NCBI RefSeq assembly: GCF_001642955.1
Contig: NZ_LWSK01000020.1
Coordinates: 1 to 64,000, forward strand
Source: Rubripirellula obstinata
GTDB taxonomy: Bacteria > Planctomycetota > Planctomycetia > Pirellulales > Pirellulaceae
Direction: 5' to 3'
DNA length: 64,000 nt
Shown: positions 1 through 64,000 of the stretch, piece after piece
Numbering within the stretch: the stretch's first letter is position 1
How the letters are laid out: every line of letters starts with the position of its first letter
The notes under the pieces: model-generated
Database searches by the model: none
Told to the model about the DNA's origin: nothing
What the model saw: only the letters and a program-made list of their open reading frames with translations
Position numbers and translations under genes: made by a program

Positions 1-185
1 GGAACAAGTTCTCGACCAGAACGGACCAGCCGAGGTAGGCTTCGGCCACCTCTGGGCGACCTCACCGTTTAAAGTGAACCGGCTTTCACCGATTCACGAC
101 TAAGTTCGTGAACCCTGCGGCTCACGCACAAACTCGGCTACACTAAGCTGTGTCGATTATCGAGTTTGGGACAAACTCGGCTACA
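1..185. other. Gene-free edge with short repeats and a hairpin
   Basis: I can support no gene here. A 15-bp direct repeat occurs at 128-142 and 171-185. An 8-bp stem with a 3-nt loop at 161-179 lies just beyond the stop codon of the minus-strand ABC ATPase gene and could terminate it, although no strong T run follows on that strand. An upstream or downstream gene cut by the window edge cannot be excluded. Confidence 0.4.
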
Positions 186-908
186 TTAAGCAGCCTGCAA
201 CGTCTGCCCACGTGTTTCCAACTGACCATCTTTCATTCGGTGGCACACGTCGGCGTTCTCTGCGATCGATTCATCGTGAGTGATCATCAGGATCGTCAGG
301 CCATCGTTTTGGTTCAGTTCGGCTAGCAGCTTCAGGATTTCTTGGCCCGTTTCGGTGTCCAGGTTGCCGGTCGGTTCATCGGCCAGCAACAACGATGGGT
401 CGGCCATCAGTGCTCTTGCGATTGCCGCTCGTTGCATTTCTCCGCCGCTCATTTCGGACGGCTTGTGGGTCGCTCGATGATTCAAGCCAACACGATCCAG
501 CATCGCTTCGGCGCGTTTACGGATTTCCTTGCGGTTGCAGAAGTAATTCCACAGACTGCGTCCGATCATTTGCGGTGCCATCACGTTTTCGATTGCCGAC
601 AATTCTGGCAGCAAGTGATAGAACTGAAAAATGATCCCGATGTCACGGTTGCGAAATTGGTCTCGCCGACGGCGACTAGCATTGTCCATGCGTTCGCCAC
701 GAAAGTAGATTTCGCCTCGATCGGGTTGGTCCAAGGTTGCCATCAGGTGCATCAATGTGCTTTTTCCGCTACCGCTGCGACCGACCAAGGCGGTGACCAG
801 ACCCGTGCTAACGTCAACATCGACGCCTCGCAGCACGGGAACTTCGATCTTGTCCTTGTGGTAACTCTTGTAGATGCCACGAGCGGATAAAACGATTTCA
901 GAATTCAT
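186..908 (-). CDS. ABC transporter ATP-binding protein, LolD-like
   Basis: This 240-residue protein is the ATPase of an ABC exporter of the LolD/MacB type. It hydrolyses ATP at the inner membrane to drive release of lipoproteins or a similar envelope substrate. Visible motifs are Walker A (GRSGSGKST), the Q-loop region (IGIIFQFYHLLP), the signature MSGGEMQRAAIARAL and Walker B LLLADEPTGNLD, all in family order. The chosen start is the ATG at 908. The open frame extends 13 codons further, but family members start near this point. The permease partner lies directly upstream on the same strand, separated by 127 bp that hold a palindromic repeat. The Lol assignment rests on the permease pairing, and a MacB-type role is possible. 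Confidence 0.9.
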   Translation of the reverse strand: MNSEIVLSARGIYKSYHKDKIEVPVLRGVDVDVSTGLVTALVGRSGSGKSTLMHLMATLDQPDRGEIYFRGERMDNASRRRRDQFRNRDIGIIFQFYHLLPELSAIENVMAPQMIGRSLWNYFCNRKEIRKRAEAMLDRVGLNHRATHKPSEMSGGEMQRAAIARALMADPSLLLADEPTGNLDTETGQEILKLLAELNQNDGLTILMITHDESIAENADVCHRMKDGQLETRGQTLQAA

Positions 909-940
909 AGGGTCTTCGCAATTGTGTTTTAGAGTCAGGT

Positions 941-1011
941 ATCCCAACCCGAAGCGTGAGCGAGGGATAAAGGATCATCGTTTATCCCTCGCTAACGCAG
1001 CGGGTTGGGAT
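941..1011. repeat. Palindromic repeat, family A
   Basis: This is an inverted repeat of about 30 bp per arm, beginning ATCCCAACCCGAAGCG and ending with the matching CGGGTTGGGAT. It lies between the permease gene and the ATPase gene. Related copies lie at 9650-9713 and 52663-52734. As RNA it would form a long hairpin, which could uncouple expression of the two transporter genes or protect the upstream message. Confidence 0.85.
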
Positions 1012-1035
1012 GGAGCTCTGTTACCTATTCAAGTC

Positions 1036-2577
1036 TCACTCAAATCGCAGTGCCCGCACCGGATGCATTCTGGCAGCACGCATCGCTGGCAGCACGCTGG
1101 CCATCGCAGCAATCGTCACGGCACCAATCATGACCCACACCAATGTGAACGGATGGATGATCGTTGGAATTTCGTTGAAGTAGTAAACCGTAGGGTCAAA
1201 GACCTCTTGTCCGGTAATCTTTTCAATCACTCCGGCGACCTTGTTGATGTTGTCGACAAAGATCAGGCCACCGACCAAGCCGGCACCACTGCCGACAATC
1301 CCCAGCAGTAATCCGTAGCTCAAGAAGATGCTCATCACGCCTCCGCCGGATGCCCCGAGTGCTTTCAGCGTGCCGATGTCACGGGTCTTTTCAACAACGA
1401 TCATGAAGAACGTCGCCAGGATTCCGAAGCCAGCTACTGCGATGATCAAGAACAGCAAGATATTCAGGATCATGGTTTCCAATCGCACGGCGGCAAGCAG
1501 CGGGCCTTGCATGTCACGCCAAGTCTGAATGTCCCAAGCAAAAACATCGGGCGGGAAACGACGTCGCAGTGCATCCCGGACCGCGTTCAGGTCCGCGCCG
1601 GCGGCAAGTTTCAATTGAATGGTCGTGACGCTGCGTGTTCCGGTTTCTGGCGAAATCATGCCGCGAAATTTTTGTAGCTGATCCAATCGGCAAAAAGCGA
1701 ACGTGCTGTCGTACTCGCTCATGCCGGATTCGTACATGTCGACGACGGTGAACTTTTGGTTGACGACTTTGATGTCATCGGCCGCACCGGGGAACATCAT
1801 GCGGACGTCGTCACCGGGCCGGCAATAGAATCGATCCATGACATTGTTTTCCTCGTCACGGTAACGAATACTACAGGTTGAAATTCCCAAAACCAAACCA
1901 GGGAACTGATCGACCATGGGGTCAAACTCTTCGGCAACTTGACCGTCGGCACGTTCGCTTAGCACTCCGGGAGCCCCGAAGCTCATCGAAGGTCCTGATG
2001 GCAAGTTCTCGGAAACAGCGGGTTGGGTCAGTGCCGCCATCCGCTCTCGTTCAATCTTTAGTTCACGTTCATAAAGAGTCTTTGCGTGTCGATAGTCCCA
2101 ACCGCTGCGGGGAAAATTGTCACGATCGGGAGCGTAGCCAGTTTTTCGCAGCTCAAACGTTGCGTGATCCTGGTTTTCAGGGTGCAGCAGATAACGACCG
2201 AAATGGCTAACAGTGTCATAGGTCTTTGGATCGATGCCGACCAAGTTGACGTGCCGAGTGACCAATTGACCGTTGAAATCAATGCCCAGCATCGCTGGAA
2301 CGTGGACGGACACAGAGGATCCGGCGATCTGATCGCCACAAACCTCGTTGATTTTGCGAAGCTGTTCGTCAGGATCCGGCATCCCGCCACTGGTGTGACA
2401 TTCGATCAGGATGTCCGACGCCAAACCGTGTAGCCGGTCATGCATTTCGGCAGAAAATCCCGCCATCACACTGTTCACCACAATCAAAGTCGCCACACCA
2501 AGCGTGACACTGATAATCGATGCGAGTGCGATGTAACGAGTTCGCAGATAGCGAAAACACAGTAAAAAACGATACAT
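1036..2577 (-). CDS. ABC transporter permease, LolC/LolE (FtsX-like) family
   Basis: This 513-residue inner-membrane protein has the FtsX/MacB permease layout. There is one N-terminal membrane helix at about residues 17-40, a large periplasmic domain, and three C-terminal helices from about residue 375 to 505. The C-terminus (PAMRAARMHPVRALRFE) is the conserved end of LolC/E proteins. At 513 residues it is longer than E. coli LolC/LolE (about 400-415), and the periplasmic domain carries the extra length. It lies between lysS and the LolD-like ATPase on the same strand. Only one permease is present, as in homodimeric LolF-type systems, unless a partner lies elsewhere. Confidence 0.9.
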   Translation of the reverse strand: MYRFLLCFRYLRTRYIALASIISVTLGVATLIVVNSVMAGFSAEMHDRLHGLASDILIECHTSGGMPDPDEQLRKINEVCGDQIAGSSVSVHVPAMLGIDFNGQLVTRHVNLVGIDPKTYDTVSHFGRYLLHPENQDHATFELRKTGYAPDRDNFPRSGWDYRHAKTLYERELKIERERMAALTQPAVSENLPSGPSMSFGAPGVLSERADGQVAEEFDPMVDQFPGLVLGISTCSIRYRDEENNVMDRFYCRPGDDVRMMFPGAADDIKVVNQKFTVVDMYESGMSEYDSTFAFCRLDQLQKFRGMISPETGTRSVTTIQLKLAAGADLNAVRDALRRRFPPDVFAWDIQTWRDMQGPLLAAVRLETMILNILLFLIIAVAGFGILATFFMIVVEKTRDIGTLKALGASGGGVMSIFLSYGLLLGIVGSGAGLVGGLIFVDNINKVAGVIEKITGQEVFDPTVYYFNEIPTIIHPFTLVWVMIGAVTIAAMASVLPAMRAARMHPVRALRFE

Positions 2578-2710
2578 ACGGCCGTTCCTTCGGCAAATTT
2601 CATCCGCCCGCCATCCGCTGACGGAGCAATCGCAGTCTAGGGAAGTTCAACCACCGCCGTAAAGCGATGTTTGCCTCGAATCGGTGCGAATGATTTGTGG
2701 GATTTTAGAT

Positions 2711-2797
2711 AACCACGGATGGCTTTCGCGGGACCACGGATGATCGCACTCAGCCTACGCGCAAACATCCGTGGTCCCGCGAAAGCCATCCGTGGTT
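2711..2797. terminator. Perfect 32-bp inverted repeat after lysS
   Basis: The two 32-bp arms, 2711-2742 and 2766-2797, are exact reverse complements with a 23-bp spacer. The element sits 25 bp downstream of the lysS stop codon and upstream of the permease start. It could act as a strong hairpin terminator or mRNA stabiliser. No T run follows, so it may instead be a mobile palindromic repeat. I saw no second copy in the window. Confidence 0.6.
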
Positions 2798-2822
2798 AAA
2801 CCTTTACCGCACCAGCCACCCA

Positions 2823-4397
2823 TCACTCCGGTCGCATCGCGGGAAACAGAATGATGTCGCGGATCGATCGTTTACCGGTCAGCAGCATCACCAACCGATC
2901 GACACCGATCCCCAGCCCGCCCGCCGGCGGCATCGCGTACCGCAGGGCTCGGACGAAGTCGTGGTCCATTTTCGCCATCGAATCCTCTTCGTCCTGGCCC
3001 TGCAATTGAGTCTTAAACAACGCTTCCTGCATATCAGGATCGTTTAGTTCGGTGTAGGCATTGGCTAATTCCATGCCCAGGATGAACAGCTCAAACCGCT
3101 CGGCAATTTCCGGATTGTCGGACTTGCGTTTGGTCAGCGGACAAATGCTGGCCGGATAATCCATCACAAAAATGGGGCCTTCCAACGTGTCTTCGACCTT
3201 GGCCTCGAAGATTTCATTCCGCACCACGTCGGCGTGTTTGCCATCGGTATCCAGACCGATCTTCTTGGCCAGCTCGATGACCGCCGATTCGTCACTGCAA
3301 TCAACGCCGGTGGCAGCTTGGAAAAGCTCGGCGTAGGTCGATCGTTTGAAGGGAGGCGTAAAGTCGATCGTCTTGCCGTCCCATTCTCGTTTGTAACCGC
3401 CGCCGATCGCATCAATGGCGTCGATGATGATCTTTTCAGTCAGATCCATCATCGATCGATAATCACCGTAGGCCTGATAGCACTCCATCAGCGAAAATTC
3501 AGGATTGTGCGAAGTGTCGATGCCTTCATTTCGATAGACGCGTCCGATTTCGTAGACACGTTCCATCCCGCCAACCATCAAGCGTTTCAGATGCAATTCC
3601 AATGCAATTCGCATGGTTAGCGGCATGTCCAGCGCGTTGTGATGCGTCTTGAACGGACGAGCGGCGGCCCCACCAGCGATCGTGTGCAGCGTTGGCCCTT
3701 CGACCTCGCAGAACCCGCCATCGTCCAGCGTCTTGCGCATCGATTTGACGATTTGAGTTCGCTGCAGAAACGTTTCCATCACTCCGTCGTTGAACGCAAG
3801 GTCGGCATACCGCATCCGTTGTTTTAGGTCCGGATTTGTGATTCCAGCATGCTTGTCGGGAGCCGGTTCCAGCATCTTGGTGTGGAAGTACAGCTTTTCA
3901 GCAAACACCGTTAGCTCGCCGGTGTTGGTGCGTCCCAAGCGTCCTTCGGCACCGATCAGGTCGCCCAGGTCGAACAGGCCCGCGAGTTCAAAATCGCTCT
4001 CGCCGACTTGCTTCTTGCCGATGAAGATTTGAATTTCGCCGGTCCAATCTTTAATGGTCAGGAAGAACAATTTTCCCTGTCCACGTTGCAGCATGATTCG
4101 CCCGGTCACGCGAATCGTTGGCCCCGATTCTTCACCCGGACCGTTTTCGGACTTCCAGCCACGGTAATCCAACGATTCGTCTTGGAAATCAGGCAGGGCG
4201 ACTTCGGTGCCATCGGCCTTCGTCCATTTCACTTCACCTGACCGATCGTGACAGCTCTTGATCAGATCGCGATCATCAAACCGTTTGCCAAACGGGTCGA
4301 TTCCCATCGCCACGATTTTGTTCAGCTTTTCGCGACGTGCAACGCGAGGATCAAGTGTGTCGGGTTCGCCTTGGTTCGTCATCGGAAGGTGATTCAT
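2823..4397 (-). CDS. lysS: Lysyl-tRNA synthetase, class II
   Basis: This enzyme charges tRNA-Lys with lysine, using ATP. From the chosen start it has 524 residues. An N-terminal OB-fold anticodon-binding domain (VTGRIMLQRGQGKLFFLTIKD) is followed by the class II catalytic core. Motif 2 is seen around RVYRNEGIDTSHNPEFSLME and motif 3 in GLGIGVDRLVMLLTG, close to the C-terminus. The length fits the family (about 500). The open frame continues 29 codons upstream of the ATG at 4397, and the next ATG, at 4382, is also plausible. Neither has a clear ribosome-binding site. The next gene reads away on the other strand, so 4398-4538 is a divergent promoter region. Confidence 0.95.
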   Translation of the reverse strand: MNHLPMTNQGEPDTLDPRVARREKLNKIVAMGIDPFGKRFDDRDLIKSCHDRSGEVKWTKADGTEVALPDFQDESLDYRGWKSENGPGEESGPTIRVTGRIMLQRGQGKLFFLTIKDWTGEIQIFIGKKQVGESDFELAGLFDLGDLIGAEGRLGRTNTGELTVFAEKLYFHTKMLEPAPDKHAGITNPDLKQRMRYADLAFNDGVMETFLQRTQIVKSMRKTLDDGGFCEVEGPTLHTIAGGAAARPFKTHHNALDMPLTMRIALELHLKRLMVGGMERVYEIGRVYRNEGIDTSHNPEFSLMECYQAYGDYRSMMDLTEKIIIDAIDAIGGGYKREWDGKTIDFTPPFKRSTYAELFQAATGVDCSDESAVIELAKKIGLDTDGKHADVVRNEIFEAKVEDTLEGPIFVMDYPASICPLTKRKSDNPEIAERFELFILGMELANAYTELNDPDMQEALFKTQLQGQDEEDSMAKMDHDFVRALRYAMPPAGGLGIGVDRLVMLLTGKRSIRDIILFPAMRPE

Positions 4398-4538
4398 GGG
4401 TGAAAAGGGAAGTTTTAGACTCGTTCCGGGATTGTCCAGGTAGCCAGCGAAGTCTGCAAGCCGCAGCATGCTGGGCGCACCCACAATTTAATGGAGGGAT
4501 CTTGCAGCAGAATCGTGCGACTCGTTAAACAGGTGGTT

Positions 4539-5036
4539 ATGAAAGAATCACAACCCAAGCGATTTGATGAAGCCGGATCATCTGGCAGCTCATCTGGCAG
4601 GCAAGCCTCCGTCATTGTCTGGGACGCCAGCCCATTGTCCTTGCTGACGCTGGCCGGGGTCTTGGATACCCAAGGTTACCGGTGCGTCTGTGCTCGTGAC
4701 TCAGATTCAGCAATGAAAACGCTCGAAATGGGCCGCCAAGATCTGCTGGTTTGCGACGTCGGCGATGATGCAGCGGCCGCATTGGAAACGATCGAGAAAA
4801 TGCGTTCGGTGCCAAGCTACGAACAATTGCCAGCCGTCATGTTGGCTGACGCTCGCTGGGCTGGCTTGGAAAAAAAAGCGGAAGCCTCTTACCAGCCCAC
4901 GCGATGTCTGTTCAAGCCGATCGATCCCAATTCTTTGATTGCCGTCGTGGACCAGGTCCTGTGGATGCCTTCGTTGGTGTCCAGCCATCGTCGTCGGGGT
5001 TCACGTCCCAGCCGACCGGGCTGGGTTTCGCTTTAG
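4539..5036 (+). CDS. Orphan receiver-domain protein
   Basis: This 165-residue protein is a single CheY-like receiver with short basic tails and no output domain. The start is the ATG at 4539, preceded by AGGTGG. The phosphoacceptor candidate is D73 (LLVCDVGDD) and the conserved lysine is K126 (LFKPIDP). The first acidic pair of the phosphorylation site is reduced to one residue (D29 in VIVWDAS), and the switch Ser/Thr is replaced by Ala (VMLADA). It may therefore be poorly phosphorylated or work as a pseudo-receiver. No histidine kinase is nearby. The C-terminal tail (HRRRGSRPSRPG) is very basic. Confidence 0.75.
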   Translation: MKESQPKRFDEAGSSGSSSGRQASVIVWDASPLSLLTLAGVLDTQGYRCVCARDSDSAMKTLEMGRQDLLVCDVGDDAAAALETIEKMRSVPSYEQLPAVMLADARWAGLEKKAEASYQPTRCLFKPIDPNSLIAVVDQVLWMPSLVSSHRRRGSRPSRPGWVSL

Positions 5037-5060
5037 AACGAGCGGCTACTTATAGTCGCC

Positions 5061-5106
5061 TTTCGCTCCGCGAAAGTGTGATTTGACGCACTTTCGCGGA
5101 GCGAAA
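5061..5106. repeat. Palindromic hairpin after the receiver gene
   Basis: Perfect 18-bp arms at 5061-5078 and 5089-5106 are separated by 10 bp. The flanks (GTCGCCTTTCGCTC type) resemble parts of the duplicated repeat region at 6.5-7.3 kb. It may serve as a terminator for the receiver gene, but the family resemblance points to a dispersed repeat. Confidence 0.7.
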
Positions 5107-5290
5107 AACGACATTTATTTTCCGCTCGATCCTTAGCATTCATTCTTTGTCGTTGAGCATAGCTTTTTGATTGCCTTGACCGCCGAGACCCGCGTGGTGT
5201 ATCCACTCGCATACGGAAGTCGAAACGATCGACTCTCCTTTCAACCTTCAACTTTCACCTCCGATTCAATTTCCCACCAGGAACCCACCG

Positions 5291-5617
5291 ATGCTGCCAC
5301 GACTGATTCTGTTAACCGCTTTTTTGACGACCTGTTTTGTTGTTTCGGCAAGTGACGTCGGCGCGGCCGAAATCGTGAAGTACCGAGCTGAAAAATGGCA
5401 AACCAAGCACATTCACGATGACAAGAAAGCGAAGACCATTTCCACGACGTTGACCAATCTAGGGTGCGACGTCAAGCAGAACGCCCACAACGGACACATC
5501 GACGTCCAATACCGATGCCCCAAGTGGAAACAAATGGAATTGAAGACTCACGATGAAGCCCACAAGTGGGAAAAGTGGCTCAAAGAGTACGGCTTCGAAA
5601 CGCAACACCAGCACTGA
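5291..5617 (+). CDS. Small secreted protein of unknown function
   Basis: This is a 108-residue protein with a clear signal peptide (about residues 1-26, ending near SASDVGAAE). The mature part of about 80 residues is rich in His and Lys, with two cysteines (LGCDV and YRCPKW) that could form a disulfide in the periplasm, and it ends in HQH. I do not recognise the family. It sits between palindromic repeats and a second unknown gene 32 bp downstream on the same strand, so the two may be cotranscribed. Confidence 0.7.
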   Translation: MLPRLILLTAFLTTCFVVSASDVGAAEIVKYRAEKWQTKHIHDDKKAKTISTTLTNLGCDVKQNAHNGHIDVQYRCPKWKQMELKTHDEAHKWEKWLKEYGFETQHQH

Positions 5618-5649
5618 TTAACCATTCTTTGAGTTTTCCCCTTCCCCCG

Positions 5650-6165
5650 ATGTCTGGAACTGTCACGGCCGCGATCGCAGCCGCTCGCGTCGCCGCCACC
5701 GCGGTGCAGCAAGTGGCCAACGTCGTGGCTGAGCAGACGAGTGCCGTGGCTGATAAGGCGACTGATTCGATTAGCTTCAGTGAAGTCTTTCAGGGCAACG
5801 AACCGTCTGTCGAGGCACATCAAAGCGCGCCCGACTCAAAAGCTCGACTAGATGAACTGAAGACTCAGTTCGTTGAATCCGCTCGCAAGGTGATGGCATC
5901 GGTGATGCCAACTCTGGGGATTGGTCCAGACCAAGCCGTCTCGTTAAGCATTGACGCATCAGGTCGTATTGAGGTCTCAGGCGATAATTCCCAAGCGGTT
6001 CGAGACAAGGCGGCCCAGATTGAGGCGATTCTTTCCGCGGATGGCAGCCTGTCACAAATGGCAACTCAGATACTCTCGGCCTCGGGAAACGCCCATGGCA
6101 CGATTGATTTGCCCGCGACAGACAACTTGACGATTCCGCTGCCGCAAGCCACTATAGGCCGTTGA
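5650..6165 (+). CDS. Hypothetical protein, Ala-rich N-terminus
   Basis: This is a 171-residue protein of unknown function. The start at 5650 gives MSGTVTAAIAAARVAATAVQ, an alanine-rich, probably helical segment with no charged n-region, so it is not a convincing signal peptide. The middle part holds VSLSIDASGRIEVSGD, a beta-hairpin-like motif seen in some flagellar or surface proteins. This is a weak resemblance only. The gene ends 3 bp before the serine tRNA on the same strand, so read-through transcription is likely. Confidence 0.65.
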   Translation: MSGTVTAAIAAARVAATAVQQVANVVAEQTSAVADKATDSISFSEVFQGNEPSVEAHQSAPDSKARLDELKTQFVESARKVMASVMPTLGIGPDQAVSLSIDASGRIEVSGDNSQAVRDKAAQIEAILSADGSLSQMATQILSASGNAHGTIDLPATDNLTIPLPQATIGR

Positions 6166-6168
6166 CCC

Positions 6169-6251
6169 GGAGGATAAGCGAATTGGCAAGCAGACTGATT
6201 CGAAATCAGTTGCCGGTTTACCGGTTGCGGGTTCGAGTCCCGTGTCCTCCG
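6169..6251 (+). tRNA. tRNA-Ser(CGA)
   Basis: This is a class II tRNA. The acceptor stem GGAGGAT pairs with GTCCTCC near the 3' end, the anticodon loop TTCGAAA carries the anticodon CGA (serine, UCG codons), and the T arm is GCGGGTTCGAGTCCCGT. A long variable arm (about TGCCGGTTTACCGGT) separates the anticodon and T arms. The discriminator is G6251 and no CCA is encoded. The D arm (GCGAATTGGCAAGC) looks more like that of leucine tRNAs, with only a short stem. The anticodon and variable arm still make serine the best call. Confidence 0.9.
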
Positions 6252-6262
6252 CTCTTCTAAAC

Positions 6263-6299
6263 ACACCGCCTGAAACCATGGTTTTAGGCGGTGTTTTTT
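6263..6299 (+). terminator. Rho-independent terminator of the serine tRNA
   Basis: A 14-bp stem with one G-U pair (arms 6263-6276 and 6281-6294, loop CATG) is followed directly by a T run. It lies 11 bp beyond the tRNA and is the clearest intrinsic terminator in the window. Confidence 0.9.
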
Positions 6300-7520
6300 A
6301 TTGACACATCGCTGTGTGCCACCAGTGTTCCAAAACGAATTGCGTCACGGCGATTTGAAGGGGTGGTTAGGTTCGTCACCGCGGCGTTCTTTGAATTGTT
6401 GACGCTTCGAGAAGCTGCCGATGCCCACGCGGCTAAACGAACTGACACGTGTTTTACGGGACCAATACTCTTTACGCGTTGGGTACAGCTCCTGATGGGC
6501 TGAACCCTGAGTGCCCCAGCTAAGGAAGGTACGACTTTTTATGGTCGCCTTTCGCTCGGGACGTCGCATCAGTTACTGCGCGTTAGGCCCGGAGGGCCGG
6601 CAGCTCCCTGCCGGGTGCGCGAGCACCCGGATGGCTGCCCCACATCAATTCTCTGGCTCGGTTTCGTGGCGTAGCCGCGAAACCGAGACAGAGAATTGGT
6701 GAGAGATAACGCTGCCATCCGGGGATTAACATTCCGCGGCAGAGAGCTTCCGTCCCTACCGGGACTATTCACGAACGTTATGATCGCGGATCGATCAACG
6801 ACAATTTGCATTGATTTGTTCGACTTCCCTCGCGATGAGTAACGCCGTGAGGAGTTTTGGTCCAGTAAAAAACGGCTAAGGAACGTACGACTTTTTAGAG
6901 TCGCCTTTCGCTCGGGACGTCGCATCAGTTACTGCGTCTTAGGCCCGGAGGGCCGGCAGCTCCCTGCCGGGTGCGCGAGCACCCGGATGGCTGGCCCACA
7001 TCAATTCTCTGTCTCGGTTTCGCGGCGTAGCCGCGAAACCGAGACAGAGAATTGGTGAGATATAACGCTGCCATCCGGGGATTTACATCCCCGGCAGAGA
7101 GCTTCCGTCCCTCCCGGGACTATTCACGAACGTTATGATCGCGGATCGCAGAGAGCTTCCGGCCCTCCGGGACTATTCACCAGCGTTATGATCGCAGATC
7201 GATCAACGACAATTTGCATTGATTTGTTCGACTTCCCTCGGGATGAGTGACGACACCAATCCGGCAATAATTAACACGACGTCCCCTGCGAAAGGCGACA
7301 CTTATTCCCCGCTCGTTCTTAGGGAAATACCGGAAAGTTATTTCGGGACAGTTCCTAAGCTTGCTGTGCTAGGTCGAACCTTCTGTTGCGAGGCCTCATT
7401 TTGCGACGTTTTTGAGGGAGTTGCGAACGAGGTGTTCCAATAGGATTTTGCGATGAAAAGCTATTGTCTACTCTTTGGCGATAGACTTGTCGCTGTTTCC
7501 GTGCCTCGTTTTGCGACGCT
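6300..7520. repeat. Gene-free repeat region with duplicated palindrome block
   Basis: I see no gene in these 1.2 kb. A block of about 325 bp at 6520-6844 is repeated as a direct copy of about 375 bp at 6876-7254. The second copy also has an internal duplication of the segment that includes GGGACTATTCAC (near 7106 and near 7170). Each block contains several palindromes, including a large one built around CGGTTTCG/CGAAACCG and flanked by CAATTCTCTG and CAGAGAATTG. Smaller pieces resemble other families: 6419-6440 matches one arm of family E, and 6490-6520 resembles one arm of family C. It looks like a place where dispersed palindromic repeats accumulate. Confidence 0.75.
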
Positions 7521-8579
7521 TTGTCGCCGCCTCGATTTGCATCTTCGTTCGCCGAACTTAGACTCTGGCGTTGGCTTGTCGTTTGTCATCAAGTCACAAG
7601 CAAAGGTGATGCACCCTCTGGATCCTGGTTTTCTAGTTTGCAAGCTCCGTTCGATTTTCATCACTACCTGCCCATCAACGATGCGGACTTGCTATCGGGG
7701 CTTTACCTGATCGGTGGAGGACGACGCCGGATCGTTTCGGGGGCGACTTATCCTCCCGTCGAACATCCGGGGGTCTATCAATTTCAGTGGAGCCAAGGTC
7801 GTGAATTGCCGGAGTATCAGATTATCTTGCTGTCCGACGGAGGTGGTGAGTTTGAATCCAAACCGACCGGGACGATGAAATGGAATGACGCGGCACTGGT
7901 GATTCTGTTCCCAGGCGTCTGGCATCGTTACAAGCCGAAACCCAAACAAGGCTGGACCGAACGTTGGATCTCGATTCACGGCCAGGACGTGCCCACGATT
8001 TTTGATGAAGGTGGTTTAAGTCCTGAGCACGCGGTCATTCCGCTTAGCAACGTCGAATGGTGCGAGCAGACTTTTGACACCGTGCTGCAGCGAATCGCAA
8101 GTGAACCCACCGGCCAGTCGGCTGCGCTTCGGATCGGAGCGATGCAGGTGATGGCCGTTACGCTGGACCACGTTCCCGCCAAAAGCAACCTGCCGCCGGA
8201 CGAACCTCTCAGCCGCGTCAAAGACTCTGTCCTCAATCAAGTCAGCGATGAACTTGTCAAAGACGCGGTGAGTTTGATTTGGACGCAAAGCCATCGCCGG
8301 ATGACCGTGGACCATTTGGTTTCGCAGTTGCCGTGTACCCGTCGAACTCTCGAACGCCGATTCAGCACAGAACTCGGTCACACGATCCTGGATGAAATCA
8401 ATCGTTGTCGGCTGACGCGTGCGAAGATGATGCTGAAACAAACCACGCTGCCAATCAAGTCGATCGCCTACATGTCTGGTTTTGGCGATCAAGAACGATT
8501 GCGAGTTTTGTTGCATCAAGACGAACATTGTAGCCCCAGCGAATATCGCGAACGTTCTCACACCCAAGAATCAACATGA
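7521..8579 (+). CDS. AraC-family transcriptional regulator, XylR-like
   Basis: This sugar-responsive regulator has an N-terminal ligand-binding domain and a C-terminal AraC double helix-turn-helix (about residues 250-345). Helix motifs visible are TRRTLERRFSTELGHTI and SIAYMSGFGDQERL. The open frame gives 352 residues, but family members begin close to the FDFHHYLPIN segment (residue 44 here). The true start may therefore be a TTG near 7638, and the first 40 residues are doubtful. The stop overlaps the next start by 4 bp (ATGA), so the symporter is translationally coupled. Its position before a rhamnose-type transporter, an isomerase and a rhamnosidase suggests control by rhamnose or a related deoxysugar. 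Confidence 0.85.
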   Translation: MSPPRFASSFAELRLWRWLVVCHQVTSKGDAPSGSWFSSLQAPFDFHHYLPINDADLLSGLYLIGGGRRRIVSGATYPPVEHPGVYQFQWSQGRELPEYQIILLSDGGGEFESKPTGTMKWNDAALVILFPGVWHRYKPKPKQGWTERWISIHGQDVPTIFDEGGLSPEHAVIPLSNVEWCEQTFDTVLQRIASEPTGQSAALRIGAMQVMAVTLDHVPAKSNLPPDEPLSRVKDSVLNQVSDELVKDAVSLIWTQSHRRMTVDHLVSQLPCTRRTLERRFSTELGHTILDEINRCRLTRAKMMLKQTTLPIKSIAYMSGFGDQERLRVLLHQDEHCSPSEYRERSHTQEST

Positions 8580-9625
8580 CCCCCAACCCCGCACTGGGCA
8601 TTTTACTGCACGCGATCGGCGGCCTGGCCGCGGCCAGTTTTTATGCGCCGCTAAAGAAGGTTCGGCGTTGGCAATGGGAGAGTTTTTGGTTGGTGATGGG
8701 ACTGGCCGCTTGGTTGATCGCGCCATGGGTGGTCGCCTTCATCACGACGCCCGATTTGATCAACGTGCTGATGCAAAGTCCCTCGCGTGCTTGGCTGTTG
8801 TGCATCGTCTTCGGGCTGCTTTGGGGGCTGGGCAATTTGACGTTCGGATTGTCGGTGCGATACCTCGGCATGGCACTCGGTTACAGCGTCGCGCTCGGGT
8901 TTTGCATGGTCTTCGGCACCCTGTTGCCGCCGATCGTTGACGGTAGCGCTGGCGAAATTTTGGCGACGACATCCGGCCAAGTGATCGTCGGCGGCGTGCT
9001 AACCTGCTTGGTCGGAATCGCCCTTTGCGGTTGGGCAGGCATGGGCAAGGAGTCCGAGCTTTCCGAGGAAGAGAAGACTGACGCGAATAAAGAATTTGCG
9101 ATCGGCAAAGGGTTCGCGGTCGCGTCAGCGGCGGGCATTTTGAGTGCTTGTTTTGCGTTCGGTTTGGCCGCCGGAAAACCCATCGCGGATTTGTCGGTCG
9201 CCAAAGGAACGTCGCCGATCTTTTCCAACAACGCGACGCTTGTTGTGATTCTGTTGGGCGGCTTCGCCAGCAACGCGGTTTGGTGTTTGATTCTGAACGC
9301 TCGCAACGGATCGTTTGGCGATTACCGTTCGGGACCGCTCGGTTCCCAAGCGATCAACTACGGCTTGTCGATGTTGGGTGGCACGATTTGGTACGGACAA
9401 TTCTTTTTCTATGGCATGGGATCGACCAAGCTCGGCGAGCAGTTTGAGTTTTCAAGTTGGTCGATCCACATGGCTTTCATCATCATCCTGAGCAACTTGT
9501 GGGGAATCATTTTCCACGAATGGCGAGGCACCAGCCGCGGTACACGCCGGCGAGTTTGGGCGGGCATCGCCACGCTGATCGCATCGACGATGGTGATCGG
9601 ATGGGGCAATTACTTGGCGGGGTAA
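8576..9625 (+). CDS. RhaT-family sugar/proton symporter
   Basis: This 349-residue inner-membrane protein has about ten hydrophobic helices and the layout of L-rhamnose/proton symporter RhaT. The N-terminal segment LLHAIGGLAAASFYAPLKKV closely follows the E. coli RhaT start (HLIGAASAACFYAPFKKV). A second conserved stretch, VRYLGMALGYSVALGFC, matches the RhaT region around MRYLGMSMG. The start is fixed by the 4-bp overlap with the regulator gene. Context with an isomerase and GH78 rhamnosidase supports L-rhamnose or another 6-deoxyhexose as substrate, but the exact sugar is not proven. Confidence 0.9.
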   Translation: MTPNPALGILLHAIGGLAAASFYAPLKKVRRWQWESFWLVMGLAAWLIAPWVVAFITTPDLINVLMQSPSRAWLLCIVFGLLWGLGNLTFGLSVRYLGMALGYSVALGFCMVFGTLLPPIVDGSAGEILATTSGQVIVGGVLTCLVGIALCGWAGMGKESELSEEEKTDANKEFAIGKGFAVASAAGILSACFAFGLAAGKPIADLSVAKGTSPIFSNNATLVVILLGGFASNAVWCLILNARNGSFGDYRSGPLGSQAINYGLSMLGGTIWYGQFFFYGMGSTKLGEQFEFSSWSIHMAFIIILSNLWGIIFHEWRGTSRGTRRRVWAGIATLIASTMVIGWGNYLAG

Positions 9626-9649
9626 TGTTGCAAACACGACTCGAGCTTC

Positions 9650-9713
9650 ATCACAACCCGAAGCGTAAGCGAGGGATCGCCGCCTATCCCTTGCTCACGC
9701 AGCGGGTTGTGAT
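9650..9713. repeat. Palindromic repeat, family A
   Basis: This inverted repeat begins ATCACAACCCGAAGCG and ends AGCGGGTTGTGAT. It is homologous to the copies at 941-1011 and 52663-52734. The first arm carries CACAACCC where the others have CCCAACCC, and the opposite arm carries the compensating change, so pairing has been kept while the sequence changed. A decayed partial copy follows to about 9755. Confidence 0.85.
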
Positions 9714-9800
9714 TTGGAGGCGTCCCTTGCTCACGCGTCGAGTTCCGATCCCCAAACACTTCCAACCAACATCCTTCACTCTTCATTGACGAACGCAAAC

Positions 9801-11309
9801 ATGGAAACATTCAAACCGATCAAACCCGCCAAGCGTCCTCGCATCGGACTCTACTCACTCGGGCACGCGCACTACTGGAACCAATTCGACGGCCTACTTG
9901 ATCGGTTGCTTGGTTACAACCGATTTATCGCCGAACGGATTGGCGAGTCGGCGGAGGTTTGTAACGCCGGCATGATCGACGGCGACGAAGGTGCCCGCCA
10001 GGCGGCCGAGCAATTCAACGCTGCTGGTGTTGATTTGATCTTTTGTCACGCGGCCACCTATGCAATGAGTGCTTCGCATCTTGCGATCGCGCGGACGTGC
10101 AAGCGGCCGGTGGTTGTGTTGAATTTGCAACCGACCGCGGCGATGAACTACGACGCCACGACGACCGGCGAATGGCTGGCGCACTGCGTCGGATGTTGTG
10201 TCCCGGAAATCGCTAACGCCTACAACCGCAGCGGCATCGACTTTCACTTGGTTTCAGGGCTGTTGGGGCTTTCGCAAACGCCGGCGATTTCTTTGGCCGA
10301 CGAAAACACCGCCGACCATCCCGAAGCGATCAAAGCTTGGGATGAAATCGACGCTTGGGTCAAAGCCGCGGCGGTCAAGCGAACGTTGGACGACGGACGA
10401 ATGGGATTCCTGGGGCACACCTACCCAGGCATGCTGGATATGTACAGCGACTTTACGATGATGTCGGCGCAAACCGGCATGCACGTCGAAGTGTTAGAAA
10501 TGTGCGACTTGGAAAAGATCTTGCAATCGGTGACGCCGTCCGAAACGCAATCGAAACTGGATCAAACGCATGCCATGTTTGAACTCAGCGAAGATTCGCC
10601 GGCCGATCCGTTGGCCCGCAAACCCAAACCCGAGCAATTGGATGTTGCCTGCCGGGTCGCGGTGGCTCAAGAAAAACTGGTTCATGAATTTGATCTCGAT
10701 GCGTTGACGTATTACTACCGCGGCAGTGAAGGCAACTCGCTACAGCAATTGCAAGAAGCGTTCATCCTGGGACACTCGTTGTTGACCGCTCAAGGCATCC
10801 CGTGCAGTGGCGAGGGCGATATGAAGACGGCGGTTGCGATGAAGATCTGCGACATCCTTGGCGTCGGCGGCAGCTACAGCGAATTGGTGGCGTGCGATTA
10901 CAACCACGACACAATCATTTTGGGTCACGACGGTCCGTTTCATATCGGGATCGCCGACGGCAAACCGATCCTCCGCGGCATGGGCTTGTATCACGGCAAG
11001 TGGGGCACCGGTGTCAGCGTCGAAGCGACGGTGCAAAAGGGTCCGGTCACGATGCTGAACCTGACGCAAACCGGTGATGGCAAGTTGCGGATGATCGCCA
11101 ACCAGGGTGATGCCATCGAGGCACCGGTCTTGAAGATTGGCAACACGATGACGCACGTCAAATTCGACCGCGGCCCCAGCGAAATGATGAACCAGTGGTT
11201 TGCGTTGGCACCGACTCATCACGCCGCGATGAGCGTTGGCCACAACCGGTTGCAATTTGAAAAAGTCGCCAAGCTGATGAACATCGAATTTCAAGTCGTC
11301 TCGAAGTGA
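9801..11309 (+). CDS. L-fucose/L-arabinose isomerase family protein
   Basis: This is a 502-residue cytoplasmic ketol isomerase that would convert an aldose to a ketose with a divalent metal. The segment SGEGDMKTAVAMKICD corresponds to the AraA metal-ligand region (EGDWKTAA in E. coli AraA). Further conserved histidines lie in GHDGPFHIG and near the C-terminus in APTHHAAMSVGH. I chose the ATG at 9801. The open frame runs 29 codons further upstream, but through the family A repeat. Located after a RhaT-like symporter and before a rhamnosidase, it may act on rhamnose or a related sugar. It is not a classical RhaA. Confidence 0.85.
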   Translation: METFKPIKPAKRPRIGLYSLGHAHYWNQFDGLLDRLLGYNRFIAERIGESAEVCNAGMIDGDEGARQAAEQFNAAGVDLIFCHAATYAMSASHLAIARTCKRPVVVLNLQPTAAMNYDATTTGEWLAHCVGCCVPEIANAYNRSGIDFHLVSGLLGLSQTPAISLADENTADHPEAIKAWDEIDAWVKAAAVKRTLDDGRMGFLGHTYPGMLDMYSDFTMMSAQTGMHVEVLEMCDLEKILQSVTPSETQSKLDQTHAMFELSEDSPADPLARKPKPEQLDVACRVAVAQEKLVHEFDLDALTYYYRGSEGNSLQQLQEAFILGHSLLTAQGIPCSGEGDMKTAVAMKICDILGVGGSYSELVACDYNHDTIILGHDGPFHIGIADGKPILRGMGLYHGKWGTGVSVEATVQKGPVTMLNLTQTGDGKLRMIANQGDAIEAPVLKIGNTMTHVKFDRGPSEMMNQWFALAPTHHAAMSVGHNRLQFEKVAKLMNIEFQVVSK

Positions 11310-11322
11310 CGGGGCTTTCCCG

Positions 11323-11390
11323 GTAGCGAAACTCGCCAAGAGTTTCGGCTGGCATGGTGACTTGCCGAAAGTCTTGGCGACTTTCGCTAC
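11323..11390. repeat. Palindromic repeat, family B
   Basis: Inverted repeat with arms GTAGCGAAACTCGCCAAGAG and its near complement ending CTTTCGCTAC. Related copies are at 16293-16408 and 52539-52658, where the core is enclosed by a second palindrome. It lies between the isomerase and rhamnosidase genes and may attenuate read-through. Confidence 0.85.
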
Positions 11391-11462
11391 ATCTTTCGTC
11401 GTCAGACTACCGGGCTACTCGATCAGCAATCGCTTCCGACTCTTCAAACAGACTTACAAAAC

Positions 11463-14400
11463 ATGAACCTAAAACAAACTGCATCACTCGTCGTATTGCT
11501 GTTGTCGATGCCGACACTTTGCATGGCCGACACTTCGTCGATTGCAACCGATCTTCGGACCGACAATCGCGTCAATCCAATTGGCATCGATCGGCAGCCC
11601 GTCATGCTGTCTTGGCGGATGGAAGCGGGGGGTCGCCAGGGTGCCGCGCAAAAGGCCTACCAAGTGGTGGCGGTGACCCAAAAAACCGGGCAGCAAACTG
11701 GAGCGGTTCTGTGGGACTCAGGGAAAGTAGCTGAGAGTCGAAGTCATCAGATTGCCTACGGCGGACCCGCGCTGCAACCCGGTCAGCGAATCTACTGGCG
11801 TGTCAAAATCTGGGACGAGAACGACAGGCAAAGCGAATGGTCCAAACCGGCTTGGTTCGAGGCCGGATTGTTGGAGGATCAGAACTGGGACGACGCCCAA
11901 TGGATCGGCGACACCCGCGATCACCGTGCGCCGGAGCCTGCACCGGCGGAGTTGATGGGGCCTTGGATCGGAACGGCCGACGGCAAAACGTTTGACTCCC
12001 TGGAAGTCAATTTCGATCTGCCGAGCAAGCCGATCGTGACGGCTCAACTGCATCAGTACTTTCCGCAAGGCAAGAATTTGCCGCGAACCGTGTGGGTAAA
12101 CAAAGACAACGCAGCGGGCCTTCCGCGAGGCCGATCGTATGAGGGTTTTCGCAAACGGTTTGGTTCGCGCAGTATCGGTCCGATGGACATTGCCACTGAC
12201 CTCGTTCCTGGACAAAACAATCGTATCGAAATCGAAATTCGTCGGCCTGCCAATGCGATGACCATTGGCATGCAGATCGTCTTCGCCGACGGCACCGAGC
12301 AGCTTGTTCAATCCGGTGACCAATGGAAAGTTTCCTCCGGCGGAAAAGACGCGGTCATGGCAACCGTCTTGGACGCCTACGACGGTTCAAAATTCGGCAC
12401 CACCATTTCGCATCATCAATCCAGTCACGGTCCGGTGTGGATGCGAAAGGGACTAACAGTCAAGGACGACCTTGTTCGTGCGCGGCTGTATCTATGTGCT
12501 CTGGGCCAAGGACTGACTTACATCAATGGCGAATTGGTCGATGACGTATTTTTCTCGTCACCGCAATCCGACTACGAAGAGTTCGCGTACTACACCGCCC
12601 ACGACATCACGTCGATGCTGACGCCCGGTGACAACGCCTTGTCGGTTCTGCTGGACAGTGGTTGGTACCATCAGGTCGGCGGATTCAGTACCGCTTTTTC
12701 GTACGGTCACCCCGGCCTGATCGCCAAGGTGTCGTTGGAATACGGCGACGGATCAACCCAAACGGTCCTTAGCGACGACAGTTGGCAGTGGAGGGAAAGC
12801 GAGATCGTTCTTTCCAATATCTATCGGGGAGAACGCCTCGACTATCGTTTGCAACATGACTCGTGGAAGAGCGTTGATGAGCAAGAGGGTTGGAAGGATG
12901 TCCAGACGCTGCCGCCGCGTTCGCCCAAGCTGGTCGCGATGGATGTCAATCCGGTCAAACGCAACGAGCAACTGCCGGTGGTTCAGCAATGGCAAACCGG
13001 CGAGAAGACGTGGTTGTTTGATTTTGGCCAAACCATCCACGGAACCGTTCGGTTGAAGTTCAACGAGCCAGCGGACTCCGTCGTGCGGCTGCGCTATACC
13101 GAGTACGCCGAGGATGGTGTGCTGGAAAACGTTCCGCTGAGCCATTGGATTTGTCACGGCGTGATGCAATACGACGAACTGATCTGCGACGGAAAGCCGC
13201 GAGTGTATGAGTCGATCTTCAATCCAAAATCGTTCCGATTCGTTGAAGTCAGTGGTCTGTCGCAACCGCCGCCGGCGGGCGAACTGGTGGCCTACACCGT
13301 TCACACCCAAGCCGACACTCTGGCCGCGTTTGAATCGTCGGATTCGATGTTGAACCGGCTGTTTGAAAACGGAGTCCGCACGTTTCAAAACTATGTCAAT
13401 CACATGTCAGGCGACATGCCTCGCGAACGCTGTTTGTGGGGACTGGAATCCATCTACTCGTTCGACACCGCGGTTTGCACCTTCGATTGGCAGAACAACC
13501 ACCGCCTGATGAACACGTTGTGGTGGACCGGACGCAAGACCAAGGAGAACCTGCCGGGGCACATCGGTGTGGGGCTGCGAATATCGACCTACACCAACTC
13601 GTTCAACTGGAGCGCCACGCCGCTGTTGTTGACTTCGCGGATCTTGGAGTTCTTTGAAGACGCCGAACCAACGCGGTTGTACTATCAACAAGCAAAAGAT
13701 TTCCTGAGCTTCTATGAGAACAACTGCGACGAAAACTACTATCCCGTCCACCAACAACTCGCCGATCATGCGGCACCGTTCGGCGTCCCACGCAGCCCGC
13801 GCAACGCAGGCATCATCGCTCGCATGACGTTCTTCGATTCGCAGCGGCGTTTCGCAGCGATGGCTGATGCAATGGAAAAGCCCGACGACGCCGCGCATGC
13901 CCGCGACTATGCCGACAAGATTCATGCGGCCATCATGCGAGACTACGACGCCAAGAATCATACCTTTGGCAACGCGACCTACGACAGTTTGGCATTGTCG
14001 TACAAGATCATCACCGACCCAAAAGAATGCCAAGCGGTTGCTTCGTCGATTGCGGACGCTTACCGAAAAAACGGGCACAAGTACGACGGCGGATTCATGA
14101 GCTATGAGGTCTATCCGATGCTCGCGAAATACGGATACGTCGAGGATGCCTACAAGATGCTGGTCAACACGGACTATCCCGGGCCAGCTTGGTCGGTGGA
14201 GCAATACGATGCGACGACTTACTACGAGCTGTACAGTGTTGATCGCGAAATTCAAATGAAGGTTGGGCAAAACTTCTGGGCGTTCGGGCATCCGACGGGC
14301 TGGATGATCAAATCGCTCGCCGGTCTCGGGTACGATCCAGACCAACCGATGGGACGCGGCATGATTTTGTCACCGAAGGTTCCGCGATCCGGAAAGCTTG

Positions 14401-15083
14401 ACCATGTCGCGGCCAGCTTGCAGACTCCCGCGGGCATCGCCAAAAGCCATTGGACCTACGATGACGGCGTGTTCGATTGGAGCTTTACCGTTCCAGCCAA
14501 CGCGGTCGCGGAGGTTCACATTCCCGCCGATGACGTCGCCTCGATTCGGGGAGTCGACGAAATGAAAAAACTTCGCGACGAAGATAACACCAGCGTCTAC
14601 GAAGCTGTCGCGGGAACCTATTCGATCCAAAGCAAGCTGATGGAACGTCAACCGGACGCCGGCGGTCCACCGATCCCATCCGGTGGCGTCAACGAATGGA
14701 TCGTCAGCAAAGGCTGTGAAAAAGGCGTGTCCGAGGGCGCGATGACCGTCACAGCCGGCCCGACCGCCACGCAAACACTGACCGCCAGGTTGCCCGATTT
14801 CAAAAGCGGCGACAATCGTGTTTCGTTCCGAATGAAAACGCCAGCCACGGGCAAGGCGCAGGTGTTGTTGAAATCGGGAACACGTGGAAAACGATTGACG
14901 ACGAAGGTGGAATTTGAACTGGGCGAACCCGACCAATGGAAAGACTACTCCATCGAGATCCCCAAATTTGAAGGCAAGCCCTTCAGTCTGTGGATCGGCC
15001 TCACCACCGCCAAAGCACCACTGAGCCTCACCGACATCGAACTGCAATCCGGTGGCAAGGCAGTCAAGAGATGGGAGTTCTAA
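11463..15083 (+). CDS. Secreted alpha-L-rhamnosidase, GH78
   Basis: This 1206-residue exported enzyme is predicted to remove terminal alpha-L-rhamnose by inversion. It has a signal peptide (1-22), a fibronectin-like domain (to about 140), an extra beta-sandwich (about 155-290), the Bac_rhamnosid_N domain (about 330-460), a second beta domain, the (alpha/alpha)6 catalytic domain (about 620-960), and a C-terminal beta domain. A further 130 residues (about 1075-1206) look like an added carbohydrate-binding domain. The catalytic motif reads D651-M-P-R-E655-R-C-L-W-G-L-E662. The last position is Asp in canonical members, including both other GH78 proteins in this window. E922 in ATTYYELY is the candidate general base. 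It belongs to the regulator-transporter-isomerase operon. Confidence 0.93.
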   Translation: MNLKQTASLVVLLLSMPTLCMADTSSIATDLRTDNRVNPIGIDRQPVMLSWRMEAGGRQGAAQKAYQVVAVTQKTGQQTGAVLWDSGKVAESRSHQIAYGGPALQPGQRIYWRVKIWDENDRQSEWSKPAWFEAGLLEDQNWDDAQWIGDTRDHRAPEPAPAELMGPWIGTADGKTFDSLEVNFDLPSKPIVTAQLHQYFPQGKNLPRTVWVNKDNAAGLPRGRSYEGFRKRFGSRSIGPMDIATDLVPGQNNRIEIEIRRPANAMTIGMQIVFADGTEQLVQSGDQWKVSSGGKDAVMATVLDAYDGSKFGTTISHHQSSHGPVWMRKGLTVKDDLVRARLYLCALGQGLTYINGELVDDVFFSSPQSDYEEFAYYTAHDITSMLTPGDNALSVLLDSGWYHQVGGFSTAFSYGHPGLIAKVSLEYGDGSTQTVLSDDSWQWRESEIVLSNIYRGERLDYRLQHDSWKSVDEQEGWKDVQTLPPRSPKLVAMDVNPVKRNEQLPVVQQWQTGEKTWLFDFGQTIHGTVRLKFNEPADSVVRLRYTEYAEDGVLENVPLSHWICHGVMQYDELICDGKPRVYESIFNPKSFRFVEVSGLSQPPPAGELVAYTVHTQADTLAAFESSDSMLNRLFENGVRTFQNYVNHMSGDMPRERCLWGLESIYSFDTAVCTFDWQNNHRLMNTLWWTGRKTKENLPGHIGVGLRISTYTNSFNWSATPLLLTSRILEFFEDAEPTRLYYQQAKDFLSFYENNCDENYYPVHQQLADHAAPFGVPRSPRNAGIIARMTFFDSQRRFAAMADAMEKPDDAAHARDYADKIHAAIMRDYDAKNHTFGNATYDSLALSYKIITDPKECQAVASSIADAYRKNGHKYDGGFMSYEVYPMLAKYGYVEDAYKMLVNTDYPGPAWSVEQYDATTYYELYSVDREIQMKVGQNFWAFGHPTGWMIKSLAGLGYDPDQPMGRGMILSPKVPRSGKLDHVAASLQTPAGIAKSHWTYDDGVFDWSFTVPANAVAEVHIPADDVASIRGVDEMKKLRDEDNTSVYEAVAGTYSIQSKLMERQPDAGGPPIPSGGVNEWIVSKGCEKGVSEGAMTVTAGPTATQTLTARLPDFKSGDNRVSFRMKTPATGKAQVLLKSGTRGKRLTTKVEFELGEPDQWKDYSIEIPKFEGKPFSLWIGLTTAKAPLSLTDIELQSGGKAVKRWEF

Positions 15084-15557
15084 ACGACCGCCATGCAAGA
15101 AACGCTGCGTGATCGATGACTCGGGCGTGGCATCGTTCACGGCGTCGGGTTGCTACACAACGCCGAGAAGAGTTTTTATCCAGGAAAAACGCATTGTTTT
15201 GTTTAGCCGCGTGGGCATCGCCCCGCGCGTTTCGTTCCGGGTGGACGCGCGGGGCGATGCCCACGCGGTTAAACAATTTAGAAACCCTTCACGGCGTCGG
15301 GTTGCTACACCCTCAGGCACCAAAGTTTTCTGTATTCACCCATTTGTGGCGTGGCTGTGGAAGAGTGACGGAAAGCCGACGACAGTATGGCGGGCAAGTC
15401 AGCAGGTTTAGTCTTTTTCCATAAATTCCCAGGCCTCAGCAGGGTTAGATTAGGATTACTCACGGACAGTATCAGCGGAGGGAGAGTGTTCCTCCGATCG
15501 GTCTTGTAAGACTGATCCAAATCCCTATTGATGATCTGTTTTTGCGGACTGAAACCT
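15084..15557. repeat. Gene-free stretch with palindromic repeat, family E
   Basis: No gene is seen. The core palindrome at 15199-15276 (arms TTGTTTAGCCGCGTGGGC and complement) has a close relative at 25688-25760. Identical 23-bp direct repeats flank it at 15136-15158 and 15288-15310. Downstream, a 10-bp-arm hairpin at 15496-15517 (one mismatch) lies in the leader of the next gene, with TTGCGGACTG just before the start codon. That short motif is also found before the paralogous gene at 26223. Confidence 0.75.
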
Positions 15558-16241
15558 ATGAAAACTAGCCCCTTTTGCGCTGTCGTGCTGCTGACCGTTG
15601 CGTTCGCCTCTATCCTTTCCACCCAGCAAGCGACTGCTGAAGAAACGGTGCTGGTCGACAGCACTTATGAACATGGCAACGGCAGCTTTGAATTTGACGA
15701 TTCTGGCGAGGCTTTGACTGACAAAGGCCAGCCGGGTGCTTGGGTGGGTGCCGGTGAGTTAACGATCGATGGAACCGACACCATTGCAGCAACGACCCGT
15801 GTGACCGCGACAAAGACGGTTGCCTCCGACGGTAGTTTTTCGCTTCAGGTTCGTCCAAATCCCGCGGAGCGATCGCCCGCTGGCGGGATTTTGGACACCG
15901 GCTATGCACTGAAACAAGGGGATCAATTGAACCTAACGTTTGATTGGCAAAAGACAGACAATTTTGTCGGTGGGGCTAAGTTTGATGTGTTTGTCTTTAC
16001 TTCCAGTGACGACTCGCTCGATGGAACCTTAACTTCGATCGCCAGCAAGACGTTTGCGATGGGACCACCTCAAAAGGAGTTCGAATCTGCGTCGTTCGCG
16101 CCAGGCGACTTCACGATCACCGATGCGAACGTGGGCAAGAAAATTTACCTTTCGTTCAGCGCGGGTGGTTACACCCGTGCATCGAACAGTTCGCGATTCA
16201 ATATCGACAACATTCGCTTCACCGCTGAATCCAGTCCCTGA
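15558..16241 (+). CDS. Secreted beta-sandwich protein, PEP-CTERM paralog
   Basis: This is a 227-residue exported protein with a signal peptide (about residues 1-29, ending QQATAEE). The rest is predicted beta-rich. It is clearly homologous over its whole mature length to the protein at 26223-26972: both share NGSFEFD, GGILDTGYAL, LNLTFDWQK and a DFTIT segment. Unlike that protein, it ends at TAESSP with no PEP-CTERM sorting signal, so it would be released rather than anchored. The chosen ATG at 15558 excludes ten upstream codons. The fold may bind carbohydrate, but no family was recognised. Confidence 0.8.
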   Translation: MKTSPFCAVVLLTVAFASILSTQQATAEETVLVDSTYEHGNGSFEFDDSGEALTDKGQPGAWVGAGELTIDGTDTIAATTRVTATKTVASDGSFSLQVRPNPAERSPAGGILDTGYALKQGDQLNLTFDWQKTDNFVGGAKFDVFVFTSSDDSLDGTLTSIASKTFAMGPPQKEFESASFAPGDFTITDANVGKKIYLSFSAGGYTRASNSSRFNIDNIRFTAESSP

Positions 16242-17059
16242 GCTATCAAGAGGCCAGATTGGCGACGCAAGGCCGAAGGTTCGCAGCCTTTGGGACTGTC
16301 GGAACAATAAGTGGCGTAGCGAAACTCGCCAAGAGTTTCGGCAACTCAAACCGAAAGTCTTGGCGACTTTCGGTACCTATTGTCCCGCCACTTGTTGCTC
16401 GACGGTCCTTACTGCCAGCCAGCATCAAGTTGCTTGCTGGGGGAGCGATACCAATCACTACACAAGTCAATCGCGTACCATTTGACCTCCCCGATTGGGA
16501 GGTCAAACTTGTGTAGACACCAATGCCCTTTTGGAGAGTCGAGCCAAAGGAACTGTCCTGAAACAAGTTCCGTATTTGGCGAAATCTTTCGTAGCTGGGC
16601 CCGCCAGGGTTCAGTCGGGTGCAGCTAATGATGGACTGAACCCTGGCGGTCCCAGCTACGGGGAAAACCGGGAAGTTATTTCGGGACAGTTCCAAAGCGA
16701 GGAGAGGGAACGGCTGGGCTGAAGAAAATCGGGCTTGGTGAACTTGTAGCAACCCTTAAAAGTAGGCCGTAGCGAGCTCCAGCGAGTTACGGCGGTGCGC
16801 ACGATGCCGTAACTCGCTATGGCTCGCTACGGCCTACATGCTGGCGACCAGGCAAATGTGCGGTTGCCACAATGTTTCCCGGCGTTCCAATTCGTATTGT
16901 CTGCCATGGTGCAGCTTGCCCAATTTGCTGCGTTGCAATGATTTTCATCAGGCCAGGGAACGGCCCTCCCCGGCCGCCCGAACGTCGGATCCTGCCGCTG
17001 CGCAGCAGGATGAAAGATCGAACAGCAAATGGTTGACATCAATGGACTAAAAAATTGCA
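16242..17059. repeat. Gene-free stretch with three palindromic repeats
   Basis: This 818-bp gap between convergent genes holds no gene I can support. It contains a nested family B palindrome (16293-16408, inner core 16316-16376), a family C palindrome (16591-16659, arms GTAGCTGGG.CCGCCAGGGTTCAGTC), and a family D palindrome (16762-16837, arms GTAGGCCGTAGCGAG). A segment GGAAGTTATTTCGGGACAG near 16668 also occurs near 7335. Confidence 0.8.
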
Positions 17060-19669
17060 CTACCTTCCAATCAGGAAGATCGATTCATTTGGTTTCAGAA
17101 TGATCTTTACCTTGGTGATGGGCTCGGTTCCATTCTTTCCGTGTGAGAATTCAGCCGAATCAATCTCGCCAGTGTGTGGATTCCACCGCTGCGGCTCTAG
17201 CGTCCCACGAAGTTGCACCCAGGAATGGACCGGGCGTTTGTTCAAGTTAGCGAAGAAGTAGATCTCTTTTCCGTCGTATACCTTGTGGATGTACCGGAGT
17301 TCTTTGCCGACCTCGAATTCGACGTCATAGGCGTCCACCATTTTGTCGAGATTCTCTCGCAGACTTTCGGCGGTCGGCCTTTCCAGGTACACGGCGGTGC
17401 CGCCATTGTCGTTGGTGGACGCGATCGTGGGCTTCGCGACCGAACCCGCTGGAGCCTCGCCATCGAGCGTGACGGAGAACTCGGCAATCGAGACGCTGCC
17501 ACCTTTGACAGTATCGAAGCATCCGCGGACCTTGGATGTGATCACTTTTTCTAGTTTGTGCGTTTTGTTCCCGAGCCTCGTTCCACCAGCCCAATCAACC
17601 CACTGGCCGCTGTCGTGATATTGAATTCGATAAGACTGAGTGCGGTTGAACAACTCCGCAATCTGGATCTGATTGACGGCGACTTCGTCTTTGAATGAAA
17701 CTTCCAGCCACTGGTCGCCGAACGTGCCATTTTTGGCATTCCACCGCGTTTCCATCGAGCCGTCAAACGCCAATTCAGATCCGTAACCAGGCCATGCACT
17801 GGAGGACGCGAAGGGAGATTTTGCCTTGCCAAGCGGGGCTTCCGGAAACATGGTCTGGATCGTCGCCACGACGTCATTATCGTGTCCAAATTCCGCTGAT
17901 TTGGACGGCAACGTGCCGGTGGCGATCACCTTTCCGCCCTGGTCATAAAAGTCTTTGATCTTTTTCAGGTTGGCCCAACCGATCGTTGTGTGCCCGGGAA
18001 TGATCATGACTTTGTAGTTTTCAAAGTTGACACGGTTGGCCATCTTCAACGTGTCGCCTTGCACGGTACAACGTTCGCTCAAAGCTTCGGGATGAAGGAA
18101 CGTGTAGTCTCTGCCGATCTTGGTGGCCAGCAATTCGCCAATGTCCACGTAGTCAAGTTCGGGAATCTCGACGCCGCCATGGTAGTCTCTCAATGGGCCG
18201 TCCATTTGGTGCTCGCCCTGCATGGTCGCAATCGGATACAAGACGGCGATATCCGCAACGTGCCGTCCGTGGTTTTGTAGCAAGACGTTCAAACGACCCA
18301 TGTACTGATTGTATTGCTTCAGTCCGTCAACATACTTCGGGTGACGCCATGAAAGCTCCGGTTTAAACGCCACCTTATCGTCGTCATACCAGACGGCGTG
18401 GGGAATCAATTGATTGATGCCCTTGGTGTATTGATCCATGGCGACCTGATAGAGCCTGGTAAAACTGATATCGCCCATCGCACCGTAGGTTTCCGACATG
18501 ACAAGCGCCTTGTCCCAGTTGTAAGCGGCGGAGCTGATGACTTTGTAAACACGTTCCGCCGCCCGTCCGCCGATTTTGTCCACACCGGGAATGTCCTGGT
18601 GTTTGAAAGACAGCATCAGATCGCCAGAGATCGCGGTTTGGTTGACGACTTCTTCTTGGTCTTGATGCCCTGTCGCGGTAATGCCATGGTCCGTACACCA
18701 ATCTTGGACGACTTTCGGAAAACCGGTCGCGTAGAGTTCCGCTCGGAAACCAAACAGATAGGCCCTCGCCGCCTCGGTTTCTTCACCGATGTCGTACCAC
18801 AACGCCGGGTAATAGGGTGCCGGATCGAAGTCATGTTTGGCGATGAACTTTTCGTTGAACGCGTTTGTCCATACACGACCACCTTCATGGTAAATCGTTG
18901 GTTCGTCAAAGAACGCGCCGTCAATGGTCGTGCCGAAATACTGCTTAAAGCGATCGTAGTACTGCTGGTGAGTCATGTCGACGAACAATTGACATGCCTG
19001 CGGATCCAAGTAATCACAAAGCGCGTTGTTGGTCTTGACGCAACGAAACGTCATGATTTTCCACGTTCCCTCGGGGACGTTCACTGACAGCGATCCATCG
19101 TTCACCCGGCTGGTCAGATTGATGCGTTTCTTCGATGACACTTCCATCGCGACGATCGCCATCAACCGGCCTTGATCTGGTACCGCCGACGTATGGTTGG
19201 CCGGACCGGTGACGGTTTCTTCCGTTTTATCTAGCCGCTTGATCGTGTGGTTTGGATACTTGTTTTTGAAACGAGCGACTCCATCCCCGTGACGACCACC
19301 CGCACTTCCACTGGGGAATCCGAACTCGTCATACAGACACATCGTCATGCCAAGTTCTTTGGCTTTTTCCAGAGCTGCTTCATACACCTGGAAGTACTCT
19401 TCGCTTAGATATTCGGGTTGGAATTCACCGTCTTTTGAACGATTGAAGGGCAGAATCCCAAAGCCGCCATAGCCCGATTGATCGCGAGCTTGCTGCATTT
19501 GTTCCCTCACGCCCTCCACCGTCACCGGCGCGTCCGCCCAAAACCATAGCGGGCGAGTGGCGTATTTCAGCGGCGGATTGACGAAGTCACTCTTGACGGC
19601 GGAATCGTCTGCCGTCGCGGTGGCTGAAAGTATCAGCAGCGCGAGCAATGATTTTAGATGCGTTCTCAT
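17060..19669 (-). CDS. Secreted GH106-like glycosyl hydrolase with F5/8C-type domain
   Basis: This is an 869-residue exported protein with a signal peptide (about 1-20). The start of the mature part (FVNPPLKYATRPLWFWADAP) parallels that of the GH106 rhamnosidase at 21942-25358 (FADPPEQSRPWCYWYW), followed in both by VEGV or MEGV. This suggests a distant GH106-type TIM-barrel enzyme. Acidic residues that could be catalytic include those in GAFFDEPTIYHEG and VMSETYGAMG. An F5/8 type C (discoidin-like) domain occupies about 615-740, and the C-terminal part about 760-869 is beta-rich. The same discoidin-like domain ends the adjacent sulfatase. Substrate unknown; action on rhamnose-containing or sulfated glycans is inferred. 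Confidence 0.8.
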   Translation of the reverse strand: MRTHLKSLLALLILSATATADDSAVKSDFVNPPLKYATRPLWFWADAPVTVEGVREQMQQARDQSGYGGFGILPFNRSKDGEFQPEYLSEEYFQVYEAALEKAKELGMTMCLYDEFGFPSGSAGGRHGDGVARFKNKYPNHTIKRLDKTEETVTGPANHTSAVPDQGRLMAIVAMEVSSKKRINLTSRVNDGSLSVNVPEGTWKIMTFRCVKTNNALCDYLDPQACQLFVDMTHQQYYDRFKQYFGTTIDGAFFDEPTIYHEGGRVWTNAFNEKFIAKHDFDPAPYYPALWYDIGEETEAARAYLFGFRAELYATGFPKVVQDWCTDHGITATGHQDQEEVVNQTAISGDLMLSFKHQDIPGVDKIGGRAAERVYKVISSAAYNWDKALVMSETYGAMGDISFTRLYQVAMDQYTKGINQLIPHAVWYDDDKVAFKPELSWRHPKYVDGLKQYNQYMGRLNVLLQNHGRHVADIAVLYPIATMQGEHQMDGPLRDYHGGVEIPELDYVDIGELLATKIGRDYTFLHPEALSERCTVQGDTLKMANRVNFENYKVMIIPGHTTIGWANLKKIKDFYDQGGKVIATGTLPSKSAEFGHDNDVVATIQTMFPEAPLGKAKSPFASSSAWPGYGSELAFDGSMETRWNAKNGTFGDQWLEVSFKDEVAVNQIQIAELFNRTQSYRIQYHDSGQWVDWAGGTRLGNKTHKLEKVITSKVRGCFDTVKGGSVSIAEFSVTLDGEAPAGSVAKPTIASTNDNGGTAVYLERPTAESLRENLDKMVDAYDVEFEVGKELRYIHKVYDGKEIYFFANLNKRPVHSWVQLRGTLEPQRWNPHTGEIDSAEFSHGKNGTEPITKVKIILKPNESIFLIGR

Positions 19670-19741
19670 GGTGAATTCTCTATTGTTGGTTTTCTTGTTG
19701 TTCCGGCAGGCCGTTAGGCGATCGGCAAATGAGAATCTACC

Positions 19742-19797
19742 GTAGTGGATCTTGTTAAAGGTCCCTGTGCTGAAGGATCTTTAACAAGATCCACTAC
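19742..19797. repeat. Palindromic repeat, family F
   Basis: Inverted repeat with arms GTAGTGGATCTTGTTAAAG and its complement. Related copies lie at 36134-36161 (half) and 36183-36238. It sits between the GH106-like gene and the sulfatase gene, both on the minus strand. Confidence 0.85.
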
Positions 19798-19830
19798 CGC
19801 AGGTAGGATCCCACGTGCCAATCGCCAGCT

Positions 19831-21873
19831 TCAGTCCTGTTCAAGCGTCACTGAAAATTCCGCGATCGACACGCTACCGCCGCGGAGTTGGTCCAGGCAA
19901 AGACGAACCTTCGACGTGGTCACTGTTTCCAATTTCAGTGTCTTTTTGCCCAACCGCTTTCCATCCGCCCAATCCACCCACTGCCCGTCTTTCCAACTTT
20001 GGATACGGAACGCTCGAACTCGGTTAAATGACTCGATCACATCGACTCGGTTGACTTCTCTGGGCGAGTCAAAGACGACTTCGAGCCATTGGTTCCCGCC
20101 CGATCCTTTTGCTGAATTCCAGCGGGTGTCTGGATTTCCATCGACCGCCATCTCTGCCGAATTCTTACCGTCCCACTCTGTCGATGCGTTGATCTCGATT
20201 TTGCCCATCGCACCAACACGTGACGCTTCCGCATCGCCGGCGGACTGAAGATTCCTGGCCTCTTCCCGATACCGATCATTCATCTGCTCCCACAACGCGG
20301 TCAGCTCTTCAAGTTTGTCGGGGTGTTGAGCGGAAAGGTCATTCGTTTCCGACCGATCCTGTTCCAGATTGTAAAGCTCCCAACGATTGCGGTCGATTTT
20401 GGCTGAAACCAATTTCCAATCTCCCTGGCGCAGTCCACGATTTCCCGCGTGCGAGAAAAAGACAGGTCGGTCACGGGCAGTGGAAAAGGTCTTGCGGTCA
20501 AAAACCGATGCAAAACTCTCACCGGTCCATTCAGGAGATTTTGGATTCAGGTTTGCATCATCAACGCCCGCGACCTCCAGCAACGCGGGGACAAAGTCCA
20601 CGACGTGGCCAACCCGATCGGTGATGCGTCCGCGAAGTTCAGCATGAATGCCGTCGGGCCAATGGGCAATCAGCGGCGTCGCCACACCACCTTCGTGGGT
20701 CCATATCTTGTACCGACGAAACGGCGTGTTGGCGAGCGACGCGAAACCAGGCCCCAGGCACAGGTGCGTATCGGCTCCGCCCATCTCGGCGGTCGGGTCA
20801 TGGACCACTTTGCCGCGACCGTACGAGCCATACATTTCTGCGCTCGCCCCATTGTCGGACAAAAACAAAACCAGAGTATTGTCAAAGTCGTCCATCGCCT
20901 TGATCTGGTCCATCACTCGACCAAACGCCTGATCCATGTCGTCAACCATCGCCGCGTGAATCTGCATTTTGACGCTTTGGAATTCCTGCACATCCTTTGA
21001 TAGTTCATCCCAAGCCGCGGCATTGTAAATTTCGTTCGGGCCAAAAATCATTTCGCCGTCGGGGCCCTTGGTGATTCCTGTCGCTTCGATCTGAGGTTCC
21101 AAGGGAGCATTCGACCAGTTTTTCGGGAAGCCTTTTTCTTTCATCCGATGCAACCTCTGGTCACGAAGTTGGTCCCATCCCGCCTGATACACTCCGCGGT
21201 ACTTTTCGATGGTCTCCGGCTTCGCGTGCAGCGGCCAATGCGGAGCATAAAATGCGAGATACCCGAAAAACGGTGCGTCGGAATGGTTCTGCTGATGGTC
21301 CTGCAAATAGTCGACCATGCGGTCAGCCATCGCATCGGTGTCGTAAGCCGGCTGGTGTGGATAAGGTCGATCGTCTTGGGTGACACGCCGAGGCCGAAAA
21401 TGGTTTTCGCCGGTGTGGAATGCAAGGGAGTGATCGAAACCCGCGTCGGCACAAGCATTGGGCAGCGTCTGAACATGCCATTTCCCGGTGTGATAAGAAC
21501 GATAACCTTTTTGACGCAGCAGCTTGGGTAGTGGAGTCAGACGTTGTTGGATCAAACGCATTTTGTCTTTTGCGGTCTTGGGCGGTCCGCCGGTGATCTG
21601 GTCCAGGTGAAACCCGGTCAATAAACTGGTACGACTCGTCCAGCACCGCGCGGTGTTGTAAAAATTGCTGAACCGCAAACCGTCGTTCGCTATCGCATCG
21701 AGATGGGGCGTCTCGATTTCAGAGCCGTAGCAACCCAGGTCCGAGAACCCCATGTCATCGACAAGAACGATGAGGATATTTGGCGGTTCACTGGCATTGA
21801 CCGAAGTAGTGGTCGCTCCCATCAGTAGCGCCAGCAGCGTGGTTGTCCAACGAATCATGACGAAGTCTTTCAT
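19831..21873 (-). CDS. Secreted sulfatase with C-terminal F5/8C-type domain
   Basis: This is a 680-residue exported S1-type sulfatase. A signal peptide of about 27 residues precedes the metal-binding motif (ILIVLVDDMGFSDLG, with D39 and D40). The formylglycine site reads C77-W-T-S-R81 followed by TSLLTG. Position +2 is Thr where the common motif has Pro or Ala. Other conserved segments are FLSDNGA and WTHEGGVATPLIAHWP. Residues about 555-680 form an F5/8C-like domain closely related to that of the neighbouring GH106-like protein. The start could instead be the ATG at 21858. It probably removes sulfate from algal polysaccharide fragments in the periplasm or outside the cell. Confidence 0.92.
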   Translation of the reverse strand: MKDFVMIRWTTTLLALLMGATTTSVNASEPPNILIVLVDDMGFSDLGCYGSEIETPHLDAIANDGLRFSNFYNTARCWTSRTSLLTGFHLDQITGGPPKTAKDKMRLIQQRLTPLPKLLRQKGYRSYHTGKWHVQTLPNACADAGFDHSLAFHTGENHFRPRRVTQDDRPYPHQPAYDTDAMADRMVDYLQDHQQNHSDAPFFGYLAFYAPHWPLHAKPETIEKYRGVYQAGWDQLRDQRLHRMKEKGFPKNWSNAPLEPQIEATGITKGPDGEMIFGPNEIYNAAAWDELSKDVQEFQSVKMQIHAAMVDDMDQAFGRVMDQIKAMDDFDNTLVLFLSDNGASAEMYGSYGRGKVVHDPTAEMGGADTHLCLGPGFASLANTPFRRYKIWTHEGGVATPLIAHWPDGIHAELRGRITDRVGHVVDFVPALLEVAGVDDANLNPKSPEWTGESFASVFDRKTFSTARDRPVFFSHAGNRGLRQGDWKLVSAKIDRNRWELYNLEQDRSETNDLSAQHPDKLEELTALWEQMNDRYREEARNLQSAGDAEASRVGAMGKIEINASTEWDGKNSAEMAVDGNPDTRWNSAKGSGGNQWLEVVFDSPREVNRVDVIESFNRVRAFRIQSWKDGQWVDWADGKRLGKKTLKLETVTTSKVRLCLDQLRGGSVSIAEFSVTLEQD

Positions 21874-21941
21874 AGCCTGATGGCGGTATTGGTTTTGGTC
21901 GTGAGTGGCTTGGTAAGTTTGATGTGGAGTTTAGACGGCGG

Positions 21942-24900
21942 TTAGTTTCGCAGCCGAATCTTTTGGATTGCTTTGATCTCCACCGGGCCCGCGAGGCCCG
22001 AGGGCTGAATCCTGCGACCCTTGTTGAGCCGGCGTTTGGCAAACCAAGTCGGCGTGAACTCGCGGGTTGCGGCATCCGGGAACCCGTCGGGGTGGTTCAG
22101 TTCGCCCACCAGCCGGTTGCTCCAGAGGTTGGTCACGTCGACTCGCAGCTCGTTTCTTCCGGCCCGCAGGGCATCGGTTGCGTCCACGATGAAGGGCGGT
22201 TTCCAAAGCAGGCCCAGGTCGGTGTCGTTGAGCCAAACGCGGGCCATCGGATTCACTGAGCCCAGGCTCAGCTCGAATCGGAGGTCTTTGTTCCCCAACC
22301 GGGAGGCGGGAAAATCAAAGGTGGTGAGGTACCCCGCCGTTCCGGAGTAGTGAAGCACCGAGGGTGCTTCGGAGTCGGTCCAGAATTGCAGCTTGTCGAG
22401 CTCGATGGAGTCCGGCATGTCGCGCCCGGGCATGAACCCCAGCGACCAGCCCTGCGCGCTCAACCTCAGCGGTCGCGGAAGCGTGTTGACCCGGAAGCGA
22501 TCGACGGATCGATCCGAACGCACAAGCTCGTACTGCCCGGCGGCTCCCGCGTAGGCAAAGACGCCATCTCCCTCGGCCAGAACGGTGACCGGCCGTCGCC
22601 CTTTCACCTCGACGATCGGATTGGACAGGGCGTCGGCGGACTTGCGGAACACCACAAACACCGAGCCGGCCGGTCCGAGCCGCAGCGGAACGCGGGTTCC
22701 GTCTTCGAGCTTTTCAAAGTGGGCGGTTCTCTGCGTGAGACCCGTGTCCGCGTGCCACAGCTCGGGCAGTCGCTCGGGCGAGACCCGGAACACGGGTTGG
22801 ATCTCGACGGCTCGCCGCAGTTGGTTTGACACAAAGTAGATGTCCAGTTCGTCGGTCTGGCGATGGGTCCACAGCACCCGCTTGGGATCGACATCCGAGA
22901 CGTCGGCTGGCAGCTCCAGCGTGTCCATGACCGACTGCAGCTCGATGCCCTGCGCAACCTTTCCCTTGCCAAAGTTTCGGGTTCCAGAGTCGCCAGCTTT
23001 CATGCCCTGCCACATCTGTTCTGACAGCGAGCGGATCGTCGCATCCGCGCGATCTGCGTCCTGCAGGCTCGGGGAATGCTCTGGAGCTTCGCCGTAGAGA
23101 ACACCCCCTGCGGCCACCAACTCTCGGAACTTGCTCAGCACCGAGGGCCGCATGGTCTTCAGCGGCGGCAGCACCATGACGGCGTAGCTCTTGCCATCGG
23201 GAAGCGTCCAGCGGCCGTTTTCAATCGACATCCGCTCCAGTAGAACCTGGGCGTTGATGAAATCGAAGTCGTACCCCGCGGGCTGCTCGGGCTGACGCGT
23301 GCCGCCCATGATCGGCGTGTCTTCGCCGATGAAGTAGGCGAAGTCGGCGACGTGCAATCCTTGCTGAAGCAGTATATGGCATCGACGCAGATAGTCGATC
23401 CAATCTTTGCCCTCGTAAAACCAAGTGTTGTGCCGATTGAACTCGGTTCCAAAGTTCGCATTCATCCCCGGCATCTGCTCGTTGGGCTGATGGATGTACA
23501 CGTGCAGCACGAAGTGATTGATGCCCTCGGTGAAGGCCCAGTCGCCTCTGGCCTTCAGCTTGAAAGGCGTGAGCTCCCAGTTCTGCGCCGAGGTCAACGC
23601 CTCCGCGTACACCACCTTCTTCCCGTAGGCGTGGGCGGTCGACACTGCGGCTCGGCATTCGGTTTCCCCCAGTGAGCCACCGGCCCAGAACTCACCCGCA
23701 ACCAGGTCGCAGGCGCCGCCGTAGCGCATGAACTCGCCGGGGAAGCCCCAGTGGCCGTAGTTCTCCAGCCAGGTTTTCATGCAGTGTTCGTTGCTGCGTT
23801 CTTTCAAGCCCGCCGCGTACACGTCGGCCAACTGGTCCGCCACCAGGCGCCGCAGATCCCACAGAAAGCGATCCGAAGCCTCCGGACTGTCGACAACGCG
23901 TCCACTCATCACCGGCAGGTACGGCGTCGGGTCGTAGCCGTATCTCGACTCGAACACCTCTTCCAAATCATCCGACCAGACCTGAGAGCCTTTTTCGTAG
24001 CTGTCGGCCACCACGTACTTCAGGGCGGTCTTTTCCTCGGCGGTCAGCCGGGACACCAGCTTGCCAACAAACGCGTCGAAATGAGTGTCAAGATGCTCGC
24101 GGCTCATCTTGTCCAGTTCCAGTCCGGTCGCGTTGGGGGCCGCGGGGCTGTTCTTGGTCCCCGTGGGCCGCATGCCGATGCGCTGGATCACCCAATCGCC
24201 TTCGGGAATCCGGCAGGTCACGCGGCCGTCTTCGTCGATGCTGTCTGAGAGGTCGAGCACGGCTTGGGGATCCGCGACGTACGAAAAGCCGGGCTCCTTG
24301 ATGGCCGGTGGCCAACTGTAGTCGCCCCATGCAGGCTTCGGCGTGGGATGCGTTTTGCCCAGTTGCTTTTCGACCGCGTACTCCACGCGCGGTGCCGACA
24401 GGATCTCGATCTCCGAGAGCCGTGTGCCTCGGTCGCCGGGTCCGGTCTGGAACTCCGAAAACGCGATCCGAAAGCGATCCGATTGGATCGCCGGCAGCGA
24501 GACGTAGACCGCACCGTTGCGCATGGGGCCGACATTTTCGGTGTCCTTTCGCCGGTCGTACACGCCCTCGCGAATCACCTCGTATGCGCCGTTTAGCCAT
24601 GCCGAAACGGTCAGGTTCGCGCGAAAGAATCCGTTGCTGGGCCGAAGGACCAGGGCGCGTGCGGTGAACGGTTCCGCCACGGCAATGTCGATCTGTTGGG
24701 AGGTCTGTCCCTTGCTGAGCGCAAGCGATGCCCCGGTGCTCAGGTCGCCGTCCACCCATCGGCTTGCGTTTTCAATCTTTGGCAATGAACTGACTTTCGG
24801 GCTCCGTTCCCTCAGCGTCTTCTCGTCGGTTTTCGAGACTGGAACGGCCAGCACGGCAACGTCCTGAAAATCGTCCCCGGAATCGTCTCCGGGGACAGGC

Positions 24901-25358
24901 AGAATTTGGTCGAACAAGGTCGGTCCACTGACAGACACCTCGGTGGAGGTGATGTACCGCATCGCTTGTTCGGGCCCGATCCAGGGCCCGCCGGACTGGC
25001 TCCAGCCCGGGCAGTTGAACAGCCCGATGTCAACGCCCAGCCGCTTTCCCTCACGAACCGCGTGCGCGGTGACGTCCCACCACTCCTCGCTGAGCATCTC
25101 GATCGGTCCGCTTCCGCCGGCTCCGAAATACTGGTTGCCGATCAGCGCCGTGCCGATGCCGACCTCCGCCATCGCCTCCAAATCCTTGGTGACGCCCTCC
25201 ATCGAAATGTGATTGTTCAGCCAGTACCAGTAGCACCAGGGACGGCTTTGTTCGGGCGGATCGGCGAACTGTTGGTCCAGCGACTGGTCCAGCGACTGCG
25301 CGGCGGTCGGCAGCGCCATTGCAAGGGCAAGGACGAACGCGGAGATCAATCGTTTCAT
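21942..25358 (-). CDS. Secreted alpha-L-rhamnosidase-like protein, GH106
   Basis: This 1138-residue enzyme starts at the ATG at 25358, which opens a clean signal peptide (MKRLISAFVLALAMALPTAA). The frame stays open for 96 more codons upstream, but these do not look like protein. The mature N-terminus (QFADPPEQSRPWCYWYWLNN) is the hallmark of GH106. A glycosidase TIM barrel and inserted beta domains follow, with a C-terminal galactose-binding-like sandwich (about 1040-1138) containing RVWLNDTDLGLLWKPPF. Hand counts of three 60-bp lines gave 55-67% G+C, against about 52% in one line of the GH78 gene at 33.4 kb. This may indicate transfer. The stop is 68 bp before the sulfatase start. Confidence 0.9.
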   Translation of the reverse strand: MKRLISAFVLALAMALPTAAQSLDQSLDQQFADPPEQSRPWCYWYWLNNHISMEGVTKDLEAMAEVGIGTALIGNQYFGAGGSGPIEMLSEEWWDVTAHAVREGKRLGVDIGLFNCPGWSQSGGPWIGPEQAMRYITSTEVSVSGPTLFDQILPVPGDDSGDDFQDVAVLAVPVSKTDEKTLRERSPKVSSLPKIENASRWVDGDLSTGASLALSKGQTSQQIDIAVAEPFTARALVLRPSNGFFRANLTVSAWLNGAYEVIREGVYDRRKDTENVGPMRNGAVYVSLPAIQSDRFRIAFSEFQTGPGDRGTRLSEIEILSAPRVEYAVEKQLGKTHPTPKPAWGDYSWPPAIKEPGFSYVADPQAVLDLSDSIDEDGRVTCRIPEGDWVIQRIGMRPTGTKNSPAAPNATGLELDKMSREHLDTHFDAFVGKLVSRLTAEEKTALKYVVADSYEKGSQVWSDDLEEVFESRYGYDPTPYLPVMSGRVVDSPEASDRFLWDLRRLVADQLADVYAAGLKERSNEHCMKTWLENYGHWGFPGEFMRYGGACDLVAGEFWAGGSLGETECRAAVSTAHAYGKKVVYAEALTSAQNWELTPFKLKARGDWAFTEGINHFVLHVYIHQPNEQMPGMNANFGTEFNRHNTWFYEGKDWIDYLRRCHILLQQGLHVADFAYFIGEDTPIMGGTRQPEQPAGYDFDFINAQVLLERMSIENGRWTLPDGKSYAVMVLPPLKTMRPSVLSKFRELVAAGGVLYGEAPEHSPSLQDADRADATIRSLSEQMWQGMKAGDSGTRNFGKGKVAQGIELQSVMDTLELPADVSDVDPKRVLWTHRQTDELDIYFVSNQLRRAVEIQPVFRVSPERLPELWHADTGLTQRTAHFEKLEDGTRVPLRLGPAGSVFVVFRKSADALSNPIVEVKGRRPVTVLAEGDGVFAYAGAAGQYELVRSDRSVDRFRVNTLPRPLRLSAQGWSLGFMPGRDMPDSIELDKLQFWTDSEAPSVLHYSGTAGYLTTFDFPASRLGNKDLRFELSLGSVNPMARVWLNDTDLGLLWKPPFIVDATDALRAGRNELRVDVTNLWSNRLVGELNHPDGFPDAATREFTPTWFAKRRLNKGRRIQPSGLAGPVEIKAIQKIRLRN

Positions 25359-26222
25359 TCTGTTTTTTCTCTCGCCGAATCGGTTCATGAATTCGAGTTT
25401 CAAAAGCGCGTCAAGGTTGTGATGCCTCGCGGTCGGATACGCAATCTTGTTGGACCTCGAGTATGAATGCTTTTCCGGTGATGTGTTTGAATTAGTTGTT
25501 GCATTCTTTGACGACGCGAGAGGATAGCGTGTCACCGGCACGAGCAAACCAGAACGAGGCACGCTCATCGGAGGACTCTCGTTTGACGCGTAAATTTCTC
25601 GCTTACGCGTTTTAAAGTTGCGCTGTTCGCCTAGGGCAGTAGCCAACGCCGTGAAGAGTTTTGGTCTCGGAAAACAAGAGTCAGTTCGTTTAGCCGCGTG
25701 GGCATCGCCCCGCGCGTTCGGGCCAGCACGGCGCGCGGGGCGATGCCCACGCGGTTAAACAAATTAGAAACTCTTCACGGCTTAGGGCATTAGCCCGTTG
25801 GTCTCGCACGCTGCCGCAAAAAACTTAGCGGAACGGTGCAAACCGTTCGGCGTCACCCATCGTTTTAATCTGGACAAAGCACCAGGCGTTCTCGGAACGC
25901 GCGGGCGTCCGGCCTCCCCGCTTCTGAAGAAGATCTTGCTTCTGGGAGGTGACGTCATCGGGCAATTAAGTAACCAGCACTGCAGGGGGGCGTGGCCGTG
26001 CAGCCGCTGGGGACGTTTGCGGCCTTGCAGGCGACTTAAACCGAGCGTTTCGGCGTGCGATCGGTGGAACTTAACGCTTTTCTTTAAAAAAGTTCTGTTA
26101 AGACGGGTTAGGCTGCATTATCTCCCGGACACCTAGACTGTAGGGGATTTTCTACTCCGATCAGTTTTAATGGCCTACTTGAACATCACTAGATGCACCT
26201 CCTTTATTGCGGACTGTAACCA
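25359..26222. repeat. Gene-free stretch with palindromic repeat, family E
   Basis: No gene is supported in these 864 bp between divergent genes. A family E palindrome lies at 25688-25760. It is bracketed by inverted arms AACGCCGTGAAGAGTTTT (from 25645) and CTCTTCACGGC (25771-25781), and these by near-identical 13-bp direct repeats (TAGGGCAGTAGCC at 25632, TAGGGCATTAGCC at 25783). The last 100 bp form the leader of the PEP-CTERM gene and contain CTCCGATC and TTGCGGACTG, both also present before the paralog at 15558. Confidence 0.7.
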
Positions 26223-26972
26223 ATGAAAACGAGACATTTCTATTCGGCCTCTTTGCTAATCGCGGCTGCCGCCCTTCTTGCCCTGCCGCAAGCCTCCGCC
26301 TCCCCAGTCGTGATCATTGACAGCAGCTTTGCCAATGGGAACGGTAGTTTTGAATTTGACAGTGCCGGGAATGCTCTGACCGCGAACGGCGCCCCCGGCG
26401 TTTGGTTTGGTGCGGACGCGTTAACGATCGGTACTGAGACGATCGAGGCAACCAACACGGTGATTACGACCGATCGAGCTTCCACGGATGGCGGTTTTTC
26501 GCTTCAAATCCGTCCCGATCCCAATGGCGAGACCGGCGGCATCTTGGACACCGGTTATGCATTGGTGGCGGGCGATGAGCTCAACTTGACCTTCGATTGG
26601 CAGAAGCTCGATAACCGCCTCGGCCAGGGCTCGTTTGACCTCAATGTCTTCACCTCGAGTGACAACACGGTCAACGGAATTTTGACGTCGGTCGCGAGCG
26701 ATACATTTGGAAGCGGTCCAGACACGCCGAACTTTCTCAATGTGGCTTTGTCGCCAACGGACTTTACGATCACGGGCGACAGTATCGGCCAGAATCTTTT
26801 CGTAGCATTCAGTGCTGGAGGATTCTCGGGAGCTTCGAACCAGTCCACCCTGGTTGTTGACAATATCAGCCTCACGGCAACCGCCATTCCGGAACCATCG
26901 AGCCTTGCCCTGCTTGGCCTTGGGGTGGTCGGGTTTGCTGCGAAGCGACGCCGAGCAAAGGTCGCCGGCTAG
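26223..26972 (+). CDS. PEP-CTERM anchored surface protein
   Basis: This is a 249-residue exported protein with an N-terminal signal peptide (about 1-26, ending ASASP) and a C-terminal PEP-CTERM sorting signal. The latter comprises the motif IPEPSSLALLGLGVVGF followed by a basic tail (AAKRRRAKVAG). The middle is a predicted beta sandwich homologous to the protein at 15558-16241. In PEP-CTERM systems an exosortase removes the tail and the protein goes to the outer surface or exopolysaccharide matrix. No exosortase gene is in the window. The next gene, a small lipoprotein, starts 2 bp after the stop. Confidence 0.85.
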   Translation: MKTRHFYSASLLIAAAALLALPQASASPVVIIDSSFANGNGSFEFDSAGNALTANGAPGVWFGADALTIGTETIEATNTVITTDRASTDGGFSLQIRPDPNGETGGILDTGYALVAGDELNLTFDWQKLDNRLGQGSFDLNVFTSSDNTVNGILTSVASDTFGSGPDTPNFLNVALSPTDFTITGDSIGQNLFVAFSAGGFSGASNQSTLVVDNISLTATAIPEPSSLALLGLGVVGFAAKRRRAKVAG

Positions 26973-26974
26973 AC

Positions 26975-27208
26975 ATGGCTCGTTCGCCCCAAGAATTGAT
27001 CGCGGTCAAAAGCAATTCGCAGAGTCGCCAGAGGTGCTTTGCGAGTTGTTTGAGCCTACGTCTCTTGCTGTTGTGCGGCCTGATGTCGATGGCAGGATGT
27101 GGTGAAGCTCCTTCGCCCGCCGCCGTCGAACAGGACGATTTGGAACGGTACTTAGAAGAGCATCCAGAGGCGAGGGAAGTGTCTGCCGAGGACATCAATG
27201 GTTTTTAG
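26975..27208 (+). CDS. Small putative lipoprotein
   Basis: This is a 77-residue protein with a hydrophobic stretch ending in the lipobox-like LMSMAGC. The mature peptide would be only about 35 residues and acidic (DDLERYLEEHPEAREVSAED). The N-terminal region before the hydrophobic stretch is long for a lipoprotein signal, so a downstream start is possible. It follows the PEP-CTERM gene with 2 bp between stop and start, so the two are almost certainly in one transcript. Function unknown. Confidence 0.6.
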   Translation: MARSPQELIAVKSNSQSRQRCFASCLSLRLLLLCGLMSMAGCGEAPSPAAVEQDDLERYLEEHPEAREVSAEDINGF

Positions 27209-27348
27209 GCGGTCTCGGGGCAGGGCCGCCTGTTCGATCCGCTTCGTTTGATTTCTGCTTAGGGATCGGTCGGTGTTTGCCTCTTTGCCAAGCATCGGAT
27301 CTAGCTTTTTGGAACGCCAGCACTCTTTGTCTTTCAAAGGATCTTGAA

Positions 27349-28572
27349 ATGTCTCGACGAAAACGACCTGGTTTCACATTGGTCGAATTGTTGGTAGTGA
27401 TCGCGATCATTGGGGTACTGGTGGGGCTTTTGTTGCCGGCGGTTCAGGCGGCTCGCGAAGCAGCTAGACGGATGAGTTGCAGCAATAATTTCAAGCAAAT
27501 TGGTCTCGGCTACCACAACTACCACTCGGCGTACAACCAGCTTCCCAAACATCGCGGAGGCAGTTATCGGATGCCAGGTGCGCCTGGTTCTCGGATGCCA
27601 ACGAATTCAGCGCCCGGCGGCGGTAGCAATGTCTCGAACCTCAGTGCGCTGGTGGGTGTGCTTCCGTTTGTCGAGCAGCAAGCTTTGTGGGAACAAATCA
27701 GCAATCCTTTTCAAATCACGCAGCCGGCGACAGCGGCCGGTCAGTTCTTCGCCGCAATGGGGCCGGACCCATCGATGACGATCGCCAACCATGCGACAAA
27801 TAGATACGACCCCTGGCTAACCACGATTCCCACCTTTCGCTGCCCAAGCGATCCGGGACAGGGGTTGCCGGCGTTGGGAAGGACCAACTACGCGATGTGT
27901 TTTGGTGATTCATTCGCCGCCGTGTTCCAGGGGGCTGTCGCTGCCAATGGTGTTGAAAGCGCGGGGTTTGCCGCCAACGCGGTCAACTACCGTGGCTTGT
28001 TCATGCAGCGACGGGTGACCAAATTCCGTGATGTGCTTGATGGTCTTTCCAATACCATCATGGCGGGCGAGATCAATACGGATCTAGGCGACAGTGATGC
28101 AACGACGCGGTTCGCTCTGGTCGATCCAGCGCTCAGCGACAATCCGTCGCTTTGCATCGAGTCGGTGGATCGGCAGAGGCCGCGATTCTGGGCCGAAGGC
28201 GTGTCGCTGATCGGAGCGGCGGAGCATCAGCGTGGTCTTGCATGGGCAAACGGATTTGCGAACTACACAGGTTTTTTTACGATCTTGCCACCCAATGGTC
28301 CCAGTTGCACGCGAAGGTTCGGGATCAATCCGGGACCATGGCGCGATGGAACTCATACCGCCAGCAGTCGGCACTCTGGCGGTGTGCATGTGCTGATGGG
28401 TGACGGCTCGGTTCGGTTTGTCACTGACTCGATTGAAGCGGGCGATGCGTCGTTGGGGCCCGTTCGAAGCAACGGTACCGGTGCTCGGACGCCGGGGGCA
28501 CCGTCGCCCTACGGTCTTTGGGGAGCACTTGGCACTCGGGACAGTAAAGAAATTATTAGTTCCGAGTTTTAG
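27349..28572 (+). CDS. DUF1559 protein with type IV pilin-like N-terminus
   Basis: This is a 407-residue protein of the large planctomycete DUF1559 family. The N-terminus has a prepilin peptidase site and hydrophobic helix (RPGFTLVELLVVIAIIGVL) followed by the family segment PAVQAAREAARRMSCSNN. The C-terminal signature HSGGVHVLMGDGSVRFV is present. The start at 27349 follows AAAGGATCTTG, and 24 upstream codons are excluded. Members are probably assembled or anchored by a type II secretion/type IV pilus-like system. Their exact role is unknown. It lies between the PEP-CTERM pair and a sigma factor gene. Confidence 0.92.
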   Translation: MSRRKRPGFTLVELLVVIAIIGVLVGLLLPAVQAAREAARRMSCSNNFKQIGLGYHNYHSAYNQLPKHRGGSYRMPGAPGSRMPTNSAPGGGSNVSNLSALVGVLPFVEQQALWEQISNPFQITQPATAAGQFFAAMGPDPSMTIANHATNRYDPWLTTIPTFRCPSDPGQGLPALGRTNYAMCFGDSFAAVFQGAVAANGVESAGFAANAVNYRGLFMQRRVTKFRDVLDGLSNTIMAGEINTDLGDSDATTRFALVDPALSDNPSLCIESVDRQRPRFWAEGVSLIGAAEHQRGLAWANGFANYTGFFTILPPNGPSCTRRFGINPGPWRDGTHTASSRHSGGVHVLMGDGSVRFVTDSIEAGDASLGPVRSNGTGARTPGAPSPYGLWGALGTRDSKEIISSEF

Positions 28573-28681
28573 TTGTTTCGAGTTTTTTTTCGACTGAACT
28601 TGGCAGCGAGTTTAATTTTCACAAACATCATTTTAGCGACACCGCTTACTTCTGACTTGATGGCAGTTTTTAGTTTCGATT

Positions 28682-29206
28682 ATGAAAAATAGTCAAACGC
28701 TTTCCTTCACCGAGCGAATCATTGCGGCGCAGCCACGGCTTTACAGTTATGCGGCCGCGCTGACACCGGACCTGGATGCTGCCGGCGAGGTGTTGCAGGA
28801 AGCCAATCGCGTGATGTTGGAAAGCGAATCGCAGTACGATCCGGAGCGTGATTTTCTGTCTTGGGCCTGTGGCGTTTTGCGTTACCGCGTTCTCGCTCGT
28901 GTCCGCGATCGGGGACGTGAACGACTTTGCTTTGACAGCGAGTTGGTCGAAACACTGGCACAGCAAATGGCCAAGCGAGAAGCCGACGGAGACTTGCGCA
29001 GCACGTGGCTGCGAAAGTGCCACGAAAAGCTGACCGAGCATCAACGAATGATGCTGGACCTGCGATACGAATCCGGTGCCACCGTTGAAAGCATGTCAAA
29101 GTTGCTCAATCGTCCCGTAACTTCCGTGTCCAGCTCGTTAACAAAAATTCGTCGTAAACTCTCCGACTGTGTGAGTCAGCTTCAGAACGTCATTCCAGTC
29201 GAATAA
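28682..29206 (+). CDS. ECF-type sigma factor, planctomycete group
   Basis: This is a 174-residue sigma-70 family protein with only regions 2 and 4. Region 2 spans about residues 10-80 (LYSYAAALTPDLDAAGEVLQEA, then FLSWACGVLRYRVLARVR). Region 4 spans about 115-165 (KLTEHQRMMLDLRYESGATV and the helix-turn-helix MSKLLNRPVTSVSSSLTKIR). The length fits the family. It is followed 12 bp later by a FecR-domain membrane protein, the usual sigma/anti-sigma arrangement. It may switch on surface or polysaccharide-degradation genes nearby, which is inferred from position only. Confidence 0.92.
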   Translation: MKNSQTLSFTERIIAAQPRLYSYAAALTPDLDAAGEVLQEANRVMLESESQYDPERDFLSWACGVLRYRVLARVRDRGRERLCFDSELVETLAQQMAKREADGDLRSTWLRKCHEKLTEHQRMMLDLRYESGATVESMSKLLNRPVTSVSSSLTKIRRKLSDCVSQLQNVIPVE

Positions 29207-29218
29207 TGAACCCAACCG

Positions 29219-31150
29219 ATGAATGAATCTCACAACTCTAACAGCGATCCGAACCGTCAACCCGGCGACGATGATGCCATCTCGCCAGCCGAAGTGTATC
29301 GGTTGATCAACGGCCTTTTGGACGATCAGCTACAACCGCACGAAGCGGAACGGTTGTGTGCGGCTCTGAAAAGCAGCGAGCAGTATCGCGAAATCTACCT
29401 GGAATTGATCGACGTTCATGCTGGCTTGGCTTGGCAGCGTCATTGGCCGATTCCGGTCGAGTCCATTTTGGCAACGAGCGGCTTGAACCAACGCGCCGCC
29501 GAAGATGCATTCGCGAACCAGCAAATCGAACCAGCGTCAACGTTGCGATCCGCATCGTCATCAGGATGGTCGTCGTCAGAATGGTTGCTGGGCAACCGGC
29601 GTCGTGTCGCCGCGATTGCCACGATCGCTGTCGCCGCCTGCATTGCGTTCGCGGTGGTCTCAGTCTCTTCGCCAAAACCCAGTGGAAGCGTTGATGGTTT
29701 GGCGATGTCAGATGATTCAGCGATGTCGGGGTCAGAGTCCCCAGCCAATCCTGACGCGGGAACAAAAACTGCGGACAGATTCCGCGCTGGCTCGCTCGCC
29801 AAGTCAGTCGTGACCCCGGCGGCTTTTCATCAACCGGGTGTGGCAAGAATTGGAAGCTCGATCGACGCAGCCTGGAACCGATCGGCGACTCCTGACAGCG
29901 GCAACGTCCTCGGTAGCGGTTGGTTGCAGTTGGATTCCGGACTCGTGCGACTGGATTTTTTCAGCGGCGTTCGGATGACGGTCCAAGGCCCCGCACGTCT
30001 CGAATTGCGAAGCGAGTGGGAAGTGTTTTTGGATTCCGGCAGCGTGCGCTGCGAGGTGAGTGAAATGGGCAAGGGCTTCCGCGTCCAGGCTCGCGGGATG
30101 GACGTCGTCGATTTGGGCACCGAATTCGGAATGCGAGTCGGGCCAAGCGGCGACCCGGAAGTCCACGTCATTTCGGGCAAGGTCGCGTTGATCGACGAAG
30201 CCGGCAATCCAAAACTTGAAATTGTCGAACGTCAAGCGATGCAGATGTCCGATGGTCAACTTCATTCGACGCCCTATTCGGAATCTGGATTCACCAGCGT
30301 CGGCGAAGTCACCCAGCGATCCAATCGTGTTCGCGAACGAAATTTTCTGGAGTGGAAACGTCACGCTGATGAGATCAGCCAGGATCCGACCACTGTGATT
30401 CATTACACCTTGCAAGACCAGGATCGTGATGACTTGCAAGTGACCAACGAAGCCGCCCAGGCAACTTCCGCCACCGACGCCCTGATCATCGGCTGCGATC
30501 TGACTGATGGGCGATGGCCCGGCAAAAAAGCGATTCGCTTTCAAGGCGGTGGCGATCGTCTGCTGCTAGCCGTCGATCAGCCGCAGGAATCGATGACGAT
30601 CATGATGTGGTTGCAGGTCAATGACCACAATCAGGAACTGATGGGCTTGTTGATGGGCGAGGAACCCGATCGACGTCTCAATGCCAATGCGAAATGGATG
30701 GGCGGACTGCGTCAAGCAGAGTTGGAGGCCTACCGTTCGGCCCAAATTAAATTGACTCGTTGGGGACTTTGGCAAAGCGGAGCCTTGCATCTGGGCCAAT
30801 TCCGCCGCCCCGCCGATGATCCGATCCGCGACTGGGAACACTACGACACAGAACCAAACCAAACGCTGGTTCCGTCGCGAAGATGGAACCACATCGCGGT
30901 GACCTACGATGGCCCGAGCCAAGAAATTAGCCAATTCGTCAACGGCGAAGAAGTCGCAAGTTGGGATACAGAGTATGGCGATTCGCTGCGACTGGGGCAC
31001 CTGGCGATTGGCAACCTTAGCGTCGATCAGACCGAGATTAACATGGGAGTGACTCGCGAATTTTTCGGTGCGATCGACGAGGTCGTGATCTCATCGCGGG
31101 CCTATTCGGCAGACGAAATTCAAGCCTGTTTCACGGTGGGGAAACCTTGA
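29219..31150 (+). CDS. FecR-domain membrane protein with LamG-like C-terminus
   Basis: This is a 643-residue single-pass membrane protein. The cytoplasmic N-terminus (about 1-120) resembles anti-sigma regions with a Leu/Glu-rich segment (YRLINGLLDDQLQPHEAERL). A membrane helix lies at about 122-142 (VAAIATIAVAACIAFAVVSV). A FecR domain follows at about 220-340 (RLDFFSGVRMTVQGPARLEL, DVVDLGTEFGMRV), then a LamG/concanavalin-like domain at about 395-640 that could bind carbohydrate. The pairing with the preceding sigma factor suggests it senses an extracellular glycan and controls that sigma factor. Confidence 0.9.
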   Translation: MNESHNSNSDPNRQPGDDDAISPAEVYRLINGLLDDQLQPHEAERLCAALKSSEQYREIYLELIDVHAGLAWQRHWPIPVESILATSGLNQRAAEDAFANQQIEPASTLRSASSSGWSSSEWLLGNRRRVAAIATIAVAACIAFAVVSVSSPKPSGSVDGLAMSDDSAMSGSESPANPDAGTKTADRFRAGSLAKSVVTPAAFHQPGVARIGSSIDAAWNRSATPDSGNVLGSGWLQLDSGLVRLDFFSGVRMTVQGPARLELRSEWEVFLDSGSVRCEVSEMGKGFRVQARGMDVVDLGTEFGMRVGPSGDPEVHVISGKVALIDEAGNPKLEIVERQAMQMSDGQLHSTPYSESGFTSVGEVTQRSNRVRERNFLEWKRHADEISQDPTTVIHYTLQDQDRDDLQVTNEAAQATSATDALIIGCDLTDGRWPGKKAIRFQGGGDRLLLAVDQPQESMTIMMWLQVNDHNQELMGLLMGEEPDRRLNANAKWMGGLRQAELEAYRSAQIKLTRWGLWQSGALHLGQFRRPADDPIRDWEHYDTEPNQTLVPSRRWNHIAVTYDGPSQEISQFVNGEEVASWDTEYGDSLRLGHLAIGNLSVDQTEINMGVTREFFGAIDEVVISSRAYSADEIQACFTVGKP

Positions 31151-31223
31151 TCGTCCCGCAAACGTTTCAACTTGCATCACGTGCTTGTGAAACGTCGATG
31201 ACGCTTTCCTGTGAACCGACTTC

Positions 31224-33332
31224 ATGACTCCATCGCCGTTGCCGTTCCTTTCGATTTCCATGTTTCGAGTCACACTGTGGTGTTGGCTTGCGTTTGGCAG
31301 TCACGCTGCGATGACCGCTCGGGCAAGCGCGTTCCAACCCGATCCCAACCGTTGCAACGATGTTGATATTTCACGCGTTGGCGATGCATGGGACATCAAG
31401 ACAACCGGTCGCGATCCGTTCTTGATCGGTGATCTTTCGGGCATCGGCCCGAACGATGTCATGCTGGAACTGGAATACTTTGCAACCGAGGGTGTCAAAG
31501 GCGTCGCCGCATTTATCGGCGCGTCGTTTTCACAGCAAACGCTGTTTGAATTGCCCTCCATTCCTGCTTCGGAAACGTGGACGAAGTATCAGGCCAAGGT
31601 ACCCGAATCACTGATACGGCAACTGCCCAAACGCAATGTCCGACTGCGCTTGGACCTGGGAAGACATCCCGGTGTCCGACTGCAAATTCGATCGGTTCGT
31701 TTTTTGCCAATGACGGCGACCTTTCGCCGGTCGATCATCGAAGGCCGACAGATCCAGCGTGACCGAGAACGTCGCGCGGATCAAATCACGGCCTATCTTC
31801 AACAGGAACCACCGACTCGTATCGAGTCCGTTGTCGTTTCCAAAGACCGAATCACGCTGACAGGAAAATTGTTGTCCAGCACCGGTAACACCGCCAGCAC
31901 GTCGGCCATGCAAATCATCGAATGTCCGCCGCACGTCGATATCACCTACGCTTCCCCTGGGATCGCTGTCAACGTTCCGATTCAAACCAAGGGCGATTGG
32001 TGGCGAGCGGTGGTGCCACGTAGGGATGGCCAACGCGATCGGTTGCATAGCAGTTGGCGAATCGCGTTTGGTGATGACATCGTCAGTGGACGTCGGTTCG
32101 CAACCGAGATCCAAACGATCGGAAATAATCACCCCAAAACTCGCGTGATCCCAACCAGTCAAAAAGGACTCGGCGGAGTCGATGCAACCGGGCCGATCGA
32201 TGAATTAACCGAACTTGGCATCTCTGCGATTACCGTCAACATTATCCTGGGCTCGATGCTCTCCGATAAACCTGGCCCAGGTCGTGAATTGATTCCGATC
32301 GATTCCAATGATCCCGAACGACCGCCGATCTACTTCAACTCCGTCGCACTCCGCCGAATTGATAAAACACTTTCGTTTGCATCCCGGCACAACATGGTTG
32401 TCTCGGGGATTCTGCTAATCAGCTCGAAAACCAGGCGTTGCACCGGATCGCCCTTGATCCATCCCGACAACGACGGCGGCACCTATTCGATGCCGAATTT
32501 GACAGATCCATACGCAACCGAAATCTACGCTTACCTTCTCGATCAACTGGGGCGTCGTTACAGCAACCCGACCAGCAAACAAGGCGGGATCAGCAACTGG
32601 GTCGTTCACAACGAAGTCGACGCGCACCAAGCGTGGACCAACATGGGCAAACAACCAAGACCCATCGTGACCGAAACCTACTATCGATCGATGCGAATGG
32701 TTCATAACGCCGTGCGTCAATACAATCCACACGCACGAGTCTTTGCATCGTTGACGCATCAATGGTCAGTCAAAGACGACGGCAATGGAACCAAGCTAGC
32801 ACCACAAGAAGTCGTCACCGCGCTGCAGCGATATTCGTTGCTGGAAGGCGATTTTGCATGGGGATTGGCCTACCATCCTTATCCGCAAAGTCTGTTTGCA
32901 CCCACGGCGTGGAACGATACCAAGATCACCGACCAATTTGATACGCCACTGATCACGATCCAGAACATTGACGTGCTGCAGCGGTTCATGGCCCAACGGT
33001 TGATGCTAGATTCCAACCGACAACCGCGACCAATCTTGCTCAGTGAACAAGGCTTTCACACCGAATCGTATGATGAAGACGATCAAGCAAACCAAGCCGC
33101 CTCGCTCGCTTACGCGATGAAGCAAATCGCCAAAATCCCATCGATCGAATCGTTTCACTACCACCGCTGGATCGACAACCCCAACGAAGGCGGTTTGAAA
33201 CTGGGACTGCGAACGTTGCCATCGCCCGGAAAACCGCACGGCGAAAAGAAACAATCGTGGTTCGTCTATCAAGCCATCGGCACACCCTCGGAACCAGAAC
33301 GCACCCGGCACCTCCCCCAACCCGATCGCTAA
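31224..33332 (+). CDS. DUF5722 family putative glycoside hydrolase
   Basis: This is a 702-residue exported protein. A hydrophobic signal lies near residues 13-33; the start may be the ATG at 31260. An N-terminal beta region (to about 330) is followed by a TIM-barrel-like domain (about 340-690) typical of DUF5722, related to GH39-like clan A enzymes. Candidate acid/base is E464 (WVVHNEVDAHQ) and candidate nucleophile E608 (PILLSEQGFHTE), the expected positions at the ends of strands 4 and 7. It stands before two GH78 rhamnosidases on the same strand and is probably part of one transcript. Substrate unknown. Confidence 0.8.
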   Translation: MTPSPLPFLSISMFRVTLWCWLAFGSHAAMTARASAFQPDPNRCNDVDISRVGDAWDIKTTGRDPFLIGDLSGIGPNDVMLELEYFATEGVKGVAAFIGASFSQQTLFELPSIPASETWTKYQAKVPESLIRQLPKRNVRLRLDLGRHPGVRLQIRSVRFLPMTATFRRSIIEGRQIQRDRERRADQITAYLQQEPPTRIESVVVSKDRITLTGKLLSSTGNTASTSAMQIIECPPHVDITYASPGIAVNVPIQTKGDWWRAVVPRRDGQRDRLHSSWRIAFGDDIVSGRRFATEIQTIGNNHPKTRVIPTSQKGLGGVDATGPIDELTELGISAITVNIILGSMLSDKPGPGRELIPIDSNDPERPPIYFNSVALRRIDKTLSFASRHNMVVSGILLISSKTRRCTGSPLIHPDNDGGTYSMPNLTDPYATEIYAYLLDQLGRRYSNPTSKQGGISNWVVHNEVDAHQAWTNMGKQPRPIVTETYYRSMRMVHNAVRQYNPHARVFASLTHQWSVKDDGNGTKLAPQEVVTALQRYSLLEGDFAWGLAYHPYPQSLFAPTAWNDTKITDQFDTPLITIQNIDVLQRFMAQRLMLDSNRQPRPILLSEQGFHTESYDEDDQANQAASLAYAMKQIAKIPSIESFHYHRWIDNPNEGGLKLGLRTLPSPGKPHGEKKQSWFVYQAIGTPSEPERTRHLPQPDR

Positions 33333-33385
33333 CGTGGCATCGAAACCAACAATCAGTCAGCAAAAACAACTGACGCAATGACAAC

Positions 33386-36181
33386 ATGATCCAACCACAC
33401 CAAGCCTTCCACGTTCTTCTGCTGTGCATCATCACAGCGAGTCTGTCGCAGCCCGCCCAATCGCAGCCCCCCCAATTCCAAGCATCGCAGTGGATCGGCT
33501 ACACCCAGGACGACCGACCCGAACAATGGTCCCGCCGTGGCGTCACGTTCAATCGTCCACCCGCTGATATTTCGTCGTGGAAACCCACCGCTAAAGAACT
33601 GCGTTCGACACCGCGGAAATCATTCCCATCGCCACGGCTGCGAAAAACGTTTGACATCACCAAACAAGTCCAATCCGCCGAGGCGATGATCAGCGGCGTC
33701 GGACTGTATGAGTTGTACCTCAACGGCGAAAAGGTCGGCGACGAAGTTCTCGCTCCGGCACAAACGTCCTACGACGAACGAGTCTTCTACAACACGTTCG
33801 ACGTGACCGCGCAAATCAAGTCCGGAAAAAACGCCGTCGGCGTCATGCTGGGCAACGGCTTCTATGGCCAGAACATCGCCTTTGCACCCAACCTCAGCTA
33901 CGGTGCGCCGCGAGCCCTGGTGACGATCCGAAGCACCTACAACGACGGCAGCCAATCGACGGTCCATTCTGATGAAACTTGGCGAGCCAGCACCGGACCG
34001 ATCCTGTTCGACAACGTTTACCTTGGTGAAACGTTTGATGCCCGTGAAGTGACGCCAGGGTGGTCGACCGCGAATTTTGACGCCGCCGACTGGTCATCCG
34101 CACAGATCATGGACGCACCCACCGACCGGCTCGAAAGGCAAGGCATCGAACCGATGCGGAAAGTTCGTCGTGTGACGCCGGTCGCGGTGATGCCGGCCGA
34201 AGAAGGTTGGATCATCGACATGGGCGAGAACATGACCGGATGGTTGCAAATCGCAGTGCAAGAAACCGCGGGCACGATCGTCACGATGCGATTCGCCGAA
34301 CACTTGATGCCCGACGGGAAAAATATCGACACCGCATCGACCGGCATCCACGCCACCGGCGGCGAACAAATGGACGTGTATATCTGCCGAGGCGATGGCA
34401 AAGAAACCTGGGAGCCGCGTTTCACCTATCACGGGTTCCGTTACGTCCAAGTCACCGGTGTGACCTCCAAACCGGATGTCGATCAGTGGGCCGGTTGGTG
34501 GGTGCGAACTGACGTGGATCGAATCGGATCGTTCGAGTGCTCGGACGAATTGATCAACACGTTTTACGAAGTGTCGATCCGCACGATTGAAGGCAACCTG
34601 CAAGGCTTGTTGAGCGATTGCCCGCACCGCGAACGTTGTGCGTGGATGGGAGACATTCATGCCGTTGGCGAAGCAGCATCGTATAACTTTGACCTGCGAA
34701 AATTTTGGCCCAAGGTCTCCGCTGATATCGAAACGATGTTGGGCAAAGGGGGCGGCAACGAGCGTGCCGGATTGCCCAACGATCCACGTGCGCCGTGCAA
34801 CATCGCGGTCGGCAAACGCGATTGCGGCCAAGCCCGTCCCGACTGGGGCGCGGCAACGGTCTTGGTGCCGTGGTATGGCTATCTGCACTACGGCGATGTC
34901 GAGATGGTCAAAGAAGCGTGGCCAATGATGCAGGGCTGGCTGGCTTACCTGGATGATTTCGCCGTCAAGGACGGCATCATCAATGACGGCTTCGGCGATT
35001 GGTGTCCTCCCGGGTCCAACACAAAAAAGGACACTCCATCCGCGTTGACTTCGACGGCACTTTATTACCAATCGTTGGTGGCCATGCAACAAATGGCGAC
35101 GGCGATTGGCAAGACCGCCGAATCGAAACAATACGCTCAGCAAGCCGCCGTCATCAAAGAAGCGTTCAACAAAACGTTTTACAAAGTCACCGATGTTCCC
35201 GTCAGTTCGGAACTGAATGACGCATCGATCAAGATCACCAAAGCGTTATACGGTGCTCCGTCAAAGCAGATGGATATATCACGATTGATCCAAGATATCG
35301 TGGACTCGGGAAAACGTCGTTTCAACATCAACAACCCGCTGGTCGGAAAAGATCCCGCACCAGGATTAAAGAAAACGTTGACACTAGAATACGAAGTCAA
35401 CGGTAAGCCGCAAAAGCAAACCGTTCCCGAAAGATCCGACGTCTACTTCTTACGCAAATCCGTTGCCGGTTATGGATCACAAACCGGAAGCGCCGTCGCG
35501 TTGTTTTCAGGACTCGTCCCCGACGGCGAACAACAAGCCGTCGTCGATGGTTTGGCCGACATGATCATGAAGAAATCGGGCGGCCATTACACCACCGGCA
35601 TCTTCGGGCATCGTCCGCTCTACACGTTGCTGAACGATTATGGCCACGGCGATGTGACACGTCATTTGTGGCGGATCACCGATTGGCCAAGCCTCGGCTT
35701 CATGACCGAAAAGCACGATCTGACCACTTGGCCGGAAGTGCCGTTCGATTGGCAAGCTGGCCGACGTTACTTGCGAAATTCATTCAACCATCCGATGCAC
35801 AGCGGCTTTGCCGCCGCGTTCCACGAAAGCATCGGTGGTATCCGGCCCGATCCAGAAAACCCCGGCTTCAAAACCATTTTACTACGGCCAACGTTTTTGC
35901 CCGATTTACAATGGGCCAAAGCCTCCCTCCGATCACCGCAAGGCTTGATCGTCAGCGATTGGAAACGCGACAACGAAACACTCACTTGGGAAGTGACCAT
36001 CCCGGACGGCTGCGACGGCAACGTCGATCTATCCGGCGGAAATTTCTCACAAGTAACCGTTAACGGAAAACCGGTCGCCCCGAACACCTTTGAACTGAAT
36101 TCGGGCCAGTGGACCGTTGAACTGAAAAATGACGTAGTGGATCTTGTTAAAGATCCCAGCACTGATTCGCCCCAAAATTGA
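33386..36181 (+). CDS. Secreted GH78 rhamnosidase with DUF3395-like insert
   Basis: This is a 931-residue exported GH78 protein. A signal peptide (1-26) precedes the Bac_rhamnosid_N domain (about 75-240), a beta sandwich (about 255-370), the (alpha/alpha)6 catalytic domain (about 385-830) and a C-terminal beta domain. The catalytic motif is complete: D411-C-P-H-R-E416-R-C-A-W-M-G-D423. E784 (LTTWPEVP) is the likely base. Residues about 612-687 interrupt the catalytic domain with a DUF3395-like module (ITKALYG and KDPAPGLKKTLTLEYEVNG). The last 16 residues are encoded by half of a family F repeat, so the native end was probably altered by that insertion. An N-terminal fibronectin-like domain, present in the other GH78 proteins, is missing. 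Confidence 0.92.
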   Translation: MIQPHQAFHVLLLCIITASLSQPAQSQPPQFQASQWIGYTQDDRPEQWSRRGVTFNRPPADISSWKPTAKELRSTPRKSFPSPRLRKTFDITKQVQSAEAMISGVGLYELYLNGEKVGDEVLAPAQTSYDERVFYNTFDVTAQIKSGKNAVGVMLGNGFYGQNIAFAPNLSYGAPRALVTIRSTYNDGSQSTVHSDETWRASTGPILFDNVYLGETFDAREVTPGWSTANFDAADWSSAQIMDAPTDRLERQGIEPMRKVRRVTPVAVMPAEEGWIIDMGENMTGWLQIAVQETAGTIVTMRFAEHLMPDGKNIDTASTGIHATGGEQMDVYICRGDGKETWEPRFTYHGFRYVQVTGVTSKPDVDQWAGWWVRTDVDRIGSFECSDELINTFYEVSIRTIEGNLQGLLSDCPHRERCAWMGDIHAVGEAASYNFDLRKFWPKVSADIETMLGKGGGNERAGLPNDPRAPCNIAVGKRDCGQARPDWGAATVLVPWYGYLHYGDVEMVKEAWPMMQGWLAYLDDFAVKDGIINDGFGDWCPPGSNTKKDTPSALTSTALYYQSLVAMQQMATAIGKTAESKQYAQQAAVIKEAFNKTFYKVTDVPVSSELNDASIKITKALYGAPSKQMDISRLIQDIVDSGKRRFNINNPLVGKDPAPGLKKTLTLEYEVNGKPQKQTVPERSDVYFLRKSVAGYGSQTGSAVALFSGLVPDGEQQAVVDGLADMIMKKSGGHYTTGIFGHRPLYTLLNDYGHGDVTRHLWRITDWPSLGFMTEKHDLTTWPEVPFDWQAGRRYLRNSFNHPMHSGFAAAFHESIGGIRPDPENPGFKTILLRPTFLPDLQWAKASLRSPQGLIVSDWKRDNETLTWEVTIPDGCDGNVDLSGGNFSQVTVNGKPVAPNTFELNSGQWTVELKNDVVDLVKDPSTDSPQN

Positions 36182-36238
36182 CGTAGTGGATCTTGCTAAA
36201 GATCCCAGCACTCGAGGATCTTTAACAAGATCCACTAC
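36134..36238. repeat. Palindromic repeat, family F, half copy plus full copy
   Basis: A half copy at 36134-36161 lies inside the 3' end of the preceding GH78 gene, and a full inverted repeat at 36183-36238 follows the stop codon. Both begin GTAGTGGATCTTG and continue AAAGATCCCAGCACT. A related copy is at 19742-19797. The half copy provides the codons for VVDLVKDPST near the protein C-terminus. Confidence 0.9.
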
Positions 36239-36303
36239 AAATGCCGCTCGCCTTGGGTGACAAGCATCACGAACAACATCAACGACTTCTTTTGAATCAA
36301 AAT

Positions 36304-39300
36304 ATGACTCTTCAACCAACCTTTCCCGCGCTCGCCAAGCTGCTGATCAGCTTTGCGATCGGACTCGTTTTCTCGCAATCGTCGATCGCCTCGACGCCAC
36401 TGAGTCCCATCGATCTGCGATGTGAATACCACACCGATCCGGTTGGCATCGATGCCTCGCAACCGCGGCTGAGTTGGCGACTGACGACCGACGGTCAACC
36501 GGAACCAGAACAACGTGGGTTGAAACAGTCTGCGTATCGCGTTCTGGTTGCCAGTTCGCTCGAAGACCTCTCACGCGGCCGCGGCGACCTGTGGGACAGC
36601 GGCCGGGTGGATACCGATCGCACGATCCAACAAGGCTACCAAGGATCCGAACTTCAATCGCGGCAACAATGTTTCTGGAAGGTCATGTTCTGGGATCACG
36701 ACGATCAAGCGTCGGCGTGGAGTAATCCAGCGCGGTGGTCGATGGGACTACTGGAACCGTCGGATTGGAAATCACAGTGGATCGGTTACGACAAAATCCC
36801 GGATCCAACGATTCAGCAAAACTCCAAAGTCGTGGTGACCAAGGCAATCTTTGGCGTCCTACGCAACAAAGATCTATGTGCCGACGTCACCGACAAAATC
36901 AACCAGCTCATCGCCGATGGAAAGTACAGTTTCAAGGTCTCCAACGATCTTGCCGACAAAGACCCGGCGTTCGGACGAAAAAAACGATTGTCGTTGGAAT
37001 ACACGCTCGACGGAAACTTGATCAAACGAACGCTCAATGAGAACACCGAGTTCGCGTTCCTGAGCACGGCCCAGCCGAAATTGCTCAAGCGTCGATACTT
37101 GGCATCGCCGCACTTGCGAAAAGATTTCTCAATCGACGCCGCCGTCAAACGCGCCGTGGTCTACGTCACGGCCCAAGGCGTGGTCGAAATGCGGTTGAAC
37201 GGACAACGCATCGGTGACGAATTCCTGGCACCGGGATGGACCGATTATCGCAAACGAATCTACTACCGTGCCTATGACGTTTCGGATCTTCTGCAATCCG
37301 GCAAAAACACGATCGGTGGCATTTTGGGCGACGGTTGGTTCCGTGGCAACATCAGCATCAAAGGACAAAACCAGTACGGCGACAAACTTCGCCTCCGCAC
37401 ACAGCTTCACATCGATTATGCCGACGGCCGGTCCGAAACGATCGCTTCGGATCCATCGTGGAAGGCTTCCTTTGGCCCCATTTTGCAATCGGACATGCAC
37501 GCGGGCGAAACCTTTGACGCGCGTTTGGAAATGCCAGGCTGGGACCAACCCGGTTTCAATGATCGCCAGTGGGAATCGGTCGACACCGGATCGGAAATCG
37601 ATTCGCTGCTTCAATCCTATCCCGGCGATCCGATTCGCCGCACCGGTGAATTGGCCGTCACCAAGATCACGCAGCCGCACACCGGGTTGCATGTGTTTGA
37701 TCTGGGTCAAAACTTTTCCGGTTGGGTGCGTTTGAAAATCAGCGGCCGATCGGGTGACAAGATCACGATGCGGTTTGGCGAAATGCTCAATCCCGACGGT
37801 TCCGTTTTCATGGACAACCTCCGTTCGGCTCGCGCGACCGACACCTACATCTTGAAAGGTGGCGGCGAAGAGGTCTGGGAACCTCATTTCACGTTCCACG
37901 GTTTTCGGTACGTCGAAGTCGAGGGACTGCCAGGCAAACCGCCGGCCGACACGATCACGGGAGTCGTCATTCATACCGACGCGCCGATGACGAGTTCGTT
38001 TGAGTGTTCTGATCCGATGTTGAATCGTTTGCACCAGAACATTCTGTGGGGCCAACGTTCCAACTATTTGGAAGTGCCAACGGATTGCCCGCAGCGTGAC
38101 GAGCGTTTGGGTTGGACCGGTGACACGCAAGTGTTCATTCGATCGGGAACCTATCACCAAGACGTCGCCGCGTTCTTTACCAAGTGGATGGTCGATTTGG
38201 CCGATTCGCGAAACCCGGCCGGCATCTACGGCAACCAAGCACCGGTCTTCCACGGCTGGGGCAGTCCCGGTTGGTCCGACGCGGGCGTGATTTGTCCATG
38301 GACAATCTATCAAGCCTACGGCGACAAGCGAATTTTAGAAACGCACTACGACGAGATGAAATGTTACATCGAAGCGTGCGGTCGCAACGGGATGGGTGGA
38401 CTGGGCAATGGCTTTGGGGATTGGTTATCGATCGGCGCGGCCACACCCAAAAACTTGATCTCGGTCGCCTACTACGCCTACAGCACACAATTGATGGCGA
38501 AGATTGCAACCACGCTCGGCAAGCCCGATGACGCGAAGCAGTTCGAGTCGCTCTTTGAACAATTGCGAGAACACTTCCAAAAGACCTTTGTCGACAACGA
38601 TGGCAAGATCAAAGGTCACACGCAAACCGGTTACTGCATGGCGCTGACCTACGATTTGCTCACCGACAAACAACGCAGGCAGGCCGCTGACCATTTGGTC
38701 GAACGTATCGAATCGAAGAACCATCATTTGTCAGTCGGCTTTTTGGGTGTGTCGATTTTGCTGCCGACGTTGACCGAGATTGGCCGCAGTGACTTGGCAT
38801 ATCAACTGATTCAAAACAAAACCTATCCGTCATGGGGCTACTCGGTCGAGCAAGGTGCGACAACGATTTGGGAACGTTGGAACAGTTGGACCAAGGGCGA
38901 AGGATTCAACGCCGGCGCGATGAATTCATTCAACCACTATGCCTACGGTGCGTGCAGCGAGTGGATGTTCGCCAGCATGTTGGGGATCGACATGGCCAGT
39001 CCGGGTTACCAGACCATCCAAATGAAACCCGAAATCGGCCACGGCGTGACCTGGGCCAAAGGGCATTACGATTCGATCCACGGCCGGATCGCCAGCGATT
39101 GGAAAAACGATTCTGGCACGTTCCGATGGAAAGTCACCGTGCCACCCAACACAACCGCAATGATCTCCTTGCCCACCGCAAAGATCGAAAACGTCACCGA
39201 ATCCGGGCGGCCCGTCAAAGGTGTTCCCGGCATTCAATCCCATACGGTTGAGAACGACCGTGTCATGATCCAAGTCGGTTCGGGGACCTATCAATTCTCG

Positions 39301-39324
39301 GTGGTCGGACCTTGGTCAAAGTGA
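36304..39324 (+). CDS. Secreted GH78 alpha-L-rhamnosidase with DUF3395-like insert
   Basis: This is a 1006-residue exported GH78 enzyme. Order: signal peptide (about 1-30), fibronectin-like N-domain (about 33-165), a DUF3395-like insert (about 174-253), Bac_rhamnosid_N (about 270-430), beta sandwich (about 440-560), (alpha/alpha)6 catalytic domain (about 565-900) and C-terminal beta domain. The catalytic motif is canonical (D594-C-P-Q-R-D-E600-R-L-G-W-T-G-D607), with the base at E857 in GATTIWERW. The start at 36304 excludes 21 upstream codons. The insert (VVVTKAIFG and DKDPAFGRKKRLSLEYTLDG) is homologous to that of the previous gene but sits at another position in the protein. Confidence 0.94.
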   Translation: MTLQPTFPALAKLLISFAIGLVFSQSSIASTPLSPIDLRCEYHTDPVGIDASQPRLSWRLTTDGQPEPEQRGLKQSAYRVLVASSLEDLSRGRGDLWDSGRVDTDRTIQQGYQGSELQSRQQCFWKVMFWDHDDQASAWSNPARWSMGLLEPSDWKSQWIGYDKIPDPTIQQNSKVVVTKAIFGVLRNKDLCADVTDKINQLIADGKYSFKVSNDLADKDPAFGRKKRLSLEYTLDGNLIKRTLNENTEFAFLSTAQPKLLKRRYLASPHLRKDFSIDAAVKRAVVYVTAQGVVEMRLNGQRIGDEFLAPGWTDYRKRIYYRAYDVSDLLQSGKNTIGGILGDGWFRGNISIKGQNQYGDKLRLRTQLHIDYADGRSETIASDPSWKASFGPILQSDMHAGETFDARLEMPGWDQPGFNDRQWESVDTGSEIDSLLQSYPGDPIRRTGELAVTKITQPHTGLHVFDLGQNFSGWVRLKISGRSGDKITMRFGEMLNPDGSVFMDNLRSARATDTYILKGGGEEVWEPHFTFHGFRYVEVEGLPGKPPADTITGVVIHTDAPMTSSFECSDPMLNRLHQNILWGQRSNYLEVPTDCPQRDERLGWTGDTQVFIRSGTYHQDVAAFFTKWMVDLADSRNPAGIYGNQAPVFHGWGSPGWSDAGVICPWTIYQAYGDKRILETHYDEMKCYIEACGRNGMGGLGNGFGDWLSIGAATPKNLISVAYYAYSTQLMAKIATTLGKPDDAKQFESLFEQLREHFQKTFVDNDGKIKGHTQTGYCMALTYDLLTDKQRRQAADHLVERIESKNHHLSVGFLGVSILLPTLTEIGRSDLAYQLIQNKTYPSWGYSVEQGATTIWERWNSWTKGEGFNAGAMNSFNHYAYGACSEWMFASMLGIDMASPGYQTIQMKPEIGHGVTWAKGHYDSIHGRIASDWKNDSGTFRWKVTVPPNTTAMISLPTAKIENVTESGRPVKGVPGIQSHTVENDRVMIQVGSGTYQFSVVGPWSK

Positions 39325-39374
39325 CAAGCGAAATGAAAGGAAATGATCAACGACATCTCGAAATCTTGACCAAC

Positions 39375-42300
39375 ATGAACTTCCTTCGATTGATTGTTGT
39401 CGGCGTCCTTTGTTTCGCCGCAAACGAGCTGCAGGCTTACCAGGTCTGGACGAGCACCTGCAAAACCCCGGCCACCGTTCTGAACGAACTCGGGGCTTGG
39501 GATCGCACGGCCGCCCTGCTGCAAGGGCTGAACACGAACTTTGCAACCGAGGGATATTATCCGGGCCACCAACCCGGCGGCGAATTGTGGCCAAAGATCG
39601 TCGGTCAATTTCCGGTCGCCAAACAAAACTGCTTCCAGCCCTTCACGCGAAACCTATGGGACAACCGATGGGGGCCGGAAGGGCGTGGACTGACGCTCGA
39701 TGATGCGATGCCTCAGTATTTGCAACGATCCAAGGATTGGGGTTTCAACTATCGCTACATCATGCTGTACGACGTGCGGATCGGCGGCCGAGGCCAACCG
39801 ATCTATTACTGGGAACAGGATGATGTCACGGAGGTTCGCAAGTGGCTCGACAACAACGGTTACGAACATGTCGGGTTGATGTGGAATGCACGTCAATTCA
39901 GCAAGCGGGACCGAGAGTTTTCGGCCAACCCGGGCATCGCTTCGGTGTTGCTTGAAGCCCACTTTAGCCACTGGGAAACCAACGTCGGCGACCGCCGGGC
40001 GCTGTTGCAGTGGCTGACCTCGGATCCGTCCGTGTCCAGCAAAGACATCGTGTTTCAATTGCATGGGCTTGGGAAACGAGACATTGATGAGTACTCGGGG
40101 ATACGTCGATTCGTGCGGTCCATCTCCGCCGAGATCCTCGGGTCCACGGAGTTCGTGCGCAGTGATCGCTGTATCCTTTTGCCGATGACGTACCCCGCCT
40201 TTACCAAATACTGGGCGTTCCTCCCCGAGCACACGCCCGCCGGCGACGAGTACGGCAGAAGCATGACGGGATTGTTGCTGTCGTTGATCGAGCAAGAAGA
40301 TCGTTTTACCGGCACGGCGCGGGGCGGCTTGATCAGCGCCGGCGACTGCTCGAGCTACCAGCGGACGACCGGCCTGCGGGACGCCAAGGCAAACGGTTCT
40401 CTGGGCAAATGCCCAGCGGTGCTCGGAGACAAAAATATCTGGCGAACCGGCAAACATTGGCTCAGCACCGCGGGTCTGGCGAAGTCGTCCACGCTGAAAT
40501 TCCACGGAGACACGTTGGTCGTTCAGTCGGGCGGCGTCTTGGCACAAGGTTCGGATTCGGCGACGTTTTTGATGAACAACCTTGTGCTCGATGGCGGTCG
40601 AATCTCACACCATCTCAGCGGATCGACGACCATTGACTTGCAGAACAAAACGTTCCATCTGAATTCAGGGAGCGTGATTTCGGGCGGACAAAAGTCCAAT
40701 CAAGATCTCCGCATTCGCAATGCGAACTTGGTCGGAGACGGCACGATCCAGATCGCCGCCCGAGCAGCGGGCCAGTCGAAAGTCGAGTTCGATTCGACGG
40801 TCAATACCAATGGCTTTCGAGGCACGTTCGCGGTGCGGTCAAACGGCATCCTCGACCTGCCGCCTGTTTCGCTCGCTTCGTTTGGGCTGAACCTGTCCGG
40901 CAGCGGTCGGTATCGCCTTGACGATGAAATCTCTGTCGCCTCCCTGGTCATCAATGGTGCCGAGTCTCCGGCTGGCACGTATGCGTACCGAGACTTTGCA
41001 CGGCAGCATCAAACGCACCTGATCGATGATGGCGGGCGGATTCATGTTCGTTCCGACCGCCGCGCGATCCAACCGGGCAAACTGGTTGCCAATTCCAACT
41101 GGGCGTGGTCGCTTCCGTCGTATCAGGATCAAGACGACCACGTTTGGGGCGTCGATCACAATCGATTGGGCGTGTCATCGCGTCCGCTTGCGGCTGATCC
41201 GTTTGAAGGACGCGAGTTGGTGGTTCAGTCCGACGGAGAAATTTCGTCCGATGTTGCCAATGCGATTCTTAATACTAGGAACTTGACGCTTGACGGTGGA
41301 ACGATCTCCAACCGAAAGGTCGCCTGGTTCCGAGTCGACCTGCGCGGGCATGAGTTCAAGTTGAATGGAGGCCAATTGTTCGCCGATTCGGGAGGCCATC
41401 CGAGTGACTTGATCTTCACGCAAGGTCGACTCACCGGCAGCGGTAACGTGGAGATTGCCGGTTCCCATCCCAACCCTTCGGCAAAGGTCGTGTTTGAAAG
41501 TTCGATCGACACGGCTGGATTCTCGGGAACGTTTTCGGTCACCGATCACGCGGTCCTGTCCTTGCCGACCGTGACCAACGCCAGCTTCGCTTTGGAATTG
41601 ATCGGAAGCGGCAAATTGCAATTCGACTCAACCGTCATGGTTCAAAAGTTGGTCATCGGCGGTCAATCGCTTGCACCCGGAGTGTACTACTACGACGACT
41701 TCACGGCTGATCAACGTGCGTCGCTGATTGGTGACAACGGATGCTTGGTGGTCGCTGGGGGAAAATCCACCCATGCGTTTGGCGATGGGGATCTGGACAG
41801 TACCGAAACGTGGGGTGGAAAAACGCCACGTCCTACGCGTGATCGGCAGCGATGGCGATCCCTGAGTTTCCGGCTCACCACGGGAGGCGGCGGCCATGCC
41901 AAACGCGCGTTTCATGGACAAACGCTGCAGGTGGATCGGGGCGGTGAGATGAGTCCCTCGGCGGGAGGACAGGTTTTGCAAATGAACAATCTGGTCATGG
42001 ACGGAGGATCGATTACGAACTCGAGAGTAGCGACCTTCACGATCGACCTGAGTGGAAACGAAATGGAACTCAACGCCGGTCGGTTGATTGCCGGCGCAAC
42101 GAAACCGGGTCGCCATTTGAGTTTTCAAAACGGTGTGCTCGGTGGTTCGGGCACGATTGGGGTGCGCGCCCTCGGCCCGCTCAGCTCAGAAGTTCAGTTT
42201 CAAGAGACCATCAAAACCAACCGATTCACCGGAGTCTTCGAGGTGACCGATCATGGACAACTGTCATTGCCACCGATCGTTCAAGCCTCCTTTGGCGTCA

Positions 42301-42467
42301 GACTTTCCGGGACCGGCAAATACAAGAACGAAAACAACGTCGCGCTAAAATCGCTAGTGATTGACGGTGCTAAGATCCCAGCGGGTGTTTATACCTACAA
42401 CGACTTCACGCCAAAGCAGCAGCAGTTCCTAGTCTCAAGCAAGGGTGTCATTTCCGTGACGCGGTAG
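39375..42467 (+). CDS. Secreted protein with unknown N-domain and three passenger-like repeats
   Basis: This is a 1030-residue exported protein (signal peptide about 1-20). I do not recognise the N-terminal part (about 21-350). It has alternating hydrophobic strands such as YRYIMLYDVR, VGLMWNAR, IVFQLHGLG and CILLPMTYP that suggest a TIM barrel, perhaps a glycoside hydrolase. Three repeats of about 190 residues follow at roughly 370-560, 610-795 and 840-1030. Each contains a LxLDGG or LVMDGGSI motif, FxLNxG, a GSGxI/GxGNV turn, GFxGTFxV, a LPxVxxASFxLxLxGSGK segment, and ends with AGxYxYxDF. They resemble autotransporter-associated beta-helix repeats, but no autotransporter barrel or PEP-CTERM tail is present. 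It follows the GH78 gene after 50 bp. Confidence 0.8.
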   Translation: MNFLRLIVVGVLCFAANELQAYQVWTSTCKTPATVLNELGAWDRTAALLQGLNTNFATEGYYPGHQPGGELWPKIVGQFPVAKQNCFQPFTRNLWDNRWGPEGRGLTLDDAMPQYLQRSKDWGFNYRYIMLYDVRIGGRGQPIYYWEQDDVTEVRKWLDNNGYEHVGLMWNARQFSKRDREFSANPGIASVLLEAHFSHWETNVGDRRALLQWLTSDPSVSSKDIVFQLHGLGKRDIDEYSGIRRFVRSISAEILGSTEFVRSDRCILLPMTYPAFTKYWAFLPEHTPAGDEYGRSMTGLLLSLIEQEDRFTGTARGGLISAGDCSSYQRTTGLRDAKANGSLGKCPAVLGDKNIWRTGKHWLSTAGLAKSSTLKFHGDTLVVQSGGVLAQGSDSATFLMNNLVLDGGRISHHLSGSTTIDLQNKTFHLNSGSVISGGQKSNQDLRIRNANLVGDGTIQIAARAAGQSKVEFDSTVNTNGFRGTFAVRSNGILDLPPVSLASFGLNLSGSGRYRLDDEISVASLVINGAESPAGTYAYRDFARQHQTHLIDDGGRIHVRSDRRAIQPGKLVANSNWAWSLPSYQDQDDHVWGVDHNRLGVSSRPLAADPFEGRELVVQSDGEISSDVANAILNTRNLTLDGGTISNRKVAWFRVDLRGHEFKLNGGQLFADSGGHPSDLIFTQGRLTGSGNVEIAGSHPNPSAKVVFESSIDTAGFSGTFSVTDHAVLSLPTVTNASFALELIGSGKLQFDSTVMVQKLVIGGQSLAPGVYYYDDFTADQRASLIGDNGCLVVAGGKSTHAFGDGDLDSTETWGGKTPRPTRDRQRWRSLSFRLTTGGGGHAKRAFHGQTLQVDRGGEMSPSAGGQVLQMNNLVMDGGSITNSRVATFTIDLSGNEMELNAGRLIAGATKPGRHLSFQNGVLGGSGTIGVRALGPLSSEVQFQETIKTNRFTGVFEVTDHGQLSLPPIVQASFGVRLSGTGKYKNENNVALKSLVIDGAKIPAGVYTYNDFTPKQQQFLVSSKGVISVTR

Positions 42468-42569
42468 CGGTTTGTGACAGCGATGTTTTGGGTAGTGGTC
42501 GAACTAAGACGGAACCAACAAAAGTAACCCGACGCGTGAGTTTTGAAGTTGCACGTTTTAGCCACGTGT

Positions 42570-43146
42570 CAAACAAATGGGTCAAACCTTTTTGTTTTGC
42601 GGTGGGTTCCCCATCAAAGAGGTTTGACCCATTGGTTTTCTCCCCGGCCTCGTAGCATGGCCCCCTGGGCCGTGGCAACACAAAACTCGGCCCAGGGGGC
42701 CAAGCTACTTCGTGCCTCCGTCGTTCTTGGAAGAAGGCAAATGGGGCAAACCTCACTGTTTCGTGTCGATCAAAAACTAGGTATGACCATTTGTTTTCTC
42801 ATCGGCCTCGTAGCATGGCCCCCTGGGCCGTGGCAACACAAAACTCGGCCCAGGGGGCCAAGCTACTTTGTGCCTCCGTCGTTCTTGGAAGAAGGCAAAT
42901 GGGGCAAACCTCTCTGTTTCGTGCCGATCAAAAACTAGGTATGACCCATTTGTTTTCTCCCCGGGCCCGTAGCATGGCCCCCTGGGCCGTGGTGACACAA
43001 AACTCGGCCCAGGGGGCCAAGCTACTTCGTGAAACAAATGGGTCAAACCTCTTTGTTTTGCGGTGGGTTACCCATCGTGAATCAATTTGGTCAAACCTCA
43101 TTTTTGATCGGCACGAAACAAAGAACTTTGACCCAATTGATCTTTT
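42570..43146. repeat. 159-bp double-palindrome array, cluster 1
   Basis: Three copies of a unit recur, with the anchor GTAGCATGGCCCCCTGGG at 42652, 42810 and 42969 (spacing 158 and 159 bp). Each unit holds two alternating palindromes. One is built on GTAGCATGGCCCCCTGGGCC and its complement ending GGGGGCCAAGCTAC. The other is built on CAAATGGGGCAAACCT and AGGTATGACCCATTTG. The edges carry related half units (near 42570-42621 and 43030-43146). Because 159 is divisible by three, long open frames run through the array, but I regard them as chance. Confidence 0.9.
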
Positions 43147-43196
43147 CTACGCCCGCTCAAAATCGATTCGAGAGGAAGTGTTCAATCGTTTGATAT

Positions 43197-43922
43197 TCAA
43201 CGCCGCGGAGAGGTACCCACCCAAAGCATCGCGCCTTGGGTAGCCCCGGCGGAACTTGTGTCGGTCTCACTCATGGCTCGGAAATCTAAAAGAGCCAAAA
43301 ACGATCGGTCTTTGGACAATCTTACTTGATCGGTCACGCCGCCGACTGCAACCCAGTCACTGGTACTAGGCCACTTGTTGTTGGCATCATTGATCCTGCC
43401 ACTTCCAGTCGATCCGTCCTCAGCTTTGCCACTTTCGCGGACGTTCAAACGATACGTCCATTCGCTGTTCTTTTGCTCAATCGAAAGTGTCACGATGTAC
43501 TCGCCAGGCGGTTGCCCCATGCCGATACCATTTCGATGCGTTCTAGCAATGGTGTTAATACTCGGTGGGTTGGATCGATGGAGCGAATCACGGTCGTCCG
43601 GAAGCGAATTGATTTGGCAAGCAAAATAGTAGTCCGAACCTTTGGGCAGATACACACGATAACTCCATTGCAACGCTGCCGATGAGGGAACTTTGACCGC
43701 GTGGATTTGTGCTGGATCGGTGATCGTTAACATTCCGATCTCTTGCCTCATCGCAGCAACTTCATTCTCCAACGCCCGAAGTTCGCCCTTCATTGCAGAA
43801 ATGACACGTTCGTGTCTTTGCGTCAATTCGACCCTCTCCAAATGGGAAAACCGTAGGGCTAACAACGCCGCCGCAGCGGTGATGACTAGCAAAAGATTCA
43901 GAATCGAAAACTTCATGTTCAT
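43197..43922 (-). CDS. Membrane-anchored coiled-coil protein of unknown function
   Basis: This is a 241-residue protein. The N-terminus (MNMKFSILNLLLVITAAAAL) forms a membrane helix of a type common in planctomycete proteins starting MKFSxxxLL. A short coiled coil follows (about 28-62), with Glu/Arg-rich heptads. The rest is a soluble domain with a beta-rich look (QWSYRVYLPKGSDYYFACQI) of unknown function. It sits alone between the two 159-bp repeat clusters on the minus strand. The start could be codon 3. Confidence 0.75.
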   Translation of the reverse strand: MNMKFSILNLLLVITAAAALLALRFSHLERVELTQRHERVISAMKGELRALENEVAAMRQEIGMLTITDPAQIHAVKVPSSAALQWSYRVYLPKGSDYYFACQINSLPDDRDSLHRSNPPSINTIARTHRNGIGMGQPPGEYIVTLSIEQKNSEWTYRLNVRESGKAEDGSTGSGRINDANNKWPSTSDWVAVGGVTDQVRLSKDRSFLALLDFRAMSETDTSSAGATQGAMLWVGTSPRR

Positions 43923-44087
43923 TATTGATTGTTGCGTGTTTCAAATTTCTACGACGCGATATTTCGAGCGTGAACAATGTTGATCGCGCCGCAACAGTTT
44001 AGTCCCCGTGGCCTTCCTTGTCTGGAAACTGGCCTTGGAGTAACTACTCGGATGGGGATAGGTTGCGGAATTCACGGACGTGAACTA

Positions 44088-44789
44088 GACGGGTCAAACC
44101 TCTTTGTTTTGCGGTGGGTTCCCCATCAAAGAGGTATGACCCATTTGTTTTCTCATCGGCCTCGTAGCATGGCCCCCTGGGCCGTGGCAACACAAAACTC
44201 GGCCCAGGGGGCCAAGCTACTTCGTGCCTCCGTCGTTCTTGGAAGAAGGCAAATGGGGCAAACCTCTCTGTTTCGTGCCGATCAAAAACTAGGTATGACC
44301 CATTTGTTTTCTCATCGGCCTCGTAGCATGGCCCCCTGGGCCGTGGCGACACAAAACTCGGCCCAGGGGGCCAAGCTACTTTGTGCCTCCGTCGTTCTTG
44401 GAAGAAGGCAAATGGGGCAAACCTCTCTGTTTCGTGCTGATTAAGAAAGAGGTTTGATCTATTTGTTTTCTCATCGGCCCCGTAGCATGGCCCCCTGGGC
44501 CGTGGCGACACAAAACTCGGCCCAGGGGGCCAAGCTACTTTGTGCCTCCGTCGTTCTCGGTAGAAGGCAAATGGGGCAAACCTCTCTGTTTCGTGCCGAT
44601 CAAAAACTAGGTATGACCCATTTGTTTTCTCATCGGCCTCGTAGCATGGCCCCCTGGGCCGTGGCAACACAAAACTCGGCCCAGGGGGCCAAGCTACTTC
44701 GTGCCTCCGTCGTTCTCGGTAGAAGGCAAATGGGGCAAACCTCTCTGTTTCGTGCCGATCAAAAACGAGGTTTGACCCATTTGTTTTCT
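44088..44789. repeat. 159-bp double-palindrome array, cluster 2
   Basis: Four copies of the unit of cluster 1 recur with the anchor at 44164, 44323, 44482 and 44641, exactly 159 bp apart. The left edge (44091-44142) is nearly identical to the left edge of cluster 1 (42575-42621), including TTTGTTTTGCGGTGGGTTCC. Copies differ by a few substitutions, some affecting both palindrome arms. There are no unique spacers. The 44790-45016 stretch that follows holds no gene or repeat I can identify. Confidence 0.9.
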
Positions 44790-45016
44790 TCAGCAACCAG
44801 GATACCGTCGCTTTTCGAAGTGAAAGTACTCATTCTGTCGGGCAATGTCTTTGCTTGCCCATTGAACCATTGCTTGCGTTTCATGGAATGAAGATGCTCG
44901 CTTTTTTGGTAAGACTTGGTGGCTGAATCGCATCTGCGAAACTGCAAAGCATAAACTCACATGATTTCAGCAAGTTACCAGCAACGCCTCCAATCAATCT
45001 CCTGTCCGAAGCCATC

Positions 45017-46552
45017 ATGATCGCAACTGACCACATCAATGAATCGCCTGAACTGCAGCCATTCGATGAGCACAACCAAACGCTGGCCGACAATGTTCAT
45101 CCACAGACTTGGGTCAACCCTACACCATCAGGCCGCTACAACTTGGTCGTCATTGGGGCTGGAACGGCGGGCCTGGTGACTGCCGCGGGAGCTGCGGGCT
45201 TGGGTGCGAAGGTCGCGCTGATCGAACGCAATTTGATGGGTGGTGATTGTCTAAACGTTGGGTGTGTTCCTTCCAAAGCGATCATCAGTGCGGCTCGCGT
45301 TGCGGCGTCGGTCAAAAATGGCGACACGTTTGGCGTCAATGTCGATGGCTTTCAAGTTGACTTCGGCAAAGTAATGGAGCGAATGCGTTCGCTTCGCGCC
45401 GGTATCAGTCACCACGATTCGGCGAAGCGGTTTCAGGAATTGGGCGTCGATGTGTTCATCGGCAGCGGCAACTTTACGTCTTCAGGAACCGTCGAAGTCG
45501 GCGGCCAGACGCTGGAATTCAAACGAGCGGTGATCGCAACCGGCGCTCGTGCAGCAAACTTGCCAATCCCCGGCTTGGAAGACGTCAACGCGCTGACCAA
45601 CGAGACAATCTTTTCACTCACCGAATTGCCGGCAAGATTGACCGTGATCGGTGGTGGTCCCATCGGCAGCGAGATGGCTCAGTCGTTCGCACGTTTCGGA
45701 AGCCAAGTCACGCAAATTGAAAAAACAGAACACATCCTGGCTCGTGAGGACGCCGATGCTGCCAAAGTCGTGCAGGCGTCGATGGAGCGTGATGGCGTCA
45801 ACTTTTTAACCTCAGCCAATGTCAAACGCTTCGAGATGCGTGGCAGCGACAAGGTCACGATCTATGAAATCGACGGCGTCGAAAAGGAAGTTGCCAGCGA
45901 CGAGATCTTGATCGGCATCGGGCGAACGCCCAACGTCGATGGGATGGGACTAGAAAAGGTGGGTGTCAAGTTCGACAAGCGAACCGGTATCGAAGTCAAC
46001 GATAAGATGCAAACTGCCAACCCGATGATCTATGCAGCAGGCGATGTGGCATCCAAATTTAAGTTCACGCATGCGGCCGATTTTCTGGCGCGTATCGTGA
46101 TCGGAAACACATTGTTCAAGGGACGATCCAAGGCGAGCAACTTGGTGATTCCCTGGGCAACGTACACGTCGCCTGAACTCGCACACGTCGGCATGTCAAC
46201 ATCGGACGCCGCCGAAGCGGGCATCGAGATCGACACGTTCACTCAGCAACTGTCGGGGGTGGATCGTGCAATTTTGGAAGGCCAAACCGAAGGCTTTGCT
46301 CGGGTCCACGTCAAGAAAGGCACCGACCAAATTGTTGGCGCGACCATCGTCGCTGAAAATGCAGGCGACATGATCAGCGAATTCACCTTAGCGATGACCA
46401 ATGGGATCGGGTTGAAGAAGATTGGTTCGACGATCCACCCGTATCCCACCCAAGCGGAAGTGATTCGTAAGCTGGGCGATCAATTTAACAAGACTCGTCT
46501 GACACCGATGGTCAGCAAGCTGTTCAAGAAATGGCTCGCTTGGACAAGGTGA
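45017..46552 (+). CDS. FAD-dependent pyridine nucleotide-disulfide oxidoreductase, MerA-like
   Basis: This 511-residue flavoprotein belongs to the dihydrolipoamide dehydrogenase/mercuric reductase family. After a 40-residue N-terminal extension comes the FAD-binding GAGTAGL motif and the redox disulfide C78-L-N-V-G-C83. An NAD(P)-binding motif (VIGGGPIGSEMAQ), a second FAD motif (IYAAGDV) and the C-terminal dimer domain with the His base (STIHPYPTQAEV) follow. It lacks the metal-binding HMA domain and the C-terminal cysteine pair of true mercuric reductases, so the physiological substrate is unknown. It is read in the same direction as the dehydrogenase downstream, 168 bp apart. Confidence 0.88.
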   Translation: MIATDHINESPELQPFDEHNQTLADNVHPQTWVNPTPSGRYNLVVIGAGTAGLVTAAGAAGLGAKVALIERNLMGGDCLNVGCVPSKAIISAARVAASVKNGDTFGVNVDGFQVDFGKVMERMRSLRAGISHHDSAKRFQELGVDVFIGSGNFTSSGTVEVGGQTLEFKRAVIATGARAANLPIPGLEDVNALTNETIFSLTELPARLTVIGGGPIGSEMAQSFARFGSQVTQIEKTEHILAREDADAAKVVQASMERDGVNFLTSANVKRFEMRGSDKVTIYEIDGVEKEVASDEILIGIGRTPNVDGMGLEKVGVKFDKRTGIEVNDKMQTANPMIYAAGDVASKFKFTHAADFLARIVIGNTLFKGRSKASNLVIPWATYTSPELAHVGMSTSDAAEAGIEIDTFTQQLSGVDRAILEGQTEGFARVHVKKGTDQIVGATIVAENAGDMISEFTLAMTNGIGLKKIGSTIHPYPTQAEVIRKLGDQFNKTRLTPMVSKLFKKWLAWTR

Positions 46553-46720
46553 GTTTGTCTTGCCTTGGCGGGCGGCATGAACCGGGATGTCAATCAACTC
46601 TGGTAAAGTTTGGTGATTTTGCTCGGTCCGATGTCCACGACAAATTATTCTCGGGTTGTAGATAATCAAACTGTAAGCGAATGAATTTTCAACCAGCACT
46701 GATGCGAGAAAATTGGTTTC

Positions 46721-47944
46721 ATGGATTTCGACAACGAACAAGTCAATCAGATCGTAAGCAACGTCCTCAGGAAAGTGAATCGAGGGCCAAGCGACACGAA
46801 TGAATCGCCAGATGAGACAATACCAGGCGGACAGAAATCAGGACGTGCCGCCGTGTTGAAGGCACCCCGTCAACTTGAGATTGTCGAGTTTCCGTTGCGC
46901 CAAATTGGTCCGGATGAAATTTTGGTTAAGGTTGAAGCCTGCGGAGTGTGTGGTACCGATATTCACTGCTACAAATCAGATCCGTTTGGCTTAGCGCCCG
47001 TGGTGTTGGGGCACGAAGGCACGGGGGAAGTGATTGAAGTTGGCCGGAACGTGCAAATGGATAGCGTCGGAAAGCCCGTTCGCGTTGGCGACAAGATTGT
47101 GACCAGTATTCTGGAGACTTCGGATAGCTGTATGATCGCAAAGTACAATCCGCTGAAGTCAAATCTGTGCGACGACTTGCGGGTTTACGGATTGTTGCCT
47201 GACGAACCACAGAATCACTTCAACGGGTATTTTGGCGAGTACTTGATTATCCGTCCCGAATCGTCGGTGTTTGTAGTCAATGAAATGAGCGTTGACTTGC
47301 GATGCCTGATCGAACCCGCAGCAGTCGTCTGTCACGCACTTGAACGCGCCAAGAACTCCGGTGCAACGTTGAATTTTCGTACCCGTGTTGTGGTCCAAGG
47401 CTGCGGCCCGATTGGGTTGTTGATGATTGCGGTGCTAAGGACTTATGGCATCAACAACATCATTGCGATCGATGGCAATGAAGGTCGATTGGCGATGGCA
47501 CAGTCGCTTGGTGCGGATGAGCTAATCAACTACCGTGACTATGCCGGTATCGATGAAATGGCGGCCAAGGTTGAAAGTCTGACCAAGGGACTTGGTGCCC
47601 ACTTCGGATTCCAAGTCACCGGTGTCCCGATCGCGTTTTCGAACCTGTTTAAGTGCATTCGGCGCGGAGGTGGAATTTGCGAAGTCGGGCATTTTGTCGA
47701 TGGCGGAGAGTGCGCGATCAATCCTCACAAAGACATTTGCCGCAAAGAGATTACGGTAACCGGCAGTTGGGTTTACAACAGTTTCGAGTACCCCAACGCC
47801 TATCACTTCTTGCAGAGAGCTGAACGCATTGGTTTACCAGTTGCCTCGCTAATCACCCACAAGTTTCCGCTCGATCGGATTCAAGAAGCGTTTGAAGTGA
47901 ACCTTCGTCAAGAAGGCGTGAAAGTTGTGGTTGAAATAACCTGA
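46721..47944 (+). CDS. Zinc-type alcohol dehydrogenase with N-terminal targeting-like helix
   Basis: This 407-residue medium-chain dehydrogenase has a typical core from about residue 44. The catalytic zinc region is ACGVCGTDIH (C77) and GHEGTGEV (H98, E99). The NAD(P)-binding motif is VVQGCGPIGLLMIAV. The four-cysteine structural zinc lobe is reduced to C137 and C150. Ahead of the core is a 43-residue extension: an amphipathic helix (VNQIVSNVLRKV, hydrophobic at 8, 11, 12, 15, 16, 19) and a flexible Pro/Gly/Ser linker. This matches the design of encapsulation peptides that carry enzymes into bacterial microcompartments. Planctomycete microcompartments handle lactaldehyde from rhamnose and fucose, so a lactaldehyde/propanediol role is possible, but unproven. 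Confidence 0.87.
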   Translation: MDFDNEQVNQIVSNVLRKVNRGPSDTNESPDETIPGGQKSGRAAVLKAPRQLEIVEFPLRQIGPDEILVKVEACGVCGTDIHCYKSDPFGLAPVVLGHEGTGEVIEVGRNVQMDSVGKPVRVGDKIVTSILETSDSCMIAKYNPLKSNLCDDLRVYGLLPDEPQNHFNGYFGEYLIIRPESSVFVVNEMSVDLRCLIEPAAVVCHALERAKNSGATLNFRTRVVVQGCGPIGLLMIAVLRTYGINNIIAIDGNEGRLAMAQSLGADELINYRDYAGIDEMAAKVESLTKGLGAHFGFQVTGVPIAFSNLFKCIRRGGGICEVGHFVDGGECAINPHKDICRKEITVTGSWVYNSFEYPNAYHFLQRAERIGLPVASLITHKFPLDRIQEAFEVNLRQEGVKVVVEIT

Positions 47945-47946
47945 TC

Positions 47947-49437
47947 TCATTTCCAAAGCAACATTGCTTTGATCTCCGCGGGCGTTGAGAATGCATTTCC
48001 GCCCTTGTTGGCACCGGTGATCCACCAGTAAAGCATTCCTGCGTCGGAACAATCAAATTTGTTGTTCTGGAATTTGACAACGCCATCTCGTTCGGCGTAT
48101 TGAAGCTGTTTCCAGATCCATTTGATGTTGGAATCACGTTGGCGTTTGGCCCAATCCCAATAGTTGATTGCCGTTTGCAAGCCAGCGTTCTGGTCACCGA
48201 TTTGGTGTTCCGTGACCCCGAAATCCAAGATCTGTTTCCAAGTGAAAAAATCACCGCTGTCATCATTGGCCGGGTGATGCGAAACCACGTGTACGTGCCG
48301 ATGTTTTGCCGGCGCTGCAGCCTGCAACGCGAAACCAATGATGTCGGGTTCGCCCGCTTCGATGATCCAAAGCGGATTGTCCTTGGACGATGCGTCGATC
48401 GCATCACGCAGGTCGTTCACGGCCGCCTCTTGCTGGGTTCTGCAATTAAAAATGCTTTTCAGATTGTTGAAAGGTCCGAACTTTGTGACTCCGTCTTCGC
48501 AGAGTCGTTGCAGCACTTTTTGGCGTCGTCGTTCATCTGATTTGGAAATGCGATTGACCGGTTTTAGATCGCATGAATGCGAAAGGTGAACCAAGCGATC
48601 ATTCAAACCGGATGCCTTCAACAGGCCAAACATCACAGCGGTAGCGCCGATGTCGTCAGGGTCGGGTGAATTCCCGTCAGCGACGACAGCTAATCGACCG
48701 ACTGGCGGATCGATCAATTCAGAAATTTTGGTCGAACTGGATTCATCCGCAGTCGCAGCGCCGCTGGATAAGGTTTCCGAAACTGCAAGATCTTGCGCGT
48801 CTTTTGCGGTCACGGATTGGTGGCGAAAGACGATTCGGTCCAGCTTGAAACCCTTTGAGCGACCAGAAACCACTAGCGTATAAAGATTGCCAGTATTGAA
48901 ACGATAGATGGCGACTCTTTTGTTGCTGTGTCCACCGGGATCAAGTTGGTTGCCTGAGGCCCAAACAAATTCTTTGTCCTTGCCACCAAAAAACTTGGTG
49001 TCTTTTTTCAGCAGCGGTAGCGGTGCGTGATCGCCATGCTTGTCGCCGGAATTTGGCCCCGAGTCAAAGTTGCCTTGAACTCGGACAAAACAATCATTGG
49101 CGACGTCTTTTCGTGTTTCGCCATCGATGACTTGCGTTTCGCGAGCGCAATGCAGGTGCAAGGAATACAAACCGGGTTTGTTGATTTTGAATGTGTATTG
49201 AAGCGGCGAATTGGGCCGACCAGTCAGGTATTCGTTGCCGGTGAAATTCAGATACCCTTTGCCGGCATGACCCTGAATCGAGTTTTCTCTTCGCCAGCTA
49301 CCAAGTCGTGAAGGAGTGTTTTCGGCTTCGAACACCACCAACCCGTTTTGTTCTTGATAAACCGGGTTTGCCAAAGAGTTACCGACGCAGCCAATCATGA
49401 CAGCAGCGATCATCAGTAATCGGGTTGAAGGGTTCAT
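47947..49437 (-). CDS. Secreted protein with carbohydrate-binding and nucleoside-hydrolase-like domains
   Basis: This is a 496-residue exported protein (signal peptide about 1-23). Residues about 25-210 form a beta-sandwich like carbohydrate-binding modules (VVFEAENTPSRLGSW, LYSLHLHCARET). Residues about 240-490 resemble the inosine-uridine nucleoside hydrolase/DUF1593 fold, with the metal-binding Asp cluster in DGNSPDPDDIGA and IIEAGEPDIIGFAL. Its start codon overlaps the stop of the BNR-4 gene by 4 bp (ATGA), so translation is coupled to it. In this setting it probably acts on a glycan product rather than on nucleosides; this is inference. Confidence 0.8.
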   Translation of the reverse strand: MNPSTRLLMIAAVMIGCVGNSLANPVYQEQNGLVVFEAENTPSRLGSWRRENSIQGHAGKGYLNFTGNEYLTGRPNSPLQYTFKINKPGLYSLHLHCARETQVIDGETRKDVANDCFVRVQGNFDSGPNSGDKHGDHAPLPLLKKDTKFFGGKDKEFVWASGNQLDPGGHSNKRVAIYRFNTGNLYTLVVSGRSKGFKLDRIVFRHQSVTAKDAQDLAVSETLSSGAATADESSSTKISELIDPPVGRLAVVADGNSPDPDDIGATAVMFGLLKASGLNDRLVHLSHSCDLKPVNRISKSDERRRQKVLQRLCEDGVTKFGPFNNLKSIFNCRTQQEAAVNDLRDAIDASSKDNPLWIIEAGEPDIIGFALQAAAPAKHRHVHVVSHHPANDDSGDFFTWKQILDFGVTEHQIGDQNAGLQTAINYWDWAKRQRDSNIKWIWKQLQYAERDGVVKFQNNKFDCSDAGMLYWWITGANKGGNAFSTPAEIKAMLLWK

Positions 49438-50906
49438 TGCGCAGTTTCCGTTAGTCGATAATCAATAACGTGTAAGGACGATGGGAATCCGTTGAGCGGT
49501 TCATTGAGGTTGGTTTCCAAGAGCCTAGCGGGTGCAGTTTGGCTGTAAATCGAAAGCACTTTTTCCGCCTCCCATCGTTGTAAATCAACCAACGCGTCGC
49601 CGATGGTTGACTCGCGTTTGCTGAGCTTAACGTTGCTCCAATCCCAACCTGTGCTGTCAACGCGTGGTGATCCCTTCGCGATCAATAGCTGATCATTGTC
49701 AGTGTAAACGAGGACAAATGATCGATCTTTCGTTCCCACCAACTTTGGTCGATCTCCGGCGAACGGCAGCACTTCTTTTTGCCAGGTTCCATCGCTGCTT
49801 CGCCAGTAATGATGGTAACGTTTTTCCCAGGTCCCCTGGGGTTTTCCTGGCAGATGATGTCGCAGCAAAACGTGAATGCTGCCGTCCTGGTAAGCGTAAT
49901 GCGTGTTCTGGTTCGTCAGTCCGAAATTGATCGGGATCGGTGCGACAACCAAACCGGGACTGTTTAGGTGAATGAATTTCTTACCAGTTTCTGCGATCTG
50001 TTTTCCGTTTGAATTGTGCCACGTGCGTCCGTCGTCGTCGCTGTAAGCGTAACAAAGATCGTGCTGGTTTTTCGGATTCGTTTTCTCGAATCGGTCCCGC
50101 CAAATCCAGGAAGCATGCAATCGGTTTCCCGCGTAAGAAACTGAATCAACGTAGGGGCAACGGTACAGGCTGGTTTCGCCATCGACCGAGTAGGTGCCGA
50201 TGTCACGAGAAATAAACTTCCCAAGTCCTGGCGTCCAGTCATGCGTGTCGCCATCGTATTCTTCAATGATGCCGTCACCGTTGCCCGAGGTGACCGCTCG
50301 ATAGTAGAGCATCAGATTGCCGTTTGGCGCTGGGACAAACCTTGGGTAGGTCACTGAATCATCAGGAGTGACTGAGCCGAGTGTATGAGAAACGCCGCCA
50401 AAAAGTTCGGCGGTCCAAGCGACGGAATCTGGATCGTGGGCGACTCCCAATTTTGAAACACGGTAATTCAATGGTGTTGCGTGATGGTCGAACGCCATGT
50501 GAATCGTGCCGTCTTTGTCGCAAATGCCTAGCACTGTCGCATTGTGTGAATCATTCGTCTTGAACTTGTGGTCCTGGAATCGAATAATTTCCCAATCGCT
50601 ACTTGGCAGCTTTCTGCGACCAATGCAAACACGCCGCTGTGCATCGTAGTAGGTGACGTATTGATAGCCGCGGTAGGTGGTTAGTGGCGTCTGTTGATGA
50701 GTTCGCCCGTTGACCGCAGTCGAAAAACGTGCTGCGGGACCGAACGCAAAAGTCAGAGCTTGTTGATCAACGGTTGTCTTATCGATCAGTTCAATCTGAT
50801 CTGTTTGCACCGGACGCTGGTCAGAACCTTCGACGGCTAATCCTTGGAATGGGGCCATGACGGCCAGTGCAAGTAAAGTCCATCGCAAGGTAGATAGAAA
50901 CGGCAT
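49434..50906 (-). CDS. BNR-4 propeller protein, candidate ulvan lyase (PL24/PL25-like)
   Basis: This 490-residue exported protein (signal peptide about 1-25) is a predicted seven-bladed propeller of the BNR-4 family. The region NDSHNATVLGICDKDGTIHM followed by AFDHHATPLNYR carries H121 and H141/H142. From memory, this matches the pair of catalytic histidines about 20 residues apart in PL24 and PL25 ulvan lyases. Repeated blade segments include DDDGRTWHN and WRSSDGTWQKE. Ulvan lyases cleave between rhamnose-3-sulfate and uronic acids. The wealth of rhamnosidases and a sulfatase in this window fits that role. BNR-4 proteins without lyase activity also exist, so the activity remains a candidate. 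It is the first gene of the coupled pair. Confidence 0.8.
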   Translation of the reverse strand: MPFLSTLRWTLLALAVMAPFQGLAVEGSDQRPVQTDQIELIDKTTVDQQALTFAFGPAARFSTAVNGRTHQQTPLTTYRGYQYVTYYDAQRRVCIGRRKLPSSDWEIIRFQDHKFKTNDSHNATVLGICDKDGTIHMAFDHHATPLNYRVSKLGVAHDPDSVAWTAELFGGVSHTLGSVTPDDSVTYPRFVPAPNGNLMLYYRAVTSGNGDGIIEEYDGDTHDWTPGLGKFISRDIGTYSVDGETSLYRCPYVDSVSYAGNRLHASWIWRDRFEKTNPKNQHDLCYAYSDDDGRTWHNSNGKQIAETGKKFIHLNSPGLVVAPIPINFGLTNQNTHYAYQDGSIHVLLRHHLPGKPQGTWEKRYHHYWRSSDGTWQKEVLPFAGDRPKLVGTKDRSFVLVYTDNDQLLIAKGSPRVDSTGWDWSNVKLSKRESTIGDALVDLQRWEAEKVLSIYSQTAPARLLETNLNEPLNGFPSSLHVIDYRLTETAQ

Positions 50907-51036
50907 GGCGACTCTTAATGTTAGGGAGATTGTCTTTGATCTATTTTATTCGCAAACAGAACATCAGTTCTAGGTATGACCGGTCGCAGATTAAGAAATG
51001 TGTTATACAACCTCGGCGGTTGCCGGCGACTTGCCC

Positions 51037-51106
51037 GTAGCTGATCCCGCCAAGGTTCAGTCGAGCTTGATCGGATCGTGGACTGAACCCTGGCGGGATC
51101 AGCTAC
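51037..51106. repeat. Palindromic repeat, family C
   Basis: Inverted repeat with arms GTAGCTGATCCCGCC.AGGTTCAGTC and complement GACTGAACCCTGGCGGG. It is related to 16591-16659. It lies between two minus-strand genes, upstream of the BNR-4 gene and 69 bp beyond the stop side of the HEXXH-motif gene. The rest of 50907-51174 shows nothing else. Confidence 0.85.
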
Positions 51107-51174
51107 GTTTAAACGACCTCTAAGAATCCCGGCGGGGATTGTCTTTCACGAGGATGCTAAGCGACCCATCGTAT

Positions 51175-51843
51175 TCAAGGTGCGATCTCTTTCAATGCTT
51201 TTGCGATTTCACTGTCTTCGGGGATTTTTCGGCGGCCATGGGCGGTCAGGCGATCGAGTTCGCGATAGCGGATCGATGCTAGATCAGACACCTTGGCAAA
51301 TTGGTTTTGCACATACTGGTCCACTTGATTTTGAACCCAGCGGGCGGTGACGGATTCGTCATCATCCACCGATCTTTCGATAAGCGTTTCTTGCCGAACG
51401 AGTTCCTGAAAGCGAACGGCCAATCGAGGATCGGCCGACAAACGCAGATGATCAAGTTCGTGCAGCACCAATGGATTTTTCCAAAAACCATCTGAATCAG
51501 GACGTTCTAAAAACCAGATTTCGTGAGTCGTTTTTAGCTGAACCGATCGAAAGCGAAGTCGAATTTGGCAGATCCGATTCGATGTGGTCTGACGAACGGT
51601 CCATCTTGGGTTGCTGCGATAGCGATGCACCATTCGATACGTCGTTTCCGCCATCATCCCTGCATTGGAAGGCTGTCGGCCACCAAATGAAATTTTCAAA
51701 CCACCTGCGTCGATCCAATGCTTAATCGATTCCGGCGGTTCCGGTAGTTCGTCCAAGTGAATCATTTGCGGTCCATCTGCCGGTGTTTCTTCGGAAAGAC
51801 ACGTCAAGCAACAACCAAATTGCCAGCAAAATAGGATCGCCAA
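51175..51843 (-). CDS. Unknown protein with HEXXH metallopeptidase-like motif
   Basis: This is a 222-residue protein. The N-terminal hydrophobic, Cys-rich stretch (MAILFCWQFGCCLTCLSEE) is probably a signal peptide, perhaps of a lipoprotein. Residue region about 127-140 reads VLHELDHLRLSAD, a perfect HEXXH zinc motif. It could be a small periplasmic metallopeptidase of the DUF922 type, but other family signs were not recognised. A charged helical C-terminal part follows. It is divergent from the gene at 52023. Confidence 0.65.
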   Translation of the reverse strand: MAILFCWQFGCCLTCLSEETPADGPQMIHLDELPEPPESIKHWIDAGGLKISFGGRQPSNAGMMAETTYRMVHRYRSNPRWTVRQTTSNRICQIRLRFRSVQLKTTHEIWFLERPDSDGFWKNPLVLHELDHLRLSADPRLAVRFQELVRQETLIERSVDDDESVTARWVQNQVDQYVQNQFAKVSDLASIRYRELDRLTAHGRRKIPEDSEIAKALKEIAP

Positions 51844-52022
51844 CCAGTAGTGGCGCTTGAGCCCAAGAAACTCAGACGATTGAAATGTTTGGCCTTTACA
51901 CCTAGCCCAAAAAAACAGTAACGGAGGAGTAACGTCTTTCGTTTTAAAGAGAGATAGTCGTGGGTGGGTAGACAGAAGAGAAGCGAAAATTTTTCTGCAC
52001 CTTACGAATAAAGGAAGCGGCG

Positions 52023-52529
52023 ATGGGATTTCCTCTGCCTACCAATCTTACGTTGACGAAGGCCGTTGTGGCACTCGTGATGGTTGCCAGTTTTCAACTA
52101 TTGGCAACGTCTTCCAATTTCTGCATCGCTGGCGGCGGCCGAACCGTTGTTCAAGATCAAGATTCCGAGAACGCATCAACGACCGCGATTCAGCTTGGTG
52201 AAAAGATTGAATACGTCGATCTCATTGAACTGAATCACTTTATTGACGATCAGGGACGCCAGGTTTTTCGACAGTTGGTGTTCTACGATTGGTCGGACCT
52301 CGACAAGCGATTCCAAGTTCGAGCGTGGCGACTGATCAAAAACGACCGGCAACTTCCTCGTCGTTTTTGGACACCCAAACGGTACGAATGTCACTGGCAC
52401 GATGACGGCCAACGCAGGACCGTCTCAGCAAAACAATTGCGAGAAACCTGGACTCAGCAAGACCCGGAAAGGGTGAACCGAAAGTTCTTACCCGAAGATC
52501 AACGGGTACCGCTTTTCGCAAAAGACTAA
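52023..52529 (+). CDS. Secreted hypothetical protein
   Basis: This is a 168-residue exported protein preceded by AAAGGAAG. The N-terminus (LTKAVVALVMVASFQLLATS) is a signal peptide ending near residue 36. The mature domain (about 60-168) has alternating beta segments (GRQVFRQLVFYDWSDLDKRF) and several tryptophans (YECHWHDDG). I do not recognise the family. It shares a divergent promoter region with the HEXXH protein gene. Confidence 0.7.
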   Translation: MGFPLPTNLTLTKAVVALVMVASFQLLATSSNFCIAGGGRTVVQDQDSENASTTAIQLGEKIEYVDLIELNHFIDDQGRQVFRQLVFYDWSDLDKRFQVRAWRLIKNDRQLPRRFWTPKRYECHWHDDGQRRTVSAKQLRETWTQQDPERVNRKFLPEDQRVPLFAKD

Positions 52530-52908
52530 AGCAGTTTAGGACCGTCGGAACAATAAATGGCGTAGCTAAACTCGCCAAGAGTTTCGGCAGCTCGACAAAC
52601 CGAAAGTCTTGGCGACTTTCGCTACCAATTTTCCAGCCACTAATTGTTCCGACGGTCCTTATTCCCAACCCGAACGCTTAAGCGAGGGATCTTGCTTGAC
52701 CTGGAAATCCCTCGCTTACGCGTTCGGGTTGGGATTTTGTGGGATCCAGTCGGCTGAAACTGTTTCTTGACAATTTCTTAACGTAGGCCGGAACAAGCGC
52801 AGCGAAGTTCCGGCAATTGCATTGAAAGGTGTTGGATTGCCGGAACTGCGCTTCGCTTGTTCCGGCCTACATCAGTTCTGCAAATGCTCTGGCATTCCAC
52901 AATGGTTT
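52530..52908. repeat. Three adjacent palindromic repeats (families B, A and a third)
   Basis: In 379 bp without a gene, three long palindromes stand head to tail. They are a nested family B element (52539-52658, inner core 52562-52625), a family A element (52663-52734), and an element with 35-bp arms at 52783-52817 and 52836-52870 (GTAGGCCGGAACAAGCGCAG and complement, few mismatches). They separate convergent genes and would fold as three strong hairpins in either transcript. Confidence 0.9.
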
Positions 52909-53724
52909 TTAGCTTCTGACGGTGCCGGTCATGCGGTCAAAGAAGATGCGTGCGTGTTCAAGCACGTCGTCGTAACCGACGTTCTCGACATCTTCGCCAA
53001 TCAATTCGATTTCCATTGGTCCGCTGTACCCGGAATCGATCAAGCAGTCAAAGATTTTTTGGTTGGCGATGCAACCGTCGCCAAGCAAGCAGCGGTTCAT
53101 TTCGCCGACTGGGCTGTGGCGACCATCGCCAAATTGAACCAGACGCAGGTATGGCACCACATCGGGCAACCACGCCAATGTGTCTTCATCCATGCCGACA
53201 TGATAAGTGTCTAACGTCATGCCCAAGTTTGGGTGCCCGACGGTTTCAATGATATCCAGCGCCGCTTGCAAATCATTGATGAACGACCACTCGTCGCCGC
53301 AACCGGGATGAATCGGTTCGAGCGAAAGTTGGACACCGAAACTTTCGGCCGCAAGCGAAATTTCTAGCAGTGCATCACACAACGTTCGACGTGCGTGCGA
53401 TCGGATATGATTGTTGCGCCCGCCAGCAAGCACGATCAGGGTTTCCGCACGCAAGTTGGCCGCTTCGCGAACTGCTCCGATCGCATCGTTGACCGCGTCT
53501 AATACAGGACGCCCGTCGCTGCCAGTGAAACCGCCGGCCCATGATAGCGACGTTACCGCCAGCGAAGTTTCCGCGAGAAGTTCGATGGTTTGATCGAGAC
53601 CGTAGTCGGCAAGTTTGGGACGATAAATTCCGATGCCATCAAAACCATGTGCGGCATAGGCGGCTGCGTCGGTCGCCATGTCCCATCGCAAGGTTGATAA
53701 TTGGCTGATCGACAGCGTGTTCAT
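52909..53724 (-). CDS. Sugar phosphate isomerase/epimerase family protein
   Basis: This is a 271-residue TIM-barrel protein of the AP endonuclease 2-like fold (xylose isomerase-like), which includes sugar and keto-sugar epimerases. Metal-ligand candidates are E in LSLEPIHPG, D in LGMTLDTYHVG, and E in PMEIELIGED, in the order typical of the family. The start at 53724 (MNTLSISQLS) fits homologs; 52 more open codons upstream were left out, and MNRSG at 53745 is an alternative. It may process a monosaccharide released from the polysaccharide. The 206 bp upstream hold nothing I recognise. Confidence 0.85.
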   Translation of the reverse strand: MNTLSISQLSTLRWDMATDAAAYAAHGFDGIGIYRPKLADYGLDQTIELLAETSLAVTSLSWAGGFTGSDGRPVLDAVNDAIGAVREAANLRAETLIVLAGGRNNHIRSHARRTLCDALLEISLAAESFGVQLSLEPIHPGCGDEWSFINDLQAALDIIETVGHPNLGMTLDTYHVGMDEDTLAWLPDVVPYLRLVQFGDGRHSPVGEMNRCLLGDGCIANQKIFDCLIDSGYSGPMEIELIGEDVENVGYDDVLEHARIFFDRMTGTVRS

Positions 53725-53930
53725 CCGTGGGCCTGATCGATTCATACCGCTCGTAACATTTTGCGAAAAAAAGTTGCGTATCAAACTGCAATGCAACGAC
53801 ATCCTGTTGCTGCAATGCGTTTTGTGTCGGCGGAAGTATCGGTGTGAAACGGCTTGTTGTAAAGATCGCTTTGCAAACAAAAATCAAGGCCTTGCTGTCA
53901 AACAAAATCTGCCGTTTTTATCACGCGATG

Positions 53931-56900
53931 CTATTGCATGTGAGGCAATCTTCTGCCTTGATTTCTTGCCGTCTTGAGATGTGCTTCTAAGTCGCTGGCT
54001 GATAGCGGCACGATCGGAATCGTGATCAAAAACTGCGGGTCAATTTCGCTGCTCGCCCGTCGTTTGGTCAACTGTTCGACTTCTTCTTCCAGCGAATCCA
54101 ACCAAGCTGGCACGTCAAGTCCAACGCCGGTTGGGTTGCGAGTTAGCAACGCGGATTCTTGTTCGAGTAATTCAAAAGCACGACTCGGTTGGTTCGCTTC
54201 GGCGTCACGCATCGCTGGCCCAATGAGTGCTCGCATGCGATCGACGGTCATGGGTTGAATAAAGCTTTCGTTGATGCGATCAGCGACCGTTGGCATCCGC
54301 ATCGCATAGGTCTGTTGCAATTGTTTTAATTTCTGGGCATAGATTTCTGCTTCCGCACCAATGCGTTGGTGCAAGCTGCGACGCCACATCATTGCGGGTC
54401 CATCGAGTCCGCATCGCACCAAGACCTCGTGAGCCCACATCACGGGTCTTAAATTCCAGGCGATTCGTTCGTAACGAACTCGCAGTCGCAGGAAATCTAA
54501 AAACATGTAAACCAGGTCACCGCGATCGCTTTGCGTGGTCGTGCTGTTGTAATCAAGGTATTCCGCATGATGATCAATCATCGCTTCGTAAACCAACGTG
54601 ATCCAACGTTCCGCCTTTGCAATCGAGAGTTTTCCAGATTCGATATCCGCAAACAATCGAGTCTGGGTAAAGTGCTCGTCCTCCGCTGCAACGGCTCGCT
54701 CTATCCACGGCCCCACCCCTTGATGTAGGATCGCGCGAACGTTGCCCAGTTGCAAAAAAGTTTGCGTGAAGATCGGGTCGCCGTAGGTCTTGATAAATTC
54801 GACCATCTGTTTCCACTTGGCCGGATCGGTGACCATTTCGAGTGGCGACAGACGCAGGGTTTGGCTATGGGCGAGCCAGCTAGCCAGCATGGTTTCGGTT
54901 AAGCGTTCCAGCAAGCCGATCATCGTTGCGGCGTTCTTCTTGTCAGCAAGATCGATGTTGTTTTCGGACTCTTCCTGTGCGTCGATTTTCACTTGATCGT
55001 CATCTTGGCCGACAATTCGATGCGAGTGGCGTGACGATTCGACGATGGACGCGACCAGTGATCGGAAACCCGCCTGGAACATGCCATCAAATTCGGTGAC
55101 CGCGCCGATCCCGATGGGATTGGTCTGTTCCATTTGCCGAGCCGTTTCAATCAATCGACATGCTTCGGCGATCAAGCCACGACGTGGCAACCAATGCAGA
55201 AGGTGGCGCAGGACTCGTTGTCGCAAACGGGCAACGTAAATTTTGACTGGATCGCCACCGCGTGACAGCGGGATGTAAAGCAGGCTCTTGTTTTGGATTG
55301 CGTCCAGGAATTGCGGGAACTGTTTCTTGGCGGTTTCCACGTCGTTCGCGATCAATGCAGCAAACATGCAGATCGCACCGGCGTCGTCTTCGGCCAATTC
55401 CATGGTCACGTCATCATCAATGCCGTCGCTCGAACACGCGTTCTCTCGATCGGACAGCGAAAGCATGACGCCGCTGATCAAACGCCGCGCGTCCGACATC
55501 TCCACCGCCGTATTGATGATTCGTTCCATCAACGAATCACGGATGACGCGAAGCCGGTCGTAGCTTCGCATCGAATCCTTGTCGCTGCCGGCTGGCGCGA
55601 TCTTGTAACTGCGAACGGCATCAAGAAGTTCCAGCAAGCCGATGCGATTTTCGCGAGCCCGTTGGGACCAGCTTTGCAGCGATTGCCAGCGATCATCCAG
55701 GTCGTCGCAATTGGTGTCCGTCACCGCAATGTCGGCTGCCACCGCCCACATGCGTGCCAGCGATTGTAGGAAATTCAGATGGTCAATCAAACGTTTGGAT
55801 TCGGCTTCCAATTCATCGCCACCCGCTTCGGCATCGGGATCGTAGATTGCACCTTCGTTGCCATCATCGGTGGTGTCGCGGTACGTCATGCCTTCGTAGG
55901 CGGCACCATACAAATCGTCTTCGTCGGACGAATCGTCGTCCAGTTCGCCGTTGGCGGCCGATAGCTCGCGATCCCAATCGCGTTTGTTTCCCGGGCCTTG
56001 GGCGAGCAAGAACTGGGGGGCTGACCAGAATTCTTCGGCGTTGGCTTCCAGGTAATCAAAGAACTTTCTAGCCAGTGGCCAAACATCGCGAGTGTCACTC
56101 TGGTTGACCTGATCGATCGAGGGTTCACCGTAGGCGGGTTTGTCCTCCGTTGAACTGCGTAGTTTTAGTAACCAGCGTTCGGAAAGACGCGGCAATGAGC
56201 TTTCCCCTGACCGCAGCCCGACTCGATCGGCGTTGCTTAGCCAGTGGACCAGGATTGCCATTGATGGAACGAAGTCTTCCCGTTCCAGCAGTGCTGAAAT
56301 TACTAACGCGTACGCTCTTGGCGAATCAAACAGGTCAGCGTGGGGAGCCCAAAACTTGACATTGCCAGCTTCGGCACCGCCTTGATGCCAGAGCTGAAGT
56401 GCCCGTGCGACCAGCTTGGCCGATTCAAACGACTCTTCGGGGTCGGCGGCTTCGATCGCTTCAACGGTATGGGCTGCGAATTGCCGCCACCAATTTGCAA
56501 CTTCGTCGTAGCATGCTTCCATCTGTTGATAGATCTGGTGCTGGTTCTGCGCCGCCGCTTCGCTCCACACCCGCGCGATGTAGCCGAACATTTGCTCGAT
56601 CAGGTAAACCAGGTCATCAACACGGCTGTCATGGACACCACTTTCGGGTCCCGGGTACAGGCTAAAATTCCCGCCGCTGCCAAGAATGTCCCAGGGATCA
56701 ACGACGGCTCCGCACTGGATCGCTCGCTTTAGCATGTCAAAGGCGTCGGCGGGAACCTTGCTGGCCTCTTGCAGGTTGCCTTCGCGAAGACGACGCAGTC
56801 CGGTCGTCATGATGCAATCGATGCGGCACACCATCCGCGCCGATGCTGCTGGTACGGTGTCCAATTGCTTTGCGGCGGCTTCGGCGTAGCCCATTCGAGC

Positions 56901-58124
56901 GTAAAGCCGCGCCAGTTGCACGTGTTGCAATTGGTCGGCACGACGATTGGCAAGTGCGGCGTTGAGGAATTGTCGAATCGCACCAAAGGGCTGATGACGA
57001 AGTCGGCTTTCGGCCAGCAAGCGTTTGCCATGCTCGCCGCCGATCGCCTGCATCCGATCGTCGTAAAACGCGTCGCGATACTGGGCGATCGGTTTCATCA
57101 ATGAACCCAGCGTCACGGTGCTGGTGTAGGCACCTGGCCCCCAACCGCTGATTCCCGACGCCATCAAAATCGTGCCAGCCAAAACGTTGGCTGATTCAAT
57201 CATCAATTCGTCGCGGTCATGTTCGTCGTCTTCGTTGACTCGCTTTAAAAGAGCATCCAGCGTGACCGTGCGAACGATGAACCGATTGAAGTACCCGTCG
57301 CTGCTAATGCTGCCTTCGTCCCAGCCGCCAAAGTGGTAATTGGGACGCCGATTGACGGGATGATCAAAATCATACGCCCGCGGATCGAGCGCCAATTCCT
57401 TCATTTGGTTCGGATCAAATGCAGCCGATCGCAAGACATCGGGTGCGGTGTCGCGAAGCACTTCGATGGTCAGTGAAATGATTTCGTGGTACGGCCCCGC
57501 CGAAACTCCCGCACCGTCGATGTACAACGACACCGGACACACATATTCGTGTCGGTAAGGTTCGCAGCGACGGTTTTCCAGCATCGCTACTGGCCGATAA
57601 CCCACGAAGTCGTCGATGCGGTCGATGGCTAGTTGGATGATCTTCTTTTCGTCGAGTCCGTTTGCAGTGCCAATCGAAAGCAACGCATCGGCTGCCTTTG
57701 CCATGACGAAACCGTTGAACACCAATTCAGGTTCTTGGTGAAACAAAAGGTCGCGATGAAAGTCCAGGTAAGCCGGCAGCAATTCGCTCCACAGCAACCG
57801 GATAATTCGTTCGGCTTGCGCGGTGTCGGCGAACGCGGTCCCGACTTTTGGATCGGATGACAAATCGTCCAGCGTCCATCGGACCCAATCGTTGACCACC
57901 AACCACGCTGGCATTCCGGTTAGCGGATCGCCTTCGGTTGCGACCGCGTAGACCTGGTTCCACGCGGCGAGAGTCTGCGAATCGATGCAGCCGACCGTCG
58001 TTCGATCACCTTGCGAGCCAGCACCATGGGTACCTGCACCTTGGGTGCCTGACGAGAAATTCAAGTACCCCGCCAAGCGGCGCAGCATTTCTCGGATCGA
58101 TTCCGGTGGTGTGGTGGGTTGCAT
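53931..58124 (-). CDS. Large conserved-type protein of unknown function
   Basis: This is a 1397-residue protein without a signal peptide or membrane helix. It is mostly helical and looks repeat-like in parts (LQHVQLARLYARMGYAEAAA resembles a TPR unit near residue 395). A strongly acidic linker (NGELDDDSSDEDDLYGAAYE) lies near residue 725. The N-terminus has a Gly/Ala/His-rich segment (QGAGTHGAGSQGD). I do not recognise any catalytic motif. It follows the histone-like gene after 37 bp, and that follows ettA after 33 bp, all on the minus strand. An operon is likely, which hints at a translation- or nucleoid-related role, but this is guesswork. Confidence 0.75.
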   Translation of the reverse strand: MQPTTPPESIREMLRRLAGYLNFSSGTQGAGTHGAGSQGDRTTVGCIDSQTLAAWNQVYAVATEGDPLTGMPAWLVVNDWVRWTLDDLSSDPKVGTAFADTAQAERIIRLLWSELLPAYLDFHRDLLFHQEPELVFNGFVMAKAADALLSIGTANGLDEKKIIQLAIDRIDDFVGYRPVAMLENRRCEPYRHEYVCPVSLYIDGAGVSAGPYHEIISLTIEVLRDTAPDVLRSAAFDPNQMKELALDPRAYDFDHPVNRRPNYHFGGWDEGSISSDGYFNRFIVRTVTLDALLKRVNEDDEHDRDELMIESANVLAGTILMASGISGWGPGAYTSTVTLGSLMKPIAQYRDAFYDDRMQAIGGEHGKRLLAESRLRHQPFGAIRQFLNAALANRRADQLQHVQLARLYARMGYAEAAAKQLDTVPAASARMVCRIDCIMTTGLRRLREGNLQEASKVPADAFDMLKRAIQCGAVVDPWDILGSGGNFSLYPGPESGVHDSRVDDLVYLIEQMFGYIARVWSEAAAQNQHQIYQQMEACYDEVANWWRQFAAHTVEAIEAADPEESFESAKLVARALQLWHQGGAEAGNVKFWAPHADLFDSPRAYALVISALLEREDFVPSMAILVHWLSNADRVGLRSGESSLPRLSERWLLKLRSSTEDKPAYGEPSIDQVNQSDTRDVWPLARKFFDYLEANAEEFWSAPQFLLAQGPGNKRDWDRELSAANGELDDDSSDEDDLYGAAYEGMTYRDTTDDGNEGAIYDPDAEAGGDELEAESKRLIDHLNFLQSLARMWAVAADIAVTDTNCDDLDDRWQSLQSWSQRARENRIGLLELLDAVRSYKIAPAGSDKDSMRSYDRLRVIRDSLMERIINTAVEMSDARRLISGVMLSLSDRENACSSDGIDDDVTMELAEDDAGAICMFAALIANDVETAKKQFPQFLDAIQNKSLLYIPLSRGGDPVKIYVARLRQRVLRHLLHWLPRRGLIAEACRLIETARQMEQTNPIGIGAVTEFDGMFQAGFRSLVASIVESSRHSHRIVGQDDDQVKIDAQEESENNIDLADKKNAATMIGLLERLTETMLASWLAHSQTLRLSPLEMVTDPAKWKQMVEFIKTYGDPIFTQTFLQLGNVRAILHQGVGPWIERAVAAEDEHFTQTRLFADIESGKLSIAKAERWITLVYEAMIDHHAEYLDYNSTTTQSDRGDLVYMFLDFLRLRVRYERIAWNLRPVMWAHEVLVRCGLDGPAMMWRRSLHQRIGAEAEIYAQKLKQLQQTYAMRMPTVADRINESFIQPMTVDRMRALIGPAMRDAEANQPSRAFELLEQESALLTRNPTGVGLDVPAWLDSLEEEVEQLTKRRASSEIDPQFLITIPIVPLSASDLEAHLKTARNQGRRLPHMQ

Positions 58125-58161
58125 GGTGGGGACACACGAAGTGGGGACGCGACCGCGTCGT

Positions 58162-58470
58162 TTACTTCTTGCCTTTCTTCTTCTTTTTGGAAGCCTTGGC
58201 TTTGGTGGGCTTCGCCTTTGCAGCGTTCGCTTTCGCGGGCGTCTTCTTTGCAGCAGGCTTCTTTGCAGCAGTTTTCTTCTTCACGGCAGCTTTTGTTTTG
58301 GCAGCAGCTTTTTTCTTGCTGGGTGCCTTTACCTTTGCTGCCGTTTTTTTCTTCGCAGATTTCTTTTTTGTAGGCTTCTTTTTCGCAGACTTCTTCTTCG
58401 CTGCTTTTCCAAAGGCAGCTTCCCAGCCGCTGGAGTACTGCTGGTTGGTTCCTACTCTGATGACTGCCAT
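58162..58470 (-). CDS. Lys/Ala-rich histone H1-like protein
   Basis: This is a 102-residue protein. A short N-terminal part (MAVIRVGTNQQYSSGWEAAF) is followed by about 75 residues made almost only of Lys, Ala, Pro and Thr (KKKPTKKKSAKKK and similar), as in eukaryotic H1 tails and bacterial AlgP/HC1-like proteins. It would bind nucleic acid without sequence specificity. Its place between ettA and a large unknown gene on the same strand suggests cotranscription. Low complexity makes homology hard to judge, but the ordinary N-terminus and tight spacing support a real gene. Confidence 0.8.
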   Translation of the reverse strand: MAVIRVGTNQQYSSGWEAAFGKAAKKKSAKKKPTKKKSAKKKTAAKVKAPSKKKAAAKTKAAVKKKTAAKKPAAKKTPAKANAAKAKPTKAKASKKKKKGKK

Positions 58471-58503
58471 ACCTTCGCATTCTTCCTTGTTTGAATGATT
58501 GAT

Positions 58504-60189
58504 CTATCCGGCGTGGATACTTTTGTAGCGTGCTTTCTGGAGTGCGGATTCGTCTTCTGAATCCAAGCCCATCCGCTCGCGAAGCCCTCGTTCGTAAGTG
58601 TCGAAGTTGCCTTCGCACCACGTCAGCTTTCCATCGCCCTCGAACGCTAAGATATGCGTTGCCAGCCGATCCAGGAACCAGCGGTCGTGAGACGTCACGA
58701 CGATGCAACCGGCAAAGTTGGCAATCGCTTCTTCGAGTGCTCGCAGCGTGTCCACATCCAAGTCATTGGTTGGTTCGTCCAACAGCAACACATTGCATCC
58801 ACGCCGAAGCAATTTCGCCAAGTGAACTCGGTTTCGTTCACCACCGGACAACGTGCCAACTTTCTTTTCTTGATCGGGGCCTTTGAAATTGAACTTCGAC
58901 ACGTACGAACGAGCGTTGACCGGGCGACCGTCCAGGTTGATCGTTTCGGTTCCGCCACTGATTTCCTGGAACACCGTCTTGTCAGCTTCCAGCGAATCGC
59001 GGCTCTGGTCAACGTACCCCAGGTCAACCGTGTCACCGATTCGGATTGAACCGCTATCGGGGCTGTCTTGCCCGGTTAGCATTCGGAACAGCGTTGTTTT
59101 GCCAGCCCCGTTGGGCCCGATCACGCCAACAATTCCGCCCGCGGGCAAGCGGAATGAAAGGTCATCCATCAAAACCTTTTCGCCAAACGCTTTGTTGATT
59201 CCATTGGCTTCGATCACCAGGTCGCCGAGGTGGCGTCCCGATGGAATGCGAATTTCTAATTCATCCATCGATACGTTGCTTTGTTCGGCCGCCATTTGCT
59301 CGTAAGCACTGATCCGAGCTTTGCTTTTGGCCTGGCGAGCCTTGGGGCTCATGCGAATCCATTCCAATTCACGAGCAAGCGATTTTTCTTTCGCCTTTTG
59401 TTGGCGTTGTTCGATCGCCATCCGCTTGGCACGAGCATCCAACCACGCGGTGTAGTTACCCTCGAACGGGATTCCCTGCCCGCGATCGATTTCCAAAATC
59501 CACTGGGCGACGTTGTCCAAGAAGTAACGATCGTGAGTCACCGCGACCACGGTGCCGGCGTATCTAGCTAGGTGTTGTTCCAGCCAAGAAACCGATTCGG
59601 CGTCCAAGTGGTTGGTTGGTTCGTCAAGCAACAGCAAGTCAGGTTGGCGAATCAGCAACTGGCAAAGCGCGATGCGACGCTTTTCACCACCGGACAAAGT
59701 CTTAACGCTGGCGTCGCCGGGCGGCAGATTCATGACGGCCATCGACATTTCGACTTGGCGATCGAGTTCCCACAAATTGGCCGCGTCGATCGTGTCCTGC
59801 AGCGTTGCCATTTCATCGCAAAGCTTCTGCATTTCTTTGTCGTCAGTGACGTCGCCAAGCATTGCACCGATTTCGTTGAACCGATCCAAGATCGCTTGTC
59901 GTTCAGTGACAGCGATTTGAACGTTCTCGAAAACGGTCTTGGTTTCATCGAGCGGCGGTTCCTGTTCCAGGTAGCCAACGGTGAATCCTTTGCCCAGCCG
60001 CGCGGTGCCCTCGAATTCAGTGTCCTGCCCCGCCATGATTCGCATCAGCGTTGACTTGCCCGCGCCGTTGGGGCCTAGCACGCCGATTTTGGCACCTGGA
60101 TAGAACGCCAAGTTGACTTCTTCGAGAACCTTTTTCTGGCCGTGCTTCTTGGTCAGGTTTTCGACTTGGTAAATGTAGTGTCGTGACAT
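58504..60189 (-). CDS. ettA: ABC-F translation factor EttA
   Basis: This is a 561-residue soluble protein with two ATPase domains and no membrane part, the energy-dependent translational throttle that binds the ribosomal E site. Domain 1 has Walker A GPNGAGKST, signature LSGGEKRRIALCQLL and LLLDEPTNHLDAES. Domain 2 has GPNGAGKTT, LSGGERNRVHLAKLL and VLLLDEPTNDLDVDT. The linker between them (about 240-310) contains the charged segment expected of EttA. Length matches E. coli EttA (555). It heads a likely operon with the histone-like and the 1397-residue protein. Confidence 0.95.
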   Translation of the reverse strand: MSRHYIYQVENLTKKHGQKKVLEEVNLAFYPGAKIGVLGPNGAGKSTLMRIMAGQDTEFEGTARLGKGFTVGYLEQEPPLDETKTVFENVQIAVTERQAILDRFNEIGAMLGDVTDDKEMQKLCDEMATLQDTIDAANLWELDRQVEMSMAVMNLPPGDASVKTLSGGEKRRIALCQLLIRQPDLLLLDEPTNHLDAESVSWLEQHLARYAGTVVAVTHDRYFLDNVAQWILEIDRGQGIPFEGNYTAWLDARAKRMAIEQRQQKAKEKSLARELEWIRMSPKARQAKSKARISAYEQMAAEQSNVSMDELEIRIPSGRHLGDLVIEANGINKAFGEKVLMDDLSFRLPAGGIVGVIGPNGAGKTTLFRMLTGQDSPDSGSIRIGDTVDLGYVDQSRDSLEADKTVFQEISGGTETINLDGRPVNARSYVSKFNFKGPDQEKKVGTLSGGERNRVHLAKLLRRGCNVLLLDEPTNDLDVDTLRALEEAIANFAGCIVVTSHDRWFLDRLATHILAFEGDGKLTWCEGNFDTYERGLRERMGLDSEDESALQKARYKSIHAG

Positions 60190-60229
60190 AGTGGAATTGG
60201 TTTTATGCGTTGAGTATTAGGTATCAGGT

Positions 60230-60802
60230 TTATGCAAAGATTTCGCGGACGGTCAGGGCGAAGTCTTTGTGCAGTTCAGGGATAGTCAGCGATTCGTCTT
60301 CGGTGAATGTGATGTCGCTTTTGTCGCTTCGGAAGAGTCGTGCAGTTTGTCGTGCAGTTTGCTGTTCTGGGTCGATGATGCAGACAACTTCGACGTCTGC
60401 GCCCAAGTATTCGCCAATTTTGATCAGTGTTGTCGCCCAGCGATCGGTCTTGGACAAGACTTCAAAGACGATGTTGGGTGTCGTATCAAAGTATTCATCC
60501 GGCAACGGGCCTTTGGGCACGCGAGTGAAACTGTAAAACGCAATGTCGGGTCCGCGAACCGTGTCGGGTGACCGCTGAACGATGATTCCCGAATCGTTGC
60601 AGACGGCGCGACCGCAGTCATGTTTTTTGCAATAATTTCGGATGATCGATCCGAGCTCTAAACATATTTCTCCGTATCTTGGTGATGGGCGATTCATTTC
60701 AGCGACTTCTCCTTTGACCAGCTCGCAGTACTCCGGCAGCGATTCGCAAACGCGAAACTGCTCAGCCGTCATTAGCCTGGATTTGTCAGCAACGTTGGGC
60801 AT
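60230..60802 (-). CDS. Uma2 family endonuclease (DUF820)
   Basis: This is a 190-residue protein with a PD-(D/E)XK-type nuclease fold. The family core is visible as RGPDIAFYS (catalytic Asp) and NIVFEVLSKTD (catalytic Glu), with an early Glu in CELVKGEVAEMN. Such genes are numerous in planctomycetes and cyanobacteria and of unknown biological role. It lies 41 bp upstream of ettA on the same strand. The 60803-60892 gap before guaA has only short AGCTAATAGC-type repeats. Confidence 0.85.
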   Translation of the reverse strand: MPNVADKSRLMTAEQFRVCESLPEYCELVKGEVAEMNRPSPRYGEICLELGSIIRNYCKKHDCGRAVCNDSGIIVQRSPDTVRGPDIAFYSFTRVPKGPLPDEYFDTTPNIVFEVLSKTDRWATTLIKIGEYLGADVEVVCIIDPEQQTARQTARLFRSDKSDITFTEDESLTIPELHKDFALTVREIFA

Positions 60803-60892
60803 AGGATTAGCTTTTAGCGGTTGGTTCTGGGATTAAGTTCATTTCATGATTTGAAAAGCTAATAGCTAACGGCTAAAAGCTAATAGCTTTCC

Positions 60893-62500
60893 CTATTCCC
60901 ATTCGATCGTGGCAGGCGGTTTGCTGCTGATGTCGTAACAGACTCGGTTGACGCCTTTGACTTCGTTGATGATTCGCGAACTCATCCGACCCAACAATTC
61001 GTACGGCAGGTGCGACCAATCGGCGGTCATAAAATCGGACGTATCAACGCTGCGAATTGCGATCGCGTTTTCGTAAGTTCGAGCGTCGCCCATCACGCCA
61101 ACACTTTGCACGGGCAAAAGAACAGCGAACGATTGACTGGTTTCGCGGTACAGGCCTGCCTTTTCGATTTCTTCGACCACGATCGCATCGGCTTGACGCA
61201 GCACAACCAATTTGTCGCGAGTAACTTCGCCTAGGCAACGCACCGCCAAGCCCGGGCCGGGGAACGGATGTCGCCACACCAATGATTCAGGCAACCCAAG
61301 TTCCAACCCTAATCGGCGAACTTCGTCCTTGAACAAATCACGCAGCGGTTCGATTAATTCAAAACCAAGTTCCTCTGGCAAACCGCCCACGTTGTGATGC
61401 AGTTTGATCGTCGCGGCGGGGCCGTCTGGATCGGCACCACTTTCGATCACGTCGGGGTAAAGGGTTCCCTGAGCCAAGAAATGCGCGTCGTCAATTTTTT
61501 CTGCTTCGGCTTTGAAACAATCGATGAAGTCGTGGCCGATGCGTCTACGTTTTTCTTGCGGTTCGGTGACGCCGGCCAGCGATGCCAGGAATCGATCTTC
61601 GGCATCGACGACATGCAAGTCTGCCTTGAAGTGATTGCTGAACTCGTCGATTACGAGCTGTTGTTCGTTCTTACGTAGCAACCCGTTGTCGATCAGGATG
61701 CACGAAAGTTGTGGACCGATCGCTTTGTATAAAAGTGCTGCGACGACCGATGAATCAACGCCACCGGACAAGCCGCAGATCACACCACGGTCGCCGACTT
61801 GTTCGCGGACTGATTGAATGACTGCGTCGGCAAAGTCACCGAGCTTCCAAGTCGGTTCGCACTCGCAAACGCCGATGACGAAATTTTCCAGCAGCTTGCC
61901 ACCGAGCGGCGTGTGCGTGACTTCGGGGTGGAACTGAATTCCAAAGACTGGCAGGTCGCGGTGACGGATTGCGGCGTGCGGGCACGTTGGCGTCGCCGCC
62001 AGAGTCTCAAACGCATCGGCAACGGATGAAATTTGATCGCCGTGGCTCATCCAGACATCGATTTCGGCGGGCATGTCTGCGAAGAGTTCGCCTGAATTGG
62101 ACACGGCACAAGCGGCGCGTCCGTATTCGCGCGAGGTGGTGTTGGCGACTTCGCCGCCCAACGCCGCGCAGGCCAATTGCATTCCGTAGCAAATTCCCAG
62201 AACTGGAATTCCTAGCTTGAACAATTCTGGATCGCAACGCGGCGCGCCGTCTTCATAAACGCTCGCTGGACCGCCGGACAGGATGATGCCTTTGGGGTTC
62301 AGTTCGGCAATTCGATCAGCCGTGATGTCGTGTCGCAAAATCTGGCAGTACACGCTCTGGTCACGGACTCGCCTGGCGATCAATTGAGCGTACTGCGATC
62401 CGAAATCCAGCACCACGATTCGCTGCGCTGTTAGTGGATCGGTCGCTCCATCAAGCAGCGGCGTATTTGCCGAAGCGGTGTCGGATGGGGACTGGCTCAT
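60893..62500 (-). CDS. guaA: GMP synthase (glutamine-hydrolysing)
   Basis: This 535-residue enzyme converts XMP to GMP with glutamine and ATP in purine synthesis. The N-terminal glutamine amidotransferase has the Cys nucleophile in VLGICYGMQ and the His/Glu in QFHPEVTHT. The ATP pyrophosphatase domain has the PP-loop [10 protein letters not shown]. The C-terminal dimerisation domain ends in the conserved [15 protein letters not shown]. Length fits the family (about 525). It is divergent from surE, with 126 bp between starts. Confidence 0.97.
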
Positions 62501-62626
62501 ACGTTGATCTCGCTGCGTTGTTGCTGCTGGGAGTCGCGGAATCGAATCACGAAGTGTAGAAAATGGCGGTGACTTGATGAAGGGGCACGCGCGGCCGGTT
62601 GAGCTAAAGACACGAAAGAAAATGAA

Positions 62627-63427
62627 ATGCGAATCTTATTGACCAATGATGATGGCGTCTTTGCACCGGGGCTGGCCGCACTTTATGAGCAACTGTGCAA
62701 CCTTGGCGACGTCGTGGTGGCGGCTCCGACGACCGAACAGAGCGGTGTCGGGCATTCGATCACCTATTTGACGCCGCTGACATGCAAGTCGATCCACCGC
62801 AGCGGGAAAAACGGTGCGGTCAAATATGGTGCTGGGAAACACTGGGCTTGGGCCGTCGATGGGTCGCCAGCGGACTGTGTGAAGTTGTCGATCGCCGAAT
62901 TGTTTCGCGATTCACCCGTCGATTTGGTGGTCAGCGGCATCAACAGCGGCTTGAACGCGGGAATCAACGTGCTGTACAGCGGCACCGTCGCGGCGGCGAT
63001 CGAAGGAGCATTTTTTGGCGTCACCAGCGTCGCGGTTTCGCTGGAATACGACGAAGACGCCGACTACGATTCCGCTGCTGCCATCGCCGCGCGTGTCGTC
63101 GCTGGAATCGCGGCCAAGCCTGAATCGGCGGGGAAATTATTCAATCTGAACATTCCAACCGTGGCCGCTGCCAAGCAAGCCGCCGGTGATTCTCCGCCAG
63201 TGAAGATCGTCCCCATGGGCTTAACCCAGTACGGTCGCAGTTACGAAAAACGCGCCGATCCAAACGGGCGAAATTACTACTGGGCAATCTGGTCCGAACC
63301 ACCCCAACCGCCACCCGAAGCCGCCGACATCGTGCAATTGCGTGAAGGCAACGTCACGCTGACACCGCTGCAATTTGACCTCACGAATCGAGCGATGTTG
63401 GATCAGATGGGGGATTGGACGCTTTGA
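62627..63427 (+). CDS. surE: 5'/3'-nucleotidase SurE
   Basis: This is a 266-residue metal-dependent phosphatase acting on nucleoside monophosphates and polyphosphate. The N-terminus [16 protein letters not shown] carries the two catalytic Asp residues. [10 protein letters not shown] and the conserved [10 protein letters not shown] (Asn metal ligand) and LYSGTVAAA segments follow. Length is normal for the family (about 250). It is the last gene before the repeat-rich window end. Confidence 0.95.
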
Positions 63428-64000
63428 AATTGCGAATGGTTTAAAAGTGTTTTTAAATAACTCCCATGTTTGGAGGTATTTGTCGCCGGGGGCCGGTCAG
63501 GCTGACGCTGAGAAGCAAGCCTAAACTGTTAAGCCGCGTGGGCATCACCTGGGCTGATGAAAATGCGGTGGGTGATGTTTTTCGCGAACCATTCGAACAT
63601 TGCAAATTGCAAGATGAACATTGCAAATTGAAAATTCTTGGGAAGCGGTATTTGCTGGTCAATTTACATTTTTCAGTGTTCATTTTGCAACTTGCAATCA
63701 ACACCGAGGCCGGTCAGCCACAACCCCCCAGAGCCGTCCAACTTTCCTCCGCGCTAACGTTTTCGTCAGCCCAGGCATCACCCCGCGCGTGTTTCGTCCC
63801 CGAACGCGCGGGGCGATGCCTGGCGTGATGAAAATGTGTCGTTGTCAACTTGTCACGACCCTTGAAAGTAGGCCGTAGCGAGCCATAGCGAGTTACGGCG
63901 GTGCGCAAATTGCCGTAACTCGCTAAGGCTCGCTACGGCCTACTCGCTACTCGCTACGGCCTACCAATCGGGGAAACATGGCATTACGATTTAGCTGAAA
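63428..64000. repeat. Gene-free window end with palindromic repeats
   Basis: No gene is supported. A 15-bp direct repeat (GAACATTGCAAATTG) stands at 63595-63609 and 63616-63630. A palindrome related to family E occupies 63771-63822 (arms CCAGGCATCACCCCGCGCG and near complement). A family D palindrome lies at 63868-63943 (arms GTAGGCCGTAGCGAG), with an extra partial arm to 63963. Upstream of the family D core, ACCCTTGAAA matches the flank ACCCTTAAAA of the copy at 16762. Confidence 0.8.

Follow-up and report, generated by a model that had tools for sequence, protein, structure and literature searches.

The window analyzed here, 64,000 nucleotides from Rubripirellula obstinata, comprises positions 1–64,000 of contig C113 of a 6.58 Mb draft genome. 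At 46,721–47,944 on the forward strand lies an intact open reading frame (ORF) that starts with ATG and encodes a 407-aa zinc-dependent medium-chain (MDR) alcohol dehydrogenase (ADH) with a tagged N-terminus, which we propose to be microcompartment cargo on the basis of the ORF, Pfam, structure matches and orthologs. A pyridine nucleotide-disulphide oxidoreductase is encoded directly upstream (45,017–46,552, forward; Pfam PF07992 and PF02852) and a BNR_4 repeat protein downstream (49,434–50,906, reverse; PF15892). Farther upstream are two genes for GH78 α-L-rhamnosidases, at 33,386–36,181 (forward; PF17389, PF08531 and PF05592) and at 36,241–39,324 (forward; PF17389, E = 6.2e-119), the latter 7.4 kb from ADH. 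A tblastn search of the window found more GH78-like stretches at 11.4–14 kb and sulfatase-like stretches at 20.2–21.2 kb. Two 158/159-base tandem repeat arrays (42,620–43,031 and 44,131–44,789) separate the rhamnosidase cluster from the oxidoreductase gene.

The protein is, judged from its sequence, a zinc MDR alcohol dehydrogenase with GroES-like and Rossmann domains and putative zinc ligands. Pfam places ADH_N at residues 63–183 and ADH_zinc_N at 230–365; an earlier note on this DNA had described the core as complete. In alignment A1 (32 rows), C77, H98, E99 and D251 are invariant and the motif Q-G-C-G-P-I-G at 226–232 is invariant or nearly so. We take C77, H98 and E99 to be the catalytic zinc ligands, and D251 is presumably the NAD(H)-type residue. 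An AlphaFold2 model (mean pLDDT 85.5) shows a helix at residues 5–20 (pLDDT ~70), values below 50 for residues 21–36 and strands from residue 40. Three segments of the forward strand can be delimited: an encapsulation-peptide-like amphipathic helix (residues 1–20; 46,721–46,780), a variable, disordered linker (residues 21–40; 46,781–46,840) and, from A1, the dehydrogenase core (46,841–47,941). TM0436 (1vj0), a zinc alcohol dehydrogenase, is the best match in the PDB by both sequence and fold; it is 29% identical, and the helix residues fall outside the sequence matches. With the closest PDB fold at that distance, no characterized close homolog was found to indicate the substrate of ADH, and its own genome holds no paralog better than E = 4e-18.

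The N-terminal extension is conserved as a helix and not as a linker. In an alignment of 24 tagged copies, every copy has hydrophobic residues at positions 8, 11, 12, 15 and 16, with V12 conserved in all 24; mean pairwise identity is 0.45 over helix residues 7–19, 0.13 over the linker, which has 40% gaps, and 0.75 over the core. In nine pairs, with synonymous sites near saturation in most, pN/pS was 0.00–0.47 for the helix compared to 0.16–0.88 for the linker and was lower for the helix in all nine, which means that the helix is translated and constrained. By these comparisons the extension is not a chance feature, and the model and the conservation together agree with the earlier description of the first ~20 residues as an amphipathic helix followed by a linker. 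A mis-called start or an untranslated stretch could be argued from the fact that the translation is conceptual only, but the low helix pN/pS and the conservation of the helix in two phyla make such an error extremely improbable.

The helix of ADH is similar to the tags carried by the PduP, PduL and aldolase encoded in the microcompartment locus of the same genome, where PduP starts MQFDESIIRNVVAQVLSEV and ADH starts MDFDNEQVNQIVSNVLRKV. A first position-specific scoring matrix (PSSM) was built from 33 PduP, PduL and aldolase tags, three of them from this genome and none from ADH, with several training rows out of register (some aldolase rows and one PduL row). The ADH N-terminus scored 14.7 bits, a value reached by 3 of 20,000 shuffles and by seven of 226 ends of ORFs of at least 250 residues in the loci that supplied the tags, namely ADH and six training cargo ends. 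ADH orthologs spread from −2.0 to 19.6 bits with this matrix, and not all scored well. With a second PSSM, made from 22 tags of other genomes only, again ADH-free, and scored on N-termini only, the window ADH ranked 27th among 500 ORF N-termini. Ranks 1–35 were all taken by PduP, PduL or ADH copies; the top unrelated protein was 36th, at 5.4 bits, and several ADH copies lay outside the top 45. Searched against the whole genome, profile A2 (24 positions, 13 rows, window ADH and own PduP included) returned only ADH (3.6e-9), PduP (2.9e-8) and PduL (0.005; not in the profile) at E < 1, and no further orphan cargo at that threshold.

The strict profile A3 (16 positions, 22 tags, no ADH and no row from this genome) did not agree with the two ADH-free PSSMs and A2: its genome-wide search left the window ADH unlisted and placed the own PduP just third, at E = 2.7. 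This counts against the tag reading, and we ascribe it to the little information that short tags carry; the PSSM made from the same 22 rows and scored on N-termini only asks a different, easier question. The two A3 matches besides PduP were rejected as cargo tags, both being frame-internal: one is at position 170 of 394, and the other lies 49 residues before the end of a 287-residue frame. The A3 result also speaks for a cytosolic ADH whose helix serves another purpose, such as an oligomer contact, its likeness to encapsulation peptides being convergence on a simple amphipathic pattern; such helices are described as having no conserved primary structure (PMC6325248). We nevertheless consider a cytosolic enzyme highly unlikely, as ADH ranks among cargo only in the set of 500 N-termini, untagged orthologs keep the core, tag and shell genes co-occur, and many orthologs are linked to shell loci (see below). 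Overall, the likeness to cargo tags of the same genome that the earlier note had suggested is upheld by the PSSMs and A2 and not by A3, and targeting of ADH to a microcompartment is well supported by comparison.

Shell genes are present in the genome that encodes ADH, as the earlier proposal demanded: two PF00936 and three PF03319 genes, all on contig C235. The same locus (L003/L004) contains genes for PduL, acetate kinase, PduP and class II aldolase by Pfam, together with a DeoR-like and an LDH-like gene assigned by reading. With the expected genes clustered, it is by sequence a PVM-type (fucose/rhamnose) microcompartment locus. No shell gene had been seen in the window, and indeed none of the 12 proteins of the own PVM locus had a match there (tblastn, E = 1e-4). 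Reckoned from the contig ends, ADH and the shell locus are at least ~24 kb apart and are therefore not in one operon. Enzymes encoded in distal loci have been described, some with extensions resembling encapsulation peptides (PMC8217296). Within the own PVM locus, L003:15949–16620 encodes a 223-aa protein without a Pfam match and with an encapsulation-peptide-like N-terminus, IDIASIVRRVIHELKKM. By eye it is like the additional N-terminal segment that PVM aldolases have in Verrucomicrobiota (L043, from position 7,585 on), and it is perhaps a split-off targeting domain. Among the matches listed, ~17 or more relatives (G022–G054) carry a further PF00936 pair in one longer frame of ~190–320 aa, BMC-T-like and at a distance from the main locus; such a frame is absent from the own genome.

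A scan of contigs from 84,980 species returned 22 ortholog loci, 45–84% identical to the window ADH. The N-terminus ahead of the core is helix-like in all 22 (in L054, where it scores low at 0.6 bits, it was recognized in the sequence upstream of the match), and PF00936 is present in all 22 genomes, a co-occurrence to be weighed against the fact that shells are common among relatives of R. obstinata anyway (55 of 59). ADH and shell genes share a contig in 10 of the 22, with PVM genes inside the fetched locus: nine Verrucomicrobiota and L059, a 45% relative of the window ADH in an aldolase/PduP/shell locus. L043 and L056 share one gene order: PduL, two BMC-H, AckA, BMC-H, BMC-P, PduP, two BMC-P, aldolase, an LDH/MDH-type gene (assigned by Pfam in L043) and ADH. 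The other 12 loci, all four planctomycetes among them, have ADH and shell genes on separate contigs. A position in or near the shell locus, a usual but non-defining trait of cargo, is thus seen for these 10 orthologs and not for the window ADH. Distances vary: in G596, a single 3.75 Mb Verrucomicrobiota contig, ADH (0.35 Mb) and shell genes (3.46 Mb) are truly distant, while in G640 they are 5–7 kb apart. The earlier suggestion of an unlinked cargo protein of the rhamnose/fucose compartment is thereby strengthened. In L061 (10,001–10,558), a metagenome-assembled genome (MAG), an ADH gene beside the PVM locus keeps the tag and is missing ~205 core residues in frame, a loss that could be real or an assembly artefact. 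Six plasmid records matched at E = 1e-40, each with less than 60% identity and aligned from residue 38 or later; none was a tagged ortholog, and no ADH relative was found on viral contigs.

In Verrucomicrobiota, the enzyme was found in 38 of 288 genomes at E = 1e-50 or better: tagged in eight (70–79% identity; four already among the 22 scan genomes), untagged in 29 (47–57%) and as a remnant in one (G561). PF00936 occurs in 48 of the 288, including 8/8 genomes with tagged ADH, 0/29 with untagged ADH and the remnant genome, which is excluded from the count of eight. Untagged orthologs in organisms with the compartment, which the earlier note had held would speak against cargo status, were therefore not seen among these 288 genomes. 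All 29 untagged N-termini were read; the open frames of L100, L106, L112 and L117 extend farther, but no stretch in them was read as the tag, and the untagged copies keep the ADH core. In L117 (G484), which has no shell genes, a Lys/Ala-rich stretch precedes the untagged core. Because the 28 untagged copies in the tree form one clade (support 99/98 and 100/96), the contrast of 8/8 with 0/29 represents one or two events and not 37. L059 is sister to this clade (support 98/82 and 98/79) and sits on a long branch, so that an ancestral tag later lost in the untagged clade is only a lean. The trees exclude L058, L061, L134, L135 and duplicate copies, and the final tree also the outgroup rows L018 and L021. 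According to a published survey (PMC13174399), microcompartments were detected in aquatic Akkermansiaceae only; should the untagged genomes belong to gut Akkermansia, their lack of shell genes would agree with this.

The neighborhoods of untagged copies give little functional hint: among four loci read, one (L127) has a GH29 fucosidase, and tblastn of 15 untagged stretches with glycosidase/sulfatase queries matched L127 alone. In the shell-bearing genome G561, the remnant (L135:9119–11248) covers approximately residues 153–405 with gaps; six bases separate it from a convergent gene for a homolog, 56% identical, of the window oxidoreductase (45,017–46,552), and the two genes may have travelled together.

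The link to polysaccharide breakdown drawn by the earlier note was only partly sustained. Besides the GH78 genes of the window, two GH29 fucosidases and sulfatases flank ADH in Aporhodopirellula, sulfatases and GH95 surround it in Rhodopirellula sallentina, and a GH29 gene lies ~3 kb from it in Haloferula. A tblastn survey with eight glycosidase/sulfatase queries, several of which came from L040, L055 and the window and so match themselves there, gave matches in five of the 12 unlinked loci (L040, L042, L047, L053 and L055) plus the window. The other seven (L041, L044, L045, L049, L051, L054 and L058; four shorter than 20 kb) had no match to the eight queries, nor did eight of the nine linked Verrucomicrobiota loci or L059; the ninth, L057, had one GH95-like match. 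Degradation of algal polysaccharides rich in fucose and rhamnose has been discussed for these bacteria (PMC8857213). Such neighbors in planctomycetes, and the presence of sorbitol and threonine dehydrogenases among the MDR relatives, would suit a sugar or polyol dehydrogenase of a rhamnose/fucose polysaccharide cluster, encapsulated or not, with a substrate other than lactaldehyde. That assignment is unlikely, since the Verrucomicrobiota copies adjoin the genes for PVM aldolase and PduP, a setting in which one expects an enzyme acting on lactaldehyde, and their loci are nearly devoid of matches to the eight queries.

The role that we propose for ADH follows from this locus context and from known systems. 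In the metabolosome scheme, the NAD+ consumed by aldehyde dehydrogenase is regenerated within the shell by an alcohol dehydrogenase (PMC4784909). For PVM compartments, the text available from PMC4207490 predicts an LDH/MDH to be the NAD+ recycler, as the sole locus candidate besides aldehyde dehydrogenase; by reading, such a tag is missing from the start of both the own LDH-like protein and the LDH/MDH of L043. GRM5 loci of the Clostridium phytofermentans Cphy_1179 type are described as encoding, for fucose and rhamnose, a PF00596 aldolase and PduP alongside a lactaldehyde reductase with the PF00107/PF08240 pair (PMC3557285 and PMC6325248); they also include a propanediol dehydratase. On the strength of the scheme, the untagged LDH/MDH and the GRM5 parallel, we infer ADH to be a lumenal lactaldehyde reductase. 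ADH would thus probably be an accessory PVM cargo protein encoded outside the shell operon. Its N-terminal helix would dock it to the shell or cargo core during organelle assembly; L-lactaldehyde made by the encapsulated aldolase would in part be reduced by ADH to 1,2-propanediol, and the accompanying oxidation of NADH would supply the NAD+ needed by PduP. The enzyme would in this way fill the alcohol-dehydrogenase role of the metabolosome core.

The same tag and locus evidence would also accommodate an encapsulated ADH running in reverse, oxidizing 1,2-propanediol to lactaldehyde in the shell so that the organelle also feeds on propanediol, and enzymes of the MDR family can in principle work in both directions. 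Aerobic degradation of fucose and rhamnose is the task ascribed to the PVM compartment (PMC4207490), so that NADH could be respired elsewhere. PduP, however, also yields NADH, and the two reactions would load the lumen with NADH unless LDH restored the balance or NAD(H) could pass through the shell; moreover, published schemes assign lactaldehyde reduction to an enzyme in such a role (PMC6620236 and PMC6325248). We leave the reverse reaction a small but real chance and prefer lactaldehyde reduction.

Compared to the PVM cargo of Planctomycetes and Verrucomicrobia (PduP, PduL and class II aldolase), ADH shares the terminal amphipathic helix and linker in the same genome, and its orthologs adjoin PVM genes in nine Verrucomicrobiota loci; it differs in that the window gene lies outside the shell operon and was not found in 59 near relatives (E = 1e-60). 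PduQ and EutG, which we take to be iron-type alcohol dehydrogenases, differ from the window ADH, a zinc MDR. The metabolosome-core role of these enzymes, the recycling of NAD+ inside the shell (PMC4784909), is the one proposed for ADH, and the iron type has been called the typical one (PMC4207490).

Among near relatives, ADH is rare where shells are not. None of 59 near relatives has it at E = 1e-60, and 55 of the 59 have shell genes; at the thresholds used, shells occur without ADH in these 55 and in 39 of the 48 shell-bearing Verrucomicrobiota genomes, so ADH is not essential. In a sample of 392 genomes of the phylum, the own included, no other copy exceeds 36% identity; the planctomycete MDR homologs at 28–36% mostly align only from about residue 26–48 on and are presumed to be other enzymes. 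The window ADH is 84% identical to the copy in Aporhodopirellula, 83% to that in R. sallentina, 80% to that in a Pirellulales MAG and 79% to that in Haloferula; in A1 it is 72–79% identical to 16 of 18 Verrucomicrobiota copies (L053, 63%; L099, 69%). Against this, the own PduP is 44.7–49.6% and the aldolase 37–43% identical to those of the nine linked Verrucomicrobiota loci. From this discord ADH was probably gained independently of the other organelle genes, rates differing between families so that the figures are no proof. In the tree, the four-member Pirellulales group (98/98) has no firm place among the Verrucomicrobiota copies, so that transfer may have gone in either direction. We see about an even chance that a lone tagged cargo gene moves between phyla and joins an organelle encoded and inherited elsewhere; some Pirellulales would thus have gained the PVM NAD+-recycling step as a single gene set amid those for rhamnose/fucose polysaccharides, while lineages without the shell would have lost the tag.

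In the literature searched, which covered article texts in part, no zinc ADH tagged for the PVM compartment was described, whether linked or unlinked, and no paper on a microcompartment alcohol dehydrogenase in Pirellulales or their kin was found; earlier notice is possible. Erbilgin et al. 2014 is the founding paper, and such notice may stand there. Orellana et al., in the text available, report a BMC-related 'dehydrogenase' in metaproteomes, with no further name given there. ADH is a tagged candidate for the alcohol dehydrogenase of the PVM compartment, for which no clear one was named in the available text of PMC4207490, and its gene is linked to the locus in several Verrucomicrobiota and lies apart from it in a few planctomycetes. 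Orthologous forms of the enzyme that have or lack an encapsulation peptide, in shell-bearing and shell-less genomes, offer a natural comparison. The finding suggests that cargo be sought genome-wide, and, if tagged cargo genes do travel in this way, the contents of an organelle would not be readable from its locus.
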